Below, one piece after another: positions 1 through 64,000 of a stretch of 64,000 bases of DNA. Each line of letters begins with the position of its first letter. The first letter of the stretch is position 1. The position numbers and the translations under genes are program-made. Source of the DNA: [Ruminococcus] lactaris ATCC 29176 (GTDB lineage Bacteria; Bacillota; Clostridia; Lachnospirales; Lachnospiraceae); NCBI RefSeq assembly GCF_025152405.1, contig NZ_CP102292.1:248001-312000 (forward strand). Reading direction: 5' to 3'. The notes under the pieces were generated by a model, which had not been told where the DNA came from, ran no database searches, and was given only the letters and a program-made list of their open reading frames with translations.

Positions 1-902
1 GTGAAATTTACAACAAACGCTGCGAGGAGAAAGGCTTTTCTGCTTATTTTGATTACAGCTGGCAGTGGGCATACCGTGAGAAGTTTGAGAAGGCTGGGCT
101 GACTGCTCTTCTTGGATGCGGATTTGACCCGGGAGTGACACAGGCATACTGTGCACATGCAAAGAAAAATGAATTCGATACGATCGATACAATCGATATT
201 CTGGATTGCAACGGCGGAGATCACGGATACGCATTTGCTACCAACTTTAATCCGGAAGTAAATCTGCGTGAAGTATCAGCACCGGGAAGCTACTGGGAAG
301 ACGGACACTGGGTTGAAATCCCGGCTATGAGCATAAAACGTGAGTATGATTTTGACTGTGTCGGACAGAAAGATATGTATCTGCTTCATCATGAAGAAAT
401 CGAATCTCTCGCGGAAAATATTCCGGAAGTGAAACGAATCCGTTTCTTCATGACATTTGGACAGAGCTACCTCACACATATGAATTGCCTGGAAAATGTG
501 GGGATGCTTTCTACAACTCCGATTGAATTCGAGGGACAGCAGATTGTTCCGATCAAATTCCTGAAGGCACTGTTACCGGATCCGGCAAGCCTTGGTCCAC
601 GTACACATGGAAAGACAAATATCGGTTGTATTTTTACAGGAAAGAAAGACGGAAAAGAAAAAACATATTATATCTATAATGTATGTGATCACCAGGAGTG
701 CTACAAGGAAGTAGCGAGCCAGGCAATCAGCTATACGACCGGAGTTCCGGCAATGTGTGGTGCATTGATGCTTCTGACCGGAAAATGGACAAAGACAGGT
801 GTACATACAGTAGAAGAATTTGATCCGGATCCGTTCCTTGCTGCGTTAGATCAGTATGGACTGCCACGCAGTGAAAGCTATGATCCGGTTATTGTGGAGT
901 AA
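1..902 (+). CDS. Carboxynorspermidine synthase (saccharopine dehydrogenase-like), 3' part
   Basis: The reading frame is open from the first bases of the window (codons begin at base 3) to the TAA at 900-902, so the N-terminal NAD(P)-binding half lies outside. The visible part has a GCGFDPGVTQAY stretch, typical of the saccharopine dehydrogenase / carboxynorspermidine dehydrogenase (LYS1-like) family, followed by the C-terminal catalytic domain. The enzyme reductively condenses L-aspartate semialdehyde with a diamine to give carboxynorspermidine or carboxyspermidine. The next gene, the matching decarboxylase, overlaps this stop codon by one base (TAATG), so the two are translationally coupled and make up the alternative spermidine route common in gut Firmicutes. 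An internal ATG at 135 is not the true start. Confidence 0.9.
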   Translation, partial: EIYNKRCEEKGFSAYFDYSWQWAYREKFEKAGLTALLGCGFDPGVTQAYCAHAKKNEFDTIDTIDILDCNGGDHGYAFATNFNPEVNLREVSAPGSYWEDGHWVEIPAMSIKREYDFDCVGQKDMYLLHHEEIESLAENIPEVKRIRFFMTFGQSYLTHMNCLENVGMLSTTPIEFEGQQIVPIKFLKALLPDPASLGPRTHGKTNIGCIFTGKKDGKEKTYYIYNVCDHQECYKEVASQAISYTTGVPAMCGALMLLTGKWTKTGVHTVEEFDPDPFLAALDQYGLPRSESYDPVIVE

Positions 903-2116
903 TGAATATGAATAAAATTGTTTTTTCGGGATTAGAAGAATACAGCCCGGAGGACTTGTTTCGCAGGCTGCCAAGTCCAAGCTATGTGATTGATGAAACT
1001 CAGCTGGAGTGCAATGGCTTCTGTCTCTTGGCGGTGGCAGAACGGACCGGGTGCAAAGTATTACTGGCTCAGAAAGCATTTTCTAATTACAATTTCTATC
1101 CTCTTTTAGAGCCATATCTTGCAGGTACAGAAGCGAGCGGATTGTACGAGGCTCGTTTGGGAAAAGAAGAAATGGGTGGAAAGGAAGTCCATGTCTTCTG
1201 TGCAGCTTACCGGGAAGATGAATTTGATGAGCTTCTTGAGTATGCAGACCATATTGTGTTCAATTCGCCGGGGCAGTTAAAGAAATTAGGGGAAAGAGCA
1301 AAGGCACAAGGGAAAAGCATCGGACTTCGGGTCAACCCGGAATGTTCTACACAGGACGGACATGACATATATGATCCGTGTGCTCCGGGCAGCAGACTGG
1401 GAACAACACGCGAACAGTGGAATCAAGAAATGACGGAAGATTTGATCTCACTGCTGGATGGAATCCATTTCCATACGCTGTGCGAACAGAATGCAGATGC
1501 ACTGGAAGTGACGATGCGTGCAGTGGAAGACAAATTCGGGGATATCCTTCCACGAATGAAATGGGTGAATCTGGGCGGTGGACATCATATTACCAGACAT
1601 GATTATGAGAGGTCCCGGCTGGAGGAGCTACTTCTGTCCATAAAGAAGAAATGGGATGTTCAGGTATATCTGGAGCCGGGCGAGGCGGTTGCTCTGAATG
1701 CAGGGTATCTTGTGAGTCGTGTTCTTGATATTGTGAAAAATGGAGAGACACAGATTGCAATTCTGGATGCAAGTGCGGCCTGCCATATGCCGGATGTACT
1801 GGAAATGCCGTACCAGCCACCAATTTACAATGCAGCAAAACAGCCGGATGAAGGCGGGCAATATCAGCACCGATACCGTTTGGCAGGACCGACCTGCCTT
1901 GCGGGAGATGTGATCGGAGATTACTATTTTCCGAAGGAACTAAAAGCTGGCGATATGGTAATCTTCGGCGATATGGCAATTTATACGACTTGTAAAAATA
2001 ATACATTTAACGGGATGCCGCTTCCGGATATATGGAGTTTGGGAATGCAAGGAAGGCTGGAACAGGTTACTGCGTTTGGATATCAGGATTTTAAAACTCG
2101 ACTAGGAAGAAAATAG
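902..2116 (+). CDS. nspC: Carboxynorspermidine decarboxylase
   Basis: This 404-residue protein matches the PLP-dependent fold-III (alanine racemase-type) decarboxylases of the NspC family. Near the N-terminus it has SPSYVIDETQLECN and then the PLP lysine in LLAQKAFSNYNFYP. Later come a GIHFHTLCEQ motif, a GGGHHITRHDY glycine-rich phosphate-binding segment and the C-terminal GPTCLAGDVIGDY motif, whose Cys-x-x-Gly-Asp residues complete the active site at the dimer interface. It removes the carboxyl group from carboxynorspermidine/carboxyspermidine, the last step of the pathway begun by the upstream gene. The start ATG overlaps the previous stop; a second ATG two codons later (908) is equally possible. 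Full length for the family. Confidence 0.93.
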   Translation: MNMNKIVFSGLEEYSPEDLFRRLPSPSYVIDETQLECNGFCLLAVAERTGCKVLLAQKAFSNYNFYPLLEPYLAGTEASGLYEARLGKEEMGGKEVHVFCAAYREDEFDELLEYADHIVFNSPGQLKKLGERAKAQGKSIGLRVNPECSTQDGHDIYDPCAPGSRLGTTREQWNQEMTEDLISLLDGIHFHTLCEQNADALEVTMRAVEDKFGDILPRMKWVNLGGGHHITRHDYERSRLEELLLSIKKKWDVQVYLEPGEAVALNAGYLVSRVLDIVKNGETQIAILDASAACHMPDVLEMPYQPPIYNAAKQPDEGGQYQHRYRLAGPTCLAGDVIGDYYFPKELKAGDMVIFGDMAIYTTCKNNTFNGMPLPDIWSLGMQGRLEQVTAFGYQDFKTRLGRK

Positions 2117-2148
2117 ATTTGGAGGAACAAAAATGTATTACGTACCGG

Positions 2149-2253
2149 ATGGAACTGCGAGATGCGGATTTTTATGAGTGCAGTGAGTGTGGAGAGCGAT
2201 TTCTGGATGTTCGGATCGGCCCGTCATTGGTGTGTCCAAGTTGTGGGGGGTGA
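2149..2253 (+). CDS. Small zinc-ribbon ORF, possibly a truncated gene
   Basis: An ATG at 2149 opens a 34-residue frame with two CxxC knuckles (CSECG at residues 11-15 and CPSCG at 29-33), the pattern of a rubredoxin-like zinc ribbon. A good ribosome binding site (GGAGG, 2121-2125) serves an ATG at 2133 in another frame that stops within 14 codons, so the translated product here is uncertain. The stop at 2251 coincides with the point where a different coding frame (HipA-like remnant) takes over. I read this as the N-terminal piece of a gene joined to unrelated DNA, or as a genuine microprotein of the nspC operon. Confidence 0.4.
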   Translation: MELRDADFYECSECGERFLDVRIGPSLVCPSCGG

Positions 2254-2755
2254 TCAGAATTATCATTATGAAAATGTGGCATTTATCTGTGATGAAACGG
2301 GAGAGATTCTGCGATTAGCACCGATGCTGGATCATGAATTTTCAACTTATTTTATGTTCCCGGACAGTTGGGAGCGTCATATTTACTGTCTTAAGGAATT
2401 AGAGAGATCCATTGAAGGTGATAAAGTACAACCTGAAGAATATGCCTGGATTAAAAATGTAAAAGAACGGAAGATGACAGAAAAAAGTGCAGTTTGCCTG
2501 AACCGGAATCTTCTCTATATCAAAGAGCATTATACGAAAATATGTGAGAAATTCTTAGAGAAACTGAGGACATTAGAATATGATCTAAGGCAGAACGAGA
2601 AATTATTTTATATTCAGAAGAGTCCGGAGTATCTATCTCAGGCTAATTCAAATGCTTATCTGATTGGAAAAGCAAGGTATCGGGACCATGATGAAGAGCG
2701 TGGCACGACGGATAAGAGAAATTTTAGAAAATACGAAAAAGTAATATGTAAATAG
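2162..2755 (+). pseudogene. HipA-like C-terminal remnant
   Basis: The frame is open for 197 codons, but its first part (about residues 1-28) is out of frame with the zinc-ribbon ORF that covers the same bases and looks non-coding. From about residue 30 it reads YENVAFICDETGEILRLAPMLDHEF, which resembles the HipA C-terminal kinase region (Asn-x-Gly-x-Ile, then the Leu-Ala-Pro-x-x-Asp metal motif). The usual catalytic lobes upstream are missing, so I infer a decayed fragment of a HipA-family Ser/Thr kinase rather than a working toxin. It lies next to an integrase and a repeat, consistent with a rearranged accessory site. The HipA assignment rests on short motifs only. Confidence 0.45.
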
Positions 2756-2847
2756 CAGGTCTCCGTTATTGGGAAAAATTGTTATAAATTCAGTCGCAGA
2801 GTTAGATACTCTGCGACAAATTGCTTTCTATACTTTCATTATTAAAA

Positions 2848-2881
2848 GATGTTGGGGGCAAAAGCCCCCGACTTTGACGGC
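2848..2881 (+). repeat. 34-bp short palindromic repeat, copy S1
   Basis: A GGGGGC-AAAA-GCCCCC hairpin is flanked by GATG and a degraded GATGCC-type end. It matches the first 34 bp of the 194-bp elements at 55750, 57679 and 63304, and the short copies at 11161 and 14078. It sits exactly at the 3' end of the integrase gene and may also act as a terminator for it. Just upstream, 2793-2817 forms another 10-bp perfect stem (GTCGCAGAGT / ACTCTGCGAC) without a clear T-run. Confidence 0.75.
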
Positions 2882-4014
2882 TATATTGACGGTGGAAAAA
2901 ATCCGGCTTGTTCCAATTTAAGAATATTTTCCCGTTTAAAATCCATGCTCGGATGTACATAGCGATTTAATGTTGTTGAAATATTGGAATGTCCCAGCAT
3001 TTCACTTAAAATTTTTATGTCACAGCCAAATTCAATGCAACGTGTTGCAAAGGTATGGCGGAGCGTGTGAAAGTGAACATCCTGTATACCAAGATCTTTT
3101 GTATACTTTTTTAATTTACGCTGTAAATTTCGGGGATCTATGAATTGGTGATTCCCTGTTAGAATAAAGGCTTCAGGGTCGTCATGTTGAAATAGTTTGA
3201 ACAGTTTTTGCAGTCCATTTGTAACAGGCAGCGTTCTTGCGGAAGAAAAAGTTTTTGGCGTTCCGAGCTGGAGGAGCGTTTTTTTTGCAGAATCACTATC
3301 TGGATTTTTAATACGCTGAACAGTATGTCTCACAGTCAGAAGTCCTGATTCTACAGAAATATCTTTCCACTGTAAAGCACATACTTCTCCAATCCGAAGT
3401 CCGGTAAATAGTGCGATCAAAACTGAAAATTTGTAAATATCAAAATCCTGAACTAAATATTGTATTAAATTTTGTTGCTCTTCCGCTGATAAAACTCTTA
3501 ATTCTTTTCGTTCAAGCCTGGGATAAGAAATAGTAATAGAAGACAGGTTGCTGTTGGTTTCAGCTTGAATATAGCTGATTATTTTATGTACAAATGTCAA
3601 AATGTCCCGTACTGTCTTAGGGGAAAGCTTCTTCTGATATAATAGATCTTTTGAAAAATCAGCGATTATATCCGAATTTAAATCAGTGAAACTATAATCT
3701 CCCAACTGCGGTTTTATGTGATTTTCCAGCATGAAATGGTATTTCGCAAGTGTAGATTTTTTTAATCGGCTTTCATTAATCTTTATCCACTGTACACAAT
3801 ATTCAGAAAAACGCTTCCTATATATATCCTTTGATACCGGAGGTGAATTTAGCATAAGTTCAATTTTTGCTCGAGTTACCTTTTCTTTTGTTTCCCGGTA
3901 AGAATGTCCGTAACAATAGCCGTATTTAATTTTCTTATTTTTATCATACCCCTTTTTATAACGACCTTCCCATCGTCCATCTTTGCGTTTATAAATATTT
4001 TCTCCTTTAGCCAT
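2881..4014 (-). CDS. Tyrosine recombinase/phage-type integrase
   Basis: This 377-residue protein has the three-part layout of Tn916/phage-type integrases: an N-terminal AP2-like arm-binding region (residues 1-50, KRKDGRWEGRYKKGYD), a SAM-like core-binding domain (about 60-160), and a C-terminal catalytic domain. Catalytic residues are visible: Arg in TGLRIGEVCALQW, His-x-x-Arg in HTLRHTFATR, and the nucleophile Tyr in TTLNRYVHPS. It would cut and rejoin DNA at an attachment site. No excisionase, relaxase or phage genes lie nearby, so it looks like an orphan left by a degraded integrative element. The start ATG is preceded by GAAGGAG at good spacing. I could not identify att sites. Confidence 0.9.
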   Translation of the reverse strand: MAKGENIYKRKDGRWEGRYKKGYDKNKKIKYGYCYGHSYRETKEKVTRAKIELMLNSPPVSKDIYRKRFSEYCVQWIKINESRLKKSTLAKYHFMLENHIKPQLGDYSFTDLNSDIIADFSKDLLYQKKLSPKTVRDILTFVHKIISYIQAETNSNLSSITISYPRLERKELRVLSAEEQQNLIQYLVQDFDIYKFSVLIALFTGLRIGEVCALQWKDISVESGLLTVRHTVQRIKNPDSDSAKKTLLQLGTPKTFSSARTLPVTNGLQKLFKLFQHDDPEAFILTGNHQFIDPRNLQRKLKKYTKDLGIQDVHFHTLRHTFATRCIEFGCDIKILSEMLGHSNISTTLNRYVHPSMDFKRENILKLEQAGFFPPSI

Positions 4015-4210
4015 GTCTCTGATCTCCTTCTTTATGAATATGTGGTGGGACTCTATTATGATATTCGCAAAAACATAAAAAAGTGTGCATATAAATATAG
4101 AAAAGAATTTTGACGTTTAAAAAATTTCAAATCCTGTATTTTTGCTTAATAAAGAAAAATATGACTGAATGAAATGTGAATTTGAATGTGAAATTATTTA
4201 TTCTGTAATA

Positions 4211-4239
4211 TTGCAAAATTATCATGTGCCGTGTATAAT
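4211..4239 (+). promoter_or_regulatory. Sigma-A-type promoter for the c-di-GMP leader RNA
   Basis: TTGCAA at 4211-4216 and a perfect TATAAT at 4234-4239 are separated by 17 bp. The predicted start near 4246 lies just before the riboswitch aptamer. Confidence 0.8.
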
Positions 4240-4255
4240 TCATAAACGAATAAAG

Positions 4256-4348
4256 TTATACGGGCAAACTTGACGAAAGTCAGGGACGCAAAGCCAGATG
4301 GGGCTAAAATCCAGAGAGATTTTGGATAATGCCAGCCGGTTACAAGAA
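4256..4348 (+). promoter_or_regulatory. Cyclic di-GMP-I (GEMM-I) riboswitch
   Basis: The block contains the GEMM-I hallmarks in order: GGGCAAAC at 4262, a stem closed by a GAAA tetraloop (TTGAC-GAAA-GTCA), the strongly conserved GGGACGCAAAGCC at 4283-4295, a second stem-loop with GGGGCTAAAA, and a closing AATGCCAGCCGG then TTAC. These form the P1/P2/P3 aptamer that binds the second messenger c-di-GMP. An intrinsic terminator follows about 60 nt downstream, so control is by premature termination. The gene it was built to control is not adjacent now: an IS110 element on the opposite strand follows. The next same-strand genes are the SulP/diguanylate cyclase pair at 6349. Confidence 0.9.
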
Positions 4349-4411
4349 TTTTGAATAAGAATTTTTAAATATTAGGTTTTTGGTAGTTGTATTTTGGTCT
4401 GTTCTTTACAG

Positions 4412-4442
4412 AATGCCTGTAATTTATTACAGGCATTTTTTG
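4412..4442 (+). terminator. Intrinsic terminator, expression platform of the riboswitch
   Basis: AATGCCTGTAA pairs with TTACAGGCATT around a short loop and is followed by six T. It is the natural off-switch of the c-di-GMP leader. Confidence 0.85.
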
Positions 4443-4607
4443 ATGCTCACATAAACTAAAAGACCAGCTAGTTATAGTCAATACCTAAAAGACAAAAAAT
4501 AGATATTTTTCTTTTATGTTTTGAAACCTAAAAATGAGTAACTTTAACAAACGTAAATCACTTGGATTTTCGTCAAGAAGCTCCTATGGTTTTATATAGC
4601 TGCATCT

Positions 4608-5900
4608 TTATGCAGCTGCTAAAGCAGGTCTTTGATACTGCTTACAGTGTTCTTCTGGTGACCGAAGCTCAAATGCCTTTTCATCACGAAGAACAGCAAA
4701 TACGATGTTGCAGACTTTATGCATTACAGCACCGATTGCAACCATCTTAGGCTTTTGTCCAGACTTTAATTCGTAATACTTACGGAGGTATGGATTGATG
4801 CCCTCTCCATTACGTTTTGTACGAATGGAGGCGAGTGCTACTGCAAAGATAGCACGGCGCGCGATTCTGGAGCCACGTTTGCTCATATGTAACTGAGTGC
4901 CAACGAATTTTCCAGATTCATTTACTTCAGGATCTAATCCGAAGTAAGCAAAAAGTTGTTTTGGATTACGGAATGCTGAGAAATCACCTATTTCGCACAT
5001 GATTGTTACAGCAGTCAGAAAGCCAACACCTGGGATTGTATTTAAAAGTTTAATCTGCTGAATAAACTTCTCGTTTTTATTGAATGTAATCAGCTGCCTA
5101 ATACGATTCAGTATGGAATCCAAAGCAGAATCAAGCTTTTCAACAAGGTCCAAAGTTAAAAAGATATTGAAGTAGATACTGTCTATTTGACATCCAAATG
5201 TCTTTGCAGCATTAGCTGCAGCACAGAGTTTCTCATATCTTTCAGAAGCTTTGGCAAGACCTTTTCGTGAAGCTTTTGATATTTTTTCAATCATGGTCTT
5301 CTTATGACCACGAAGTATCTTGTCTGGAGTACCGTACTGGCGAAGAATCATTGTTGAGGTCTTGCCGGTAACATCACAGAAAACGTCAAGATACTGAGGA
5401 AACACGGTATGCAGGTCTCCTTTAAGTTTATTGATATGAGCAGAACGCTCATCAGTTAAATCGTAATACTTACGGGTAAGGCTACGCAGTTCAAGAACCA
5501 GCTTTGCTGGGAACTGGGAAACAGGAATATCTTTTGATAATCCTAGTTTGGCAATACCTTTAGAATCGATTTTATCATTTTTTACTTTTCTGATATTTCC
5601 ATTCTTAGTAGAATGTGTAATAATAGGATTGATTATGGACGCGTTAAAACCACAATCAACAAGATAGCAGAAGAGCGGGAAATGATAAATCCCAGTGGAT
5701 TCTAGAAAGGTGCGACTTTCTAAGGAATACAGCTCTTCTGCTTTTTTAATTTCAGAAACAGCTCGTTCCAAAGAATCCTTATTATTGTGAGTAATCTTGA
5801 AAGGTTTCAAGATCACTGTTTCGTCTGGCGCAAGAATTGTCATAAAGCTAAAAGCTGAACCGACATCAATGCCGACGGAAATATAGTTTTTGTTATGCAT
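4608..5900 (-). CDS. IS110-family transposase (DEDD recombinase)
   Basis: The protein is 430 residues long from the ATG at 5900, which has a strong GGAAGGAG site 8 bases upstream; a longer frame to 5945 has none. The N-terminal RuvC-like DEDD domain shows SVGIDVGSAFS (first Asp), LESTGIYHFP (Glu), and KVKNDKIDSKGIAKLG (paired Asp). The C-terminal Transposase_20 domain shows LLNTIPGVGFLTA and LFAYFGLDPEVNESG, with a conserved Ser in MSKRGSRIARRAIF. It appears intact. In this family the enzyme works with a bridge RNA to recombine target and donor DNA. Confidence 0.93.
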   Translation of the reverse strand: MHNKNYISVGIDVGSAFSFMTILAPDETVILKPFKITHNNKDSLERAVSEIKKAEELYSLESRTFLESTGIYHFPLFCYLVDCGFNASIINPIITHSTKNGNIRKVKNDKIDSKGIAKLGLSKDIPVSQFPAKLVLELRSLTRKYYDLTDERSAHINKLKGDLHTVFPQYLDVFCDVTGKTSTMILRQYGTPDKILRGHKKTMIEKISKASRKGLAKASERYEKLCAAANAAKTFGCQIDSIYFNIFLTLDLVEKLDSALDSILNRIRQLITFNKNEKFIQQIKLLNTIPGVGFLTAVTIMCEIGDFSAFRNPKQLFAYFGLDPEVNESGKFVGTQLHMSKRGSRIARRAIFAVALASIRTKRNGEGINPYLRKYYELKSGQKPKMVAIGAVMHKVCNIVFAVLRDEKAFELRSPEEHCKQYQRPALAAA

Positions 5901-6090
5901 TATATGCTCCTTCCGATAGGGTTCCATAAAAAACAATGAATACACTACCTGGTGCGTTATACGGGTATAGCTTAATTGCTCCCAACCAGCCTAAAACATA
6001 AATTTTCATTGATGGAATGACAGTCTTAAGTTACGGGTATTACTGGACATAAGCCAGCTCCCTAGGAGAAAATCGTCCTTTTCCCTATCC
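5901..6090 (-). ncRNA. Candidate bridge RNA region of the IS110 element
   Basis: The non-coding segment directly upstream of the IS110 transposase is where IS110-group elements encode their bridge RNA. It contains an imperfectly repeated ACGGGTAT motif (about 5958 and 6034) and short self-complementary stretches that could form the loops. The assignment rests on position and family knowledge, not on a verified fold. Confidence 0.4.
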
Positions 6091-6348
6091 AATGGAAAAT
6101 AATACCTTATGTAACAGACATAGTCTAGGAGTGAATAATCATACAAAAATGTATGTAACTTATACACGTATCTATGGTTGGAGTGATTATGGAGGAGAAT
6201 CCTCTTACCAACCAGGATATAGATTAGAGAATATGATGTGGATGACCTTATTGGTCTATGACTACATCATACCAGGAGATATGAAATAGTTCAGGGAAAA
6301 GCGACGGAATGCAGGAGCAGAAGTCGTTCAGGAAGGAAATAACGGAAC
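6091..6348 (+). other. Leader of the SulP operon, no gene recognised
   Basis: A 65-codon frame (6092-6289) has no ribosome binding site and no recognisable motif, so I do not call it. The stretch is probably the remainder of the 5' leader of the SulP/diguanylate cyclase operon, cut off from its former upstream sequence by the IS110 element. A GGAAGGAAA site just before 6349 belongs to the SulP gene. Confidence 0.4.
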
Positions 6349-8481
6349 ATGAGGTTTAAAAGGATTACATTAGCACCGACAATGCGAAAATATAACAGAA
6401 AAAATCTGATGAGGGATGTCATTGCGGGTATGATTATCATGGCAGTGTCAATCCCGATTTCGATGGGATATGCACAGATTGCCGGACTGCCGGCAGTATA
6501 CGGACTGTATGGCTCGGTCTTTCCGATTATTTTGTTTGCAGTATTTTCGACGTCTCCGCAGTTTATCTTCGGGGTAGATGCGGCACCGGCGGCATTGATC
6601 GGCTCAGCCCTGTTGGGAATGGGGATTGAGGGTGGTTCAAAAGAGGCACTTGAGGTCGTGCCGGTTCTGACGTTTTTTGTGGCGGTATGGCTGCTTGCCT
6701 TTTATCTGATGCATGCCGGTAAACTGGTCAATTACATTTCTGCACCGGTTATGGGCGGATTCATCAGTGGAATCTGTATGACGATCATTCTGATGCAGGT
6801 TCCCAAATTACTGGGCGGGACTGCCGGAACAGGGGAACTGCCGGAGCTTTTGGAGCATATCCAGGAGACTGCCGGACGGATCAATTTTCCTTCACTAATG
6901 CTTGGACTCATTTCGCTGGCTATTTTACTGACAGTAAAAAAGGTTGCTCCGAAATTTCCGATGGCGGTAGTTCTGATGGCAGCAGGGGCAGTACTTACGG
7001 TTGTTCTGCCAATGGAAGAATGGGGAATCAGGACATTGGAGTCAGTGAAACCAGGTCTGCCGCAGTGGAAGATTCCGGATCTGGCACTGCTTCCGTTGAA
7101 CCAGGTCATCACAGTGAGCCTTTCTGTGGCGGTCGTGATCATGGCAGAAACACTGCTCGCTGAAAATAATTTTGCTCAGAAGAATGGATACCGTATCAAT
7201 GACGATCAGGAGCTTTTAGCTTTTGCAGCAGGAAATCTTGTTGCGGCACTGACCGGCTGCTGTCCTATTAACGGGTCGGTTTCAAGAACGGCAATGGGGG
7301 AGCAGTACCAGGGAAAGACCCAGTTGATGAGTATTGTAGCAGGAGCATCCATGCTGATCCTTCTGGTCTGCGGAACAGGATTTATCGGGTATCTGCCGGT
7401 TCCTGTGTTGACAGCAATCGTGATTTCGGCATTGCTTGGAGCAACAGAATTTAAGCTGGCAGCAAAATTGTGGAAAGTCAGCCGGACGGAATGTCTGATC
7501 TTCTGGGGTGCTTTTGTAGGCGTTCTGCTGTTGGGAACGATTAATGGAGTGCTGATCGGAATTATTTTATCCTTTTCAGAAATGGTGATCCGTTCGTCTA
7601 AGCCTGCAAGGTGTTTTGTCGGAATCCAGCCGGGACACAGACATTTCCGTGATCTTGCGGAGGGAAGTCAGATCCATGCAGTGGAAGGAGTTCTGGTCTA
7701 TCGGTTCAGCAGTAATCTCTTTTTTGCAAATGTCAATATCCTGCAGCAGGATATTGAGGCAGAACTGGAAAAGAAAAAGGGGACGAAAGCAGTGATCCTG
7801 GATGCCAGTGGAATCGGAAGTATTGATATCACAGCGGCAGACCGACTGGCGATCCTCTATGAAGCACTGAAAGAACAGGGGATTCGTTTTTATATTACAG
7901 AGCATATAGCAGATTTAAATGAGCAGATGCGAAAGCTGGGACTCGGATATCTGATCTCTGAAGGATGCGTGAGGAGAACGATCCATATCGCATTGAAAGA
8001 TATGGGAATCAATCGCCCGTATCCATTGGAAGGCGGTGTGGACAATGAGGAACGGAGTGCCTCAAGAAAGCGGGTCGATAACCGGGTACAGGAATTCGTC
8101 TGGGCCTTTGGGTCTGAGTCGGAAACAGAGATTGAAAAGCAGATCCTGCGTCAGATCGAACAGTTGAAGAAAAGCGGAGATGTGGAAAATCTGCTGCATG
8201 GAAGCTGGTCGCACATGGAGGCGATGGATGAAGATGAATGGCTGGAACATCTGGAAGAACACCTGAAAGAGATCGTGAACATTTCAGGAAAAGATGAAAA
8301 GACGCTTGCCGCAAGACTGGAAGAGCATAGACGGGAAGTGCATGACCGGATTGCGAAGGAACACCCGGAACTTGCAGAGCGGTTCAGAGAACGTCGTCAT
8401 CATCTGGACCAGCATTTGAAAGAGCGACGGCCGGAGGTGTATGAGTTGGTGATCAGCCTGCGGGAGAAGGAAAGAAAATGA
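6349..8481 (+). CDS. SulP/SLC26 family anion transporter with STAS domain and charged C-terminal extension
   Basis: This is a 710-residue membrane protein. The N-terminal part (about 20-420) is the SulP transmembrane core with the signature IPISMGYAQIAGLPAVYGLYG, followed by many hydrophobic helices. A STAS domain (about 440-560, VILDASGIGSIDITAADRL) lies in the cytoplasm. The last 140 residues are an unusual, highly charged helical tail rich in Glu, Arg and His, absent from the second SulP protein in this window. SulP proteins move sulfate, bicarbonate or other anions; the substrate here is unknown. The stop overlaps the start of a diguanylate cyclase (ATGA), so the two are made together, suggesting the transporter or its tail is tied to c-di-GMP signalling. 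Confidence 0.9.
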   Translation: MRFKRITLAPTMRKYNRKNLMRDVIAGMIIMAVSIPISMGYAQIAGLPAVYGLYGSVFPIILFAVFSTSPQFIFGVDAAPAALIGSALLGMGIEGGSKEALEVVPVLTFFVAVWLLAFYLMHAGKLVNYISAPVMGGFISGICMTIILMQVPKLLGGTAGTGELPELLEHIQETAGRINFPSLMLGLISLAILLTVKKVAPKFPMAVVLMAAGAVLTVVLPMEEWGIRTLESVKPGLPQWKIPDLALLPLNQVITVSLSVAVVIMAETLLAENNFAQKNGYRINDDQELLAFAAGNLVAALTGCCPINGSVSRTAMGEQYQGKTQLMSIVAGASMLILLVCGTGFIGYLPVPVLTAIVISALLGATEFKLAAKLWKVSRTECLIFWGAFVGVLLLGTINGVLIGIILSFSEMVIRSSKPARCFVGIQPGHRHFRDLAEGSQIHAVEGVLVYRFSSNLFFANVNILQQDIEAELEKKKGTKAVILDASGIGSIDITAADRLAILYEALKEQGIRFYITEHIADLNEQMRKLGLGYLISEGCVRRTIHIALKDMGINRPYPLEGGVDNEERSASRKRVDNRVQEFVWAFGSESETEIEKQILRQIEQLKKSGDVENLLHGSWSHMEAMDEDEWLEHLEEHLKEIVNISGKDEKTLAARLEEHRREVHDRIAKEHPELAERFRERRHHLDQHLKERRPEVYELVISLREKERK

Positions 8482-9809
8482 AAAGGAAAATAAAAATTCA
8501 AAGCATAAGTGCGTGGAGTATTGGGATTGCACTGATATTAACAGTAGTATTTGTTGTAATTCTGCATTATGGGAAAAATGAAGTTAAAAGGTTTGAAGAT
8601 GCGACTGATCAGTACATCGTTTGTGAAAATGCGGCCAGACAGTTACAGGATGGGTCTGATTATCTAACGGAACAGGTAAGGCTGTATGCAATGACGGGAG
8701 AACGAAATTATCTGGATCAATATTTTGAAGAGGCTGATGTGACCAAACGCAGAGAACAGGCACTGGAAAGTCTTAAAAAGTATTTTGACAAAACCGAAGC
8801 TTTTCAGTCATTGCAACAGGCGATGGAAGATTCAAAAGAATTGATGTTGACAGAATATCATTCTTTAAAACTCGTTGCAACTGTGATGGGAGAAAAAGAC
8901 ATTCCGGCAGAGCTTGAGCAATTGGATTTGCCGGAAGAGGAAAAGCAGTTATCACAGAAAGAAAAACTGGAAAAAGCACAGAAACTGGTTTCCAATAATG
9001 AATATCGGAATAAACGAGGGACAATCATGAGAGAAGTAAGTGGCTGTCTGGATCAGTTGCTCGAAAAGACAAAAAACCGTCAGCAGAGAGCGAATACGAT
9101 CTTTTCCGATATGTATTTGAAGTTGGAAATTGCGATCATGATACTGGTGATCCTTTTACTGTCAATCTGTATAATCGTAAGAAAATTGATTGTAGTACCG
9201 CTTGTCTATTATAATAAGAGTATTATGGAAGGCGAAATATTTCCGGTGATCGGAGCAGCAGAACTTCAAAAATGGGCAGAAACTTATAATAAAGTTTTTA
9301 AAGAAAATGAAGAGACTCAAAGACTGATCCGCCGTCAGGCAGAACATGATGCAATGACAGATGCATTGAACAGAAGATCTTTTGAAAAACTGTTGCATAT
9401 GTATGAAAATGGAGATACACCATACGCTTTAATTTTGATAGATGTAGATACATTTAAGACTGTGAATGATATGTATGGTCATGCAGTCGGCGATGAGATT
9501 TTAAAGAAAGTAACCGGTCTTTTAAAGAAAGCATTCCGAAGTATCGATCATGTCTGCCGGATCGGTGGAGATGAATTTGCAATTATCATGGTAGAGATGA
9601 CCAGCGATTTGAAATATACGATCGAAGAGAAGATTAAAGCAGTAAATGAGGAGCTAGGGACGGAGAATGAAAATATCCCGGCAGTTTCACTGAGTGTCGG
9701 AGTTGCTTTTTCGGATCGGGAAAATTCCGGAGAGAGTATTTTTAAAGATGCAGATAAAGCTCTCTATTATGTCAAAGAAAATGGAAGAAATGGTTGTAAG
9801 TTCTATTAA
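8478..9809 (+). CDS. Membrane diguanylate cyclase (GGDEF)
   Basis: The protein has 443 residues: a transmembrane helix at about 13-30, an extracytoplasmic helical sensor region (about 31-215) rich in Glu/Gln, a second transmembrane helix (about 216-240), and a C-terminal GGDEF domain. The active-site motif GGDEF is intact, DALNRRSFEKLL and LILIDVDTFKTVNDMYGH precede it, and RSID lies five residues before it, matching the RxxD inhibitory site that binds product. It should therefore synthesise c-di-GMP from two GTP, with feedback inhibition. The sensor ligand is unknown. Translation is coupled to the SulP gene by an ATGA overlap. A c-di-GMP riboswitch lies upstream beyond the IS110 element. Confidence 0.93.
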   Translation: MKRKIKIQSISAWSIGIALILTVVFVVILHYGKNEVKRFEDATDQYIVCENAARQLQDGSDYLTEQVRLYAMTGERNYLDQYFEEADVTKRREQALESLKKYFDKTEAFQSLQQAMEDSKELMLTEYHSLKLVATVMGEKDIPAELEQLDLPEEEKQLSQKEKLEKAQKLVSNNEYRNKRGTIMREVSGCLDQLLEKTKNRQQRANTIFSDMYLKLEIAIMILVILLLSICIIVRKLIVVPLVYYNKSIMEGEIFPVIGAAELQKWAETYNKVFKENEETQRLIRRQAEHDAMTDALNRRSFEKLLHMYENGDTPYALILIDVDTFKTVNDMYGHAVGDEILKKVTGLLKKAFRSIDHVCRIGGDEFAIIMVEMTSDLKYTIEEKIKAVNEELGTENENIPAVSLSVGVAFSDRENSGESIFKDADKALYYVKENGRNGCKFY

Positions 9810-9901
9810 AAAGTGTATGCAGGAAATCCTGCAAAATATTGGATAATCCAAATGATTTCGCAGGAGATGCTGCAAATGACGATCAGAGGAACTGAGAAAG
9901 A

Positions 9902-11131
9902 TCAATGTCCGAGAATGAGAGCGAAATAGCCCCAGTCCCAAATGAGAGCTTCAAAACCGTTGGTCAGATATTTGCGGATATCCTCTTCTTCGTAGCCTGT
10001 CATTCTTGTGATGATAACGAGTGTCCGGCGAACCATTTCATATGTAAGTGTACTCCTGTTATTCTGAAGCCATTGTAGAAAAAGACTTTGACGGATCGCT
10101 GAATATTCAAGAGCGATCCACTGGATTCGGATCAGAAGATCTTCCAGGTGGCTGTCAGGAGTGACAAGATCCGAAAAAATTTCATTGGCAAGAAACTTCA
10201 GCATCAGTGGCTGAACTTCAGAAAATCTGATCTGAAAGTCTGACCAAAGTTCAGAGAGTGACGTTCCTGTATCCAAAGAAGGAAAAGAAATCGGATGCAT
10301 AAAATCTGTTGCAGATTCTGAAATGTACTCTGAAAGAGAAGTAATTGGATTTAAAAAATCACAATAAAGTTTCTCACTCTGATAATTAACTGCAAGATCC
10401 TGCAACAGTTCATTGCATTCAAAAAAAGTATCTTCTGCCGGAAGATGGATAGATTGGATGGCATCACTTAACTGGGAGAGTGTATCAGCCGAAAAGTAAT
10501 CACGGATCAGGGTCTCATCCAAGGAATCGTTACGATATAGTTCCTGTAAAATATAATGAATCTTAAGCAGGAGATCCTCAGTGGAACAGATCTCAGCGGA
10601 ACAAGGCTCAATGGAGTAATCCTCAACAGAACAGACCGGTGAGGATGCGGGCAACAAAAGACGGAGAATGTTCCTGCGGATCTGAAATAAAGGAGTGTCA
10701 CATTCGGTGGGAACATCTGGAAACTGTGATGCATCAGCCTGCTCCAGCAGATCGATCACCGCAGGACAGCACGGCATCAGCGTTTCCTCGATATGACAGG
10801 GAAACCGGTGAATTTCTCTTGGAAACGTAGTACAGGTTTCGGACAGGATTTTATCACCGTAAGCAGTAACAAGCCGGCAAAGTCTGTTCTCGGAAAGAAA
10901 GGGGCAGCGATGGTCTGAGTCAAGCTGAATGACCCGGAGACCGTCTTTTTTTTCTGTATAGGCACTGAGATTCTTTTTTTGTTCCGGTACATCAGCGGGG
11001 GCAGAAACTTTTTTCCATTTCCGGTTTGTGTCCGGATCCACAGCAATTTTCCATTCCTGACAGCAGGTAATTGTGCAGGAATCTGCGATGCAGTGAAATT
11101 CATTATAAAAGTCAGGGCGTATTCTTTTCAT
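9902..11131 (-). CDS. FliB-like flagellin lysine-N-methylase
   Basis: This 409-residue protein begins with a cysteine pattern typical of the FliB / lysine-N-methylase family: FHCIADSCTITCCQEW near residues 12-28, then CPFLSENRLCRL around 77-88, and further Cys in SETCTTFPRE and LMPCCPAVID. These cysteines probably bind an iron-sulfur cluster. In Salmonella the family methylates lysines of flagellin; many Clostridia carry homologues whose target is unproven. No flagellin gene is visible in the window, so the substrate is inferred only. The ATG follows AGGAG at normal spacing. The C-terminal 250 residues show no motif I recognise. Confidence 0.75.
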   Translation of the reverse strand: MKRIRPDFYNEFHCIADSCTITCCQEWKIAVDPDTNRKWKKVSAPADVPEQKKNLSAYTEKKDGLRVIQLDSDHRCPFLSENRLCRLVTAYGDKILSETCTTFPREIHRFPCHIEETLMPCCPAVIDLLEQADASQFPDVPTECDTPLFQIRRNILRLLLPASSPVCSVEDYSIEPCSAEICSTEDLLLKIHYILQELYRNDSLDETLIRDYFSADTLSQLSDAIQSIHLPAEDTFFECNELLQDLAVNYQSEKLYCDFLNPITSLSEYISESATDFMHPISFPSLDTGTSLSELWSDFQIRFSEVQPLMLKFLANEIFSDLVTPDSHLEDLLIRIQWIALEYSAIRQSLFLQWLQNNRSTLTYEMVRRTLVIITRMTGYEEEDIRKYLTNGFEALIWDWGYFALILGH

Positions 11132-11160
11132 TGTTCTTTTCTCCTAAAAGGCTGTTATCT

Positions 11161-11194
11161 GGTATCAAAGTCGGGGGCTTTTGACCCTGGCATC
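11161..11194 (-). repeat. 34-bp short palindromic repeat, copy S2
   Basis: Read on the minus strand it starts GATGCCAGGGTCAAAAG and ends CCCCCGACTTTGATACC. It combines the outer end of the 194-bp elements' right side with the inner half of their left side, so it looks like an internal-deletion derivative. It lies in the divergent gap between the fliB-like gene and the MATE gene. Confidence 0.75.
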
Positions 11195-11312
11195 ATAGTA
11201 TTATCATACCACAGAAAGCACATTCAGCAAAATCGGATAGTTACATTTATAGAAATTTATAGAAAAATGAAGTATACTGATTACAGATTTTTTAAAGGAG
11301 AAATGCAGAAGT

Positions 11313-12686
11313 ATGGAATCTCAGACAAAGAAAAGTAAATATGAAATAGATATGTGCAATGGGACGATTATGGATAAGCTGATTTCTTTTTCACTTCCAT
11401 TGATGCTTTCAGGAATCCTTCAGTTGATGTTTAATGCGGTAGATATTATTGTGGTTGGAAGGTTCAGCGGAAGTCAGTCATTGGCGGCAGTTGGATCAAC
11501 AACAGCATTGATCAATATGTTTACCAATCTTTTTATTGGAATTTCTCTTGGAGCAAATGTTCTGGCAGCACGTTTTTATGCGGCAAAGCGAGAAAAGGAG
11601 ATGTCAGAGACGGTACATACCGCAATTACACTGGCATTAATCAGCGGGATCGTCATGGCATTTGTGGGAGTGATCTTTTCGAGATTTGCGTTAGAATTGA
11701 TGGATACACCGGATGATGTGATCGGACTGTCAACGTTATATATGAGAATCTATTTTTTAGGAATGCCGTTTTTTATGCTCTACAATTATGGTGCAGCCAT
11801 TCTGAGGGCCGTCGGAGATACGAAGCGTCCACTGTTCTTCCTGGTTGCTGCAGGAGTGATCAATGCCGGTCTGAATCTGCTGCTGGTAATTGTTTTTGAC
11901 ATGGGTGTGGCAGGAGTTGCGATCGGAACAATCGTTTCCCAGATGATTTCAAGTATTTTGGTTTTACGATGCCTTTGTAGATCGGAAGGCAGTTACAAAC
12001 TATCATTTTCAAAGCTTCGGATCAGGGGAATCTATATGAAGCAGATCTTTCAGGTTGGTATTCCGGCGGGAATACAGAGTACAGTGATTAATTTTTCAAA
12101 TGTACTTTTGCAGTCTTCTGTAAACTCTTTTGGGTCTACCGCAATGGCAGGATATACTGCAGCCAATAATATTTTCGGATTTTTATATGTGACTGTAAAT
12201 TCCGTGACACAGACATGTATGAGTTTTACGAGTCAGAATTATGGTGCAGGAAAAAGTAAACGAATGGATAAAGTTCTGATTGACTGTATTATTTTATCAG
12301 TAGTTATTACATCGATTCTTGGCGTCAGTGCGTATGGATTTGGTCCGGAACTGTTGAAGATTTATACGGAAGATGCAAAAGTTATCCAGTGTGGAATGGA
12401 AATTCTTTTATATACAACGGTAACGTATTTCCTGTGTGGACTGATGGATCTTTTTCCGGGGGCATTGAGAGGAATGGGACACTCAGCCGTTCCGATGATC
12501 CTTTCGGTAATCGGAACAGTAGGGACAAGAATTGTCTGGATTTTCTGGATCTTTCCTGCACATCATTCATTGGATATTTTATTTATTTCTTATCCTGCAT
12601 CCTGGATCATTACGATCATTATGCAGGTAATCTGCTATTATTTCGTGAGAAAAAAAGTACACCGGGATATGCAGCGGCAGGTATAG
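11313..12686 (+). CDS. MATE family efflux transporter
   Basis: The 457-residue protein has about twelve hydrophobic helices. The N-terminal lobe carries LPLMLSGILQLMFNAVDIIVVGRFSG and the repeated second lobe carries VGIPAGIQSTVINFSNVLLQ, both typical of MATE proteins of the DinF/NorM-like clostridial branch. It would export drugs or cationic metabolites using a H+ or Na+ gradient. The start is ATG at 11313 with AAAGGAG about 12 bases upstream, a rather long spacing. The gene stands alone between a divergent fliB-like gene and a downstream RNA methyltransferase. Substrate unknown. Confidence 0.9.
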   Translation: MESQTKKSKYEIDMCNGTIMDKLISFSLPLMLSGILQLMFNAVDIIVVGRFSGSQSLAAVGSTTALINMFTNLFIGISLGANVLAARFYAAKREKEMSETVHTAITLALISGIVMAFVGVIFSRFALELMDTPDDVIGLSTLYMRIYFLGMPFFMLYNYGAAILRAVGDTKRPLFFLVAAGVINAGLNLLLVIVFDMGVAGVAIGTIVSQMISSILVLRCLCRSEGSYKLSFSKLRIRGIYMKQIFQVGIPAGIQSTVINFSNVLLQSSVNSFGSTAMAGYTAANNIFGFLYVTVNSVTQTCMSFTSQNYGAGKSKRMDKVLIDCIILSVVITSILGVSAYGFGPELLKIYTEDAKVIQCGMEILLYTTVTYFLCGLMDLFPGALRGMGHSAVPMILSVIGTVGTRIVWIFWIFPAHHSLDILFISYPASWIITIIMQVICYYFVRKKVHRDMQRQV

Positions 12687-12696
12687 AGTAGAAAAA

Positions 12697-12788
12697 ATAA
12701 AGTCAGATCTGATGAAAGCAGTCAGGGTATAAGAGAGAAGAGATAAAGTCAGATCTGATGAAAGCAGTCAGGATATAAGGCAGAAGAG
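12697..12788 (+). repeat. Tandem duplication, two 46-bp units
   Basis: Two adjacent copies of a 46-bp unit starting ATAAAGTCAGATCTGATG (12697 and 12743) differ at only a few positions. They fill the spacer between the MATE and TrmH-like genes. No function is evident; a recent slippage duplication is likely. Confidence 0.85.
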
Positions 12789-12829
12789 ACAGAGCTGAAG
12801 AAACTGGAATTAACAGGAGGGGAAAAGAA

Positions 12830-13654
12830 GTGATTCGGATGATAGAAATAACGGATTTTCATGCACCAGAGCTGGATATATTTGCGAGAAAGACCGAGGC
12901 ACAGTTGTTAAATAAAGATCACCCGGAGGAGGGAATGTTTATTGCAGAAAGTCCAAAGGTGATTGAGAGAGCCTTGAATGCCGGCTACACTCCGGTAGCG
13001 GTATTGGTAGAGAAAAAGCAGATTGAAGGTGAGGCAGCCTCTGTTCTTGCACGATGCGATGAGATTCCGGTTTATACAGCAGAATTTGATGTGCTGGCAC
13101 AACTGACAGGGTTTAAGCTGACAAGAGGAATGCTGTGTGCTATGCGACGGAGGGGATTGCCAGAAGTGGAAAAGGTATGTCAAAATGCAAAAAAGGTTGC
13201 AGTTCTTGAAAATGTAATGAATCCGACGAATGTGGGAGCGATTTTTCGTTCTGCCGCAGCTTTAAATATGGATGCAGTACTTCTGACAGGCGGATGCAGC
13301 AATCCATTGTATCGCAGAGCAAGCCGTGTCAGTATGGGGACGGTGTTTCAGATTCCGTGGACATTTATCGGAGAAAAGCAGGAAGACTGGATTGAAAATG
13401 GAATCAGGAGATTACATGGCCTGGGATTTCAGACTGCGGCTCTTGCTCTGAGCGATGATTCTGTGAGTATTGATGATAAAAGACTCCGTGAAGAGAAAAA
13501 ACTGGCAATCATCCTTGGGACAGAAGGTGACGGACTTGCAGAGCAGACAATCGCAGAGTGCGATTATACGGTCAAAATACCGATGACTCATGGAGTTGAT
13601 TCATTAAATGTCGCTGCGGCAAGTGCAGTGGCTTTTTGGGAGCTGGGGAGATAA
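12830..13654 (+). CDS. TrmH/SpoU-family RNA 2'-O-methyltransferase
   Basis: The 274-residue protein shows the three SPOUT (SpoU) motifs: motif 1 NPTNVGAIFRSAAAL, motif 2 LGTEGDGL, and motif 3 IPMTHGVDSLNVAAASAVAF, which bind S-adenosylmethionine in a knotted fold. The N-terminal 90 residues form the substrate-binding domain (FIAESPKVIERAL), as in 23S rRNA methyltransferases of the TsnR/RlmB type. It likely 2'-O-methylates an rRNA nucleotide; the exact site cannot be read. The start is GTG at 12830 with a strong AGGAGGGG site; an internal ATG lies three codons later. Its stop codon abuts, and shares two bases with, the outer end of composite element 1. Confidence 0.88.
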   Translation: MIRMIEITDFHAPELDIFARKTEAQLLNKDHPEEGMFIAESPKVIERALNAGYTPVAVLVEKKQIEGEAASVLARCDEIPVYTAEFDVLAQLTGFKLTRGMLCAMRRRGLPEVEKVCQNAKKVAVLENVMNPTNVGAIFRSAAALNMDAVLLTGGCSNPLYRRASRVSMGTVFQIPWTFIGEKQEDWIENGIRRLHGLGFQTAALALSDDSVSIDDKRLREEKKLAIILGTEGDGLAEQTIAECDYTVKIPMTHGVDSLNVAAASAVAFWELGR

Positions 13655-13959
13655 ATTTGTATTTGTTGGAATGATACGCTTGTAAAGCAAAAGACTTCTT
13701 TATGGCGAAGCGGACGCGGAAAGCAGAGATATTCCCTCGCGGTGCAGACCCGCTTTACCTCAGCCCGTTGACCGTTTGTAACTCGAAAGTGGAAATCTTC
13801 GTGCAATGGCGCTCGATTTACTTTCTCTAACAAACGCTGCAAAGTGTCTTCGGAACGCTCCTGTTAATGCACCTGCTCAGGAACACCCTGCTTTCCGCTG
13901 ACCATCTCAATAAGAAGTTATACCGACTCCACAGCGTATTCACTCAACAATGCAAATTT
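13653..13959 (-). ncRNA. Arm A1, candidate structured RNA unit
   Basis: This 307-bp unit is over 90 percent identical by eye to arm A2 (19831-20139) in inverse orientation. It is bounded by inverted AAATTTG-type ends. Read on the minus strand it has a closing stem CGGAAAGCAG/CTGCTTTCCG, an inner GGTGCA/TGCACC stem, a long imperfect arm, and the two core motifs shared with the B arms (GGAGCGTTCCGAAGAC and TCAACGGGCTGAGGTAAAGC). The shared core in different sequence backgrounds suggests RNA-level conservation. The core is reminiscent, from memory, of HEARO/omega-RNA, but I could not verify this and no IscB-type gene is present. Confidence 0.55.
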
Positions 13960-13978
13960 CCAAAGGATAGAAAAAGCC

Positions 13979-14074
13979 GGATGGCTATTGACTAAGATAT
14001 TCGATCGTAAATATCAGATAATAGATATTGTATTTACTATTTGATGGAGCGTTTATCTTAGTTGATAGCCATCC
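13979..14074. repeat. 96-bp perfect-ended palindrome inserted in composite element 1
   Basis: GGATGGCTATTGACTAAGAT at 13979 pairs with ATCTTAGTTGATAGCCATCC ending at 14074, with two mismatched positions. About 54 bp of A+T-rich sequence lies between. The other composite copy lacks it, and it interrupts the sequence GCCGGATG that there runs straight into arm B. It is probably a small insertion (MITE-like) or a remnant of one. Confidence 0.7.
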
Positions 14075-14077
14075 GTA

Positions 14078-14111
14078 GGCATCAAAGTCGGGGGCTTTTG
14101 CCCCCGACATC
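14078..14111 (-). repeat. 34-bp short palindromic repeat, copy S3
   Basis: GGCATCAAAGTC, then GGGGGC-TTTT-GCCCCC, then GACATC. This is the most symmetrical copy of the short form. It lies next to the 96-bp palindrome within composite element 1, so several small elements have accumulated at one spot. Confidence 0.75.
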
Positions 14112-14122
14112 TTTCTTATTGG

Positions 14123-14439
14123 AATTTCATCTTTGTTGGGAGAAAATATCCTGATGCGAGGAAAGTTTTCTGACTTGAAAAGCCTAATATCCGCCCTTGC
14201 TGTTGCGTGAGCAGTGCATTGACAAGGAGCGTTCCGAAGACACTTTGCCCAACTTGTTAAGGAACGTAAACAGGAGTGCCTCTGCACGAGTGTTTCCACG
14301 TTCCTGTTACAAGTTGTCAACGGGCTGAGGTAAAGCGGGTCCTGCACTGCGATGCAACAACAAGTGTGGATATGGACGCTCTTCTGTCAGAAACACTTCC
14401 TGCTGTCGCAATATTTTCACTCCAACAACTACAAATTTT
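14123..14439 (+). ncRNA. Arm B1, candidate structured RNA unit
   Basis: Read on the plus strand, stems are visible: GTTGCG...CAGTGCA with TGCACTGC..GCAAC, CAACTTGT (14250) with ACAAGTTG (14309), GGAACG (14261) with CGTTCC (14299), and a GTGC/GCAC hairpin. The same helices exist in arm A with different bases (for example GAAAGT with ACTTTC), that is, with compensatory changes. The core motifs GGAGCGTTCCGAAGAC (14225) and TCAACGGGCTGAGG (14317) are identical in both arms. Its 3' end touches the end of the citrate synthase gene on the other strand. Confidence 0.55.
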
Positions 14440-14449
14440 TATTTTCACA

Positions 14450-15829
14450 TCACTCTCTCTCATCCCTTGCATAAAACTCAGTATGATGTCCGACATATTT
14501 ATAAGCCGGACGGATGATCTTACCGGCATTGAGCAGTTCTTCCAGTCGGTGGGCACTCCAACCGGCAATACGGGCGATCGCAAAGAGCGGTGTGAACAGT
14601 TCTTCCGGGATTCCAAGCATGGTATAGACAAATCCACTGTAAAAATCAACATTGGCACAGACTGGCTTGAACATTTTGCGGTGAGTCATGATCTCCTCTT
14701 TGGCAAGACGCTCTACACGGTCATACAAAGCAAATTCATTTTCCAGTCCTTTTTCTTTGGCAAGTTTTTCAGCGAAACTTTTCAGAAGCTTTTCTCTTGG
14801 ATCGGATAAAGTATAAACTGCATGTCCCATACCATAGATCAGTCCTGAATGGTCGAAAGCCTCTTTATTCAGAATCTTGCGGAGATAAAGCCGGATTTCG
14901 TCTTCATTATCCCAGTCCTTTACAGAAGCTTTAATATCGTCAAACATTTTCTGGGCTTTCAGGTTTGCACCACCATGTCTTGGTCCTTTCAGTGAACCGA
15001 TGGATGCAGCAGTCGAGGAATAAGTATCAGTACCGGAAGAGGTAACAACGTGTGTCGTGAAAGTTGAGTTGTTACCACCACCATGCTCTGCATGAAGAAC
15101 AAGGGCGATATCGAGAACTTTTGCCTCCAGCTCGGTATACTGTCCATTTGGACGGAGCATCAGGAGAAGATTTTCCGCAAGTGAGCGTCCTTTTTCAGGA
15201 TTACGGATGAGAAGTGTTTCATCTTTGCGGAAATGTCTGTATGCATGGTAAGAATAAACTGCGATCAGTGGCATTTTAGCAATCAGCTCTAATGACTGGC
15301 GAAGTACATTTTCCACAGAAATGTCTTCCGGATTGTCATCGTAAGTATACAATGTCAGAATACAACGCTGCATGGCATTCATGATATTGGAATTGGAAGC
15401 TTTCATGACAACATCACGGACAAAACGTCCACTTAATGCCTCCAGTTCAAACATAATTCCAAGGAAACGTTTTAATTCTTCTTCTTTTGGAAGACGACCA
15501 AATAAAAGAAGGAAAATAGTTTCTTCAAATCCAAATTTCTTGCTTCCAAGACCATGAACAAGATCATTAACATTGATTCCCTGATAATAAAGACTGCCTT
15601 CTGCAGGAATCTTCCGTCCGTTGATGACATCGAATCCACAGACATCGGACACTTCTGTCAGTCCGGTCAGGACACCTTTACCATTAGAATCACGAAGTCC
15701 ACGCTTTACATCGTATTCTTCATAGAGATTCGGATCAATTCTGTGGGTATTCAGCAGAACCTGTTCCAGATAATCCATTTCATTTTTTAAGCTGCTGTTA
15801 TTTGCAATCAAAGTTTCTTCTAAAGCCAT
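14450..15829 (-). CDS. gltA: Citrate synthase
   Basis: The 459-residue protein is full length for the citrate/2-methylcitrate synthase family. Catalytic residues are in place: His in LHAEHGGGNNSTF, His in GMGHAVYTLSDPR, and Asp in ANVDFYSGF. SLKGPRHGGAN forms the oxaloacetate/CoA site, and GWSAHRLEEL with the C-terminal Arg completes it. It condenses acetyl-CoA and oxaloacetate to citrate, feeding 2-oxoglutarate and glutamate synthesis. It is alone on its strand, downstream of and co-directional with a SulP gene from which a strong hairpin separates it. Its 3' end abuts composite element 1, and the region holding gltA, sulP and glpK is bracketed by inverted repeats. Confidence 0.95.
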   Translation of the reverse strand: MALEETLIANNSSLKNEMDYLEQVLLNTHRIDPNLYEEYDVKRGLRDSNGKGVLTGLTEVSDVCGFDVINGRKIPAEGSLYYQGINVNDLVHGLGSKKFGFEETIFLLLFGRLPKEEELKRFLGIMFELEALSGRFVRDVVMKASNSNIMNAMQRCILTLYTYDDNPEDISVENVLRQSLELIAKMPLIAVYSYHAYRHFRKDETLLIRNPEKGRSLAENLLLMLRPNGQYTELEAKVLDIALVLHAEHGGGNNSTFTTHVVTSSGTDTYSSTAASIGSLKGPRHGGANLKAQKMFDDIKASVKDWDNEDEIRLYLRKILNKEAFDHSGLIYGMGHAVYTLSDPREKLLKSFAEKLAKEKGLENEFALYDRVERLAKEEIMTHRKMFKPVCANVDFYSGFVYTMLGIPEELFTPLFAIARIAGWSAHRLEELLNAGKIIRPAYKYVGHHTEFYARDERE

Positions 15830-15930
15830 AATACAAATCTCACCTCTCGTTGTTATACCATTTGTAAATCTGTGATGTGGCGGCAGATTTTGTCGTCCTG
15901 ACAGTTACATATGATTTTATTATAAACAGA

Positions 15931-15985
15931 AATCCTCAGTTTTGCAAGAAGTAATGGTCGATTCTTGCAAAAAACTGAGGATTTA
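15931..15985 (-). terminator. Strong hairpin between sulP and gltA
   Basis: AATCCTCAGTTTTGCAAG (15931) pairs with CTTGCAAAAAACTGAGGATT (ending 15985) around a 15-base loop. It is placed to end transcription of the upstream sulP gene before gltA. The T-run is weak. Confidence 0.6.
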
Positions 15986-16052
15986 TTGATCATTTCAGCA
16001 CAGAAATGAATATTTTGTTTTGCTGTAAGTCAATTATCAGTAAAATTCATTT

Positions 16053-17705
16053 TTATTTTGCTGTTGCAATAATTTTTTCGGCATGATCAAGTGCAGCACG
16101 AATATTCGGACAGAAATTTTCTTTGCCAACGAGATCAACAAAGCCGGATTTTACCATAACTTTCATAGGCTGCTCATTTACATGGGAGAAGACGAGGGTA
16201 ATTCCTTTGGATTCGCAGACCTTTGTGAGATTCTGCAATGCATTCAGTGCGGTACTGTCAAGGGCAGGCACGCTTCTCATACGAAGAATGAGGCAGGTTG
16301 TAAAGTCTTTCACTACGATATGTTCAATGGCATCTGCAGCACCGAAGAACAAAGGACCGGTAATCTCATAGACACGGATCTGAAGGGGAAGACGGCGGAG
16401 GTGTTCATCCACATCCGGAGTATCATCATCCACATAAGTCCAACTGTCTACATGAGTTTCTTCACTCATCCGTTTAATGAAAAGCAGGCAGGCAAGCACC
16501 ATGCCGATCTCGATCGCAACAACGAGATCAAATACGACCGTGAGGATAAATGTTGTAAGTAATACAATGATGTCACTTTTTGGAGCGGTACGGATCAGAT
16601 GAACAAAAGTACGCCACTGGCACATATTGTAAGCAACAACAAAGAGGATCGCTGCAATCGTCGGCATTGGGATCATTCCTGCAAATGGCATCAGAACAAC
16701 AAGTACGATGACCAGTGTAATGGAGTGGACGATTCCGGCAATCGGGGTACGTCCTCCGTTTTTGATATTTGCTGCGGTACGTGCGATCGCTCCGGTAGCC
16801 GGGATTCCACCGAAAAGAGCAGAGGCAATATTTCCCGCACCCTGAGCGACGAGTTCCATATCGGAGCGGTGCTTTCCATTAATCATGCCGTCAGCAACTA
16901 CACAGGAGAGCAATGATTCGATTGCGGCAAGTACGGCGATGGTAAATGCATTTGGAAGTGCATCTCCGATCATAGAAAGGCTCATGGTTGGAATATGAAG
17001 AGTGGGCAGGGAGTTGCTGATGGTATAAAGATTACCGATCGTGGCAACCTTTAATGGAAGAAATCTTACCATCAGGATACCAACAATGACTGCCGGGAGT
17101 GAACCGGGAACTTTTTTCAGCACATAAGGAGCGAGGATCAAAATGGCGAGGCTGACTCCACCAACGATCAATGCATCAAGACTGAATGTGAAAAAGTTTT
17201 CAAAGAAAGCCCTTAGTTTTTCTACAGTCTCAATTGGTTTTACTCCGTTGGGGTAAGAAATACCAAAGAAATCTTTTAACTGTCCGATCACGATCGTCAC
17301 TGCAATTCCGGATGTAAATCCGGTTGTGATCGTATATGGAATAAATTTGATCAGACTTCCGAAGTGGCAAAGTCCCATCAGGATCAGAAAAACTCCTGCA
17401 AGGATAGTTGCAATGATCAGTCCGTCCATTCCATTTTTGGCAACGATCCCTGCGACAATGGTTGCAAAAGCAGCTGTTGGTCCCGCAATCTGAACACTGC
17501 TTCCACCAAGGGCTGAGATGACAAATCCGGCAACAATGGCGGTAAAAATACCGGCTTCCGGTCCGACACCGGAGGCGAGTGCAAGTGCAATGGAAAGCGG
17601 AAGTGCTATGATCGCAACAATAATTCCCGCAGTTACGTCTTTGACGAACTGGGAACGATTATAATTTTTCAAAGATGTAAGTAACATTGGTTTTAATTGA
17701 TTCAT
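16053..17705 (-). CDS. SulP/SLC26 family anion transporter with STAS domain
   Basis: This 550-residue protein has a SulP membrane core of about eleven to fourteen helices (residues 20-420; IALPLSIALALASGVGPEAGIFTA, with the PATGAIARTA and NIKNGGRTPIAG loops) and a C-terminal STAS domain (about 440-550; LRMRSVPALDSTALNALQNL). It is of normal family length, unlike the longer paralogue at 6349. The substrate is probably sulfate, bicarbonate or a dicarboxylate, and cannot be told from sequence. The ATG follows GAAGGG. It is transcribed away from glpK, with a divergent gap of about 290 bp between them that should hold both promoters; an extended TGGTATACT box on the minus strand near 17768 is a candidate for this gene. 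Confidence 0.9.
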   Translation of the reverse strand: MNQLKPMLLTSLKNYNRSQFVKDVTAGIIVAIIALPLSIALALASGVGPEAGIFTAIVAGFVISALGGSSVQIAGPTAAFATIVAGIVAKNGMDGLIIATILAGVFLILMGLCHFGSLIKFIPYTITTGFTSGIAVTIVIGQLKDFFGISYPNGVKPIETVEKLRAFFENFFTFSLDALIVGGVSLAILILAPYVLKKVPGSLPAVIVGILMVRFLPLKVATIGNLYTISNSLPTLHIPTMSLSMIGDALPNAFTIAVLAAIESLLSCVVADGMINGKHRSDMELVAQGAGNIASALFGGIPATGAIARTAANIKNGGRTPIAGIVHSITLVIVLVVLMPFAGMIPMPTIAAILFVVAYNMCQWRTFVHLIRTAPKSDIIVLLTTFILTVVFDLVVAIEIGMVLACLLFIKRMSEETHVDSWTYVDDDTPDVDEHLRRLPLQIRVYEITGPLFFGAADAIEHIVVKDFTTCLILRMRSVPALDSTALNALQNLTKVCESKGITLVFSHVNEQPMKVMVKSGFVDLVGKENFCPNIRAALDHAEKIIATAK

Positions 17706-17992
17706 TTGTTTATTCCCTTCTTTAGATTCTCATTCTCAGATAAAAAACCACAGGATAAGAGTATACCATATTCGAATATCGTTGGAAATGTAAGGAAATA
17801 TAAAAAACTGCACTAAATCAGATACAATATGGAAAAAGAAGGAATTGCGAAAGCAGAGGGGATGGTATATATTTTAATAAGACAGGATTGTGGAGGTGTA
17901 TGTGCGGAGCAATCCACAGAAATCATCGTTGCGGATTTTGTCCCAACGTATTCTGATTAAGAATAGAAACTGGCAATGAAGGAGGAGTGGGA

Positions 17993-19492
17993 ATGGGAAG
18001 ATATGTCATGGCACTGGATGCGGGAACAACGAGCAACCGGTGTATCCTTTTTAATAAAAAGGGTGAGATGTGCAGTGTGGCACAGCGAGAATTTACGCAG
18101 TACTTTCCAAAGCCCGGATGGGTCGAGCATGATGCGGATGAGATCTGGGCAACGATGCTCGGTGTGGCAGTAGAGGCAATGACGATGATCGGGGCATCGG
18201 CAAAAGATATCGCAGCGATCGGAATCACGAATCAGAGAGAGACGACGATCGTGTGGGATAAAGAAACCGGTGAGCCGATCCATCCTGCAATCGTATGGCA
18301 GTGCCGGAGGACTTCAGGGTATTGTGATGAGTTAAAGGAAAAAGGTCTCACAGAAGAGTTCAGACGAAAGACCGGACTGGTTATTGATGCCTACTTTTCG
18401 GGAACAAAAGTAAAGTGGCTGCTGGATCATGTACCGGGAGCGAGAGAGCGGGCTGAAAAGGGTGAGCTTCTTTTCGGAACAGTGGAGACATGGCTGATCT
18501 GGAAGTTGACGAAGGGCAGAGTTCATGTTACGGATTATTCCAACGCATCCCGGACGATGTTATTTAATATCAATACACTTCAGTGGGATGATGAGATATT
18601 GAAAGAGTTGGGAATCCCGCTATGTATGCTGCCGGAACCGAAACCGTCGAGTTGTATTTACGGAGAAGCAGATGCGTCGTATTTTGGAGGAGCAATCCCA
18701 ATCGGAGGTGCTGCGGGGGATCAGCAGTCGGCATTGTTCGGTCAGACGTGCTTTCAGGCAGGTGAGGCAAAAAATACATATGGAACGGGCTGCTTTTTAC
18801 TGATGAATACCGGAGAAAGACCGGTTTTTTCTGAAAATGGACTGGTTACGACAATCGCGTGGGGGCTGGATGAAAAAGTTACCTATGCGTTAGAAGGCTC
18901 TATTTTTGTGGCAGGAGCGGCAATTCAATGGCTGCGGGATGAGATGAAGCTGATCGATTCGGCTGCGGATTCAGAAATAATGGCAAAAAAAGTAAAAGAT
19001 ACCAACGGATGTTATGTAGTGCCGGCATTTACGGGACTGGGAGCACCCTACTGGGATCAATATGCGAGAGGAACGATCGTAGGCCTTACAAGAGGTGTCA
19101 ACCGTTATCATATTATTCGGGCAACGCTGGAGTCACTGGCGTATCAGGTCAATGATGTTCTTGTGGCGATGAAAGCAGATTCGGGAATTGAACTTGCAGC
19201 ATTGAAAGTAGACGGTGGTGCGAGTGCAAATGATTTCCTGATGCAGACGCAGGCAGATCTTATTCATGCCCCGGTCAAGCGACCGAAATGTGTCGAGACA
19301 ACAGCAATGGGAGCGGCTTATCTTGCAGGACTTGCGACAGGCTACTGGAGCAGCAGGGAAGAAGTAATAAAGAACTGGGCAATCGACAGGACATTTGAAC
19401 CAATGATCGGAGAAGAGAAACGGAGTGAAATGCTTCGTGGATGGAATAAAGCTGTAAGATATGCTTACGGCTGGGCAAAAGAAGAGGATTAG
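17993..19492 (+). CDS. glpK: Glycerol kinase
   Basis: The 499-residue protein is a full-length FGGY-family kinase. The N-terminus has [15 protein letters not shown] (phosphate loop), then [27 protein letters not shown], and [13 protein letters not shown], and the C-terminal lobe has [20 protein letters not shown]. These mark GlpK, which phosphorylates glycerol to glycerol 3-phosphate. The start is ATG at 17993, six bases after AAGGAGGAG; an upstream in-frame GTG at 17987 lies inside that site. No glpF or glpD is next to it, which is unusual for glpK. The gene ends 32 bp before composite element 2, and with gltA and sulP lies inside the potentially invertible segment. Confidence 0.95.
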
Positions 19493-19524
19493 GAAATGGG
19501 TGATTTTTGATTACGACAGAGTAG

Positions 19525-19810
19525 AAATTTGTAGTTGTTGGGGGAAAATATCGCGACAGCAGGAAGTGCTTCTGACAGAAGAGCGTCCATATCCACACTT
19601 GTTGTTGCATCGCAGTGCAGAACCCGCTTTACCTCAGCCCGTTGACAACTTGTAACAGGAATGTGGAAACACTCGTGCAGAGGCACTCCTGTTTACGTTC
19701 CTTAACAAGTTGGGCAAAGTGTCTTCGGAACGCTCCCTGTCAATGCACTGCTCACGCAACAACAAGGGCGGATATTAGGCTTTTCAAGTCAGAAAACTTT
19801 CCTCGCATCC
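19525..19810 (-). ncRNA. Arm B2, candidate structured RNA unit
   Basis: Read on the minus strand this is the near-identical partner of arm B1 (14153-14439), with changes such as GGAACG to GGAATG in paired regions and a shorter 5' end. The helices and both core motifs are kept. It lacks the inner terminal repeat seen at the 5' end of B1, so the junction with arm A2 may be the ancestral form. Confidence 0.55.
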
Positions 19811-19830
19811 GGCTTTTTTCTATTCTTTTT

Positions 19831-20139
19831 AAATTTGCATTGTTGAGTGAATACGCTGTGGAGTCAGAAAAAAACTTCTTACTGCGACTGCCAGCGGAAA
19901 GCAGGGTGTTCCTGAGCAGGTGCATTAGCAGGAGCGTTCCGAAGACACTTTGCAGCGTTTGTTAGAGAAAGTAAATCGAGTGCCTTTGCACGAAGATTTC
20001 CACTTTCGAGTTACAAACGGTCAACGGGCTGAGGTAAAGCGGGTCTGCACCGCGAGGGAATATCTCTGCTTTCCGCGTCCGCTTCGCCATAAAGAAGTCT
20101 TTTGCTTTACAAGCGTATCATTCCAACAACTACAAATTT
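19831..20139 (+). ncRNA. Arm A2, candidate structured RNA unit
   Basis: On the plus strand the unit folds with an outer stem CGGAAAGCAG/CTGCTTTCCG. Inside are CGTTTGT (19956) with ACAAACG (20013), GAAAGT (19967) with ACTTTC (20002), and a GTGC/GCAC hairpin. The core motifs GGAGCGTTCCGAAGAC and TCAACGGGCTGAGGTAAAGC flank this long arm. Relative to arm B the paired positions have changed together. Short peptides that could be translated across the unit show no family features. Confidence 0.55.
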
Positions 20140-20927
20140 ACATCCAATAAGATCTTCTCAAGAACATCCTCAACGGAAGATGTCACCGCATCAGCGTGAT
20201 CTGCAACTCCGGGAGCGGCATTAGCCATGGCATAACCTGTGCCGACCAGTTCCAGCATTTCAATATCATTATACTGATCGCCAAAGGCAATACATTCCTC
20301 CGGGGTGATATCGAGAACTTTCAGAAGATGCTTCAGTGCAGCTCCCTTATTTGTACCCGGTGCAATAAAATCAATCCAGATAGTTCCGGAAGTTACGATC
20401 TTAATCTCAGAGCCAAAAATACTCTGAAGATGCTTTAAGTATGCATTCAGGACATCAGGTCCATCGATCATATTGCAGATAGCAATCTTGAGGAACGGAC
20501 CATTGATCTGGCTGAGATCTTCGACAATCTCTGTTTTATTGTGCATAACATTGACAATGTGGTCTACAAATTCGGGATTCCGGTCTTCAATCAGGCAGGT
20601 ATCTTCTCTGGAGACAATGATTTCAAAATGATCAGATTTCTTCACTTCCCGGATGATCCGGTAAGCAAGGTCATCTCTGATCGTTCCGCGGAAAATAAGT
20701 TTGCCCTGATGCATACAGATTGAGCCGTTCTCTCCAATATAAGAAATTTCATCTTTGATCTTATCAAATACGATTCGCTCATTAGTATACTGGCGACCAC
20801 TTGCGGCTACGAAATAAATCCCTTTCTGTGTCAGTGAATGAATCAGGCTGATTGCACGGGGAGTAAGCTCCTGGGTACCATCCTGAAGAAGTGTTCCGTC
20901 AAGGTCACTTGCAATTAATTTGATCAT
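20130..20927 (-). CDS. Cof-type HAD-IIB phosphatase
   Basis: The 265-residue protein has HAD motif I ASDLDGTLLQDGT (nucleophile Asp plus acid/base Asp), motif II VAASGRQY, a C2B cap domain (about 85-190), the motif III lysine in APGTNKGAALKHLL, and motif IV AFGDQYNDIEMLELVG. This is the Cof/YbiV/YidA-like sugar-phosphate phosphatase group, which hydrolyses diverse phosphorylated metabolites in the cytoplasm; the substrate is unknown. The ATG follows TGGAGG. The last codons and TAG stop (GTAAATTTGTAG) come from the terminus of composite element 2, so insertion may have set the present C-terminus. Confidence 0.9.
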   Translation of the reverse strand: MIKLIASDLDGTLLQDGTQELTPRAISLIHSLTQKGIYFVAASGRQYTNERIVFDKIKDEISYIGENGSICMHQGKLIFRGTIRDDLAYRIIREVKKSDHFEIIVSREDTCLIEDRNPEFVDHIVNVMHNKTEIVEDLSQINGPFLKIAICNMIDGPDVLNAYLKHLQSIFGSEIKIVTSGTIWIDFIAPGTNKGAALKHLLKVLDITPEECIAFGDQYNDIEMLELVGTGYAMANAAPGVADHADAVTSSVEDVLEKILLDVNL

Positions 20928-21058
20928 TTATTAAAACCTCCATTTAAAACTGATTCAAGTATACATGAAAATGAGGATTTCGTAAAGAGTGTCAAATTAA
21001 GCAGAATAACAGAAAAAATTTGTATATATCGGAACTTTATGTAACAAAAAAGAAATAC

Positions 21059-21087
21059 TTGTAAATGATTTGTAATGGTTATATAAT
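21059..21087 (+). promoter_or_regulatory. Promoter of glmM
   Basis: TTGTAA (21059-21064), a 17-bp spacer and TATAAT (21082-21087). About 115 bp of leader follows before the glmM start. Confidence 0.7.
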
Positions 21088-21211
21088 GAAAACATCTAAG
21101 GTGTATCTGAAGTATTTCAGAAAAAGATCTGGGGGAATTGCAATCGCAGGTCGCGACAGAAAAAGACCTGAATATACATATTAAAAGAGATTGCAGGAAA
21201 GGAAATGTATT

Positions 21212-22555
21212 ATGGGTAAGTATTTTGGAACAGACGGTTTTCGTGGAGAGGCAAATGTAGTTCTGACGGTTGAGCATGCTTTTAAAGTAGGACGTTATCT
21301 TGGCTGGTATTTCGGGCAGGAGCATAAGGCAAGGATCGTGATCGGCAAGGATACGAGAAGAAGCAGTTATATGTTTGAGTATGCACTGGCAGCAGGACTG
21401 ACGGCTTCAGGAGCAGATGCATATCTTCTTCATGTTACGACAACACCGAGTGTGTCTTACGTGGTAAGAACAGAAGACTTTGATTGTGGGCTTATGATTT
21501 CCGCCAGCCATAACCCGTATTATGATAATGGTATCAAGGCGATCAACAGTGCCGGACATAAGATGGAGGCAGAGGTAGAAGAAAAAATTGAGGCTTATAT
21601 TGATGGCAAAATTGGGGAAGTACCGCTGGCGACAAAAGAAAATATTGGACGTACTGTTGACTATGCAGCAGGAAGAAACCGTTATATCGGACACTTGATT
21701 GCCCTTGCTACACGCTCTTTTAAAGATATGAAGGTAGGACTTGACTGTGCGAATGGAAGTTCTTCCAGTATCGCAAAGAGTGTCTTTGATGCACTTGGAG
21801 CGAAGACTTATGTTATTAATAATGAACCAAATGGTGTGAATATCAATACGAACTGCGGATCGACCCACATCGAAGTACTTCAGGCATTTGTAAAGGAGAA
21901 GAAGCTGGATGTAGGATTTGCCTATGATGGAGATGCAGACAGATGTATCGCTGTAGATGAAAATGGAAATGTTGTAGATGGTGACCGTATTATGTATGTA
22001 TGCGGAAAGTATCTGATGGAGCAGGGACGCCTGGCAGATCATACGATTGTTACAACGATCATGTCCAATCTCGGACTCTATAAAGCATGTGATAAGATCG
22101 GCATGAAGTATGAGCAGACTGCGGTTGGAGATAAGTATGTATATGAGAATATGCTTCAGAATGGATATGTTCTCGGTGGCGAGCAGTCCGGTCATATTAT
22201 TTTCAGCAAGCATGCACGTACCGGTGACGGTATCCTGACTTCTCTGATGGTCATGGAAGCAATCCTTGAAAAGAAGCAGAGTCTTGGAACATTGGCAGAT
22301 GAAGTGAAGATTTTCCCACAGCTTTTGAAAAATGTACGTGTAAAGGATAAAAGGACTGCCTTGGATAATGAAGCAGTACAGAAGGCAATCGAGCAGACTG
22401 CTGAAGAGCTTGGAAGTGACGGACGGATTCTGGTTCGTGAGAGTGGTACAGAACCGGTGATCCGTGTAATGGTCGAAGCCGCATCGGATGAGATCTGTGA
22501 AAAATATGTTGATGGTGTGGTTAAGATCTTTGAACAGGAAGGATTATGTGAATAA
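21212..22555 (+). CDS. glmM: Phosphoglucosamine mutase
   Basis: The 447-residue protein starts with KYFGTDGFRGEAN and carries the phosphoserine active-site loop MISASHNPYYDNGIK (Ser about residue 100), the metal loop FAYDGDADRCIAVDE, the sugar-binding loop GGEQSGHIIF, and the phosphate-binding loop VRESGTEPVIRVMVEA. It converts glucosamine 6-phosphate to glucosamine 1-phosphate for UDP-GlcNAc and peptidoglycan synthesis. The ATG at 21212 is chosen because AGGAAAGGA lies at proper distance; an upstream TTG-started frame (21191) has none. The M20 gene follows after 5 bp and is probably co-transcribed. Confidence 0.95.
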   Translation: MGKYFGTDGFRGEANVVLTVEHAFKVGRYLGWYFGQEHKARIVIGKDTRRSSYMFEYALAAGLTASGADAYLLHVTTTPSVSYVVRTEDFDCGLMISASHNPYYDNGIKAINSAGHKMEAEVEEKIEAYIDGKIGEVPLATKENIGRTVDYAAGRNRYIGHLIALATRSFKDMKVGLDCANGSSSSIAKSVFDALGAKTYVINNEPNGVNINTNCGSTHIEVLQAFVKEKKLDVGFAYDGDADRCIAVDENGNVVDGDRIMYVCGKYLMEQGRLADHTIVTTIMSNLGLYKACDKIGMKYEQTAVGDKYVYENMLQNGYVLGGEQSGHIIFSKHARTGDGILTSLMVMEAILEKKQSLGTLADEVKIFPQLLKNVRVKDKRTALDNEAVQKAIEQTAEELGSDGRILVRESGTEPVIRVMVEAASDEICEKYVDGVVKIFEQEGLCE

Positions 22556-22560
22556 CCGGG

Positions 22561-23838
22561 ATGATGAGAGATAAGCTTAAAGATAAGATGACAGAAGTTT
22601 CAGATTATATTTTTCAGCATCCGGAATTATCGAAGCACGAGGAGCAGTCTTCTCGTGCTTTAGCTGATTTTCTGGAACAGGAAGGATTTACTGTAAAGTG
22701 GGAACTGGCAGGTTTCAGGACCGCTTTTGTAGCTGAGTGGGGATCGGGGCAGCCGATCATTGGTTTCCTTGCGGAGTATGATGCACTTCCGGGGCTTGCA
22801 CAGGAGCCGGTGAGCCGGCATTGTCCAAAAGAAGGTCCGGGACATGGTTGTGGACATAATCTTTTAGGTACGGCGTGTGCCGGTGCGGCAGTGGCACTGA
22901 AGGAACGGATGGAAAGAGAACAGATTTCAGGAACGGTTCGTGTCTATGGCTGCCCTGCGGAAGAAATCGTCATCGGAAAGATCCGTATGAATGAGCAGGG
23001 GGTATTCGATGAGCTGTCTGCTACAGTTACATGGCATCCATTTGACAGAAACCGTGTCAGTTATGATATCTGGCAGGCCCAGGATATTAAAAATTATAAG
23101 TTTTACGGGATAGCGGCACATGCGGCAAGATTTCCTGAAAAAGGAAGAAGTGCTTTGGATGCGGCTGAACTGATGAATGTGGGAGTGAATTATCTGCGGG
23201 AACATGTGGCAGATGATGTAAGAATGCATTATACGTATACAAATACAGATGGTCCGGCAAATATTGTTCCACCTTTTGCCTCAACGAATTATTTTATCCG
23301 CTCATGTCTGTGGAAAAAGACGAAAGATGCGTCGGAGCGTGTGGATAACTGTGCAAAGGGAGCAGCACTGATGACCGGGACGCGAGTGGAGATTGAGCGT
23401 GTCACCTGCAATAAAGAGATGAAGACGAACCGTGTGCTTGCGGAAACCTTTTATGAGGAAATGAAAAAGATCCCGACACCGGTTTATACGGAAGATGAGA
23501 TTGCATTTGCGGCTGAAATATCAAAGGAAGCCGGATTTGAAAATCATGGGGAATATTTCGCCGGCCTTGAACCGCTGGAGGATCAGCCAGTTCCACTGGC
23601 AATCGGAACGGACGTGTCAGATGTGAGCCATACTGTTCCGACGATCATGCTCAGTGCGGCAGCCATGTGTAAAGGAACACCGCTTCACCACTGGGCAACT
23701 ACTGCACAGGTGGGAATGAGTATCGGGCAGAAAGGTATGTTCTATGCGGCTGAATGTATGGCCGAGGGAGCATGGCAGCTTGTGACAAAGCCGGAGATTC
23801 TGAATGCAGCATGGGATGAGTTCCGAAAGACGGAATAG
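22561..23838 (+). CDS. M20-family amidohydrolase, AbgB-like
   Basis: The 425-residue protein belongs to the M20 metallopeptidase/amidohydrolase family. It has the metal ligand pattern PGHGCGHNLLG (His, around residue 98) and the catalytic Glu in CPAEEIVIGK; HAARFPEKGRSALDA lies at the start of the lid domain; a distal His sits in KGTPLHHWATT. The TDVSDVSHTVPTIML stretch is typical of p-aminobenzoyl-glutamate hydrolase subunit B and relatives. It probably cleaves an N-acyl or aminobenzoyl amide; the exact substrate is unknown. The gene begins 5 bp after glmM; two in-frame ATGs (22561, 22564) are possible and the ribosome site is weak, suggesting coupling to glmM translation. Confidence 0.85.
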   Translation: MMRDKLKDKMTEVSDYIFQHPELSKHEEQSSRALADFLEQEGFTVKWELAGFRTAFVAEWGSGQPIIGFLAEYDALPGLAQEPVSRHCPKEGPGHGCGHNLLGTACAGAAVALKERMEREQISGTVRVYGCPAEEIVIGKIRMNEQGVFDELSATVTWHPFDRNRVSYDIWQAQDIKNYKFYGIAAHAARFPEKGRSALDAAELMNVGVNYLREHVADDVRMHYTYTNTDGPANIVPPFASTNYFIRSCLWKKTKDASERVDNCAKGAALMTGTRVEIERVTCNKEMKTNRVLAETFYEEMKKIPTPVYTEDEIAFAAEISKEAGFENHGEYFAGLEPLEDQPVPLAIGTDVSDVSHTVPTIMLSAAAMCKGTPLHHWATTAQVGMSIGQKGMFYAAECMAEGAWQLVTKPEILNAAWDEFRKTE

Positions 23839-23866
23839 AAGATTGAAAAGAAGACTGAAAAGACTG

Positions 23867-23911
23867 AAAAAGCGGATACCTGATCTGTTGAGAACAGGTT
23901 ATCCGCTTTTG
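23867..23911. terminator. Bidirectional intrinsic terminator between M20 gene and ilvE
   Basis: AAAAGCGGATACCTG pairs with CAGGTTATCCGCTTTT with A/T runs on both sides. It serves the two convergent genes. Confidence 0.85.
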
Positions 23912-23938
23912 GGTTATACAGGTAATAAGATGGGGAGA

Positions 23939-24970
23939 TTACTCTACATCTACGACTTTCAGCCATCCTTCAGGAGCTTCGATCTGTCCCATCTGGATGC
24001 CTCTGAGAGTATCATAAAGTTTCTGGGTAACTGGTCCCATTTTCTCCATTCCGCTTGGGAAGCAGATCTCTTCACCGTGGTTTACAACTTTTCCTACAGG
24101 AGAGATTACGGCAGCAGTTCCGCAAAGTCCACATTCTGCGAAATCTTTTACCTCATCAAAGTATACATCTCTCTCTTCTACTTTCAATCCAAGATAATGC
24201 TCTGCCACATACATCAGAGAACGTCTTGTGATAGAAGGAAGAATTGTTGAGGAGTGAGGTGTAACAACTGTACCGTCTTTTGTGACGAACAGGAAGTTAG
24301 CTCCGCCAGTTTCCTCTACTTTAGTTCTCGTAGCAGAATCAAGGTACATATTCTCATCAAATCCATTTGCATGGGCTGTTACGATGGCATGAAGGCTCAT
24401 AGCATAGTTCAGTCCGGCTTTGATATGACCTGTTCCGTGCGGAGCAGCACGGTCAAAATCAGACACGCAGATGGTCAGAGGCTTAACACCGCCTTTGAAA
24501 TAAGGACCAACCGGTGTAGTAAATACACGGAACTGATATTCTTCTGCAGGCTTTACTCCGATAACCGGGCTGATACCGAACATATAAGGTCTGATATAAA
24601 GTGAAGCACCTGATCCGTAAGGCGGTACATAGGCTGCATTGGCCTTTACAGTATCGACAACTGCTTCAACGAATTTATCTTCCGGGAATGCAGGCATCTC
24701 AAGACGCTTTGCAGAATCTGCGAAACGGGATGCATTCAGGTCCGGGCGAAAGATAACAGTACGTCCGTCTTCTGTTGTATAAGCTTTCATTCCTTCGAAA
24801 ACTGTCTGAGCATACTGAAGAACTCCTGCACACTCACTCATCACAATATTAGAATCTTCTGTCAGGGCTCCCTCGTCCCAGCTTCCATTTTTAAAATTTG
24901 CAACAAATCTTTTGTCTGTTGGTACATAAGCGAAACCTAAATTACTCCAGTCAATGTTCTTTTTTTCCAT
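23939..24970 (-). CDS. ilvE: Branched-chain amino acid aminotransferase
   Basis: The 343-residue protein is a class IV PLP aminotransferase. The PLP lysine lies in GTGHIKAGLNYAMSL (about residue 190), followed by SATRTKVEETGGANFLFV and the phosphate-binding HSSTILPSITRRS. Near the N-terminus are YAQTVFEGMKAY and IFRPDLNASRF. It transfers the amino group between glutamate and Val, Leu or Ile, the last step of their synthesis. Monocistronic, with its own promoter (25027-25055) and a shared terminator downstream. The ATG follows GGAGG. Confidence 0.95.
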   Translation of the reverse strand: MEKKNIDWSNLGFAYVPTDKRFVANFKNGSWDEGALTEDSNIVMSECAGVLQYAQTVFEGMKAYTTEDGRTVIFRPDLNASRFADSAKRLEMPAFPEDKFVEAVVDTVKANAAYVPPYGSGASLYIRPYMFGISPVIGVKPAEEYQFRVFTTPVGPYFKGGVKPLTICVSDFDRAAPHGTGHIKAGLNYAMSLHAIVTAHANGFDENMYLDSATRTKVEETGGANFLFVTKDGTVVTPHSSTILPSITRRSLMYVAEHYLGLKVEERDVYFDEVKDFAECGLCGTAAVISPVGKVVNHGEEICFPSGMEKMGPVTQKLYDTLRGIQMGQIEAPEGWLKVVDVE

Positions 24971-25026
24971 TGTATTAAATCCTCCATTCCTCTTGCGGTT
25001 GAAGACCGTAGCGTTTCTATGCCGAT

Positions 25027-25055
25027 ATTATAATACTGTCATTAATAAAAATCAA
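25027..25055 (-). promoter_or_regulatory. Promoter of ilvE
   Basis: On the minus strand TTGATT (25050-25055), a 17-bp spacer and TATAAT (25027-25032). The leader to the ATG is about 50 nt. No T-box or leader peptide is evident. Confidence 0.7.
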
Positions 25056-25086
25056 GAGTACGCTCGGTTTTTTCGGAAGGTTCAAT

Positions 25087-25863
25087 TTACAGTATCACGA
25101 TCACGGTCTGATACCCCGCTCTTTTCAGCCTGCGTTCCATAGCAACAGCTTCATCCAGTGTCTCAAAAGAACCGACATTCACTCGGTACAGGTCATTCCC
25201 TTCTAAAAGTTCTGCAGGAAAATCCTGGGATCGAAGTTCTCCCAGCAGGCGGTTGGCATAAGTCCGGTTGCGGAAAGCTCCGGTCTGAACAGAATAAAAA
25301 GGCTGTATCACATCGTTATCAATTTCGCCTCCAAGATCCAGTGTATCGAGAATCCCCTGGGTGATGGCGAGAGCAATATCATTAAAATTATTATCAAAAA
25401 TCTGATTATCAACATCAGAATTAATGAATCCGACCTCGACAAGAACTGCAGGCATCTGGGTACGGCGGAGAACGACCAGTCCGGGACGTTCCTTGACTCC
25501 TAAGTTGACAAAACCGACGGATTCAAGCTGATCGTTGATATTTTGAGCCATTTTATATTTGATACCGGATTTATCATAGATCAGAGATTCCACACCGGAA
25601 ACAGTATTGTCAGTTGGATAAGAATTGCGGTGAATGGAAATAAAAAAATCAACCCCTGCGATATTTGCCTCCATGGCTTTCTGATAAGGGGATTCATAAA
25701 TATCAGTGGTACGGGTATAAAGAATATCAATTCCTCTTTCCTGAAGCAGTTCACCGATGGCGAGTGTCAGGGCAAGTGCATCGTCTTTTTCCTGACGGCC
25801 ATTATACACAGCACCCGGATCACGACCTCCATGTCCTGCATCAAGCATAATAGAATAAGGCAT
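25087..25863 (-). CDS. N-acetylmuramoyl-L-alanine amidase with SPOR domain, CwlC-like
   Basis: The 258-residue protein has an Amidase_3 domain (1-175): zinc ligands in LDAGHGGRDPG and in the segment with GRQEKDDAL, His in FFISIHRNSY, and the catalytic Glu in PAVLVEVGFINS. A SPOR domain follows (about 185-258, FYSVQTGAFRNRTYAN, YRVNVGSFETLDEA), which binds denuded glycan strands. It cuts the amide between muramic acid and the stem peptide. There is no signal peptide; the domain order matches Bacillus CwlC, which acts from inside the mother cell late in sporulation, so a similar role is inferred. Confidence 0.88.
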   Translation of the reverse strand: MPYSIMLDAGHGGRDPGAVYNGRQEKDDALALTLAIGELLQERGIDILYTRTTDIYESPYQKAMEANIAGVDFFISIHRNSYPTDNTVSGVESLIYDKSGIKYKMAQNINDQLESVGFVNLGVKERPGLVVLRRTQMPAVLVEVGFINSDVDNQIFDNNFNDIALAITQGILDTLDLGGEIDNDVIQPFYSVQTGAFRNRTYANRLLGELRSQDFPAELLEGNDLYRVNVGSFETLDEAVAMERRLKRAGYQTVIVIL

Positions 25864-26076
25864 AGTTATTTCTCCGTTGATGGATCTTTTCTATATATTA
25901 TATGAAAAACAGGCAGAAAAGGTCAAAGCCGGTGAGGAAAGGAACTGACAGAATGAAAGGAAAAGTGCTGGCAGAAGAAAAAGCTGATCGAATACAAGGA
26001 AAGAGTTTTCAAAAACCTATGGATTTTGTGGGAAATACATATTAAAATAAAATCCAACAGGAAGGGAGATGCGGAA

Positions 26077-27213
26077 ATGATTTACTTGGATAATGCGGCA
26101 ACTACGATGCGGAAACCACCACAGGTAGTGCAGGCTGTGGTGAAAGCACTGGAATCAATAGGAAATGCAGGAAGAGGGGCATATCATGCGTCTTTGGATG
26201 CATCCCGGATCATCTATGATACAAGAGTAAAACTGGTAGAGTTTTTTGGCGGAGACCATGCGGAGCAGGTCGCGTTTACTGCAAATTCAACAGAAAGCCT
26301 GAATCTTGCCATCAAAGGACTCTTTTATCCGGGCGATCATATTATCACAACGGCACTGGAACATAACTCGGTTCTGCGTCCCCTGTATGAAATGGAAGAA
26401 AAAGGAACAGAACTGACAATTCTGAAGAGTGATGAAAAGGGATGCATTTCTTATGAAGAGATGGAAAATGCGATCCGTGAAAATACCCGGGCGATCATCT
26501 GCACGCATGGCTCAAATGTGACCGGGAATCTGCTGGATCTGACGAAAATCGGAAAAATAGCAAAGATGCATGGACTGCTCTTTATCGTGGATGCTTCTCA
26601 GACAGCGGGAGTATTTCCAATCAACGTAAAGCAGATGCAGATCGATGTTCTCTGCTTTACCGGTCATAAAGGACTGCTTGGACCGCAGGGAACAGGTGGA
26701 CTTTATGTAAAAAAGGGGATTGAGATCCGTCCGTTGAAAAGTGGCGGAAGTGGAGTACAGTCATATAGTAAAAGGCATCCCCGGCAGATGCCCACTGCCT
26801 TGGAGGCAGGGACATTAAATGCACATGGGATCGCAGGTCTGCACGCAGCACTGGATTATCTGACGGAAACCGGGATTGATACGATCCGCGAAAAAGAACA
26901 GGCATTGATGTGGGAATTTTATGAAAAAGTCAGAAAAATTCCAGGGGTGATCGTATATGGCGATTTTTCCGGGAAAGAACGCTGTCCCATCGTGACGCTT
27001 AATTTTGAGGATGTTGATTCGGCAGAACTCAGTGATGCCTTATTCACAGAGTATGGGATTTCAACAAGACCGGGAGTTCACTGTGCACCGCTCATGCATG
27101 AGGCACTGGGTACAGTGGAACAGGGAGCGGTACGGTTCAGCTTTTCCCACTATAATACAGAGAAGGAAATTCTGACAGCAGTAGAGGCACTGAAAGAACT
27201 GGCAGAACTATAA
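26077..27213 (+). CDS. Class V aminotransferase, cysteine desulfurase family
   Basis: The 378-residue protein starts MIYLDNAATTMRKPP and carries the NifS/SufS-like core: FTANSTESLNLAIKG, TALEHNSVLRPL, CTHGSNVTGNLLD, the PLP lysine in CFTGHKGLLGPQGTGGLY, and a late GISTRPGVHCAPLMHEALG with the catalytic Cys loop. It fits the group of stand-alone cysteine desulfurases that free sulfur from cysteine. No SufU/IscU gene is adjacent, so the sulfur acceptor is unknown. The ATG at 26077 is preceded by GGAAGGGAG; an earlier in-frame ATG at 26026 has no such site. Confidence 0.87.
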   Translation: MIYLDNAATTMRKPPQVVQAVVKALESIGNAGRGAYHASLDASRIIYDTRVKLVEFFGGDHAEQVAFTANSTESLNLAIKGLFYPGDHIITTALEHNSVLRPLYEMEEKGTELTILKSDEKGCISYEEMENAIRENTRAIICTHGSNVTGNLLDLTKIGKIAKMHGLLFIVDASQTAGVFPINVKQMQIDVLCFTGHKGLLGPQGTGGLYVKKGIEIRPLKSGGSGVQSYSKRHPRQMPTALEAGTLNAHGIAGLHAALDYLTETGIDTIREKEQALMWEFYEKVRKIPGVIVYGDFSGKERCPIVTLNFEDVDSAELSDALFTEYGISTRPGVHCAPLMHEALGTVEQGAVRFSFSHYNTEKEILTAVEALKELAEL

Positions 27214-27287
27214 GAAAGATGCTTTGCGAGTCATCGCGTAATTCAGAGAATCTGCCGCAGGCAGCTTCTCTTGCATACTTTGGTAAT

Positions 27288-27337
27288 AAAATACAGCACC
27301 TGGTGGAAATAAATCCACTACAGGTGCCGTATTTTTA
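27288..27337. terminator. Bidirectional terminator
   Basis: AAATACAGCACCTG pairs with CAGGTGCCGTATTT, with an inner GTGGA/TCCAC stem and a T-run after it. It serves the desulfurase gene and the convergent CNNM/CorC-type gene. Confidence 0.85.
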
Positions 27338-27347
27338 TATCAGAGGC

Positions 27348-28694
27348 TTACACTTCATGTTCGGAAGAAACTTTCTGCTCAGAAGAATCATCAGAAGAAA
27401 CGGCTGCAGTCTCTGTATGCGTATCAGAAGCAGTTACATCGGATTCCGGTAAATAAATATGAACGCTTTCTACGCGGTTCTTATCCAGTTTTTCAACGAC
27501 GAGCCGGATGCCATCCTCCGTCATCACTTCATCTCCGGTCGCCGGGAGACGATCAAGATGTTCGATGATAAATCCGCCGAGAGAATCATAATCTTCGGAC
27601 TCCAGCTTTGTATTCAGATGATCGTTCACATCATCCAGGCTCATAGAACCTTCAATGATATATTCTCGGTCAGAAATCTGCTGAACCAGTTCATCTTCTT
27701 TTTCATCATACTCGTCGTGGATCTCACCAACGATCTCTTCCAGAATATCCTCCAGTGTGATGAGTCCTGCCATTTCGCCATATTCATCCAGCACGATGGC
27801 AATATTAAAGGTAGAATCCCTCATCTCAACGAGTAATTCAGAAATATTTTTATATTCGTAAGTGAAATGCGGCTCACGAAGAAAATCTTTCATATGAAAC
27901 TCGGTATTTGCATCATAAAGAAGCAGATCCTTCATATTAATGATACCGACGATGTTGTCCTGCGTTTCCTCGTAGACCGGAAGACGGGTAAACTTATCTT
28001 CACGGAAAATATCGATCAGTTCTTCATAAGTATTGTCTACACTGGCAAAGGTGACATGGACTTTTGGAACCATGATATCTTTGGCATTGGCATCTCCCAG
28101 ATCAAATACATTGTAGATCATTTCCTTTTCATCGGATTCAATCACGCCATCTTCGTGGCTGACATCTACGATTGTACGAAGCTCTTCTTCAGTCATTGCG
28201 TTATTCACGGCATCAGGATCAACATGCATGATCAGCATGATCACACGGGAGAATAAATTAATGATGAAGATGAAAGGTGTCATGACCGTCATAAAAAACT
28301 TGAAAAATGGAATATAACGTAGCGTGACCTTTTCTGCGTTGAGCGTTGCATAATTCTTCGGGGTAATCTCTCCGAATACGAGGATCGCAACAGTCAGTAC
28401 AGCGGTTGCGATACTGACCATATAACCGCCAAAATGATAGGCAAGTGAAGTAGCAAGCGAAGAGGCAGAGATGTTCACGATATTGTTGCCGATCAGTATG
28501 GCACTGAGCATCTTCTGGGTATGATTCTCCGTAATATCAAGAACCATGGCAGCACGCTTGTTTCCCTCGTCTGCAAGGGAACGGAGACGGATCTTATTCA
28601 CCGCCATCAGTGCTGTCTCGTTAGATGAAAAAAATGCTGAAAGAATCAGCAGGATAATCAATATAATCAGTTGGAAAGTGTCACTCGCGTCCAC
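27348..28694 (-). CDS. CNNM/CorC-type membrane protein (DUF21, CBS pair, CorC_HlyC)
   Basis: The 448-residue protein has an N-terminal DUF21 membrane domain (about 1-190) with SAFFSSNETALMAVNKIRLRSLAD and GEITPKNYA, then two CBS motifs (about 205-330), then a transporter-associated CorC_HlyC domain (about 345-425, DYDSLGGFIIEHLDRLPATGDEV). The last 30 residues are Ser/Thr/Asp-rich. Family members are linked to Mg2+ or other cation export and were once called hemolysin TlyC. The start is GTG at 28694, preceded by AAAAGGAG. It is divergent from murB. Confidence 0.88.
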   Translation of the reverse strand: MDASDTFQLIILIILLILSAFFSSNETALMAVNKIRLRSLADEGNKRAAMVLDITENHTQKMLSAILIGNNIVNISASSLATSLAYHFGGYMVSIATAVLTVAILVFGEITPKNYATLNAEKVTLRYIPFFKFFMTVMTPFIFIINLFSRVIMLIMHVDPDAVNNAMTEEELRTIVDVSHEDGVIESDEKEMIYNVFDLGDANAKDIMVPKVHVTFASVDNTYEELIDIFREDKFTRLPVYEETQDNIVGIINMKDLLLYDANTEFHMKDFLREPHFTYEYKNISELLVEMRDSTFNIAIVLDEYGEMAGLITLEDILEEIVGEIHDEYDEKEDELVQQISDREYIIEGSMSLDDVNDHLNTKLESEDYDSLGGFIIEHLDRLPATGDEVMTEDGIRLVVEKLDKNRVESVHIYLPESDVTASDTHTETAAVSSDDSSEQKVSSEHEV

Positions 28695-28890
28695 TTGAAA
28701 TAATCACTCCTTTTGTATGATAAAAGTCAATTTAGATATACTCAATTAGTATACACTTTTTTCAGGTGATTTGCAAGTGGCGGCACAGTCCGGCGAGTGT
28801 GAACTGTTATTTTGGATCTGCTGCTTTTACAAAATGATGCAGATTCTGCTTTGAGTCGCTTTTCTCAGCCTATTTTATGAAAAGGGTGGC

Positions 28891-28919
28891 TTTACTTTAA
28901 ATGTGGCGTGGTGTATGAT
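28891..28919 (+). promoter_or_regulatory. Promoter of the murB-rapZ-whiA-crh operon
   Basis: TTTACT (28891-28896), 17-bp spacer, TATGAT (28914-28919), about 34 bp before the murB start. Confidence 0.65.
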
Positions 28920-28959
28920 GTTTACAGCACTTAACAGAAAAGAAATGGAGTAAAAATAT

Positions 28960-29865
28960 ATGGATTTATACAGCAGTCTGTGTACGATTACGAAGGAAGA
29001 AAATATTTTGAGAGACGAACCGATGTGCCGACATACGACTTTCCGTGTGGGCGGACCGGCAGATTATTTTGTCACACCACAGTCAGTGGAAGAGATCCGG
29101 GGGATACTCGCAGTATGCCGGAAAGAGAATGTTCCTTATTATATTGTAGGAAATGGAAGCAATCTTCTTGTTGGTGACGGTGGATTCCGGGGAGTTGTTC
29201 TTCAGATTTTTAAAAAGATGAATGACGTCCGGGTAGAGGGCGAAAGGGTGACTGCTCAGGCGGGAGTGCTTTTGTCAAAAGTGGCAAGTGCAGCATATAA
29301 TGCGTCATTGACCGGTTTGGAATTTGCAGCAGGGATCCCCGGTACACTGGGCGGTGCGGTAAGGATGAATGCAGGTGCTTATGGAGGCGAAATGAAGCAG
29401 GTGTTGGAAAGTGCAGTTGTCCTGACGCAGGAGGGAGAACTTCTGACGATCCCGGTGGAAGAACTGGGACTTGCTTACCGTACCAGTGTGGTAGAAAAGA
29501 AAGATTATGTTGTGGTGGAGGCAACACTCAGACTGAAAAAGGGCGATCAGGCAGCAATCCGTGAGGTGATGGATGATCTGAAGCAGCGGAGAGTGACAAA
29601 GCAGCCACTGGAATTTGGAAGTGCAGGCAGTACATTTAAGCGTCCGAAAGGCTATTTTGCCGGAAAGCTGATCGAGGATGCGGGACTGCGGGGATTTCGT
29701 ATTGGGGATGCACAGGTTTCTGAAAAGCACTGCGGATTTGTTATCAACAGGGGAAATGCGACAGCAGCCCAGGTCTGCGAGCTGATGCAGGAAGTTGTAA
29801 AGAAAGTGAAAGAGACTTCCGGAGTAACGCTGGAGCCGGAAGTGAAAAGGATAGGAGAGTTTTAG
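28960..29865 (+). CDS. murB: UDP-N-acetylenolpyruvoylglucosamine reductase
   Basis: The 301-residue flavoprotein has the FAD-binding PCMH region with HTTFRVGGPADYFVTP, YIVGNGSNLLVGDGGF and GIPGTLGGAVRMNAGAYGGEM. The C-terminal substrate domain has the catalytic Ser in EFGSAGSTFKRP (type II MurB) and the final Glu in VTLEPEVKRIGEF. It reduces UDP-GlcNAc-enolpyruvate to UDP-MurNAc in peptidoglycan synthesis. It is the first gene of a tight operon with rapZ (1 bp gap), an arrangement common in Clostridia. Confidence 0.95.
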   Translation: MDLYSSLCTITKEENILRDEPMCRHTTFRVGGPADYFVTPQSVEEIRGILAVCRKENVPYYIVGNGSNLLVGDGGFRGVVLQIFKKMNDVRVEGERVTAQAGVLLSKVASAAYNASLTGLEFAAGIPGTLGGAVRMNAGAYGGEMKQVLESAVVLTQEGELLTIPVEELGLAYRTSVVEKKDYVVVEATLRLKKGDQAAIREVMDDLKQRRVTKQPLEFGSAGSTFKRPKGYFAGKLIEDAGLRGFRIGDAQVSEKHCGFVINRGNATAAQVCELMQEVVKKVKETSGVTLEPEVKRIGEF

Positions 29866-29866
29866 G

Positions 29867-30745
29867 ATGCGTTTTGTTATCGTTACGGGAATGTCGGGAG
29901 CAGGAAAGTCTACGGCTCTGAAGATGCTTGAGGATATGGGATATTTTTGCGTGGACAATCTGCCGATCCCGCTTCTTCCGGGATTTGTCCAGATGTTGCA
30001 GAATACAGATACAGAGATGAAAAAAGTAGCTTTGGGACTGGATGTGAGAAGTGGACAGGATCTTTCCGGACTGAAGGAAAATCTGGAAGCAATGGATCGT
30101 GACCGGATCGGATATGAGATCCTTTTCCTTGATGCGAATGATGCAGTACTTGTGAAGCGTTATAAAGAGACAAGGAGGCAGCATCCTTTAAGCGGATCGG
30201 GAAGAGTGGATACCGGAATTGCGAAAGAAAGAGAAAAGATTCTTTTCCTTAAAATGAAGGCGACTTATATTTTAGATACCAGTAAAATGCTGACCAGAGA
30301 GCTTCGGATCGAGTTGGAAAAGATTTTTGTGGATGGGCAGAGTTTCTGCAATCTTTATATTACGGTTATGTCGTTTGGGTTCAAATATGGGATTCCGCAG
30401 GATGCGGATCTTGTCTTTGATGTGCGTTTTCTGCCGAATCCGTATTATATTGATACATTGCGGGAGAAGACCGGGAATGAGGCGGAAGTGCAGGATTATG
30501 TGATGCAGAATGACAAAGGAAGGATCTTTCTTGACAAGCTGAAAGACATGATGGAATTTCTGATTCCGAATTATATCCTGGAGGGGAAGAATCAGCTTGT
30601 GATCGCAATCGGATGTACCGGAGGAAAGCACAGATCAGTTACACTGGCGAATGCACTCTACCAGATTCTGGATAAAGAAGAAAATTATGGGGTGCGTATC
30701 GAACATCGTGACATTGGAAAAGATAGCATCACGAAAAGAAAGTAA
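29867..30745 (+). CDS. rapZ: RapZ/YvcJ nucleotide-binding protein
   Basis: The 292-residue protein opens with VIVTGMSGAGKSTALKMLEDMG, a Walker A P-loop, followed by YFCVDNLP. The C-terminal domain has FGFKYGIPQDADLVFDVRFLPNPYY and IGCTGGKHRSVTLANAL, the conserved RapZ sugar/RNA-binding part. In E. coli RapZ binds glucosamine 6-phosphate and controls glmS through small RNAs; in Firmicutes YvcJ has a poorly defined role. The location after murB links it to cell-wall precursor supply. The common neighbour yvcK is missing; whiA follows after 12 bp. Confidence 0.93.
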   Translation: MRFVIVTGMSGAGKSTALKMLEDMGYFCVDNLPIPLLPGFVQMLQNTDTEMKKVALGLDVRSGQDLSGLKENLEAMDRDRIGYEILFLDANDAVLVKRYKETRRQHPLSGSGRVDTGIAKEREKILFLKMKATYILDTSKMLTRELRIELEKIFVDGQSFCNLYITVMSFGFKYGIPQDADLVFDVRFLPNPYYIDTLREKTGNEAEVQDYVMQNDKGRIFLDKLKDMMEFLIPNYILEGKNQLVIAIGCTGGKHRSVTLANALYQILDKEENYGVRIEHRDIGKDSITKRK

Positions 30746-30757
30746 AAGGTGGGGAAA

Positions 30758-31717
30758 ATGTCGTTTTCCGGTAAAGTAAAAGAAGAACTGGCAGGAAATA
30801 TCAGTCCGGCAAGGCATTGCCGGATTGCCGAGCTGGCTGCATTTATTGGTATGTGCGGAACGGTTGCAATCAACAGCTTTGACCAGTACAGCATAAGAAT
30901 CCATACAGAAAATTTACTTGTGGCAAGAAAAGTCTTTACATTGATCCAAAAAACCTTTAATATAAAGGCTGATGCCTCTGTAAGAAGGAATATCAGCAAG
31001 CAGACTGTATCCTATGCAGTTGTGATCCGCAGGCATGAAGATGCACTGAGGATCCTGCAGGCGACGAAGATGACAGAAGAATATGAGGATAATGGAGAGA
31101 GTATTCATGCAGTAGATCCGCTGATCGTGCAGCAGACCTGTTGTAAAAGAGCATTTTTGAGAGGTGCATTTCAGGCATCAGGCTCCATGAGTGATCCGAA
31201 CAAGTCTTATCATTTTGAGATTGTCTGTTCTACAGAAGAGATGGGAAAGCAGGTCTGTACTCTGATGCGAAGTTTTTCAATGGATGCAAAGACGGTTCTG
31301 AGGAAGAAGTCTTATGTAGTTTATCTGAAAGAGGGGTCGCAGATCGTAGATATATTGAATATCATGGAAGCACACGTTTCTCTGATGGAACTTGAAAATG
31401 TCAGGATTTTAAAAGAGATGCGTAATACAGTAAACAGAAAAGTGAATTGTGAAACTGCCAATATTAATAAGACTGTATCAGCAGCAGTCAAGCAGGTTGA
31501 AGATATTACATATCTGAAAGAAACGATTGGTTTTGAAAATCTGCCGGAAGGACTTGTGGAGGCCGCTCTTGCCCGCCTTGCGAATCCTGATCTGACGTTA
31601 AAAGAGCTGGGAGCTGTTCTGAATCCCCCTGTTGGAAAGTCCGGTATCAACCATCGACTGCGGAAACTGAGTGAGTTGGCAGATAAAGTGAGGCAAGAAC
31701 AAGGAGGATTATTATGA
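30758..31717 (+). CDS. whiA: DNA-binding protein WhiA
   Basis: The 319-residue protein starts SFSGKVKEELAG and has the LAGLIDADG-homing-endonuclease-like N-terminal domain (CCKRAFLRGAFQASGSMSDPNKSYHFEI) and a C-terminal WhiA helix-turn-helix (about 230-315; LPEGLVEAALARLANPDLTLKELGAVLNPPVGKSGINHRLRKL). In Bacillus it affects cell division and chromosome segregation; in Streptomyces it controls sporulation. The ATG at 30758 follows GGTGGGG; an in-frame GTG at 30749 lies inside that site. It overlaps the next gene by ATGA. Confidence 0.93.
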   Translation: MSFSGKVKEELAGNISPARHCRIAELAAFIGMCGTVAINSFDQYSIRIHTENLLVARKVFTLIQKTFNIKADASVRRNISKQTVSYAVVIRRHEDALRILQATKMTEEYEDNGESIHAVDPLIVQQTCCKRAFLRGAFQASGSMSDPNKSYHFEIVCSTEEMGKQVCTLMRSFSMDAKTVLRKKSYVVYLKEGSQIVDILNIMEAHVSLMELENVRILKEMRNTVNRKVNCETANINKTVSAAVKQVEDITYLKETIGFENLPEGLVEAALARLANPDLTLKELGAVLNPPVGKSGINHRLRKLSELADKVRQEQGGLL

Positions 31718-31971
31718 TTAAAGAATCTGTTGTAGTAAAAGCTGACCCTGGATTTGATGGACGTCCAATCGCACTTCTTGTACAGGAAGCAAGCCAGTAT
31801 GCAAGTACAGTGTATATTCAGGTTGGAGAAAAGCATATCAATGCGAAAAGTATTATGGGGATGATGAGTCTGAACCTGATCGGTGGTGAGGAGATCACTG
31901 TCGTAACAGAGGGTGAAGATGAAGAAAAAGCAGCAGAGGGAATCAAATCTTTTTTTGCGACGGTAGGATAA
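31714..31971 (+). CDS. HPr-like protein, Crh type (no phosphorylatable His15)
   Basis: The 85-residue protein has the HPr fold pattern. At the position of the catalytic histidine (usually G-I/F-H-A-R-P) it reads GFDGRP, so the PTS histidine is replaced by Asp. The regulatory Ser is kept in INAKSIMGMMSL. This combination is that of Crh, which cannot carry sugar-PTS phosphate but can be phosphorylated by HPr kinase on Ser46 and act as a CcpA cofactor. It overlaps whiA by ATGA, matching the yvcL-crh order in Bacillus. I infer a regulatory role in carbon catabolite control. Confidence 0.85.
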   Translation: MIKESVVVKADPGFDGRPIALLVQEASQYASTVYIQVGEKHINAKSIMGMMSLNLIGGEEITVVTEGEDEEKAAEGIKSFFATVG

Positions 31972-32051
31972 ATTCCTGATAGAAGAGAAGTTAAGAGGGT
32001 TGTGCTGGAAAGTGCAGCCTTCTTTTATCTTAAATTTGGAGGTCTGTGAGT

Positions 32052-32978
32052 ATGAAGAAGATGTTATTTATTTATAATCCCAATTCAGGCATGGGGCTTC
32101 TGAAACCGAAGCTCTCAGATGTGCTGGATATTTTTGTAAAGGGCGGATATGAGGTGACGGTCTATCCTACCCAGAAATATCATGATGCCGTAAGAAAGAT
32201 GGGAGAATACGAGGAACAGTATGATCTCGTAGCATGCAGCGGAGGAGACGGAACGCTGGATGAAGTTGTTACGGGGATGATGAAGCGGGAGGACAAAGTA
32301 CCGATCGGATATATCCCGGCCGGAACAACGAATGACTTTGCAAGCAGTCTTCATATTTCCAAAAATATGCTGGAAGCGGCAGATACAGTTGTGAATGGAG
32401 TGCCGTTTGCGTGTGATGTGGGAGTGTTTAATCAGGATTACTTTGTCTATATTGCGGCATTTGGATTATTTACGGATGTTTCTTATGAGACGAAGCAGAG
32501 CATGAAAAATGTACTGGGACATCTGGCATACATATTAGAAGGAACGAAACGTATCTTTAATATTCCCTCTTACCGGATCAAAGTGACTCATGACGGAGAG
32601 ACGATAGAAGATGAATTTATTTACGGAATGGTGACGAACTCCCGATCGGTGGGGGGATTTAAAGGAATTACAGGAAAGAATGTAGTCTTTGATGATGGGA
32701 AATTTGAAGTAACACTGTTCAAGACACCAAGGAATCCAATGGAACTGAACGAGATCCTGGGGGCGTTGGCACTGAGAAAGATCAACCCGAAGCGGATGTA
32801 CTCTTTTAAGACAAATGAGGTTCATTTTGAGACAGAAGAGGAAATTCCATGGACGTTGGATGGTGAATTTGGCGGAGTGCATGAAGAAGTAGTGGTAAAA
32901 GACTGTCAGAAAGCACTTGAGATCATGGTAAAGCCGGAAGTCATTGAGGATGTCTCCGAGAAAAAAGGAACAGAATAA
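32052..32978 (+). CDS. Diacylglycerol/sphingosine kinase-like lipid kinase, YegS/DgkB family
   Basis: The 308-residue protein has the DAGK catalytic motif SGGDGTLDEVVTGM (about residue 65) after YNPNSGMGLLKPKL, and later GYIPAGTTNDFASSL, the substrate-nucleotide loop. The C-terminal beta-sandwich domain carries EEIPWTLDGEFGG. It phosphorylates diacylglycerol or a related lipid at the membrane, recycling it to phosphatidic acid. ATG at 32052 sits about ten bases after GGAGG; GTG at 32046 is an alternative. The gap to the Crh gene is short, so it may belong to the same transcript. Confidence 0.87.
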   Translation: MKKMLFIYNPNSGMGLLKPKLSDVLDIFVKGGYEVTVYPTQKYHDAVRKMGEYEEQYDLVACSGGDGTLDEVVTGMMKREDKVPIGYIPAGTTNDFASSLHISKNMLEAADTVVNGVPFACDVGVFNQDYFVYIAAFGLFTDVSYETKQSMKNVLGHLAYILEGTKRIFNIPSYRIKVTHDGETIEDEFIYGMVTNSRSVGGFKGITGKNVVFDDGKFEVTLFKTPRNPMELNEILGALALRKINPKRMYSFKTNEVHFETEEEIPWTLDGEFGGVHEEVVVKDCQKALEIMVKPEVIEDVSEKKGTE

Positions 32979-33084
32979 AGCAGAGGATAGTATCGAGCTG
33001 AAAAGGAAGAAATTTCAGAAAATATACCAATATAAACTGAATTGAAGAAATTTTTAAAAATATTAAAAAAAATGAAAAAAGTAC

Positions 33085-33113
33085 TTGCATTTTAAAAAAA
33101 AGTACTATATAAT
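33085..33113 (+). promoter_or_regulatory. Promoter of tRNA-Glu
   Basis: TTGCAT (33085-33090), 17-bp A-rich spacer and TATAAT (33108-33113), with A-tracts upstream that could act as an UP element. Confidence 0.8.
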
Positions 33114-33155
33114 CATACTTGCTTGTGACGAAAGAAAGTACAGGCAAGTAAATAT

Positions 33156-33227
33156 GGCTCCGTGGTCAAGCGGTCAAGACGCTAGCCTCTCACGCTGGAA
33201 TCAGGGGTTCGATTCCCCTCGGAGTCA
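33156..33227 (+). tRNA. tRNA-Glu(CTC)
   Basis: A 72-nt cloverleaf: acceptor GGCTCCG with CGGAGTC (one G-T pair), D-loop GTCAAGCGGTCAAGAC, anticodon loop CTCTCAC with anticodon CTC, T-arm AGGGG-TTCGATT-CCCCT and discriminator A. The 3' CCA is not encoded. It stands alone with its own promoter and terminator. Confidence 0.93.
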
Positions 33228-33230
33228 CTT

Positions 33231-33262
33231 AAGATCTGCAGAGTATTCTGCAGATCTTTTTG
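33231..33262 (+). terminator. Terminator of tRNA-Glu
   Basis: AAGATCTGCAGA pairs with TCTGCAGATCTT, followed by TTTTG, right after the tRNA. Confidence 0.85.
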
Positions 33263-33332
33263 TTTCTGCGGAAACTATTTTCTTGTACAAAAAAAGACGG
33301 GAAAGTACTTATATTTTATGCAAAACATAAGA

Positions 33333-33361
33333 TTGTCTTTTTCCATTGGATAAGCTATAAT
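33333..33361 (+). promoter_or_regulatory. Promoter of fba
   Basis: TTGTCT (33333-33338), 17-bp spacer, TATAAT (33356-33361), about 80 bp before the aldolase start. Confidence 0.75.
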
Positions 33362-33439
33362 ATAGGAAGATTCTAAATTAAATTATTTTCGGCAGTTTTC
33401 ACAGAGTGTCGGGAAATGAAAGAATTGGAGGAAATGAAT

Positions 33440-34303
33440 ATGTTAGTATCAGCTACAGAAATGCTTCAGAAAGCAAAAGCAGGTCATTACGCAGTTGGCC
33501 AGTTCAACATCAACAACCTTGAGTGGACAAAGGCAATCCTGACAACAGCTCAGGAGCTTAACTCTCCGGTTATTCTTGGAGTATCAGAGGGTGCAGGAAA
33601 GTACATGACAGGTTATAAGACTGTTGTGGGAATGGTAAATGGAATGATGGAAGAACTTGGAATTACAGTTCCGGTTGCTCTTCATCTTGATCACGGCAGC
33701 TACGAAGGATGCCTGAAATGTGTAGAAGCAGGATTCTCATCCATCATGTTTGACGGATCTCATTATCCGATCGACGAGAACGTTGAGAAGACAAAAGAAC
33801 TTGTAAAGATCGCTCATGAGCATGGAATGTCTATCGAGGCTGAGGTAGGTTCCATCGGTGGAGAAGAAGACGGAGTCATCGGAAAAGGTGAGTGTGCTGA
33901 TCCAGAAGAGTGTAAGATGGTAGCTGATCTTGGAATTGACTTCCTTGCAGCAGGTATCGGTAACATCCACGGTAAATACCCGGCTAACTGGGAGGGATTA
34001 AGTTTTGAGACTCTGGATGCGATCCAGCAGCGTACAGGTATCATGCCGCTCGTACTTCACGGTGGTACAGGTATCCCGGACGATATGATCAAGAAAGCAA
34101 TTTCTCTTGGAGTTGCTAAGATTAATGTAAATACAGAGTGTCAGCTTTCATTTGCAGATGCTACACGTAAGTACATCGAGGCAGGAAAAGATCTTGAGGG
34201 CAAAGGATTTGACCCACGTAAACTTCTGAAGCCAGGTACAGATGCAATTATGGCTACAGTAAAAGAAAAAATGGAGTTATTCGGATCTGTCGGAAAAGCC
34301 TGA
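33440..34303 (+). CDS. fba: Class II fructose-bisphosphate aldolase
   Basis: The 287-residue protein is a zinc-dependent aldolase. The catalytic Asp and first zinc His are in VPVALHLDHGSYEG, other zinc ligands in IEAEVGSIGGEEDG and GIGNIHGKYP, and phosphate-binding and zinc residues in LVLHGGTGIPDDMIKKAI with INVNTECQLSFADATR. It splits fructose 1,6-bisphosphate into two triose phosphates. The start is taken as ATG 33440, nine bases after GGAGG; ATGs at 33416 and 33434 are in frame but badly spaced. Codon use looks like that of a highly expressed gene. It has its own promoter and a terminator downstream. Confidence 0.95.
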   Translation: MLVSATEMLQKAKAGHYAVGQFNINNLEWTKAILTTAQELNSPVILGVSEGAGKYMTGYKTVVGMVNGMMEELGITVPVALHLDHGSYEGCLKCVEAGFSSIMFDGSHYPIDENVEKTKELVKIAHEHGMSIEAEVGSIGGEEDGVIGKGECADPEECKMVADLGIDFLAAGIGNIHGKYPANWEGLSFETLDAIQQRTGIMPLVLHGGTGIPDDMIKKAISLGVAKINVNTECQLSFADATRKYIEAGKDLEGKGFDPRKLLKPGTDAIMATVKEKMELFGSVGKA

Positions 34304-34325
34304 GAAAAATTTTTCTAACTTTTAC

Positions 34326-34354
34326 TTGCGTTTTAGGAAAAGTTGAGTTATACT
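34326..34354 (+). promoter_or_regulatory. Promoter between fba and glnN
   Basis: TTGCGT (34326-34331), 17-bp spacer, TATACT (34349-34354). A terminator lies only about 20-50 bp downstream, before glnN. Confidence 0.6.
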
Positions 34355-34374
34355 GACTGACGTAGACAGAACAA

Positions 34375-34410
34375 GGGCGTTCCAATTTAAGATTGGAATG
34401 CCCTTTTTTA
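34375..34410 (+). terminator. Terminator in the glnN leader
   Basis: GGGCGTTCCAAT pairs with ATTGGAATGCCC, followed by seven T. It may end fba transcription, or end a short RNA from the promoter at 34326 as an attenuator for glnN. Confidence 0.85.
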
Positions 34411-34520
34411 TACATCAGGAAAGATTCTTTTGGTGATGTGTAAAATATGCAAAGCAGAAAGGGATTCTGTCATAGAGGAACCTGGATGCGACAAGAATCA
34501 ATGAAAAGGAAGGGATATGT

Positions 34521-36635
34521 ATGAGCACAGAAGTAATCAACGTAGCTGAAATCTTTGGAGAAAATGTATTTAATGATACAGTCATGCAGGAGCGTCTGCC
34601 AAAGAAAGTTTATAAGAACCTGAGAAAGACGATTGAAGAGGGAAAAGATCTTGACCTCGAAACAGCAGATGTAATTGCTCATGAGATGAAGGAATGGGCC
34701 ATTGAGAAAGGTGCTACTCATTATACTCACTGGTTCTTGCCGCTGACAGGAGTTACGGCAGAGAAGCATGATTCATTTGTTTCTGCACCACTTCCGAGTG
34801 GTAAAGTCCTGATGAGCTTCTCAGGAAAAGAATTGATCAAAGGAGAGCCGGATGCTTCATCCTTCCCGTCAGGAGGACTGAGAGCGACATTTGAAGCAAG
34901 AGGATATACAGCATGGGATTGTACTTCACCGGCATTCGTAAGACAGGACGCAGGCGGAGCTACACTTTGCATTCCGACAGCATTCTGCTCTTATACAGGA
35001 GAGGCACTGGATCAGAAGACACCGCTGCTTCGTTCCATGGAAGCAATTAATAAAGAAGCATTAAGACTGCTCCGTTTATTTGGAAACACAACATCTAAGA
35101 AAGTAACTCCTTCTGTTGGAGCTGAGCAGGAGTACTTCCTCGTAGATGCAGAGAAGTTTGAACAGAGAAAAGACCTGATCTATACAGGACGTACCCTTTT
35201 CGGTGCAATGCCTCCGAAGGGACAGGAACTGGATGATCATTACTTTGGAACGATCCGTCAGAGGATCGCATCTTTCATGAGAGATGTAAATATCCAGTTG
35301 TGGAAAGTCGGCGTTACAGCAAAGACACAGCATAATGAAGTTGCTCCGGCACAGCACGAGCTTGCTCCGATCTATTCCGAAGCAAATATTGCAGTAGATC
35401 AGAACCAGCTCACAATGCAGACGTTGAAGAGAGTTGCATGCCAGCATGGAATGAAGTGCCTGCTTCATGAGAAACCATTTGCAGGAGTAAACGGTTCCGG
35501 TAAGCATAATAACTGGTCCATTACAACAGACGATGGAATCAATCTTCTTGAGCCAGGTAAGACACCTCATGAAAATACACAGTTCCTTCTGGTACTTGCC
35601 TGCATTCTGAAGGCAGTGAATGTACATGCAGATCTGCTTAGAGAATCCGCAGCAGATCCGGGAAATGACCACAGACTTGGAGCAAATGAAGCACCACCGG
35701 CGATTATTTCCATCTTCCTTGGCGAGCAGCTTGAGGATGTGGTAGATCAGCTGATCAGCACAGGAGAGGCTACGCACAGCCTGAATGGAGGAAAGCTGGA
35801 TACAGGTGTCAGCACACTTCCGGAGCTTTCAAAAGATGCAACAGACAGAAACAGAACATCACCGTTCGCATTTACAGGAAATAAATTTGAGTTCCGTATG
35901 GTAGGATCAAGAGATTCCATCGCAAATCCGAACATTGTACTGAATACGATCGTTGCTGAAGCATTTGCAGATGCGTGTGATATTCTTGAGAAGGCAGATG
36001 ACTTTGATCTTGCAGTACATGACCTGATCAAAGAATATCTGACAGACAATCAGAGAATTATCTTCAACGGAAATGGATATTCTGATGAGTGGGTTGCAGA
36101 GGCTGAGAGAAGAGGACTTCCGAACATCAAGTCCATGGTAGAAGCGATTCCTGCAATTACAACAGATAAGTCCATCAAGCTGTTTGAGAGATTTAGTGTA
36201 TTTACAAAGGCAGAGCTTGAGTCCCGTGCAGAGATCCAGTATGAGGCATATGCAAAGGCAATTAATATCGAGGCGCGTACGATGATCGATATGGCAAGCA
36301 AGCAGTTCCTGCCTGCATTTATCAAATATACAAAGACACTGGCTGATACAGTTCTTGCTGTAAAAGAGGCAGGTGTGGATGCTGCAGTCCAGACTGAAGC
36401 ATTGAAGGAAGTAAGTGCTCTTATGGCTGAGACAAAGGCAGCACTGGATGTCCTTGTGAAAGTAACAGATGAGGCAGCAGCAAAAGAAGAGGGAGAAGTG
36501 CAGGCGAACTTCTATCATTCAGATGTTGTTCCGGCTATGGAAGCACTTCGTGCTCCGGTCGACAAGCTTGAGATGATCGTTGACAAAGAGGCTTGGCCAA
36601 TGCCATCTTACGGAGACCTGATCTTCGAGGTATAA
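34521..36635 (+). CDS. glnN: Glutamine synthetase, type III
   Basis: The 704-residue protein is of GSIII length, far longer than GSI (about 450). An early conserved segment reads [21 protein letters not shown], then the catalytic core has [33 protein letters not shown] (Glu/His metal ligands), [15 protein letters not shown], and [19 protein letters not shown] near the glutamate site. It makes glutamine from glutamate, ammonia and ATP in a dodecamer. It is monocistronic, 217 bp after fba, with a promoter-terminator pair in its leader that suggests attenuation. No glutamine riboswitch motif is visible. Confidence 0.95.
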
Positions 36636-36660
36636 TATTCATAAAAGTTTTACTTATTAT

Positions 36661-36706
36661 AAAAAGTTACTGTTCGGATGAAACGTCCGGGCAGTGACTT
36701 TTTTTA
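36661..36706 (+). terminator. Terminator of glnN
   Basis: AAAAAGTTACTG pairs with CAGTGACTTTTT, with an internal CGGA-rich hairpin and a T-run. Confidence 0.85.
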
Positions 36707-36758
36707 TTTTTATAGTATAATGAAAAAGAAATATAAAAAGAAAGTGTGGAGAATAAAA

Positions 36759-38462
36759 ATGCAGTCAGCAGCAGAATTGAAAAGTTTACTGAACCGGATC
36801 GACCATAAAGGCTATCCGGCTTATAAAGATACAAAAGGAATCTATCAGTTTCAGGGATATGAATTGTCTATTGACCATGTGCAGGGTGATCCATTTGCGT
36901 CACCGTCAAAGGTAAGTGTCCGTGTGCGGGGAAGACAGGCAGCATTTCCGAAAGAATTGTATAAAGAAAGACATCAGAGAGTTGCGTTGCAGGATGAACT
37001 GACGCGGCAGTTTGGAAGAAGGGCAGAACGCTTTGCATTTAAGGCAAAAGGATCGGGAAAAAGTGGCCTGATTTCAGTAAGCCGGTGTGGACAGGAAGTG
37101 CTGGAACGGACAGCGTGCCGGATTGATGAAAGGACGGGAGATGTGACGCTGAGAATGGAGATTGGATTTCCTGCAAATGGAAGAACGATCAATGCAAGAG
37201 AACTGGAAAAGATCCTGTTTGAATTTGTACCGGAATGTGTCAGATATTCACTTTTTTATAAAAATATGAATGAAGGAAAGCTCAGAGAGATCATTGACCT
37301 GGCGGAAGACCAGCATTATATAAGAGAAATGTTATCGGAGCTGGGACTCTGTGCCTTTGTGGCAAATGGAAGTATTCTTCCAAGAGAGTCGGGAATTTCA
37401 GCAAAACCGATGCGTGGCGGGGTGAAATTTATTTCTTCGAAGGAGCAGGAAGTGACTTTGGAATTACCGCATAAGGGAAAGCTTACAGGAATGGGGATTA
37501 AAAAAGGAATTACCCTGATCGTTGGCGGAGGCTATCATGGAAAGTCGACACTTTTGAAAGCGTTGGAACTGGGAGTGTATGACCATATTGCCGGTGATGG
37601 ACGGGAGTATGTGATTACGGATGCATCTGCATTGAAATTACGTGCAGAAGATGGAAGAAGTATCCAAAAGACAGATATTTCCATGTTTATCAATGATCTT
37701 CCAAATGGAAAGGATACGGTCGGCTTCTGCACAGAAGATGCAAGTGGAAGTACTTCACAGGCGGCAAATGTGGTAGAGGGAATTGAAGCGGGAACAAAAC
37801 TTCTTCTGATCGATGAGGATACAAGTGCTACGAATTTCATGATCCGTGATGAACTGATGCAGCGGGTGATTCACCGGGAAATGGAGCCGATCACTCCGTT
37901 TATTGAACGCATCCGGGAGTTGTATGAAGAATACGATATTTCTACGGTGATCGTGGCGGGCAGTTCGGGAGCTTATTTCCATATAGCGGACAGCGTGATT
38001 CAGATGGACCGGTATATGCCGAAAGACATTACAGCTTTTGCAAAGAAAGAAGCAGAGACATTTCCGGCGATCAGTGTACCGGAAGTGGCTGCAAAGCGAC
38101 CGGATTTCAGAAGATGTCCGACAGCAAACCGGGAATTAAAAAGCGGAGACCGTGTGAAAATGAAAGTGATGGGATGCGAGGCGGTGTCCATCAACCGGGA
38201 CACGATCGATCTTCGCTATGTAGAACAATTGACAGACAGCGAGCAGCTTACTACACTTGGGTATTGTATCCGTTATGCACAGAAGCAGATCATAGATGGA
38301 AAAAAGACGCTGCAAGAGATTGTCGGGGAACTGGAAAAGACACTGGACAAAGGCGGGCTGGAGGCTCTGAGTGGAAGTGGTTCAAGTGTGCCATGTATGG
38401 CAATGCCGAGGAGACAGGAGATTTTCGCCTGCTTTAACCGGTACAGAGGGCTGAAACTGTAG
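36759..38462 (+). CDS. ABC-ATPase domain protein (PF09818-type predicted ATPase)
   Basis: The 567-residue protein has a large N-terminal region (1-240, with FEFVPECVRYSLFY) and a nucleotide-binding part with Walker A GGGYHGKSTLLKALELG, a signature-like SGSTSQAANVVEGIE and Walker B KLLLIDEDTSATNFMIRD. Further on come STVIVAGSSGAYFHIADSVIQM and a C-terminal domain ending SALSGSG-like then MAMPRRQEIFACFNRYR. Members are widespread in Firmicutes without a known role. No transmembrane segments. ATG at 36759 follows GTGGAG; a longer frame runs back into the glnN terminator and is rejected. Maf follows in the same direction. Confidence 0.85.
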   Translation: MQSAAELKSLLNRIDHKGYPAYKDTKGIYQFQGYELSIDHVQGDPFASPSKVSVRVRGRQAAFPKELYKERHQRVALQDELTRQFGRRAERFAFKAKGSGKSGLISVSRCGQEVLERTACRIDERTGDVTLRMEIGFPANGRTINARELEKILFEFVPECVRYSLFYKNMNEGKLREIIDLAEDQHYIREMLSELGLCAFVANGSILPRESGISAKPMRGGVKFISSKEQEVTLELPHKGKLTGMGIKKGITLIVGGGYHGKSTLLKALELGVYDHIAGDGREYVITDASALKLRAEDGRSIQKTDISMFINDLPNGKDTVGFCTEDASGSTSQAANVVEGIEAGTKLLLIDEDTSATNFMIRDELMQRVIHREMEPITPFIERIRELYEEYDISTVIVAGSSGAYFHIADSVIQMDRYMPKDITAFAKKEAETFPAISVPEVAAKRPDFRRCPTANRELKSGDRVKMKVMGCEAVSINRDTIDLRYVEQLTDSEQLTTLGYCIRYAQKQIIDGKKTLQEIVGELEKTLDKGGLEALSGSGSSVPCMAMPRRQEIFACFNRYRGLKL

Positions 38463-38498
38463 AATAGAATTGGAAGATAATGGAAAAGGAGAGAAAGC

Positions 38499-39101
38499 AT
38501 GGCAAAAAAAGTAATCCTTGCCTCCGGCTCGCCGAGAAGAAAAGAACTTTTAGAGCAGGTCGGAGTGGAGTTTGAGCAGAGAGTAAGCGGAAAAGAAGAA
38601 CGGTATACAGCGACAGAACCAAAAGAGATTGTGAAGGAACTGGCACTGATGAAAGCCGAAAATGTTGCGTCAGATATAGAAGCAGAGAAAGGACTTCTGA
38701 TAGATACAGTCGTGATCGGTGCAGATACGATCGTAGTTTTGGACGGGCAGATTCTTGGAAAGCCAAGGAATGAAGAACATGCATTTGAAATGCTTCAGAA
38801 TCTCCAGGGAAGAAGCCATGAAGTTTATACAGGTGTGGCATTTCTTTCTTATAATAAAGAAGGAAAAAAAGAGGTAATCTCTCATGCAGTTGAGACGAAA
38901 GTTCATGTGCATGAAATGAGCGAAAAGGAAATCCGCGAATATGTTGCAACAAAAGACCCGATGGATAAGGCGGGCGGATACGGAATCCAGGGAGTGTTCG
39001 CTGCTTATATCGACGGGATCGAGGGAGACTATTATAACGTAGTGGGACTTCCGGTGTCGTATGTGTATCAGCAGTTGAAGGAGATATGTTTGATGTGCTA
39101 A
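38499..39101 (+). CDS. maf: Maf-family nucleotide pyrophosphatase
   Basis: The 200-residue protein starts ILASGSPRRKELLEQ and has ADTIVVLDGQILGKP (catalytic Asp), the conserved LQGRSHEVYTGVAFL, and MDKAGGYGIQGVFAAYIDGIEGDYYNVVGLP. It hydrolyses non-canonical or TTP/UTP-type nucleotides and in Bacillus Maf also affects septum formation. The ATG follows AAAGGAGAG. It is 36 bp after the ATPase gene and probably co-transcribed with it. Confidence 0.92.
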   Translation: MAKKVILASGSPRRKELLEQVGVEFEQRVSGKEERYTATEPKEIVKELALMKAENVASDIEAEKGLLIDTVVIGADTIVVLDGQILGKPRNEEHAFEMLQNLQGRSHEVYTGVAFLSYNKEGKKEVISHAVETKVHVHEMSEKEIREYVATKDPMDKAGGYGIQGVFAAYIDGIEGDYYNVVGLPVSYVYQQLKEICLMC

Positions 39102-39288
39102 CGAAAGCATGGTTATAAGTATGCTTATTTATTTTGAAGTTGAAAAAGAGCGAAAACAATTTGAAATCAGATAAAATATCTGTTTATATTGAAAAAATTA
39201 TTATTATTGTATAATAAAAACATAAGGCGTGCGTCACATAGAAAAAAGTAACTGATATTGTAATATGCTTTATGAAAGGAGCAAGTTT

Positions 39289-39324
39289 ATGAAGTGTAAA
39301 TTTTTTACAGCTTTCTTTTATTAA
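39289..39324 (+). CDS. Candidate 11-residue leader peptide
   Basis: GAAAGGAG followed by ATG at 39289 gives MKCKFFTAFFY and a stop, ending about 20 bp before the VanZ-like gene, just ahead of that gene's own GGAGG site. The ribosome site is good, so translation is likely, but no attenuator hairpin is visible. It may be a chance ORF or couple translation to the downstream gene. Confidence 0.35.
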   Translation: MKCKFFTAFFY

Positions 39325-39344
39325 AATTTCCGGAGGCATAATAG

Positions 39345-39956
39345 ATGATTTATTATTTTGACAGCGTTTATGTCATAGGCGGTTTAGCATTACTTTTTCT
39401 TATACTACTGGCTTTTTTGAAATTTATGAAAAGAAAAAGCAATATGTATTTATTATGCTTTTCTGTTATGTACATATACTTATGTGTTGTCCTTGATTTA
39501 ACGCAATTCCCAATTTATGCATCGGAAGGAATGAAAGCAGCAATGGGTGGACAAAATGTTTGGAGAGAAATGAATTTGATTCCACTAAAGACGATAGTGA
39601 CAGATTTTTCAATGGAGAGCGTTCTGAATATTATAGTGACAATTCCATTGGGATTTGGGTTATCGTTTCTGATGAGATGCTCTTGGCGACAAATTATGCT
39701 GAGTGGATTACTGGTGGGTGGATGTGCAGAGGCAGGGCAATTATTGACTGCGTTATGGGTTGGATTTACTTTCAGACATGTGAATATAGACGATATTCTT
39801 TTGAATATTATAGGAGTATTGTTAGGATATGGGGTATTTAAAATATTCCGTAATGTATTTCAGTGGGGATACAAAAAGTTAGAAACGAACTCAAATGCTT
39901 TTTTGTCCTATATTAAATGTGTGTGCGATGACAATTCTGATGCATTGTTAAAGTGA
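39345..39956 (+). CDS. VanZ-like membrane protein
   Basis: The 203-residue protein has about four to five hydrophobic helices (residues 8-26, 34-53, 80-110, 120-140, 150-165) and the VanZ-like signature LNIIVTIPLGFGLSFL...GGCAEAGQLLTALW...VNIDDILLNIIGVLLGYG. VanZ from Tn1546 gives low-level teicoplanin resistance; most chromosomal homologues have no tested role. ATG follows CCGGAGG. It has a weak upstream TATAAT box (about 39220) and is preceded by a possible leader peptide. It seems to be a single-gene transcript ended by the hairpin at 39998. Confidence 0.85.
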   Translation: MIYYFDSVYVIGGLALLFLILLAFLKFMKRKSNMYLLCFSVMYIYLCVVLDLTQFPIYASEGMKAAMGGQNVWREMNLIPLKTIVTDFSMESVLNIIVTIPLGFGLSFLMRCSWRQIMLSGLLVGGCAEAGQLLTALWVGFTFRHVNIDDILLNIIGVLLGYGVFKIFRNVFQWGYKKLETNSNAFLSYIKCVCDDNSDALLK

Positions 39957-39997
39957 TATATGAAAAATGCAGAGGGAAAAGATTTAAGATAAAGGGG

Positions 39998-40034
39998 AAA
40001 ACATCCTGGCAGTTTTGACTGTCGGGATGTTTTG
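39998..40034. terminator. Intrinsic terminator after the VanZ-like gene
   Basis: AAAACATCCTGGCAGT pairs with ACTGTCGGGATGTTTT around a TTTG loop. Confidence 0.85.
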
Positions 40035-40161
40035 TTATGAAATCGGATGATCGGTTGATAAAAGGTTGAATAATTCTCATTTTATCCCCTTCGAATTCGA
40101 GGGGGAAATGGGGAAGGAGAAAATACATTAACAATTTCACCCAAGATCAGGAGACAGGAAT

Positions 40162-40734
40162 TTATACACAATTCCACAATTTTTCCCCATTCTCTTTCAG
40201 CCATTTTTCCTGGACTTTGTAATCCGGCAGAACGGACGCAACTACATTATAAAAAGCTCTGGAGTGGTTCATTTCTTTCCGATGAGCCAGCTCATGAACG
40301 ACAATATAATCAACCACTTCTTCGGGAGCGAAGATCAGACGCCAGTTAAAGTTAAGGTTTCCCTTGCTGCTGCAGCTTCCCCAGCGGGTCTTCTGCTCCC
40401 GGATAGAGATCCGGCCGTAAGTAACGCCCATAAGTCTTGCGTAGTAAGCAGCCTTTTGCGTAAAAATAGAACGGGCAGTCTCAATATACCGTCTGCGTTG
40501 TGCATCTGAGAGCGTGGGGCGGTCTTTTTTTAGTTGTACCTGTTTTTCGTAACGCTGCTTATTTTCGGCAGAATGTTTTACGATCCAGTCAGCTTTCTGA
40601 TGGATGAAAGAATTGATAAAGGAACGGGGACAACCATAGGGAGCACGCACGATGACCTGTCCGTCAGGACGGATCTGAATTGCAACGGATTTCCGCTTAC
40701 TGTAGATAATTTCGTAAGAAATGGGAAAACTCAT
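40162..40734 (-). CDS. YgjP/SprT-like (DUF45) zinc metallopeptidase
   Basis: The 190-residue protein has the N-terminal pattern YEIIYSKRKSVAIQIRPDGQVIVRAP and the zinc-peptidase motif in VDYIVVHELAHRKEMNHSRAFYNVVASVLPDY: HELAH with a downstream His as third ligand. KTRWGSCSSKGNLNFNWRLIFAP precedes it, as in the DUF45/YgjP (M48-like) family. The substrate is unknown. ATG at 40734 follows CCGGAGG. The gene stands alone. Confidence 0.9.
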   Translation of the reverse strand: MSFPISYEIIYSKRKSVAIQIRPDGQVIVRAPYGCPRSFINSFIHQKADWIVKHSAENKQRYEKQVQLKKDRPTLSDAQRRRYIETARSIFTQKAAYYARLMGVTYGRISIREQKTRWGSCSSKGNLNFNWRLIFAPEEVVDYIVVHELAHRKEMNHSRAFYNVVASVLPDYKVQEKWLKENGEKLWNCV

Positions 40735-41056
40735 ACTTATTGTACCTCCGGTCTGTAATGATTAGGTCTGCATTTATTATAACTCAAAAGACAGAGATGA
40801 AAAATGAGAAAAATTTATTGTTTCTATACAAAGGATACAAATAAGCGAAATTGTTCCTATAGGAAGAACTACAAAAGTAGAGAAATTAAAGTGCGGAAAA
40901 TTGTATAAATTGTTTGTGAAAAAATACAATCGTTATTTATTTAACGAAAACCACCTGAAAAAGCGATAAAAAATGGACAGAACGTAGAATAAAAAAAGAG
41001 CAAATTGAAGTAAAAATAGAGTGGTCTCGGTATTTTTCTGCGAGGTTTGTAAAATG
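40735..41056. other. Intergenic region before the ATP synthase operon
   Basis: About 320 bp of A+T-rich DNA. I see no gene, no strong hairpin and no known RNA motif; it probably holds upstream control elements of the atp promoter. Confidence 0.5.
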
Positions 41057-41085
41057 TTGACAAAAGAATTTTTCGGGAGTACTAT
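41057..41085 (+). promoter_or_regulatory. Promoter of the atp operon
   Basis: A consensus TTGACA (41057-41062), 17-bp spacer, TACTAT (41080-41085). The strong AAAGGAGGGA ribosome site starts at 41103. Confidence 0.8.
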
Positions 41086-41117
41086 TCCATTAAATAAGAA
41101 GAAAAGGAGGGAGCAAT

Positions 41118-41801
41118 ACGGGAAATCTGGCAGACACTTTGATGGAAGAACTGAACTGTGAAACGGTGTTCACTCTTCCGATAGTAGGTGGGATTTCAGA
41201 ATCAGTTGTTGTTACCTGGATTATTATGGCGGTGCTTGTTCTTGCATCGATCATCCTGGTAAGAAACCTGAAAGTAGAAAATCCCGGAAAGGTGCAGCTT
41301 GCTCTGGAGGCCGGTATCGGCTGGGCAGAGGATTTCTTTGAGGGAATTTTAGGAAAAGAGAACAAGGGATATATACCGTATCTGATCACGGTACTTCTTT
41401 ATCTGGCTTGTTCTAATACGCTTGCACCGTTATTTGGCTTTAAGCCGCCGACGAAAGATCTGAACGTAACGGCAGCACTTGCGATCATGAGTATGTGCCT
41501 GATCGAGTTTTCGGGCATTAAGAAGAATGGAATGAAGCACTGGGTAAAACACTTTGCTGAGCCTATTCCGATCGTAGCACCGATTATGATTTTGGAGATC
41601 GTCATCCGGCCATTGTCGCTTTGTATGCGATTATTTGGAAATATGCTGGCAGGATTTGTGGTAATGGAGCTTCTGAAAGCTGTAGTTCCACTGATTGTAC
41701 CGATTCCGGTCAGTTTTTATTTCGATATTTTCGATGGCCTTCTTCAGGCGTACGTATTTGTATTCCTGACATCTTTATTCATGATGGAAGAGATGGAGTA
41801 A
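41118..41801 (+). CDS. atpB: F-type ATP synthase subunit a
   Basis: The protein has five to six membrane helices and the family core IEFSGIKKNGMKHW, LEIVIRPLSLCMRLFGNMLAG (essential Arg in the proton half-channel) and a C-terminal LQAYVFVFLTSLFM. It forms the ion channel with the c-ring. The start is a puzzle. The only strong ribosome site (AAAGGAGGGA) lies seven bases before an ACG codon at 41118, from which the frame reads TGNLADTLMEELNCE; the first ATG (41142) and a TTG (41139) are about 30 bases beyond it. I give 41118 as the likely start and 41142 as the conservative alternative. Confidence 0.9.
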   Translation, partial: TGNLADTLMEELNCETVFTLPIVGGISESVVVTWIIMAVLVLASIILVRNLKVENPGKVQLALEAGIGWAEDFFEGILGKENKGYIPYLITVLLYLACSNTLAPLFGFKPPTKDLNVTAALAIMSMCLIEFSGIKKNGMKHWVKHFAEPIPIVAPIMILEIVIRPLSLCMRLFGNMLAGFVVMELLKAVVPLIVPIPVSFYFDIFDGLLQAYVFVFLTSLFMMEEME

Positions 41802-41881
41802 ATGTGATCCGCCTGGAGTATCAGACGGGGAAAATCCGGATCACGTGAACAATTTTTAATTAAGAAAAGGAGATTAAGATT

Positions 41882-42106
41882 ATGTCAACACTTATTGCTA
41901 TTGGAGCAGCTATTGCAGTATTTACAGGTATTGGAGCAGGTATTGGTATCGGACATGCTACAGGAAAGGCTGTAGAAGCGATCGCAAGACAGCCGGAAGC
42001 AGAAGGAAAGATCAGTAAGAACCTGATCCTTGGATGTGCACTTGCAGAGGCAACAGCTATTTACGGTTTCATCATCGGTATCCTGATCATCTTCTTCCTG
42101 AAATAA
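41882..42106 (+). CDS. atpE: F-type ATP synthase subunit c
   Basis: The 74-residue protein has two membrane helices joined by the polar loop ARQPEAEGK. The ion-binding Glu sits in the second helix, CALAEATAIYGF. The residues of the sodium-binding signature are mostly absent (Ile in place of the helix-1 Gln and Ala instead of Ser after the Glu), so proton coupling is more likely. The GGAGATTAAGATT ribosome region is close to the ATG. Confidence 0.95.
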   Translation: MSTLIAIGAAIAVFTGIGAGIGIGHATGKAVEAIARQPEAEGKISKNLILGCALAEATAIYGFIIGILIIFFLK

Positions 42107-42154
42107 GAGCAGAAAAGAGATGGAGGCAGATAACAGGAAAGGCAGGTGTAAAAG

Positions 42155-42640
42155 GTGCTTTCAATAAATATGGGACTTGTTTGGACCATTATCAACCTTA
42201 TTGTTCTCTTTCTTCTGTTGAGACATTTCCTGATCAATCCGGTAAGTAATATCATGGAGCAGCGTAGAAAGCTGATCGCAGATGGTCTTCAGAACGCACA
42301 GGATACGCAGGACGAAGCGAACCGGTTAAAAGCGGAATATGAGGAAGCACTGAGCGGAGCAAAGAAAGAATCCGCAGAGATTGTTGACAAAGCACGGATC
42401 GATGCCAGGGCAGAGTATGACCGCATTGTTGGTGAAGCCGGAGCGAAGGCGGGCAATATCATTGAGAATGCAAAAGAAAATGTGCGTATCGAGCGTGAAC
42501 AAACAATGAAAGAGCTTCAGTCCCAGATCGCAGGACTTGCGATCGCTTCCGCAGAGAAGATCGTGGGTGACAAAGAGCAGAACATTTATGACCAGTTTTT
42601 GGGAGAAGTAGGTGGGACAGATGAAGATACAGACAAGTAA
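42155..42640 (+). CDS. atpF: F-type ATP synthase subunit b
   Basis: The 161-residue protein has one N-terminal membrane helix (LVWTIINLIVLFLLLRHFLI), then a long charged coiled-coil (about residues 30-150; EQRRKLIADGLQNAQDTQDEANRLKAEYEEA) that forms the peripheral stalk. The apparent start is GTG at 42155; ATG at 42170 is possible but would trim the helix start. Its end overlaps the atpH start. Confidence 0.93.
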   Translation: MLSINMGLVWTIINLIVLFLLLRHFLINPVSNIMEQRRKLIADGLQNAQDTQDEANRLKAEYEEALSGAKKESAEIVDKARIDARAEYDRIVGEAGAKAGNIIENAKENVRIEREQTMKELQSQIAGLAIASAEKIVGDKEQNIYDQFLGEVGGTDEDTDK

Positions 42641-43157
42641 AAGTCAGATTTACTGCCCTGTGGCAGCAGTCAGATATGCACGGGTGCTGTATGAAGTCAA
42701 TGTCCCGGCAGAAGCTGTGCAGAAGACACGAGAGATCTTCAGTGAAGTACCGCAGCTTCACGATATTTTCGTGAACCCTACCATTGATCTTAAGAAAAAA
42801 ATGACAGTGATAGATAAGGTATTTCCGGAGGAGATCAGAAATTTCCTTAAAGTGGTTTGCAAATATCAGCGAATGGATCTGATCGAGGATATTTTCGCCG
42901 CATATGACAGGTACTGCGATGAACAGAACCAGGTTCTGAATGCTGTCCTGACATGTACTGTACCTCCGAGTGAGGAACAGAAAAAAGGAATGGAGGCGTT
43001 CCTTTGCAAAAAGTATGGAGCTAAAAAAGCAAAGATTGAAGTATGCCAGGATCAGGCACTGCTTGGCGGTTTTATTCTCCGCGTTGGCAGTGATGAGTAT
43101 GACTGGAGTATGAAAGGACGCCTGAACAGATTAGAACAAAGATTGACCTGGAGGTGA
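42621..43157 (+). CDS. atpH: F-type ATP synthase subunit delta
   Basis: The 178-residue protein has the OSCP/delta helical N-terminal domain ([15 protein letters not shown]) and the C-terminal signature [29 protein letters not shown]. It links the peripheral stalk to the F1 head. It overlaps atpF by 20 bp; ATG 42621 follows AGGTGGG, while GTG at 42612 is also in frame. Confidence 0.92.
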
Positions 43158-43162
43158 ACAAG

Positions 43163-44671
43163 GTGAGTTCAATCAATTCAGATGAGATTATTTCTATCCT
43201 GAAAGAGGAGATAGAAAATTTTGATACACTGAGCAAGGACAGTGAAGTTGGTACTGTTGTTGCTGTAGGTGACGGAATCGCCACGATTTATGGGATTGAT
43301 CACGCCATGTACGGGGAGATCGTTACCTTCGAGACAGGCCTGAAAGGAATGGTACAGGATATCCGTAAGAATGAAATCGGATGTATTCTTTTCGGAAGCG
43401 ATACAGGCATCCGCGAAGGCACGAAGGTAGCCCGTACAGGAAAGAAGGCAGGCGTTCCGGTTGGCGATGCTTATGTAGGAAGAGTTGTAAATGCACTCGG
43501 TGAACCGATCGACGGAAAAGGTGAGATTGCATCAGACGATTACCGCCCGATCGAGAATGAAGCACCGGGAATCGTAGATCGTAAATCAGTCAGTGTCCCG
43601 ATGGAAACCGGTATTCTTTCCATCGATGCAATGTTTCCGATCGGTCGTGGACAGCGTGAGCTGATCATTGGAGACCGTCAGACGGGAAAGACATCCATTG
43701 CTTTGGACACAATTCTGAATCAGAAAGGCAAAGATGTAATCTGTGTCTATGTTGCAATCGGACAGAAAGCATCGACAGTTGCCAAAGTTGTAAATACATT
43801 GCAGACGCATGGAGCGATGGATTATACGATTATCGTATCTTCCACAGCAAGCGACTGTGCCCCACTTCAGTACATTGCACCATATGCAGGAACAGCAATG
43901 GCTGAATATTTCATGCACAAGGGAAAAGATGCCCTGATCATTTATGATGATCTTTCCAAGCACGCAGTTGCTTATCGTGCTTTATCCCTGTTGCTTGGAC
44001 GTTCTCCGGGACGTGAGGCATATCCGGGAGATGTCTTTTATCTTCATTCAAGACTTCTGGAGAGATCCAGCCGCCTGAGTGAGGAACTTGGAGGAGGTTC
44101 TATTACGGCACTTCCAATTATTGAAACGCAGGCAGGAGATGTATCTGCATACATCCCGACCAACGTAATTTCCATTACAGACGGACAGATCTTCCTGGAG
44201 AGCGGACTTTTCGCATCAGGAATGAGACCGGCGGTTAATGTCGGACTTTCTGTATCCCGTGTAGGTGGTGCGGCACAGACGAAAGCAATGAAAAAGGCAT
44301 CAGGAAGTATCCGTATCGATCTTGCACAGTATCGTGAAATGGAAGTGTTTACGCAGTTCAGTTCTGATCTGGATGCGGCAACCAAGGAACAACTGGAATA
44401 TGGAAGTGGTCTGATGGAACTTCTGAAGCAGCCATTATATCATCCGCTTTCACTGCATGAGAAGGTAATCACACTCTGTGCAGCAACGCATAAAGTACTT
44501 CTTGGAGTAGAAAAGACAAAGATCAAATCATTCCAGGCAGATATGCTTCGTTATTTTGATACAGAGCATCCGGAGATCGGTCAGGAGATCGAGGACAAGA
44601 AAGTATTGTCAGAGGAATTGATCACAAAGATCGTAGAGACGGCAAAGGAATTTAAGAAGAGCAGGTGTTAA
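43163..44671 (+). CDS. atpA: F-type ATP synthase subunit alpha
   Basis: The 502-residue protein has the beta-barrel N-domain ([20 protein letters not shown]), Walker [16 protein letters not shown], Walker [19 protein letters not shown], and the signature [30 protein letters not shown] with the Arg that reaches the catalytic site. It forms non-catalytic sites of F1. A GTG at 43154 overlaps the atpH stop but lies against the GGAGG site, so GTG 43163 is the better-spaced start. Confidence 0.94.
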
Positions 44672-44672
44672 T

Positions 44673-45563
44673 ATGGCAAATATCAGAGAGATACAGAGCA
44701 GGATCAACAGTGTCAAGGACACGATGAAGATTACCAATGCAATGTATATGATCTCTTCTTCAAAGCTGACGCAGGCAAGGAAAAAGCTGGCAGATACAGA
44801 GCCGTATTTCTATGCACTTCAGGGTGAGATCAGCCGTATTCTCCGTCATATGCCGGAACTGCATCACAGTTATTTCAATCAGAGAGAAGAGATCCCGGCA
44901 GAAGAACGAAAGATCGGATCGATCGTGATCACGGCGGATAAGGGTCTCGCCGGAGCTTACAACCATAACATTGTAAAGTTGGAAGAAGAAATCCTGGCGA
45001 AGCCGGGACAGCATAAGCTGTTCATTGTCGGAGAACTCGGAAGACATTATTTTGCCAAACGTGATGTAGAGATTGATACAAACTTTAAATATACAGTTCA
45101 GAGACCGACCATGCATCGTGCGAGGGACATTTCGGGAGTGATCCTGGAGCAGTTCCGCAACAGGGAGCTGGATGAGGTTTACGTGGTTTACACGAGAATG
45201 GAAAATTCGGTGCAGGCTGAAGCGGAAGTCATGAAACTGCTTCCTTTGGAGAGAAGTGATTTCGGTGAGATGAAGATGCCACTGAATATGTACCGTGAGG
45301 AAATCGAACTGAATCCATCACCGATGGCGGTCATGAACAGTATTGTACCAAGCTATATCAACGGTATGATCTATGGTTGTCTGGTAGAGGCATATGCAAG
45401 TGAACACAATGCACGTATGATGGCGATGAAATCGGCAACGGACAGTGCCCAGGAGCTGATCAAGGAACTGTCGATCCTCTATAACAGAGCAAGGCAGGCA
45501 GCCATTACGCAGGAGATCACGGAAGTCTGCAGTGGTGCGAGAGCACAGCAGAAGAAGAGTTAA
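44673..45563 (+). CDS. atpG: F-type ATP synthase subunit gamma
   Basis: The 296-residue protein begins NIREIQSRINSVKDTMKITNAMYMISSSKL, the conserved N-terminal shaft helix, and ends with the matching C-terminal helix MKSATDSAQELIKELSILYNRARQAAITQEITEVCSGA. The middle domain includes ITADKGLAGAYNHNI. It is the rotor shaft inside F1. Starts one base after the atpA stop. Confidence 0.94.
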   Translation: MANIREIQSRINSVKDTMKITNAMYMISSSKLTQARKKLADTEPYFYALQGEISRILRHMPELHHSYFNQREEIPAEERKIGSIVITADKGLAGAYNHNIVKLEEEILAKPGQHKLFIVGELGRHYFAKRDVEIDTNFKYTVQRPTMHRARDISGVILEQFRNRELDEVYVVYTRMENSVQAEAEVMKLLPLERSDFGEMKMPLNMYREEIELNPSPMAVMNSIVPSYINGMIYGCLVEAYASEHNARMMAMKSATDSAQELIKELSILYNRARQAAITQEITEVCSGARAQQKKS

Positions 45564-45576
45564 GGTAACTGTTTAG

Positions 45577-47007
<1,431 letters not shown>

Positions 47008-47024
47008 TAACGGGGTGAGTGCAT

Positions 47025-47441
47025 ATGGATACATTTGGTCTTAAAATCATAGCGAGTGACGGAGTGTTCTATGCAGGAAGATGTCAGAAACTGACTATTC
47101 CGGCACCGGATGGTGAGAAAGGAATCCTTGCCCATCATGAGAATATGGTGATCGCGGTGACAGTCGGGATTGCCCGGATGAACGTTGACGGGACGGAATG
47201 GAAAGAGATTGCTGTAGGAACAGGATTTGCGGAGATTGTAAATAACCGTGTAACTCTGATCGTAGATACAGCGGAGAAGCCGGAAGATATTGATGTACGT
47301 CGTGCAAGAGAGCAGAAAGAGCGGGCAGAAGAACAGCTTCGTCAGAAGCAGAGTATTCAGCAGTATTATCATACGCAGGCTTCGCTGGCAAGAGCAATGA
47401 ACCGACTGCGTCTGTCGCAGGATAAAAAATGGAACTTGTAA
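47025..47441 (+). CDS. atpC: F-type ATP synthase subunit epsilon
   Basis: The 138-residue protein has the N-terminal beta-sandwich (GEKGILAHHENMVIAV; EIVNNRVTLIVDTAE) and the C-terminal two-helix part (EDIDVRRAREQKERAEEQL), which can inhibit the enzyme. ATG 47025 follows GGGGTGAG; a GTG at 47019 is in frame. It is the last gene of the operon, which lacks atpI. Confidence 0.93.
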   Translation: MDTFGLKIIASDGVFYAGRCQKLTIPAPDGEKGILAHHENMVIAVTVGIARMNVDGTEWKEIAVGTGFAEIVNNRVTLIVDTAEKPEDIDVRRAREQKERAEEQLRQKQSIQQYYHTQASLARAMNRLRLSQDKKWNL

Positions 47442-47477
47442 GCAAAGTGAAAATATAAGATTATATTTCTTAATGGA

Positions 47478-47524
47478 AGAGATGTGCATGGAAGGACAAA
47501 GGTCTGCAATGTACATCTCTTTTG
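47478..47524 (+). terminator. Terminator 1 of the atp operon
   Basis: AGAGATGTGCA pairs with TGTACATCTCT, followed by TTTT. Confidence 0.8.
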
Positions 47525-47533
47525 TCGTACAAA

Positions 47534-47571
47534 CCCAGGCAGGTGTCAGCCTGCCTGGGATCCCTTTTTTG
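47534..47571 (+). terminator. Terminator 2 of the atp operon
   Basis: CCCAGGCAGG pairs perfectly with CCTGCCTGGG, followed after four bases by a T-run. Confidence 0.85.
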
Positions 47572-47680
47572 TGATAAAGGAATCTTTTTTATTGCGTTTT
47601 CGTATGGATTATACTACAATTAATTATGTCTGAGTATGGGCAGAAGAACCATAGTAATAGAGACAAGGGGAGATATTTGT

Positions 47681-49300
47681 ATGAGTGATAGAGATAATCC
47701 GCGTTCTCTCGTAGAGATTATGAATGATGTACTGAGTACGGTACGTGAACATTATGACTCCGAGTATGTATATTATATTGAAAAAGAATATGAAGATATT
47801 GATGTGATTTATGAGTGGTGTGCCAAGCATGTGCCATGGCAGAGGGATAAGATCAAGATGCTGCCGAAGGATCAACGGCCACGCTGGATGGAACAGGAGA
47901 TTACGGACACCACGGAGGACAGCTACAGTGTCTTCAGGAGACTGGATGAGAATACTGTGGCAATTCTTGCAGCAGTAGGGGTTCACCGTGGAGGATGCGA
48001 AGTGGATCTGCTGCGGAGCGTTCTGGCGTATCTTCCGGAGGCCATTACTTTACAGAAGCTTCAGAAGCAGCAGGAGTATCTGAGTTATCATGACAAGCTT
48101 ACGGGACTATACAATAGAAACAGTTTTGTTTCTTATACAACGGATATAAATCCCGATGAGTTAAATTCATTAGGTGCAGTATCGGTAGATATTAACGGTC
48201 TTAAGAATTTTAATAAGGAATTTGGAAGAGATTACGGAGATGAAGTAGTGATCCGTGTCGGGGAAGTGCTGGAAGAGTATTTCCATACTGCAAATGTATA
48301 TCGTATGACCGGGGATGAGTACCTGGTTCTGGTGGAAAATATCACATACGAAGAGTTTATGAAGCAGGTACACGGCACGTATACGAAGCTGGATAATATC
48401 AGTCTCGGACTTGCTTCTCTTGGCTGTGCATGGGAGAAGATCGACATTGATGTGGATGCACTGGTTTTAAGTGCCGAGAACATGATGCGTGAAGAGAAGA
48501 AAAAGTATTATAAGAATCTGCGGAAGGGTCATCATGAACCGATCATCAAGCAGGATCTTCTGGAGGATATTGAGGAAGGCAGATTTATCGTATGTCTTGT
48601 TCCGAAGATTGATGTGGCGACCGGCAATGTGGCAGGAGCAGAGGCAGTCGTACGCTACCACCACAAGGATCTTGGAATCATGGAACCGGGAAGATATATT
48701 AATCTTCTGGAAGAGACAAGACTGTCCCATTATCTGGATCTGTATGTTTTTGAGGAGGTCTGCAAGACCCTGCACAGATGGGAGCTGGACAATCTCCCGA
48801 TGATTCCGGTTTCTGTCAATTTTGCAGGCACGACATTAAGACAGGACAATCTAATCGAAGAGATGGAGAAGCTTATAGATCGGTATCGTGTCCGTTGTGA
48901 ATATCTCGAAGTAGAGGTATCCGAATCTTATGCCGACATGAATCAGGAGATGCTGGCAGAGACCAGCAGTAAGATCCGGAAGGCGAATGTCCGGGTGATC
49001 CTGGATCATTTCGGGTCAAAAAATTCCAGCTTTTCCATTCTTTCACTGATGGAATTTGATGGATTGAAGCTGGATAAAAGTGTGATTTCAAATTTAGTCG
49101 GAAACCGGAGAAGCAGGCTTGTTGCAAAAGCGGTGATCGATATCTGCCGTCAGCTTGGTGCCGTGGTCATGGCATCCGGTGTGGAGACGCAGGATCAGGT
49201 GAATGTACTGGAAGAACTGGGATGTGATTATGCACAGGGATCATTCTTTAATAAGGCGATTACGATCGAGACATTTGAAGTAAGATATTTAAAAGAGTAG
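47681..49300 (+). CDS. Degenerate GGDEF-EAL protein
   Basis: The 539-residue soluble protein has an N-terminal 140 residues without a clear family, a GGDEF domain (about 150-290) and an EAL domain (about 310-535). Key residues are altered: the GGDEF motif reads TGDEY with no RxxD inhibitory site, the EAL motif reads EAVVRY, and the DDFG metal pair reads LDHFG, so one Asp is lost. GVET and LKLDKS are kept. It probably neither makes nor cleaves c-di-GMP well, and may be a c-di-GMP or GTP-binding regulator. ATG 47681 follows AAGGGGAG; a longer frame to 47636 lacks a site. The VanY-like gene starts 4 bp after. Confidence 0.87.
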   Translation: MSDRDNPRSLVEIMNDVLSTVREHYDSEYVYYIEKEYEDIDVIYEWCAKHVPWQRDKIKMLPKDQRPRWMEQEITDTTEDSYSVFRRLDENTVAILAAVGVHRGGCEVDLLRSVLAYLPEAITLQKLQKQQEYLSYHDKLTGLYNRNSFVSYTTDINPDELNSLGAVSVDINGLKNFNKEFGRDYGDEVVIRVGEVLEEYFHTANVYRMTGDEYLVLVENITYEEFMKQVHGTYTKLDNISLGLASLGCAWEKIDIDVDALVLSAENMMREEKKKYYKNLRKGHHEPIIKQDLLEDIEEGRFIVCLVPKIDVATGNVAGAEAVVRYHHKDLGIMEPGRYINLLEETRLSHYLDLYVFEEVCKTLHRWELDNLPMIPVSVNFAGTTLRQDNLIEEMEKLIDRYRVRCEYLEVEVSESYADMNQEMLAETSSKIRKANVRVILDHFGSKNSSFSILSLMEFDGLKLDKSVISNLVGNRRSRLVAKAVIDICRQLGAVVMASGVETQDQVNVLEELGCDYAQGSFFNKAITIETFEVRYLKE

Positions 49301-49304
49301 AGAA

Positions 49305-50108
49305 ATGAAAAATGAGAGTTTCAGACGATCTTTTTCGATGTTGTGTGCGGCAGTGGGATTGATAGTCCTGATGGGAATTGCAGTGGCAGGGCAGATGGAA
49401 AGCACGGAACAGCAGAATCAGAAACTCCTTTCTGAAAATCAGAAGCTGACAGAAGAGAACGAAAGACTTGAAAAAGATTTAAATAACTGGAAGATTGCAA
49501 AAGAAATAAAAGAAGCACCCGCAGTCCGGCTGAAGGAAGATTCAGAGAACTGGATGCTTGCACTTGTAAATGAAGAGTATCCGCTGGCGAAAGACTATAC
49601 ACCGGCATCTCTGACAAAGCTGGATGAGAAGTGCTCAGTGGATACAAGAATTTACGGAGAGCTGGAGCAGATGATCGCAGATGCGAGACAGGCGGGGCTG
49701 AATTTATATGTGACATCAGCATACCGGTCTTATGATCGCCAGCGGGAAGTGTTTGATACGACAATGAAAGACTGGATCAGTAAAGGATACAGTCCACTGG
49801 ATGCTTATGATGAGACGAAGAAATCTGTGGCAGTTCCGGGTACCAGTGAACATGCGACAGGACTTGCGGTGGACATTATTTCCGGACAGTATACCGGATT
49901 GGATGATAAGCAGGGAGATACAGCCGAGCAGGAATGGCTGATGGCACATTGTCAGGAATATGGATTTATTCTGCGGTTTCCAAAAGATAAATCCAATGTA
50001 ACGGGGATTGTTTATGAACCGTGGCATTATCGATATGTAGGAAAAGAAGCGGCCAAAAAGATAACTGAGCAGGGGATCACCTTGGAAGAATATCTTCAGG
50101 CTGATTGA
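49305..50108 (+). CDS. D-alanyl-D-alanine carboxypeptidase, VanY family
   Basis: The 267-residue protein has one N-terminal signal/anchor helix (about 12-30), a short coiled coil (about 33-62; QQNQKLLSENQKLTEENERL), and a peptidase M15/VanY domain (about 100-260). The zinc motif is SEHATGLAVDI (His and Asp), and EPWHYRYVG holds the last Glu/His. SAYRSYDRQREVF is conserved in the family. It would trim the terminal D-Ala from peptidoglycan stems outside the membrane. It is 4 bp after the GGDEF-EAL gene, so both are likely on one transcript. No van resistance genes are nearby. Confidence 0.92.
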   Translation: MKNESFRRSFSMLCAAVGLIVLMGIAVAGQMESTEQQNQKLLSENQKLTEENERLEKDLNNWKIAKEIKEAPAVRLKEDSENWMLALVNEEYPLAKDYTPASLTKLDEKCSVDTRIYGELEQMIADARQAGLNLYVTSAYRSYDRQREVFDTTMKDWISKGYSPLDAYDETKKSVAVPGTSEHATGLAVDIISGQYTGLDDKQGDTAEQEWLMAHCQEYGFILRFPKDKSNVTGIVYEPWHYRYVGKEAAKKITEQGITLEEYLQAD

Positions 50109-50202
50109 TGGATAAACAGGGGGCAGGCGAAAATAAGACTGTCGATACCAATGGGAAATAAAAGACTGAGGAGTATAAGAGGAGTACATAAGGAGGAGCA
50201 AA

Positions 50203-51630
50203 ATGGAAGACTTAACATTTGGTGAACAGGTCAAGATTATTCTTGGAAGAAAAGGAATGACGATCAAAGAACTGGCAGAGACGATCGAAAAAGAGACAGG
50301 AAAGAAGATGTCCCGTCAGAATCTGACGCAGCGGCTTGGAAGAGATAATTTCCAGGAGCAGGATATGAGAATGATCGCACAGATTCTGGGATGTCAGTTT
50401 CATTTAAGTATTATGGTAGCTGAAGGAGAGAGCGAAGAGACGCAGGGCGAAACTGTTGTAAGATATGAGCAGAAACCAAAGGCTCATAAGAAGCACATTT
50501 CCGATGAGGGAGTGCCGGAACAGTTAGAACTGGATCTGTTCTTTGATAAAGATCCGGATGAAGCAGAGCCGACAGAATCAACAGAGGCAGAAGAGACAAC
50601 TGTGGCACAGGAAGTTGCGTCAGAGCCGGAAGAATCAGAAGAGGCAGTTATGGTTCAGGAAGTTGCGTCAGAGCCGGAAGAATCAGAAGAGGCAGTTATG
50701 GCTCAGGAGATTGCAGCAGAACCTGTAGAGGAAGAGACAGCAGATACAGAGGAAGCCCCGGTTTATGAGGAAGAGACGGCATATTCTCCAGAGGAAGAAG
50801 CTCCGGTATATTCAGCGGCAGAAGAGTCAGCTTATTCAACAGACGCAGAGCAGGTTTCAGCTTATTCAACAGATGCGGAGTCTGATTCAGACTATGAAAC
50901 AGAACAGATTTATGCAGACAGAACACCTGCAATCCAGGTGGAGCCGCTGCATCCTGAAACAATGGGTGAGGATGAGCGTGATATGACAATCGGCGAGTTG
51001 TATGATATCCATAAGGAACTTTCAGATCTGGAAGAAAATGTAAGGGCAGGAGAGCCGGTCGAAGAAATCAAGAAAGAACTGGAGAAGCCTAAGAAAGAAA
51101 AATTCAGAGGATTGAATTTCTTTTCAAGAAAGAAAAAGGCAGTGGAAGAAGAGCCTGCACCGGTAGAAGCAACTCAGACTTATGCAGAAGAGGAAAAAGA
51201 ACCGTATCGTGCAGAGGAAAATAATGCTGCAGATGAAGGATACAGTTCCTATGAAGAGCAGGAAGAATACGGACAGCCGGAATATGCATCTGAAGGATAT
51301 CAGGAGGCAGCATATGAAAATACCGGATATGAGCCGGAATATGAACAGGGCGATGCCGAATATCAGCAGGGAGAGGCTGAGTTCCAGCCGGTGATCCCGC
51401 ATGCTGATGAAGAGGAAGACCGTGAGCTTGGAGATGTGAATCCATATACCGGAAAAGAATATCAGTCCAACAGTGTGCGTATGCATCCGACAAGGATCGG
51501 ATATGTTCAGGTTTACGACAGAACGATTCATAAATGGACAGATATGACGGAATGGGCATTCCTCGGATACCAGGAGCGGAAGAAAGTGCTGCTTGGAAAG
51601 GCATACGAGCCACCGATTTATTTAGACTAA
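50203..51630 (+). CDS. HTH-like protein with acidic repeat region and conserved C-terminus
   Basis: The 475-residue protein has three parts. Residues 1-70 resemble an XRE-type helix-turn-helix (MTIKELAETIEKETGKKMSRQNLTQRL). Residues 80-350 are low-complexity, very rich in Glu, with a 16-residue repeat (VASEPEESEEAVMVQE) in tandem, encoded by 48-bp repeats at 50614 and 50662, and a Ser-Ala-Tyr-Ser-Thr-Asp-Ala repeat. The last 65 residues are well ordered and conserved-looking (DVNPYTGKEYQSNSVRMHPTRIGYVQVYDR, then WAFLGYQERKKVLLGKAYEPP). Function unknown. It has an excellent GGAGG site. Confidence 0.8.
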   Translation: MEDLTFGEQVKIILGRKGMTIKELAETIEKETGKKMSRQNLTQRLGRDNFQEQDMRMIAQILGCQFHLSIMVAEGESEETQGETVVRYEQKPKAHKKHISDEGVPEQLELDLFFDKDPDEAEPTESTEAEETTVAQEVASEPEESEEAVMVQEVASEPEESEEAVMAQEIAAEPVEEETADTEEAPVYEEETAYSPEEEAPVYSAAEESAYSTDAEQVSAYSTDAESDSDYETEQIYADRTPAIQVEPLHPETMGEDERDMTIGELYDIHKELSDLEENVRAGEPVEEIKKELEKPKKEKFRGLNFFSRKKKAVEEEPAPVEATQTYAEEEKEPYRAEENNAADEGYSSYEEQEEYGQPEYASEGYQEAAYENTGYEPEYEQGDAEYQQGEAEFQPVIPHADEEEDRELGDVNPYTGKEYQSNSVRMHPTRIGYVQVYDRTIHKWTDMTEWAFLGYQERKKVLLGKAYEPPIYLD

Positions 51631-51654
51631 AATCAGGCCGGGGAGATACAGGAT

Positions 51655-53061
51655 ATGGAATGGAGTACATTATTATCACCGCGAAGAGAGCGGGAAAGCA
51701 GTGAAAAATACAGGTCCAGTGATCTGCGGAGTGAATTTGAAAAAGATTACCACCGGATCATAGGAAGTGCGTCTTTTCGCAGACTTCAGGATAAGACGCA
51801 GGTATTTCCACTGGATAAAAGTGATTTTATAAGGACAAGACTGACACATTCGCTGGAAGTATCTTCTCTTGGAAAGTCATTGGGACAGAATATTGGAGAG
51901 AGTATTTTAAAATATAAAAAAGACAGTGGATTTACCCCGCAGATGAAGGAAGATATCTCACATATCCTTCAGTGTGCGGGACTGATCCATGATATAGGGA
52001 ATCCACCGTTCGGCCATTTTGGAGAATCTGCCATCCGGGAGTGGTTTATACGAAATCTGCCGGAACTGAAATTTGAAGGTGAAAGAGTAGAAGATCTTCT
52101 GACAGAACAGATGAAGCAGGATTTCTATCATTTTGAAGGAAATGCACAGGCACTGAGGCTTGTATCAAAGCTGCACTATCTGGTTGACGAACATGGAATG
52201 AATCTGACCTATGCGTTACTGAATACCATGATCAAATATCCTGTTCCATCCACCGGGATCGATAAAGAGAGTGGAAATATCAAGGACAAAAAGATGGGAT
52301 ATTATCTTGCAGATGAAGAATTGTTCCACAGGATCACGAAAGCGACAGGAGCGGGAAATAACCGTCATCCGCTGACATATATTTTGGAGGCGGCAGACGA
52401 TATCGCTTATAAGACGGCAGATATTGAGGATGCTTTTGTGAAAGGATTTATTTCGTATCATCAGCTTGAGAGTGAGCTTGCAGTGCTGGAAAAGGAAACG
52501 GAAGATTCTCCGTTCAAACCGGCGACAAAACTCCGGAAGTTATATCAGAGGGGTGTGGAGAAGCAGGTCAGCAGTCCTGAAGCATATGCAGTGAAGAACT
52601 GGATCATCAGTGTGCAGGGATTTGTACTAAATTGTGTGACCTATGGATTTACTTCTAATTATGAAGCTATTATGGCCGGAACATTCGGACAGGATCTTTT
52701 TTATGGGACATTTGCAGAAAAGCTGATGAATCTGCTCGGAGATCTTGCTTACCGGAAAGTTTTTTCATCCAGACAGATTTATAAAATGGAGCTTGCAGAA
52801 TATACGATCCTGGATTTCCTGATGAACCGTCTTGTAAGTTCTGTGTTGTATTACAATACGGACAGCGAACAGGATTCACTGGACAGCCGTATGGTATCCT
52901 TTATTTCTGATAATTATAAGACCGCCTACAGGCTGCAGTCACAGGGAAAAAGCAGGACAGAGAAATTATATCTCCGCCTGCTTCTGGTGACAGATTATGT
53001 CTGCGGAATGACAGACAGCTATGCAAAGCGTCTGTATCAGGAAATGAACGGGATTATTTAG
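51655..53061 (+). CDS. dgt: Deoxyguanosinetriphosphate triphosphohydrolase-like protein
   Basis: The 468-residue protein is an HD-domain hydrolase: RTRLTHSLEVSSLG (His), GLIHDIGNPPFGHFGESAI (His-Asp pair), FHRITKATGAGNNRHPLTYILEAADDIAY (Asp). FRRLQDKTQVFP near the N-terminus is typical of dGTPases. It cleaves dGTP (or other dNTPs) to nucleoside and triphosphate, adjusting dNTP pools. Full length. The 3' end overlaps the convergent gene at 53054 by 8 bp. Confidence 0.92.
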   Translation: MEWSTLLSPRRERESSEKYRSSDLRSEFEKDYHRIIGSASFRRLQDKTQVFPLDKSDFIRTRLTHSLEVSSLGKSLGQNIGESILKYKKDSGFTPQMKEDISHILQCAGLIHDIGNPPFGHFGESAIREWFIRNLPELKFEGERVEDLLTEQMKQDFYHFEGNAQALRLVSKLHYLVDEHGMNLTYALLNTMIKYPVPSTGIDKESGNIKDKKMGYYLADEELFHRITKATGAGNNRHPLTYILEAADDIAYKTADIEDAFVKGFISYHQLESELAVLEKETEDSPFKPATKLRKLYQRGVEKQVSSPEAYAVKNWIISVQGFVLNCVTYGFTSNYEAIMAGTFGQDLFYGTFAEKLMNLLGDLAYRKVFSSRQIYKMELAEYTILDFLMNRLVSSVLYYNTDSEQDSLDSRMVSFISDNYKTAYRLQSQGKSRTEKLYLRLLLVTDYVCGMTDSYAKRLYQEMNGII

Positions 53062-54172
53062 TGGCGAGATACCGGCACCAGTGTCCGAAAAGTGCATCGT
53101 TGTTCCGCTCATCATCTCCCAGTTCAAGAACGGATACATAAGAACTGGTAAATTGAGGAAAACCGAACAGATCCGCAGCACGAGCCTCACGGGCATCATA
53201 AATGCCGGGAACGCCAAGCCATATATGACCATCTTCTTCGACCAGAAGGAGGTGGTTATAATTATAATAACCATGTAAAAGAAAACTATTGTTGGCAAGT
53301 GACCAGAATTTCCTCGGGAGTGTGGATAACTCTGCCCGCGTGATCTTGCGTGCTGTAACAGAGGATGTGGTATGTTTCGTGTCATCGGAATCAGAAACTG
53401 GGGCGGCATTCTTGGTTCCGGCTGTAGCTGTAGTAGCAAGATGGACAGAATCACCGGGATCAACAGATCTGACTGTCTTTGTGGAAGTAACAGGCTGAGT
53501 CCCGGCAGACTCCGCAGAATCAATGTCAGATTTCACGGACTCAGTCGTAGGAGCGGAAGTGACAGTTTCAGAACTGGTCTCCGCAGTTTCAGATACAGTA
53601 GTTTCGACTGTCTTGTTTCCCTCCGGTTTGATTTCTGCGGCATGAACGGAGACTTCTTCAGGTGACGGAGACGATTCCACAGGAGAAACTTCTTCAGGTG
53701 ACGGAGACGGTTCCACAGGAGAAACTTCTTCAGGTGACGGAGGCGATTCCACAGGAGAAACTTCTTCAGGTGGCCGGGACAGTTCTTCGGCAGAAATCAG
53801 TGAAAAACCAACAGGAAGTGCATTAACTGAGGCAGCCCAGAAGAGTGGTTCTGCTTTCCCTTCCGGCAAAAGAAGAAAGCCTTCAAGTTCGGAAAAAGAT
53901 TTCCCGCAGGGAAATAATGACTCAGATATAGATAACCGGGTCGCAATACTTCCACCGGAATAGTTCAGGATTGCACAGGGAGCATGGATGAGATCCTTAT
54001 CTTTGTTATAAAATCCATGGAGTTCCAGTGCCGTTCCGGGAGAGAGTGGCAGACTTTTCAGATGAAGTGTCATCATACAGGAGCGGTACTGATGGGAAAT
54101 CTGTAAAAATCCAAGATTCCTTTTTCGCTGCCCGGTTTCATATTCATAGAGATAATAAATACCCTGGTTCAT
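53054..54172 (-). CDS. Uncharacterised Lachnospiraceae protein with Pro-Glu-Ser repeats (DUF6128-like)
   Basis: The 372-residue protein has an N-terminal domain (1-130; GFLQISHQYRSCMMTLHLKSLP) and a C-terminal domain (about 290-372; WSLANNSFLLHGYYNYNHLLL, LGVPGIYDAREARAADLFGFPQF, and GHWCRYL). Between them is a linker with a 12-residue repeat EEVSPVES-PPSP (three to four copies; 36-bp units, about 53650-53770) followed by a Thr/Ser-rich stretch. No signal peptide or membrane helix. The pattern matches a family I know only as uncharacterised in Lachnospiraceae. ATG follows AAAGG. It overlaps dgt tail to tail by 8 bp. Confidence 0.75.
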   Translation of the reverse strand: MNQGIYYLYEYETGQRKRNLGFLQISHQYRSCMMTLHLKSLPLSPGTALELHGFYNKDKDLIHAPCAILNYSGGSIATRLSISESLFPCGKSFSELEGFLLLPEGKAEPLFWAASVNALPVGFSLISAEELSRPPEEVSPVESPPSPEEVSPVEPSPSPEEVSPVESSPSPEEVSVHAAEIKPEGNKTVETTVSETAETSSETVTSAPTTESVKSDIDSAESAGTQPVTSTKTVRSVDPGDSVHLATTATAGTKNAAPVSDSDDTKHTTSSVTARKITRAELSTLPRKFWSLANNSFLLHGYYNYNHLLLVEEDGHIWLGVPGIYDAREARAADLFGFPQFTSSYVSVLELGDDERNNDALFGHWCRYLATK

Positions 54173-54287
54173 AAAATACCTTTCATCTTGTCTTTTTCGT
54201 ATAATGTATTCAAAAGGAGCAGAAAAAAGAACAGAGAAATAAAAGCCGGGAATGTTATGAAAGAATGGAGTGAGAGGAGAAGCCGTT

Positions 54288-54830
54288 ATGGAACAATTAA
54301 AGAATGAATCAGAAACTGAATTACAAAATCAATCAGAAGCTGAAATGCGGGATGAAAAATATATGAAAGAAGCGTTGAAGCAGGCCAAAAAAGCATATGC
54401 CTTAGAAGAAACCCCCATCGGATGCGTGATCGTCCATGAGGGAAAAATCATTGCCCGTGGATACAACCGCCGCAATACAGATAAAAGTCCGCTTGCTCAT
54501 GCAGAAATTTCCGCAATAAAAAAAGCCAGCAAAAAGCTGGGTGACTGGCGGCTGGAAGAATGTACTCTTTATGTGACACTGGAGCCATGTCAGATGTGTG
54601 CCGGTGCGATCATCCAGTCCCGGATTCCAAGAGTGGTGGTGGGCTGCATGAATCCAAAGGCAGGCTGTGCCGGATCGGTGCTGAATCTTTTGGATGTGCA
54701 GGCATTCAATCACCAGGCTGAAGTAAAGACCAAAGTCTTAGAAGAAGAATGCAGCCTGATGATGAAGCAATTTTTCAGAGAGCTTCGTGCGAAGCAGAAA
54801 ATGAAAAAGAAATCACTTCTCTCTGAATAA
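54288..54830 (+). CDS. tadA: tRNA-specific adenosine deaminase
   Basis: The 180-residue protein has the deaminase zinc motif HAEISAIKKA (His and catalytic Glu) and PCQMCAGAI (two Cys), preceded by TPIGCVIVHEGKIIARGYNRR. It converts A34 to inosine in tRNA-Arg(ACG). The ATG at 54288 lies eight bases after GAGAGGAG; the N-terminal 25 residues are a non-conserved Glu/Gln-rich extension, and an inner ATG at 54345 is possible. The SRP RNA gene lies about 560 bp downstream on the other strand, a typical neighbour in Firmicutes. Confidence 0.93.
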   Translation: MEQLKNESETELQNQSEAEMRDEKYMKEALKQAKKAYALEETPIGCVIVHEGKIIARGYNRRNTDKSPLAHAEISAIKKASKKLGDWRLEECTLYVTLEPCQMCAGAIIQSRIPRVVVGCMNPKAGCAGSVLNLLDVQAFNHQAEVKTKVLEEECSLMMKQFFRELRAKQKMKKKSLLSE

Positions 54831-55274
54831 GAGTCCGAATACCTTTCTGACAAATGGACCGGCAAAGCAAAGCTGCCAGAAGAATGCCATTGGGAAATTC
54901 AATGCGGTCGTCTCAAGCCATACGGCAATAAACTGACTTCCTGCATTTTTGAAAAGCAGGGTCGCAGCCAGACTCATCAGCGGACACATACCGATGATCG
55001 ATACGACAGAAATTGCAAGCACGATCATAAACGGGTTGTCTCTTTCTGGATTTACGATCGAAAAAGCTTTCTTTTTGGCAAATGGTCCTACAAGAAAGAA
55101 ATCAAGGATAAATGCAAGTGGTCCCATGATGAGAAGTTCGTGGAAAGCACTTAAAAATACTTCGTTCTTCATACCGCCGATGTTCAGTGCGATATTGTAG
55201 CAGATCATCACATAAACCATGACAAATACCATGATAATCGTAAAAATTACATCTTGAAACTTATTTTTGGGCAT
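54813..55274 (-). CDS. DUF2798-like membrane protein
   Basis: The 153-residue protein has four hydrophobic helices (about 8-30, 42-62, 80-105, 118-140). The repeated half pattern (FVMVYVMICYNIALN / MGPLAFILDFFLVGPFAKK, and SLAATLLF / MAFFWQLCFAGPFVRK) is that of the DUF2798 family, of unknown function. ATG at 55274 follows CAGGAGG; upstream frame sequence is unlikely to be coding. Its 3' end overlaps tadA by 18 bp in convergent orientation. Confidence 0.82.
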   Translation of the reverse strand: MPKNKFQDVIFTIIMVFVMVYVMICYNIALNIGGMKNEVFLSAFHELLIMGPLAFILDFFLVGPFAKKKAFSIVNPERDNPFMIVLAISVVSIIGMCPLMSLAATLLFKNAGSQFIAVWLETTALNFPMAFFWQLCFAGPFVRKVFGLLFREK

Positions 55275-55389
55275 AAAAAAACCTCCTGAGATAATAAGCG
55301 TAACAGAATCGTGTTGTTCGTTCATCATTCCGGGGGAATGTATCGTTTCCAATATAACCAATATTCTATTCCATTCATTGTTACTAAAA

Positions 55390-55648
55390 GTGCATTGTGC
55401 TTCGAACTGGACCAACAGACGTTACCCCGACAGTTGACTCAGCCCAGGCACCCTTACGGCACCCGGAAGGTTCTGCTTAGTGCTGCTCCGTTCCCGACCT
55501 GACACGGTTCACAGATTCCCGTCGCGTAAGACCCGGACATCAACGTCACTTATCGGGGGCAGCTCTGCCAGCTTTCGCCCTCTGCACAATATCACCCCTG
55601 CTATAGCGGATTGCAGGTTCAAGGTACCGCTACCACCCCGGCTGCACG
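55390..55648 (-). ncRNA. ffs: Large signal recognition particle RNA (SRP/scRNA)
   Basis: On the minus strand the RNA starts GTGCAGCCGGGGTGGTAGCG and includes the Alu-type 5' domain, a long arm, and the helix 8 core GTGTCAGGTCGGGAACGGAG with AGCAGCACTAAGCAGAACC, which binds Ffh. The 5' and 3' ends pair (GTGCA/TGCAC). The length of about 260 nt is that of clostridial/Bacillus large SRP RNAs. Its promoter is at 55656-55684. It directs membrane protein targeting with Ffh and FtsY. Confidence 0.93.
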
Positions 55649-55655
55649 AATCAAT

Positions 55656-55684
55656 ATTTTACAGGATATTTAGAAAAATGTCAA
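55656..55684 (-). promoter_or_regulatory. Promoter of the SRP RNA gene
   Basis: On the minus strand TTGACA (55679-55684), 17-bp spacer, TAAAAT (55656-55661). The start lies about 8 bases before the RNA 5' end. Confidence 0.85.
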
Positions 55685-55749
55685 CGGATATGGATGATTT
55701 TTGAACAAAAAAATAGTATAATAGGGTACTGTTGATAAAATATACAAAT

Positions 55750-55943
55750 GATGTCGGGGTCAAAAGCCCCCGACTATGATACCTACGGATTGTTACGCAC
55801 TACGTGCTCCCACAATCCTACCCAACATTCGCATATCGTGGTGCTTACGCCCCACTTTTATGCTCATATTGGGGCGGGTCACAAAGTCATTCTACCACTA
55901 GTGTGCGAGCACATGTGGTGTCAGACCTTTTGACCCTGGTATC
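55750..55943 (+). mobile_element. 194-bp MITE-like element, copy L1
   Basis: It begins GATGTCGGGGTCAAAAGCC and ends GACC-TTTTGACCC-TGGTATC, the imperfect inverse of the start. It is flanked by 7-bp direct repeats TACAAAT (55743-55749 and 55944-55950). Same length as copies L2 and L3, but with the most sequence differences, so probably the oldest. It sits between a TATAAT box (55717) and the ribosome site of the radical SAM gene. Confidence 0.85.
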
Positions 55944-55962
55944 TACAAATGGGAGGAAGAGA

Positions 55963-57678
55963 GTGAAAGTTTTACTTGCTGCAGTCAATGCAAAATATAT
56001 TCATTCCAATTTAGCGGTATACTGTCTGAGAGCTTATGCAAAAGAAAGGTATCCTGAAAGTGAGATTGCCATTGCGGAATATACGATCAATCAGCCGTTT
56101 GATGAGATCCTGACGGATCTTTACCGGAGAAACCCGGATGTACTCTGCCTGTCCTGTTATCTGTGGAATATAACGGAGGTGGGACAGATCCTCCGGGAGA
56201 CCGCAAAGATCCTTCCGAAGACTGCCATCTGGCTGGGAGGCCCGGAAGTCTCCTACAATGCCAGGGAGGTGCTGGAAAACTATCCGATGGTGCAGGGGAT
56301 CATGAAAGGCGAGGGCGAAGAGTCTTTTACAGAACTGGTTGCATATTATGGGAAATTAAAGGAAAGCAAGCAGCTCAGAGATATTGAGGGTCTGATGTTC
56401 CGGGATGAGAATGGGGAAATAATTGAAACTGAGAACCGTCCGATCCTGGATCTGAGTACCGTACCCTTTGTATATGAACATATCGAAGATTTTCAGAACA
56501 GGATCATTTACTATGAGTCCAGCAGAGGATGTCCATTTTCCTGCAGTTACTGTCTTTCTTCCATAGATAAATGTCTCAGGTTCAGAAAGATAGAACTGGT
56601 AAAAAAAGAATTGCAGTTTTTTATCGATCATGAAGTGCCGCAGGTGAAATTTGTGGACAGGACATTTAACTGTAAGCATGACCATGCCATGGCGATCTGG
56701 AAGTATATAACGGAGCATGATAAAGGCATTACAAATTTTCATTTTGAGGTGGCAGCAGATCTTCTGAATGAGGAGGAAATCGAACTGATCCGCAGGATGC
56801 GTCCGGGACTGATCCAGCTGGAGATCGGAATCCAGTCTGCCAACCCGGAGACGATCCGGGAGATTCACAGAACAATGGATCTGAAAAAGGTACGTGCGAA
56901 AGTAGAGCGGATCAGAGAAAAAGGAAATGTGCATCAGCATCTGGATCTGATTGCAGGACTTCCTTATGAGAATTATGAGAGTTTCGGACATTCATTTAAT
57001 GAGGTCTATGCAATGCATCCGGATCAGTTGCAGCTTGGATTCCTGAAAGTACTTCACGGTTCTTTTATGTATGATAATGCAGAAGCGTATGGACTGGTGT
57101 GGCAGGATCGTCCGCCTTATGAAGTACTGTTTACCGACTGGCTCCCGTATGGGGATGTGATCCGTCTGAAAAAAGTAGAAGAGATGGTGGAAGTACACTA
57201 TAACAGCGGGCAGTTTGCGAATACGATGGAGCATCTTGTGAAGGAGTTCCCGTCTCCGTTTGATCTGTATGTGGAGCTGGGGGAATATTATGAAAAAAAT
57301 GGACTGTTCGGGATCAACCATTCCCGGCTGGCACGGTATGAAAATCTGTGGCAGTTTATCAGGACGCAGATTCCGGATCGTGCAGACAGCTACAGAGAGT
57401 GGCTGACGCTGGATCTGTATTTGCGGGAAAATGTAAAAAATCGTCCGGCATTTGCAGGGGAGAACCAGGTCACGAAAGAAGAGATGACTGCATTTTACAG
57501 GGAAGAGACAGAAACCCACAGATACTTGAAAGAATATGACGGCTTTGATGCAAGGCAGCTCCGCAAGATGACGCATCTTGAAAAAATTGACGGAAAATAT
57601 CTTCTCTTTGATTACAGGAATAGAAGCCGGCTGAGTCAGAATGCGGCAACTTATGAAGTATGCTTTTCTAATGAATAA
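55963..57678 (+). CDS. B12-binding-domain radical SAM protein (DUF4080-type)
   Basis: The 571-residue protein has an N-terminal cobalamin-binding fold (1-130; VLLAAVNAKYIHSNLAVYCLRAYA, WLGGPEVSYN), a radical SAM core with the cluster motif RGCPFSCSYCLSS (CxxxCxxC; about residue 190), and a C-terminal DUF4080 part (about 390-560). B12-radical SAM enzymes catalyse methylations or ring rearrangements; the substrate is unknown. The start is GTG at 55963, directly after GGGAGGAAGAGA; an upstream ATG-frame (55804) runs through the MITE and is rejected. A copy of the same MITE follows immediately after the stop codon. Confidence 0.9.
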   Translation: MKVLLAAVNAKYIHSNLAVYCLRAYAKERYPESEIAIAEYTINQPFDEILTDLYRRNPDVLCLSCYLWNITEVGQILRETAKILPKTAIWLGGPEVSYNAREVLENYPMVQGIMKGEGEESFTELVAYYGKLKESKQLRDIEGLMFRDENGEIIETENRPILDLSTVPFVYEHIEDFQNRIIYYESSRGCPFSCSYCLSSIDKCLRFRKIELVKKELQFFIDHEVPQVKFVDRTFNCKHDHAMAIWKYITEHDKGITNFHFEVAADLLNEEEIELIRRMRPGLIQLEIGIQSANPETIREIHRTMDLKKVRAKVERIREKGNVHQHLDLIAGLPYENYESFGHSFNEVYAMHPDQLQLGFLKVLHGSFMYDNAEAYGLVWQDRPPYEVLFTDWLPYGDVIRLKKVEEMVEVHYNSGQFANTMEHLVKEFPSPFDLYVELGEYYEKNGLFGINHSRLARYENLWQFIRTQIPDRADSYREWLTLDLYLRENVKNRPAFAGENQVTKEEMTAFYREETETHRYLKEYDGFDARQLRKMTHLEKIDGKYLLFDYRNRSRLSQNAATYEVCFSNE

Positions 57679-57872
57679 GATGTCGGGGTCAAAAGCCCCC
57701 GACTTTGATGCCTACGGATTGCTCCGTGCTACGCACTCCCACAATCCTGCCCAATCTTCGCATATCGTGGGATTATCATCCCACTTTTATGCTCATATTG
57801 GGGCGGGTCCTAAGGTCTTTCGCCCACCTATGAGCAAGCTCATGTGGGCTTAGACCTTTTGACCCTGGCATC
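57679..57872 (+). mobile_element. 194-bp MITE-like element, copy L2
   Basis: A full-length copy with perfect 8-bp target duplications ATGAATAA (57671-57678 and 57873-57880). The left duplication includes the stop codon of the radical SAM gene. Internal stems include GTGGGATTATCATCCCAC. A 57-codon frame (57680-57853) crosses it. Confidence 0.9.
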
Positions 57873-57930
57873 ATGAATAAGATAATGGTATAATGAGAAA
57901 TATTTTAGTGAACATGGAAAGGAAATAAAA

Positions 57931-58032
57931 ATGAATTTTTATGATAAGAAAGTAAGAAGACTGATCTCAGTAATTATTCTTGTAGTGATTCTTGCTATGG
58001 TTGCGACCATGGTGATTCCGTATCTTATATAG
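57931..58032 (+). CDS. 33-residue small membrane protein
   Basis: After AAAGGAAATAAAA, ATG at 57931 gives a 33-residue peptide: a charged start (MNFYDKKVRRL), then a single hydrophobic helix (ISVIILVVILAMVATMVIPYLI). The good ribosome site and 14-bp gap to the next gene support real translation. Similar short proteins starting NFYDKK occur in relatives as far as I recall; the function is unknown. Confidence 0.7.
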   Translation: MNFYDKKVRRLISVIILVVILAMVATMVIPYLI

Positions 58033-58046
58033 GAAGAGGCAGGAAA

Positions 58047-59105
58047 ATGAGATTAGGAAAGATTACGCAGGCAGCATGGAATCGTTCCGTGAGAAAACCG
58101 CTGAAAAAAAAGCAGTGTACCGTTGGAAAAATGGCATGGGAACAGAAATGTGCAGAACTGGAACAGCAGATCCAGAGGACGGAGCAAAGTCAGAAGACAG
58201 AACAAGATCAGAAGACAGAACAAGATCAGAAGATCGAAACAGGACGGATGACTGTGTGGAGTACAGCATCTGCCGGTGGGAAAAATGCGAACGTCGGAGC
58301 ATACGCAGTCATAAAAGCAGCAGGTGAGCTTGCTTCACAGAAAGTTATGGCAGAAGGCGTTTCCATTCATGCAATCCTGCCGGAGCAGATGCAGGAAGAA
58401 GATGTAAAGCATCTGACAGATACAGTAGGAGAGCTTTGCAAAAAAATGAATCTTGAAATCTGTCAGATACAGGTGGAAACGAGTTCTTTCGTGACGCAGA
58501 TGGTAGTAACGGCAACTGCGGTCGGGGAAAAAAAATCGACTGCGATTAGAGAGCAGGAAATGACTGTGGCAGGAGAGGAGCTTCTTCTCTGTGGTTATGC
58601 CGGACTGGAAGGGACGCTGCGTATTTTAGATGAGTCAGAGGAGGAACTGGGGACAAGATTTGTTCCGGTTTTCCTGGAAAAGGCGAAACTTCTGCGGGAA
58701 AAGCTGGTTCTCCCGGATCAGATCCTCTCTGTAAAAGAACAGGTTTCCGACATCAGGCAGATCGGAAGTGGCGGAATCCTGGCAGCATTATGGGAGCTGG
58801 GCGAAGAATTGCAGACCGGATTTGATATTGATTTTTCAAAGATTGCACTGAAGCAGGAAACGGTAGAAATCTGCGAATTTTATCAGTTGAATCCCTATCT
58901 GATGACTTCAGCCGGAAGTTTTTTACTTGTAACAGGGCAGAGTGAAGAAGTGATCGCATGTCTTGCAGAGCAGGGTGTATCAGCAGTACGGCTGGGATGC
59001 ATGAAAGATCAGAATGCAAGAGTGATAAAAAATGGAGAAGAAACCCGGTATCTAGACAGACCGGCAGCAGATGAACTGGCAAGGTGGTGGAAAGAACATG
59101 CTTAA
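58047..59105 (+). CDS. AIR synthase (PurM)-like protein
   Basis: The 352-residue protein has an N-terminal variable region (1-75) with an 18-bp tandem repeat coding Lys-Thr-Glu-Gln-Asp-Gln (58191-58226), then a region resembling the PurM/HypE/ThiL fold: VSIHAILPEQ, VVTATAVGEKK, LLLCGYAGLEGTLRIL, then in the C-terminal domain QIGSGGILAALWELGEELQTGFDIDFSKI and YLMTSAGSFLLVTGQSEEV. The N-terminal ATP-binding motifs of true AIR synthases are not obvious, so enzymatic activity is doubtful. Its end overlaps trmL by 8 bp. Confidence 0.72.
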   Translation: MRLGKITQAAWNRSVRKPLKKKQCTVGKMAWEQKCAELEQQIQRTEQSQKTEQDQKTEQDQKIETGRMTVWSTASAGGKNANVGAYAVIKAAGELASQKVMAEGVSIHAILPEQMQEEDVKHLTDTVGELCKKMNLEICQIQVETSSFVTQMVVTATAVGEKKSTAIREQEMTVAGEELLLCGYAGLEGTLRILDESEEELGTRFVPVFLEKAKLLREKLVLPDQILSVKEQVSDIRQIGSGGILAALWELGEELQTGFDIDFSKIALKQETVEICEFYQLNPYLMTSAGSFLLVTGQSEEVIACLAEQGVSAVRLGCMKDQNARVIKNGEETRYLDRPAADELARWWKEHA

Positions 59106-59607
59106 TATCGTACTTTTTGAGCCGGAGATCCCGGCAAATACAGGAAATATCGGAAGAACGTGTGTGGCGACAGGTACAAGACTGCATCTGATCGAGCCGC
59201 TTGGATTCCGAATTAATGAAAAATCCCTGAAGCGTGCGGGGATGGATTACTGGAAAGATTTAGATGTAACAACTTATATTAATTATCAGGATTTCCTGGA
59301 TAAAAATCCGGGAGCAAAGATCTATATGGCAACGACAAAGGCACATAAGGTCTATACAGAAGTGGATTACGAACAGGATTGTTATATTATGTTCGGAAAG
59401 GAAAGTGCGGGAATCCCGGAAGAGATTCTTGTAGATCATGAAGAAGACTGTATGAGGATTCCCATGATCGGGGATATCCGTTCACTGAATCTTGGAAATT
59501 CAGTGGCGATCGTATTATATGAGGCATTAAGACAGAACGGATTTGAGGGAATGAATCTGAACGGGCATCTCCATGAACTGAGTTGGAAATCAGAGACCGG
59601 TGAATAA
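59098..59607 (+). CDS. trmL: tRNA (cytidine(34)-2'-O)-methyltransferase
   Basis: The 169-residue protein is a minimal SPOUT methyltransferase: FEPEIPANTGNIGRTCVATGTRLHLIEPLGF, FGKESAGIPEEIL, and IPMIGDIRSLNLGNSVAIVLYEAL, the SAM-binding knot. It methylates the 2'-O of the wobble nucleotide in tRNA-Leu. ATG 59098 lies within the previous gene's end, after AAGGTGGTGG; a longer frame (59071) lacks a site. Confidence 0.93.
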   Translation: MLNIVLFEPEIPANTGNIGRTCVATGTRLHLIEPLGFRINEKSLKRAGMDYWKDLDVTTYINYQDFLDKNPGAKIYMATTKAHKVYTEVDYEQDCYIMFGKESAGIPEEILVDHEEDCMRIPMIGDIRSLNLGNSVAIVLYEALRQNGFEGMNLNGHLHELSWKSETGE

Positions 59608-59792
59608 CAGGTCGTTGTTCAATACGGAAGTTTGTAAACAGCGGCAGGATCAGATGGTTCGAGAGAAGATGCATATCATTGACAAACCTATCAGTCTGGT
59701 ATATAATACAGCCTGCTTTTAAGGTGTGAAGAAAAAAGATATTTAATTATAGAAGAAAAAAATTAACAGGACAGGATGAGGAGTAACAAAAT

Positions 59793-60557
59793 ATGTTGAC
59801 GCAGTTTTCAAGAACAGAACTTCTTCTCGGAAAAGAAGCAATGGACAGACTGGCAAATGCAAAGGTTGCGGTTTTTGGAATAGGCGGAGTAGGCGGTTAT
59901 GTCTGTGAAGCACTGGTGAGGAGCGGAGTCGGAGCATTTGATCTGATCGATGATGATAAGGTCTGCCTGACGAATCTGAACCGTCAGATCATAGCGACAA
60001 GAAAGACAATTGGAAAATACAAGACGGATGTGATGAAAGAACGAATCCTGGAGATTAATCCAAAGGCAGAAGTGACGATGCACAAGTGTTTCTTTTTGCC
60101 GGAAAATGCCGAGGAGTTTCCGTTTGAAGAATATGATTATGTGGTTGACGCAGTGGACACTGTGACGGCAAAGATCGAACTGGTCATGAAGTGCAAAGAG
60201 AAAAATGTTCCGATCATCAGCAGTATGGGAGCAGGAAATAAGCTGGATGCGAGTGCATTCCGTGTAGCAGATATTTACAAAACGAAAGTCTGCCCACTGG
60301 CGAAAGTGATGCGTCGGGAGCTGAAAAAGCGTGGCGTGAAGAAATTGAAAGTCGTTTACTCAGAGGAGCAGCCGACAAGACCGCTGGAGGATATGTCGAT
60401 CAGTTGTCGGACAAACTGTATCTGCCCGCCGGGAGCGAAACATAAGTGTACAGAGCGAAGAGATATTCCAGGAAGTGTGGCATTTGTACCATCGGTTGCA
60501 GGGCTGATCATTGCAGGTGAAGTGATCAAAGATCTTGCACAGGTATCAAAAAAATAA
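59793..60557 (+). CDS. tcdA: tRNA threonylcarbamoyladenosine dehydratase
   Basis: The 254-residue protein is a ThiF/MoeB/E1-like ATPase. It starts FSRTELLLGKEAMDRL, has the ATP-binding GIGGVGGYVCEALVRSGVG, LIDDDKVCLTNLNRQI, YVVDAVDTVTAKIEL, a structural or catalytic Cys in SCRTNCICPPGAKHKC, and SVAFVPSVAGLIIAGEVI. TcdA cyclises t6A in tRNA to ct6A. The next gene starts 28 bp after; ttcA-like and tcdA may share a transcript, both acting on tRNA. Confidence 0.9.
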   Translation: MLTQFSRTELLLGKEAMDRLANAKVAVFGIGGVGGYVCEALVRSGVGAFDLIDDDKVCLTNLNRQIIATRKTIGKYKTDVMKERILEINPKAEVTMHKCFFLPENAEEFPFEEYDYVVDAVDTVTAKIELVMKCKEKNVPIISSMGAGNKLDASAFRVADIYKTKVCPLAKVMRRELKKRGVKKLKVVYSEEQPTRPLEDMSISCRTNCICPPGAKHKCTERRDIPGSVAFVPSVAGLIIAGEVIKDLAQVSKK

Positions 60558-60585
60558 GATACGGTTAAGAAGACAGGAGAAAGAG

Positions 60586-61731
60586 ATGAGTATTTCAATA
60601 GAAGAACTGAACAGGATGAATCCGGACAGTTATCAGATTATTGATATCAGAGATGAGACGGAGATCGGTCACGGAGCGATTCCGGGAGCAGTTGCTGTGG
60701 CAACAGAGGAGATTGAGGGAAATGAGAAAATAGATTTCTCCAAAAAGCTGGTGATCTGCTGCAGCAGAGGAAAATACAGTGTAGATGTAGCAGAGGAACT
60801 GAGTGAAAAAGGAATCGATGCGGAGAGCCTTGAAGGCGGATATATAGCCTGGCTGATTGACAATATGAAGCAGAAAGAAGCTGCTGAAAAAGCCGGAGAA
60901 GGCAGTTTTGCAAAGGACGTAGAGCAGAGCTTAAGGAAGAAATTCCGCAAAAGTATCTGGTGCAAATTCACAAAAGCGATCAATGAATACGAACTGGTGA
61001 AGCCGGGAGATAAGATCGCAGTCTGTATTTCCGGTGGAAAAGATTCTATGCTTATGGCAAAGCTTTTCCAGGAGTTAAAGAGACACAATAAGTTTGATTT
61101 TGAAGTGAAATTTCTTGTTATGGATCCGGGCTACAGTCCGGCAAACCGACAGGTAATCGAGGAAAATGCGAAAAGACTGGAGATTCCGATCGAGATTTTT
61201 GAGTCAGATATTTTTGAATCTGTATACAATGTAGAAAAATCCCCATGTTATTTATGTGCAAGAATGAGGCGTGGTTATCTTTACAGTCATGCACAGAAAA
61301 TGGGATGCAATAAGATCGCACTGGGACATCATTATGATGATGTGATTGAGACGATCCTGATGGGAATGCTTTATTCCGCACAGTTTCAGACGATGATGCC
61401 GAAGCTGCATAGTACAAATTTTGAGGGAATGGAACTGATCCGTCCATTGTATCTCGTCCGGGAAGATGCCATCAAGGCATGGAGAGATTATAATGATCTG
61501 CATTTCATTCAGTGTGCATGTAAATTTACAGATACCTGTACGACATGTAATAATGAAGAAAATCAGTCCAAGAGGATGGAGACAAAAGAATTGATCGCAA
61601 GACTGAAAAAAGTGAATCCATATGTAGAGGGAAATATTTTCAAGAGTGTGGAGAACGTGAATCTGGATACGATCGTAGCGTATAAGCAAAAGGGAGTGAA
61701 ACACCATTTCCTGGATGAATATGATCGGTAG
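60586..61731 (+). CDS. Rhodanese domain fused to TtcA-like tRNA sulfurtransferase ATPase
   Basis: The 381-residue protein has an N-terminal rhodanese domain (about 1-100; YQIIDIRDETEIGHGAIPGAV, with the active Cys in KLVICCSRGKYSVDVAEELSEKG) and a PP-loop ATPase of the TtcA type (about 115-381): CISGGKDSMLMAKLF, MDPGYSP, CYLCARMRRGYLY (CxxC), LGHHYDDVIETILMG, and CKFTDTCTTCNNE. It likely adds sulfur to tRNA, with the rhodanese domain supplying persulfide, a built-in donor not present in E. coli TtcA. The ATG at 60586 follows AGGAGAAAGAG; an upstream frame (60535) overlaps tcdA and has no site. Confidence 0.87.
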   Translation: MSISIEELNRMNPDSYQIIDIRDETEIGHGAIPGAVAVATEEIEGNEKIDFSKKLVICCSRGKYSVDVAEELSEKGIDAESLEGGYIAWLIDNMKQKEAAEKAGEGSFAKDVEQSLRKKFRKSIWCKFTKAINEYELVKPGDKIAVCISGGKDSMLMAKLFQELKRHNKFDFEVKFLVMDPGYSPANRQVIEENAKRLEIPIEIFESDIFESVYNVEKSPCYLCARMRRGYLYSHAQKMGCNKIALGHHYDDVIETILMGMLYSAQFQTMMPKLHSTNFEGMELIRPLYLVREDAIKAWRDYNDLHFIQCACKFTDTCTTCNNEENQSKRMETKELIARLKKVNPYVEGNIFKSVENVNLDTIVAYKQKGVKHHFLDEYDR

Positions 61732-61804
61732 AAAAAGTGGATTATAAAAGAATGAAAAGAGCTGTGAAGAGGGAGCATATCACGATTAAAGCGACAGCCC
61801 CGTT

Positions 61805-63088
61805 TTATTTTCTCTTCCCTTCCCCCTCCAACAGCCATTTCCAGACAGGAACAACATCGATTTCAATACCATCGCAATTCAAAGTGGCTTCCTCGCTATT
61901 GGTTATAAGAATACATTTTGAATCAGGTATGAAATTATTTAACTTAACAAATGCCCGGGTTTCGCGTTCTTTGGTATCGATATTGTCAAGAACCTGCATA
62001 CTGACCTGGATCGCAAGTTTTTCTGATGGAACGTAGAAGTCTATTTCGACATTATTTTCAAAGAAATATACATTTTCAGTACCGTAACGTCTGATCAGTT
62101 CGATGGCGACAAGATTTTCCAGTTGGGCAGACTTACAGTCCAGCAGGACGAGTCCAAGGGGACCGGTATCCATAAAATAGTATTTGGGAGAAGTTTCTTT
62201 TTCTACCAGTTTTGCTGCATAATTTTGCAGAGTAAAAAGCAGGTAAGAATCAGTCATATATCCTACATAATTAATCACAGTCTGTTTGGCAATCGAAGTT
62301 CCGGTACTTTTTAAGATGTTCGTCAGCCTGTTAAAAGACAGAGGTTTTGTAATGGATTCAGCGATCTTCTTTAGAATGAGTCTCACAGCAAAGTCATTGG
62401 TAATTTTATTTCTTGTGATAATGTCTCCAAGGTATACGGTCTGATAGATGCTGTTCAAAAAAGTTCTTTTATTTCTGATTTCGACTAATTCAGGGAAAGC
62501 CCCATAAGTTACATATTCATTATATCGGTTCAGGACGTCAGCCCGGTCTTTGGTACTGATTGCATCCAGGTAATTCTTTTCCATATGATTTGCAATGAGG
62601 TATTCGGAAAAAGAATATGGATAGACATTCAGGATTACAAATCGTCCACCTAAAGTAGAAGCTATCTCGCTGCTAAGCATCTTACTGTTGCTTCCAGTAA
62701 TATTAATTCGATATTTCATGTCTGCAATTCTGCGGACAAACTTCTCCCATCCATTGATATTCTGAATTTCGTCAAGAAACAGATAAGGCTTTGTATCTGT
62801 CCCGGAAATTTCCAGTCCGATTTCTAAAATGGTATTCAGATCATCTGCTGTCATTTCCAGAAGACGTTCATCTTCAAAGTTCACGTAAACAATTTGGGAC
62901 AATGGAACACCATTTGCTTCCAACCGTTTTATCTGTTGATACATCATATAAGATTTTCCGGTTCTCCGGATACCGACAAAGCAATAGTTTACATTATCTT
63001 CCAGTGAATAGTGTCTTGGTATCATAGGATTGTTGAGATAAATTTCTTTTTGATCGATCATGATCTGCTTCAGGGTATCTCTGTTCAT
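61805..63088 (-). CDS. AAA ATPase with DUF4143 domain
   Basis: The 427-residue protein has an AAA_14-type ATPase at the N-terminus: Walker A-like FVGIRRTGKSYMMYQQI, Walker B PYLFLDEIQNINGWE, and NITGSNSKMLSSEIASTLGGR. A C-terminal DUF4143 domain follows (about 200-400; YFMDTGPLGLVLL, VAIELIRRYGTENVYFFENNVEIDFYV), which resembles a restriction-endonuclease-like fold. Such proteins are common, often in accessory regions, and their role is unknown. ATG at 63088 follows GGAGGTGAC. It is a lone gene near a MITE. Confidence 0.88.
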   Translation of the reverse strand: MNRDTLKQIMIDQKEIYLNNPMIPRHYSLEDNVNYCFVGIRRTGKSYMMYQQIKRLEANGVPLSQIVYVNFEDERLLEMTADDLNTILEIGLEISGTDTKPYLFLDEIQNINGWEKFVRRIADMKYRINITGSNSKMLSSEIASTLGGRFVILNVYPYSFSEYLIANHMEKNYLDAISTKDRADVLNRYNEYVTYGAFPELVEIRNKRTFLNSIYQTVYLGDIITRNKITNDFAVRLILKKIAESITKPLSFNRLTNILKSTGTSIAKQTVINYVGYMTDSYLLFTLQNYAAKLVEKETSPKYYFMDTGPLGLVLLDCKSAQLENLVAIELIRRYGTENVYFFENNVEIDFYVPSEKLAIQVSMQVLDNIDTKERETRAFVKLNNFIPDSKCILITNSEEATLNCDGIEIDVVPVWKWLLEGEGKRK

Positions 63089-63303
63089 AATATTGTCACC
63101 TCCATCATATAAGACCATTATATATTAAATTATTTTCCTCCACAAGACAAATTATTATAAATAGTGTCTTATTCACAAGACACTATTAGAATATTATTGT
63201 CTATTAAGAAAGACGGCTATAAATAATATATACAAATATGATAAAAATTATTCCTGTCTGCTTTCCTGTAATACTTTAAAAGCAGAAAATTGTCGAATAA
63301 AAT

Positions 63304-63497
63304 GATGTCGGGGTCAAAAGCCCCCGACTTTGATGCCTACGGATTGCTCCGTGCTACGCACTCCCACAATCCTACCCAATATTCGCATATCGTGGGATTA
63401 TCATCCCACTTTTATGCTCATATCGGGGCGGGTCAAAAGGTCTTTCACCCACCTATGAGCAAGCTCATGTGGGCTTAGACCTTTTGACCCTGGCATC
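63304..63497 (+). mobile_element. 194-bp MITE-like element, copy L3
   Basis: Full-length copy, over 95 percent identical to L2 by eye. Flanked by ATAAAAT (63297-63303) and ATAAAAA (63498-63504), a near-perfect duplication. A 57-codon frame crosses it as in L2 and ends in the same residues (MSKLMWA). Confidence 0.85.
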
Positions 63498-63539
63498 ATA
63501 AAAATTATTAGCCCCACTTATCAATGTAACGAAGAAAAT

Positions 63540-63832
63540 ATAATCAATGAATTTATTTACAAGAGCCGGAAATATGCTTATTATCTACATTGTAGGTTAT
63601 GATCTTCAGGGATCATTGCCGGCTCTAATTATATAAAGTTGAAAATTCTTCAAAGATGCATTGCAGGACGGGAAACCTGTTCAGCCGATGATTCGGTCAA
63701 TGTATCTTTTTTATTTACGTGAGCGACAGATCAGAGTCTGTGTCTGAGCAAGACCCTGGCAGGTGCCACGATAACCTGAGAAACCCGTAAAGCGTGCTTC
63801 TCATATTTTCAAAAGTATAAGGAGGTCCCGGT
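63540..63832 (+). promoter_or_regulatory. Structured leader of adenine deaminase, identity unknown
   Basis: Three structured blocks follow one another. At 63563-63625, AGAGCCGG pairs with CCGGCTCT and encloses hairpins CTAC/GTAG and ATGATC/GATCAT, a three-way junction. At 63654-63711, AGATGCATTG pairs with CAATGTATCT and encloses CAGG/CCTG and CCGATGATTCGG, followed by T6, a terminator. At 63725-63805, ACAGATCAGAGTCTGT is a hairpin, followed by GACCCTGGCAGGTGCCACG and GAGAAACCCG. This layout suggests a cis-regulator. It does not fit the purine, TPP, ykkC or ZTP consensus I can recall. Confidence 0.45.
63654..63711 (+). terminator. Branched terminator in the adenine deaminase leader
   Basis: A 10-bp stem (AGATGCATTG/CAATGTATCT, one G-T pair) carrying two inner hairpins is followed by TTTTTT. 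It may end upstream transcription or be an attenuator. Confidence 0.6.
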
Positions 63833-64000
63833 ATGGAAAGGACAAAAGAGACACTCAAAGAACTGATTCGTGCAGGCCGTGCAAAAGTTCCGGCTCACAA
63901 AGTGATCAAAGGCGGACAACTGGTAAATGTAATGTCAAGCGAGATCTATCCTGCAGATGTTGCAGTATATAATGATATGATCGTAGCAGTAGGTGATGTA
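63833..64000 (+). CDS. ade: Adenine deaminase, N-terminal part
   Basis: The first 56 codons reach the window end. The protein begins MERTKETLKELIRAGRAKVP, then ADVAVYNDMIVAVGDV, matching the start of adenine deaminases (AdeC family), which convert adenine to hypoxanthine for purine salvage. The ATG follows AAGGAGG seven bases upstream. The metal-binding motifs lie beyond the window, so the call rests on the N-terminus only. Confidence 0.75.
   Translation, partial: MERTKETLKELIRAGRAKVPAHKVIKGGQLVNVMSSEIYPADVAVYNDMIVAVGDV

Follow-up and report, generated by a model that had tools for sequence, protein, structure and literature searches.

What kind of sequence are the two long folded arms, A and B, that lie between a TrmH-like methyltransferase gene and a citrate synthase gene of [Ruminococcus] lactaris ATCC 29176, and do they belong to the host or to an element of their own? 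The window analyzed here is a 64,000-nt stretch (positions 248001-312000) of a single-contig 2.73-Mb genome, the genus of which is Mediterraneibacter in the genome set used. The first copy of the repeat occupies 13653..14439, with boundaries that are common to the other units with two flanks and to the end-repeat pattern, and its parts are, in order, an end repeat, one arm, the central hairpin, the other arm in inverted orientation and a second end repeat, the usual length of a unit being about 760 nt. The pattern scan places the left end repeat AAATTTGTATTTGTTGG at 13653..13669 (plus strand) and the right end repeat AAATTTGTAGTTGTTGG at 14422..14438 (minus strand). Arm A (13653..13950) has its structured strand on the minus strand, outward toward the methyltransferase gene, and arm B (14110..14439) on the plus strand, outward toward the citrate synthase gene; both are delimited by their near-full genome copies and folds. 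Their conserved structured cores were located by the covariance model R1 at 13734..13875 (minus, 117.6 bits) and 14211..14355 (plus, 129.7 bits), respectively. The middle of this copy, which folds with a z of -9.2, contains the central long hairpin GCCGGATGGCTATTGACTAAG.../...CTTAGTTGATAGCCATCCG (inverted repeat I3, 13978..14075) and, by consensus scan, a terminator-like hairpin (14087..14108, plus). Inverted-repeat, unit and end-repeat searches identified a second copy in the window (19525..20139), which has the opposite orientation, a short middle and a length of 615 nt; its arm B core lies at 19607..19751 (minus, 129.4 bits) and its arm A core at 19917..20058 (plus, 120.6 bits). Between a transporter gene and the methyltransferase gene, a 46-nt unit is tandemly duplicated (12680-12771, 87% identical).

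The inverted end repeats of the element are about 17 nt long (AAATTYGTRKTTGTTGG; pattern AAATTTGTA(T/G)TTGTTGG). With up to two mismatches, this pattern has 98 matches in the genome, versus 6 for the reversed pattern used as a control, and the matches coincide with A/B elements in all but a handful of places. Genome searches, with 40 first-look candidates scored for each arm, returned at least 46 matches for arm A, at least 34 of them spanning at least 288 of 298 positions, and at least 72 for arm B, at least 32 of which span at least 298 of 330 positions. The near-full copies of A and B are mostly paired across a gap of about 20-340 nt (1.6-1.7 kb in three cases); a near-full B partner is lacking for a few copies of A. 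The 33 units with both ends readable measure 615-2354 nt (615-961 nt without large inserts), one of them (L066) being a composite span of two elements and an Rpn gene.

An earlier note on this DNA had held that the two arms differ in sequence and keep their pairing, and we could confirm on the structured strands the helices that it named (CGTTTGT/ACAAACG in arm A versus CAACTTGT/ACAAGTTG in arm B, and GAAAGT/ACTTTC versus GGAACG/CGTTCC) as well as both core motifs. The GTGC/GCAC hairpin, which it had assigned to both arms, occurs in arm B of copy 1 and in each arm of the second copy; however, the apical hairpin of arm A in copy 1 is GCGC/GCAC with one C-A mismatch. An alignment of 20 sequences with an RNAalifold consensus has at least one double compensatory change in 43 of 55 pairs. 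In 81 sources (the window and 80 of 278 loci), the covariance model R1 found 118 matches, 109 of them distinct. In the alignment of these 109 sequences, 97.1% of the 4468 paired cells are standard pairs, and double changes occur at 34 of the 41 pairs. The covariation score is 0.567; none of 500 shuffles attained these values, and among controls shifted by 1-3 columns the highest score was 0.115. The fit of the alignment to the model favours this outcome; the slid controls carry the same relatedness. The R1 model is an unbranched rod of paired segments with conserved internal loops between them (GAGCGUUCCGAA opposite UGAGGUAAAGCGG; GUUA opposite GUUAC) and, in most members, an apical GAGU...ACGA hairpin. 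ORFs of 84-120 aa traverse the arms, as they might if these were simply palindromic DNA or a decayed coding repeat with chance pairing; this explanation is barely credible, however, since the compensatory changes far exceed those of the slid controls, the wobble pairs are strand-specific, and the core lengths of arm A (112 nt) and arm B (113 nt) differ by one base, so that the reading frame is not kept. The view of the arms as one structured family with compensatory changes, rather than a protein or a simple DNA repeat, is strongly supported.

The two strands of the arms are not equivalent. Arm A folds at -115.5 kcal/mol on the minus (outward) strand, with a z of -7.0, and at -95.2 on the plus (inward) strand, and arm B at -127.8 on the plus (outward) strand, with a z of -8.6, a small difference from the -124.4 of its other strand. 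The modelled pairs on the outward strand include 183 G-U versus 22 A-C, and the outer stem (60 nt on each side outside the model, 110 arms) includes 355 G-T versus 224 A-C in an alignment that treats G-T and A-C alike. On account of this excess and of the outward folds, selection appears to act on a single strand, which is the outward one in each arm, either as RNA or as DNA when single-stranded. Among 35 pairs of neighbouring R1 matches (in which L097 and L141 are the same place), 34 run minus-then-plus, that is, outward and back to back, and the sole exception (L066) is formed by two adjoining elements, one arm belonging to a complete pair and the other to the next element. Arms A and B are a new structured single-strand family that occurs in outward pairs within a bounded repeat. 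Stand-alone copies or a new family had both been left possible; the latter is the better alternative, whereas the back-to-back arrangement speaks against copies that stand alone. The end repeats and the stop-codon abutment described below were missing from the earlier note.

The core had also been likened to HEARO/omega-RNA. HEARO elements are structured, multi-copy RNAs in some genomes and are mobile, and the arms are likewise structured, multi-copy and mobile-looking. That they are stand-alone HEARO/omega-RNA copies of an IscB-type transposon is nevertheless highly improbable, and the likeness was not borne out: the HEARO model (RF02033) has no match in any of our Rfam searches, either at the gathering threshold in the window or at E<=10 in 13500-14600 and ten related loci, and the fold is rod-like, with no branch points. 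Unlike IscB systems, moreover, the element has no IscB-like gene among the ORFs of its three long copies, and the middles of the other copies are too short for IscB. At the gathering score, Rfam has six matches in the window, none of them at 13653-14439 or 19525-20139. In the lists extended to E<=10 or 5, the arms have sub-threshold matches only, mostly to microRNA-precursor models, which attract any long hairpin; one locus (L085) has a sub-threshold Clostridiales-1 match outside the arm. Elsewhere in the window, three copies of the Clostridiales-1 RNA (RF01699) lie within 8 kb (55777-63498, minus), and a c-di-GMP-I riboswitch (RF01051; 4253-4347, plus) adjoins an ORF (4608-5945, minus) that we take to encode an IS110-like transposase.

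R1 matches were found in 44 of 58 Mediterraneibacter genomes and in none of the remaining 14, with at least 55 matches in the genome studied here, 52 in G005, 35 in G004 and 33 in G066; as model R1 misses other arm families, these numbers cover R1-type arms. An order-wide sample of 392 genomes, searched with stricter filters and at most eight candidates scored per genome, gave matches in six, namely five Mediterraneibacter genomes and G401, which belongs to another genus of the same family. In G401, the four copies consist of one arm each, about 215 nt long and, as judged by eye, with ends of the AAATTT type; thus the paired form may have arisen from an ancestor with a single arm. Among named genomes, an exact pattern scan yielded 117 stretches, and the 80 of them listed belong to records titled Mediterraneibacter, Lachnoclostridium, [Ruminococcus] faecis, Ruminococcus, Clostridium sp., Lachnospiraceae bacterium and, once, Dorea. 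The exact pattern has no match in viral contigs, and arm B has none in the plasmids searched. Four short unannotated faecal 'Bacteriophage sp.' records (MT839318, MT839411, MT838007, MT838801) partly match arm B at 79-92% identity; because each match sits at a record end, we read them as contig ends at a repeat.

Many ends of the element abut the stop codons of neighbouring genes. In copy 1, the TAA stop codon of the TrmH-like methyltransferase gene (13652..13654, plus) consists of a T that precedes the element and of AA, the first two bases of the element, and the citrate synthase stop lies 11 nt before the opposite boundary; in the second copy, the TAG stop codon (20130..20132, minus) of a HAD-like gene (ORF 20130..20927) lies inside the end repeat. 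Over the whole genome, an ORF stop falls within 3 nt of the boundary at 36 of 62 distinct element ends, and in other species at 31 of 44 ends, versus 4 of 618 (0.6%) and 7 of 440 (1.6%), respectively, for controls with the boundary moved outward by 15-200 nt; the ends are partly dependent, with up to six own-genome cases involving copies of the Rpn module and some other-species ends being orthologous (for example, those of L077 and L219). The commonest abutment, a TAA whose T precedes the element and whose AA belongs to its end, accounts for 34 of 67, and several elements have an abutting stop on both sides. The longest candidate ORF (at least 60 aa) at the 62 own ends reads toward the element at 52, away from it at 6 and in neither way at 4. 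The methyltransferase next to copy 1 ends with FWELGR, and its 17 orthologues end with FWQLRK, FWQLGRH, FWELGRR up to longer forms such as FWELGRKTAGQE; the gene thus stops near its natural end and is not deeply cut. The element flanks are C-poor on the strand running toward the element, as is expected of coding strands that run toward it, and complementarity between the two flanks was rejected, its score being 200, versus 197.7 for permuted pairs.

The TrmH site is occupied here and in none of 17 orthologues from the genus, that is, in one of 18 genomes compared; the 17 orthologues have neither the element nor a citrate synthase neighbour within the fetched flank, and hence the pre-insertion junction is not readable there. 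For two element sites of G004, we compared the corresponding loci of G076, G002 and G066; in one gene, these genomes share 89%, 84% and 81% identity with G004, respectively. At the first site, the element of G066 is of the same kind as that of G004, with 84% identity over 2.2 kb, and G076 and G002 carry different hairpins. At the second, the gene/element junctions are co-located in all four species and the interiors differ: G004 has an R1 arm pair, G066 a remnant of 260 nt and G076 an R1 arm next to an unlike left part, whereas the two hairpin arms of G002 are of other kinds. Neither of these two sites is cleanly empty in the three relatives, which carry related or different hairpins; the L215 site of G002 spans two contigs (C65, C23), both ends of which were inspected unjoined. 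Since interiors differ at the same junctions, a site can persist while its interior changes, and arm families appear to be exchanged between fixed junctions. Five arms of other families, grouped by eye, all fold better on the outward strand (for example, -183 vs -132). Further long hairpin arms lie at like stop-codon junctions in related species (L274 690-1488, L275 1007-1386, L278 1-870), with Rfam matches to E<=5 that are all far below the gathering score. At yet another site (L134-L137 from G007, G079, G063 and G071), presumably between acyltransferase-like and symporter-like genes, two arms flank differing cargo genes, which we take to be CPBP protease-like, DUF2000-like and RelBE-like in the three of these four loci for which ORFs were listed.

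We give an even chance to the reading of this repeat as a non-autonomous multi-copy mobile element of Mediterraneibacter with arms that are recognised single-stranded. Its movement is suggested by the copy number, the end repeats, the TrmH site occupied only here and the single-arm relatives, and the recognition of its arms as single strands by the covariation and the G-U/G-T excess; the Rpn composites described below, the outward pairs and the stop-codon abutment also count in its favour. The end repeats would define the moving unit, and the folded outward strand of each arm, as RNA or single-stranded DNA, would be the feature to which a protein supplied in trans responds. Transcription from both genes would, after insertion, end at the central hairpin, so that the element would take over the old shared 3' region and be tolerated there.

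No element copy with its own transposase was identified, IS630 genes being present in the middle of two copies. The three long middles contain one Rpn-family gene (PF04754) and two IS630-family transposases (L062 912-2183, minus; L063 884-2074, minus), and the latter look like secondary insertions; several other copies have about 120-200 additional nt within this middle hairpin, which may be a small element derived from IS630. All six Rpn genes of this genome (L167-L172) are flanked on both sides by element sequence, the five others being 93-95% identical to the query copy, and the same upstream Rpn flank abuts the element end in all six; Rpn and the element look like a composite unit copied together. 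As a mobilising enzyme Rpn was rejected: of the Rpn loci in other genomes, 29 were examined (the best match of each genome, out of more than 100 listed), and none has an R1 match in its 1.5-kb flanks, and G036, which is element-rich and 89% complete, has no Rpn match. In this genome, Rpn is more plausibly a passenger that was copied along with the element. A Y1/RAYT transposase was rejected as a partner too, as it does not correlate with copy number over the 58 genomes: Y1 (PF01797) has no match in G072, G074, G035, G065 and G078, each with 1-5 copies, and long Y1 frames are present in genomes without copies (for example, G061 and G068).

Several results weigh against the mobile element. A search for target-site duplications in the 33 units (lengths of 2-9 at offsets of 0-6 on either side; the set includes the composite span and five units that have one flank in common) found none that exceeds permuted pairs by 4 or more, and thus there is no direct trace of a known transposition reaction. 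No transposase could be linked to the element, Y1 and Rpn both failing in the comparisons across genomes, and viral contigs (exact pattern) and plasmids gave no match, the four partial faecal phage matches aside. At 10 of the 62 ends, the longest candidate ORF does not read toward the element. Were the end repeats alone enough for movement, there would be no explanation for why the structure of the arms is selected. Finally, at least one site is common to two species, which fits a long-resident host feature equally well.

Such a feature could be a host-serving RNA at convergent gene ends, with one arm acting as a barrier at each gene's 3' border, an explanation that we hold to be a real but minority possibility. 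Transcription from the opposite gene would make the folded outward strand before antisense entry, and the fold would stop transcription or mark the transcript for cleavage, the element being retained as a shared 3' end. The shared site, the ORFs that read toward the element at most ends, the terminator-like stretch of the central hairpin, and the preference for the outward strand in the core, the outer stem and all five other arms are consistent with this role. However, R1 copies range from 0 to at least 55 within one genus, unlike a host-required part, and the TrmH site is occupied in a single genome of those compared; the outward strand of arm B in copy 1 is nearly matched in folding by the other strand. 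Moreover, a consensus scan for an internal promoter of outward transcription found no sigma-70-like site in the element, with 1.4 expected by chance, and therefore the outward strand would require read-through past the central hairpin.

It is unlikely, although conceivable, that the repeats represent a new RNA-based class of genetic element, in which paired outward structured RNAs are inserted at stop codons and arm families are exchanged between fixed junctions; insertion would probably proceed via an RNA intermediate that is attached to the coding strand at its 3' end, and the element would become the shared 3' end of convergent genes. A further and quite unlikely explanation is an RNA-derived element, in which an outward RNA with its 3' end at the element terminus is reverse-transcribed into the stop-codon site, with priming from the coding-strand 3' end at the stop codon; this reaction on both sides of a break would give the inverted pair. 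The outward orientation, the missing duplications, the abutment on the coding-strand 3' side and the unlike left and right arms at one site fit such an origin; however, arms A and B mostly occur together with the same kind of middle in this genome, and thus the whole unit seems to be copied rather than two single arms. The strand-specific fold, the back-to-back pairs and the ends at stop codons together suggest one of two things, a route of insertion that reads the ends of genes or a function for which convergent 3' ends are selected; both are testable, as Mediterraneibacter has cultured members.

Searches of the full-text literature, including passages of PMC2267715, PMC2229807 and PMC8040213, gave no description of this repeat or of such stop-codon-abutting repeats; the arm family may be, without a name, among the 3161 candidate structured RNAs from human microbiomes of which PMC8040213 reports. 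The Delihas review (PMC2229807) describes the CIR repeat of Caulobacter (Chen and Shapiro) as intergenic and multi-copy, with an RNA model of two stem-loop arms and a linker and with a GANTC methylation motif, and its mobility mechanism as unknown. By this description, and judging from the folds, our element resembles CIR in being intergenic and multi-copy and in having two separate stem-loop arms with a linker; unlike the GANTC-centred CIR, its arms are inverted copies of one family that face outward, and it has end repeats and stop-codon abutment. For ERIC/IRU, RUP and Correia/NEMIS, the same review gives TA termini, target duplications and lengths of about 100-200 bp (PMC2229807). So described, they share with our element the nature of a small non-autonomous palindromic repeat, inverted end repeats, a mostly intergenic position and strong stem-loops, whereas our element has no TA terminus, no duplication in the 33 units and a length of 615-961 nt. 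REPs are about 20-40 nt long, and REPINs/BIMEs are two inverted hairpins, intergenic and often at gene 3' ends. The two inverted hairpin arms that form one unit are a common trait of REPINs/BIMEs and our element; its arms, however, are about 300 nt long with covarying internal helices, and it shows no tracking with Y1 in the genus. The nearest known kinds are thus the bacterial palindromic repeats (CIR, ERIC, RUP, REPIN), with the missing duplication and the missing Y1 link as misfits. Such repeats are usually treated as hairpins placed loosely between genes; the element described here differs by its strand-specific covarying fold, its back-to-back pairs and its many ends at stop codons in several species.
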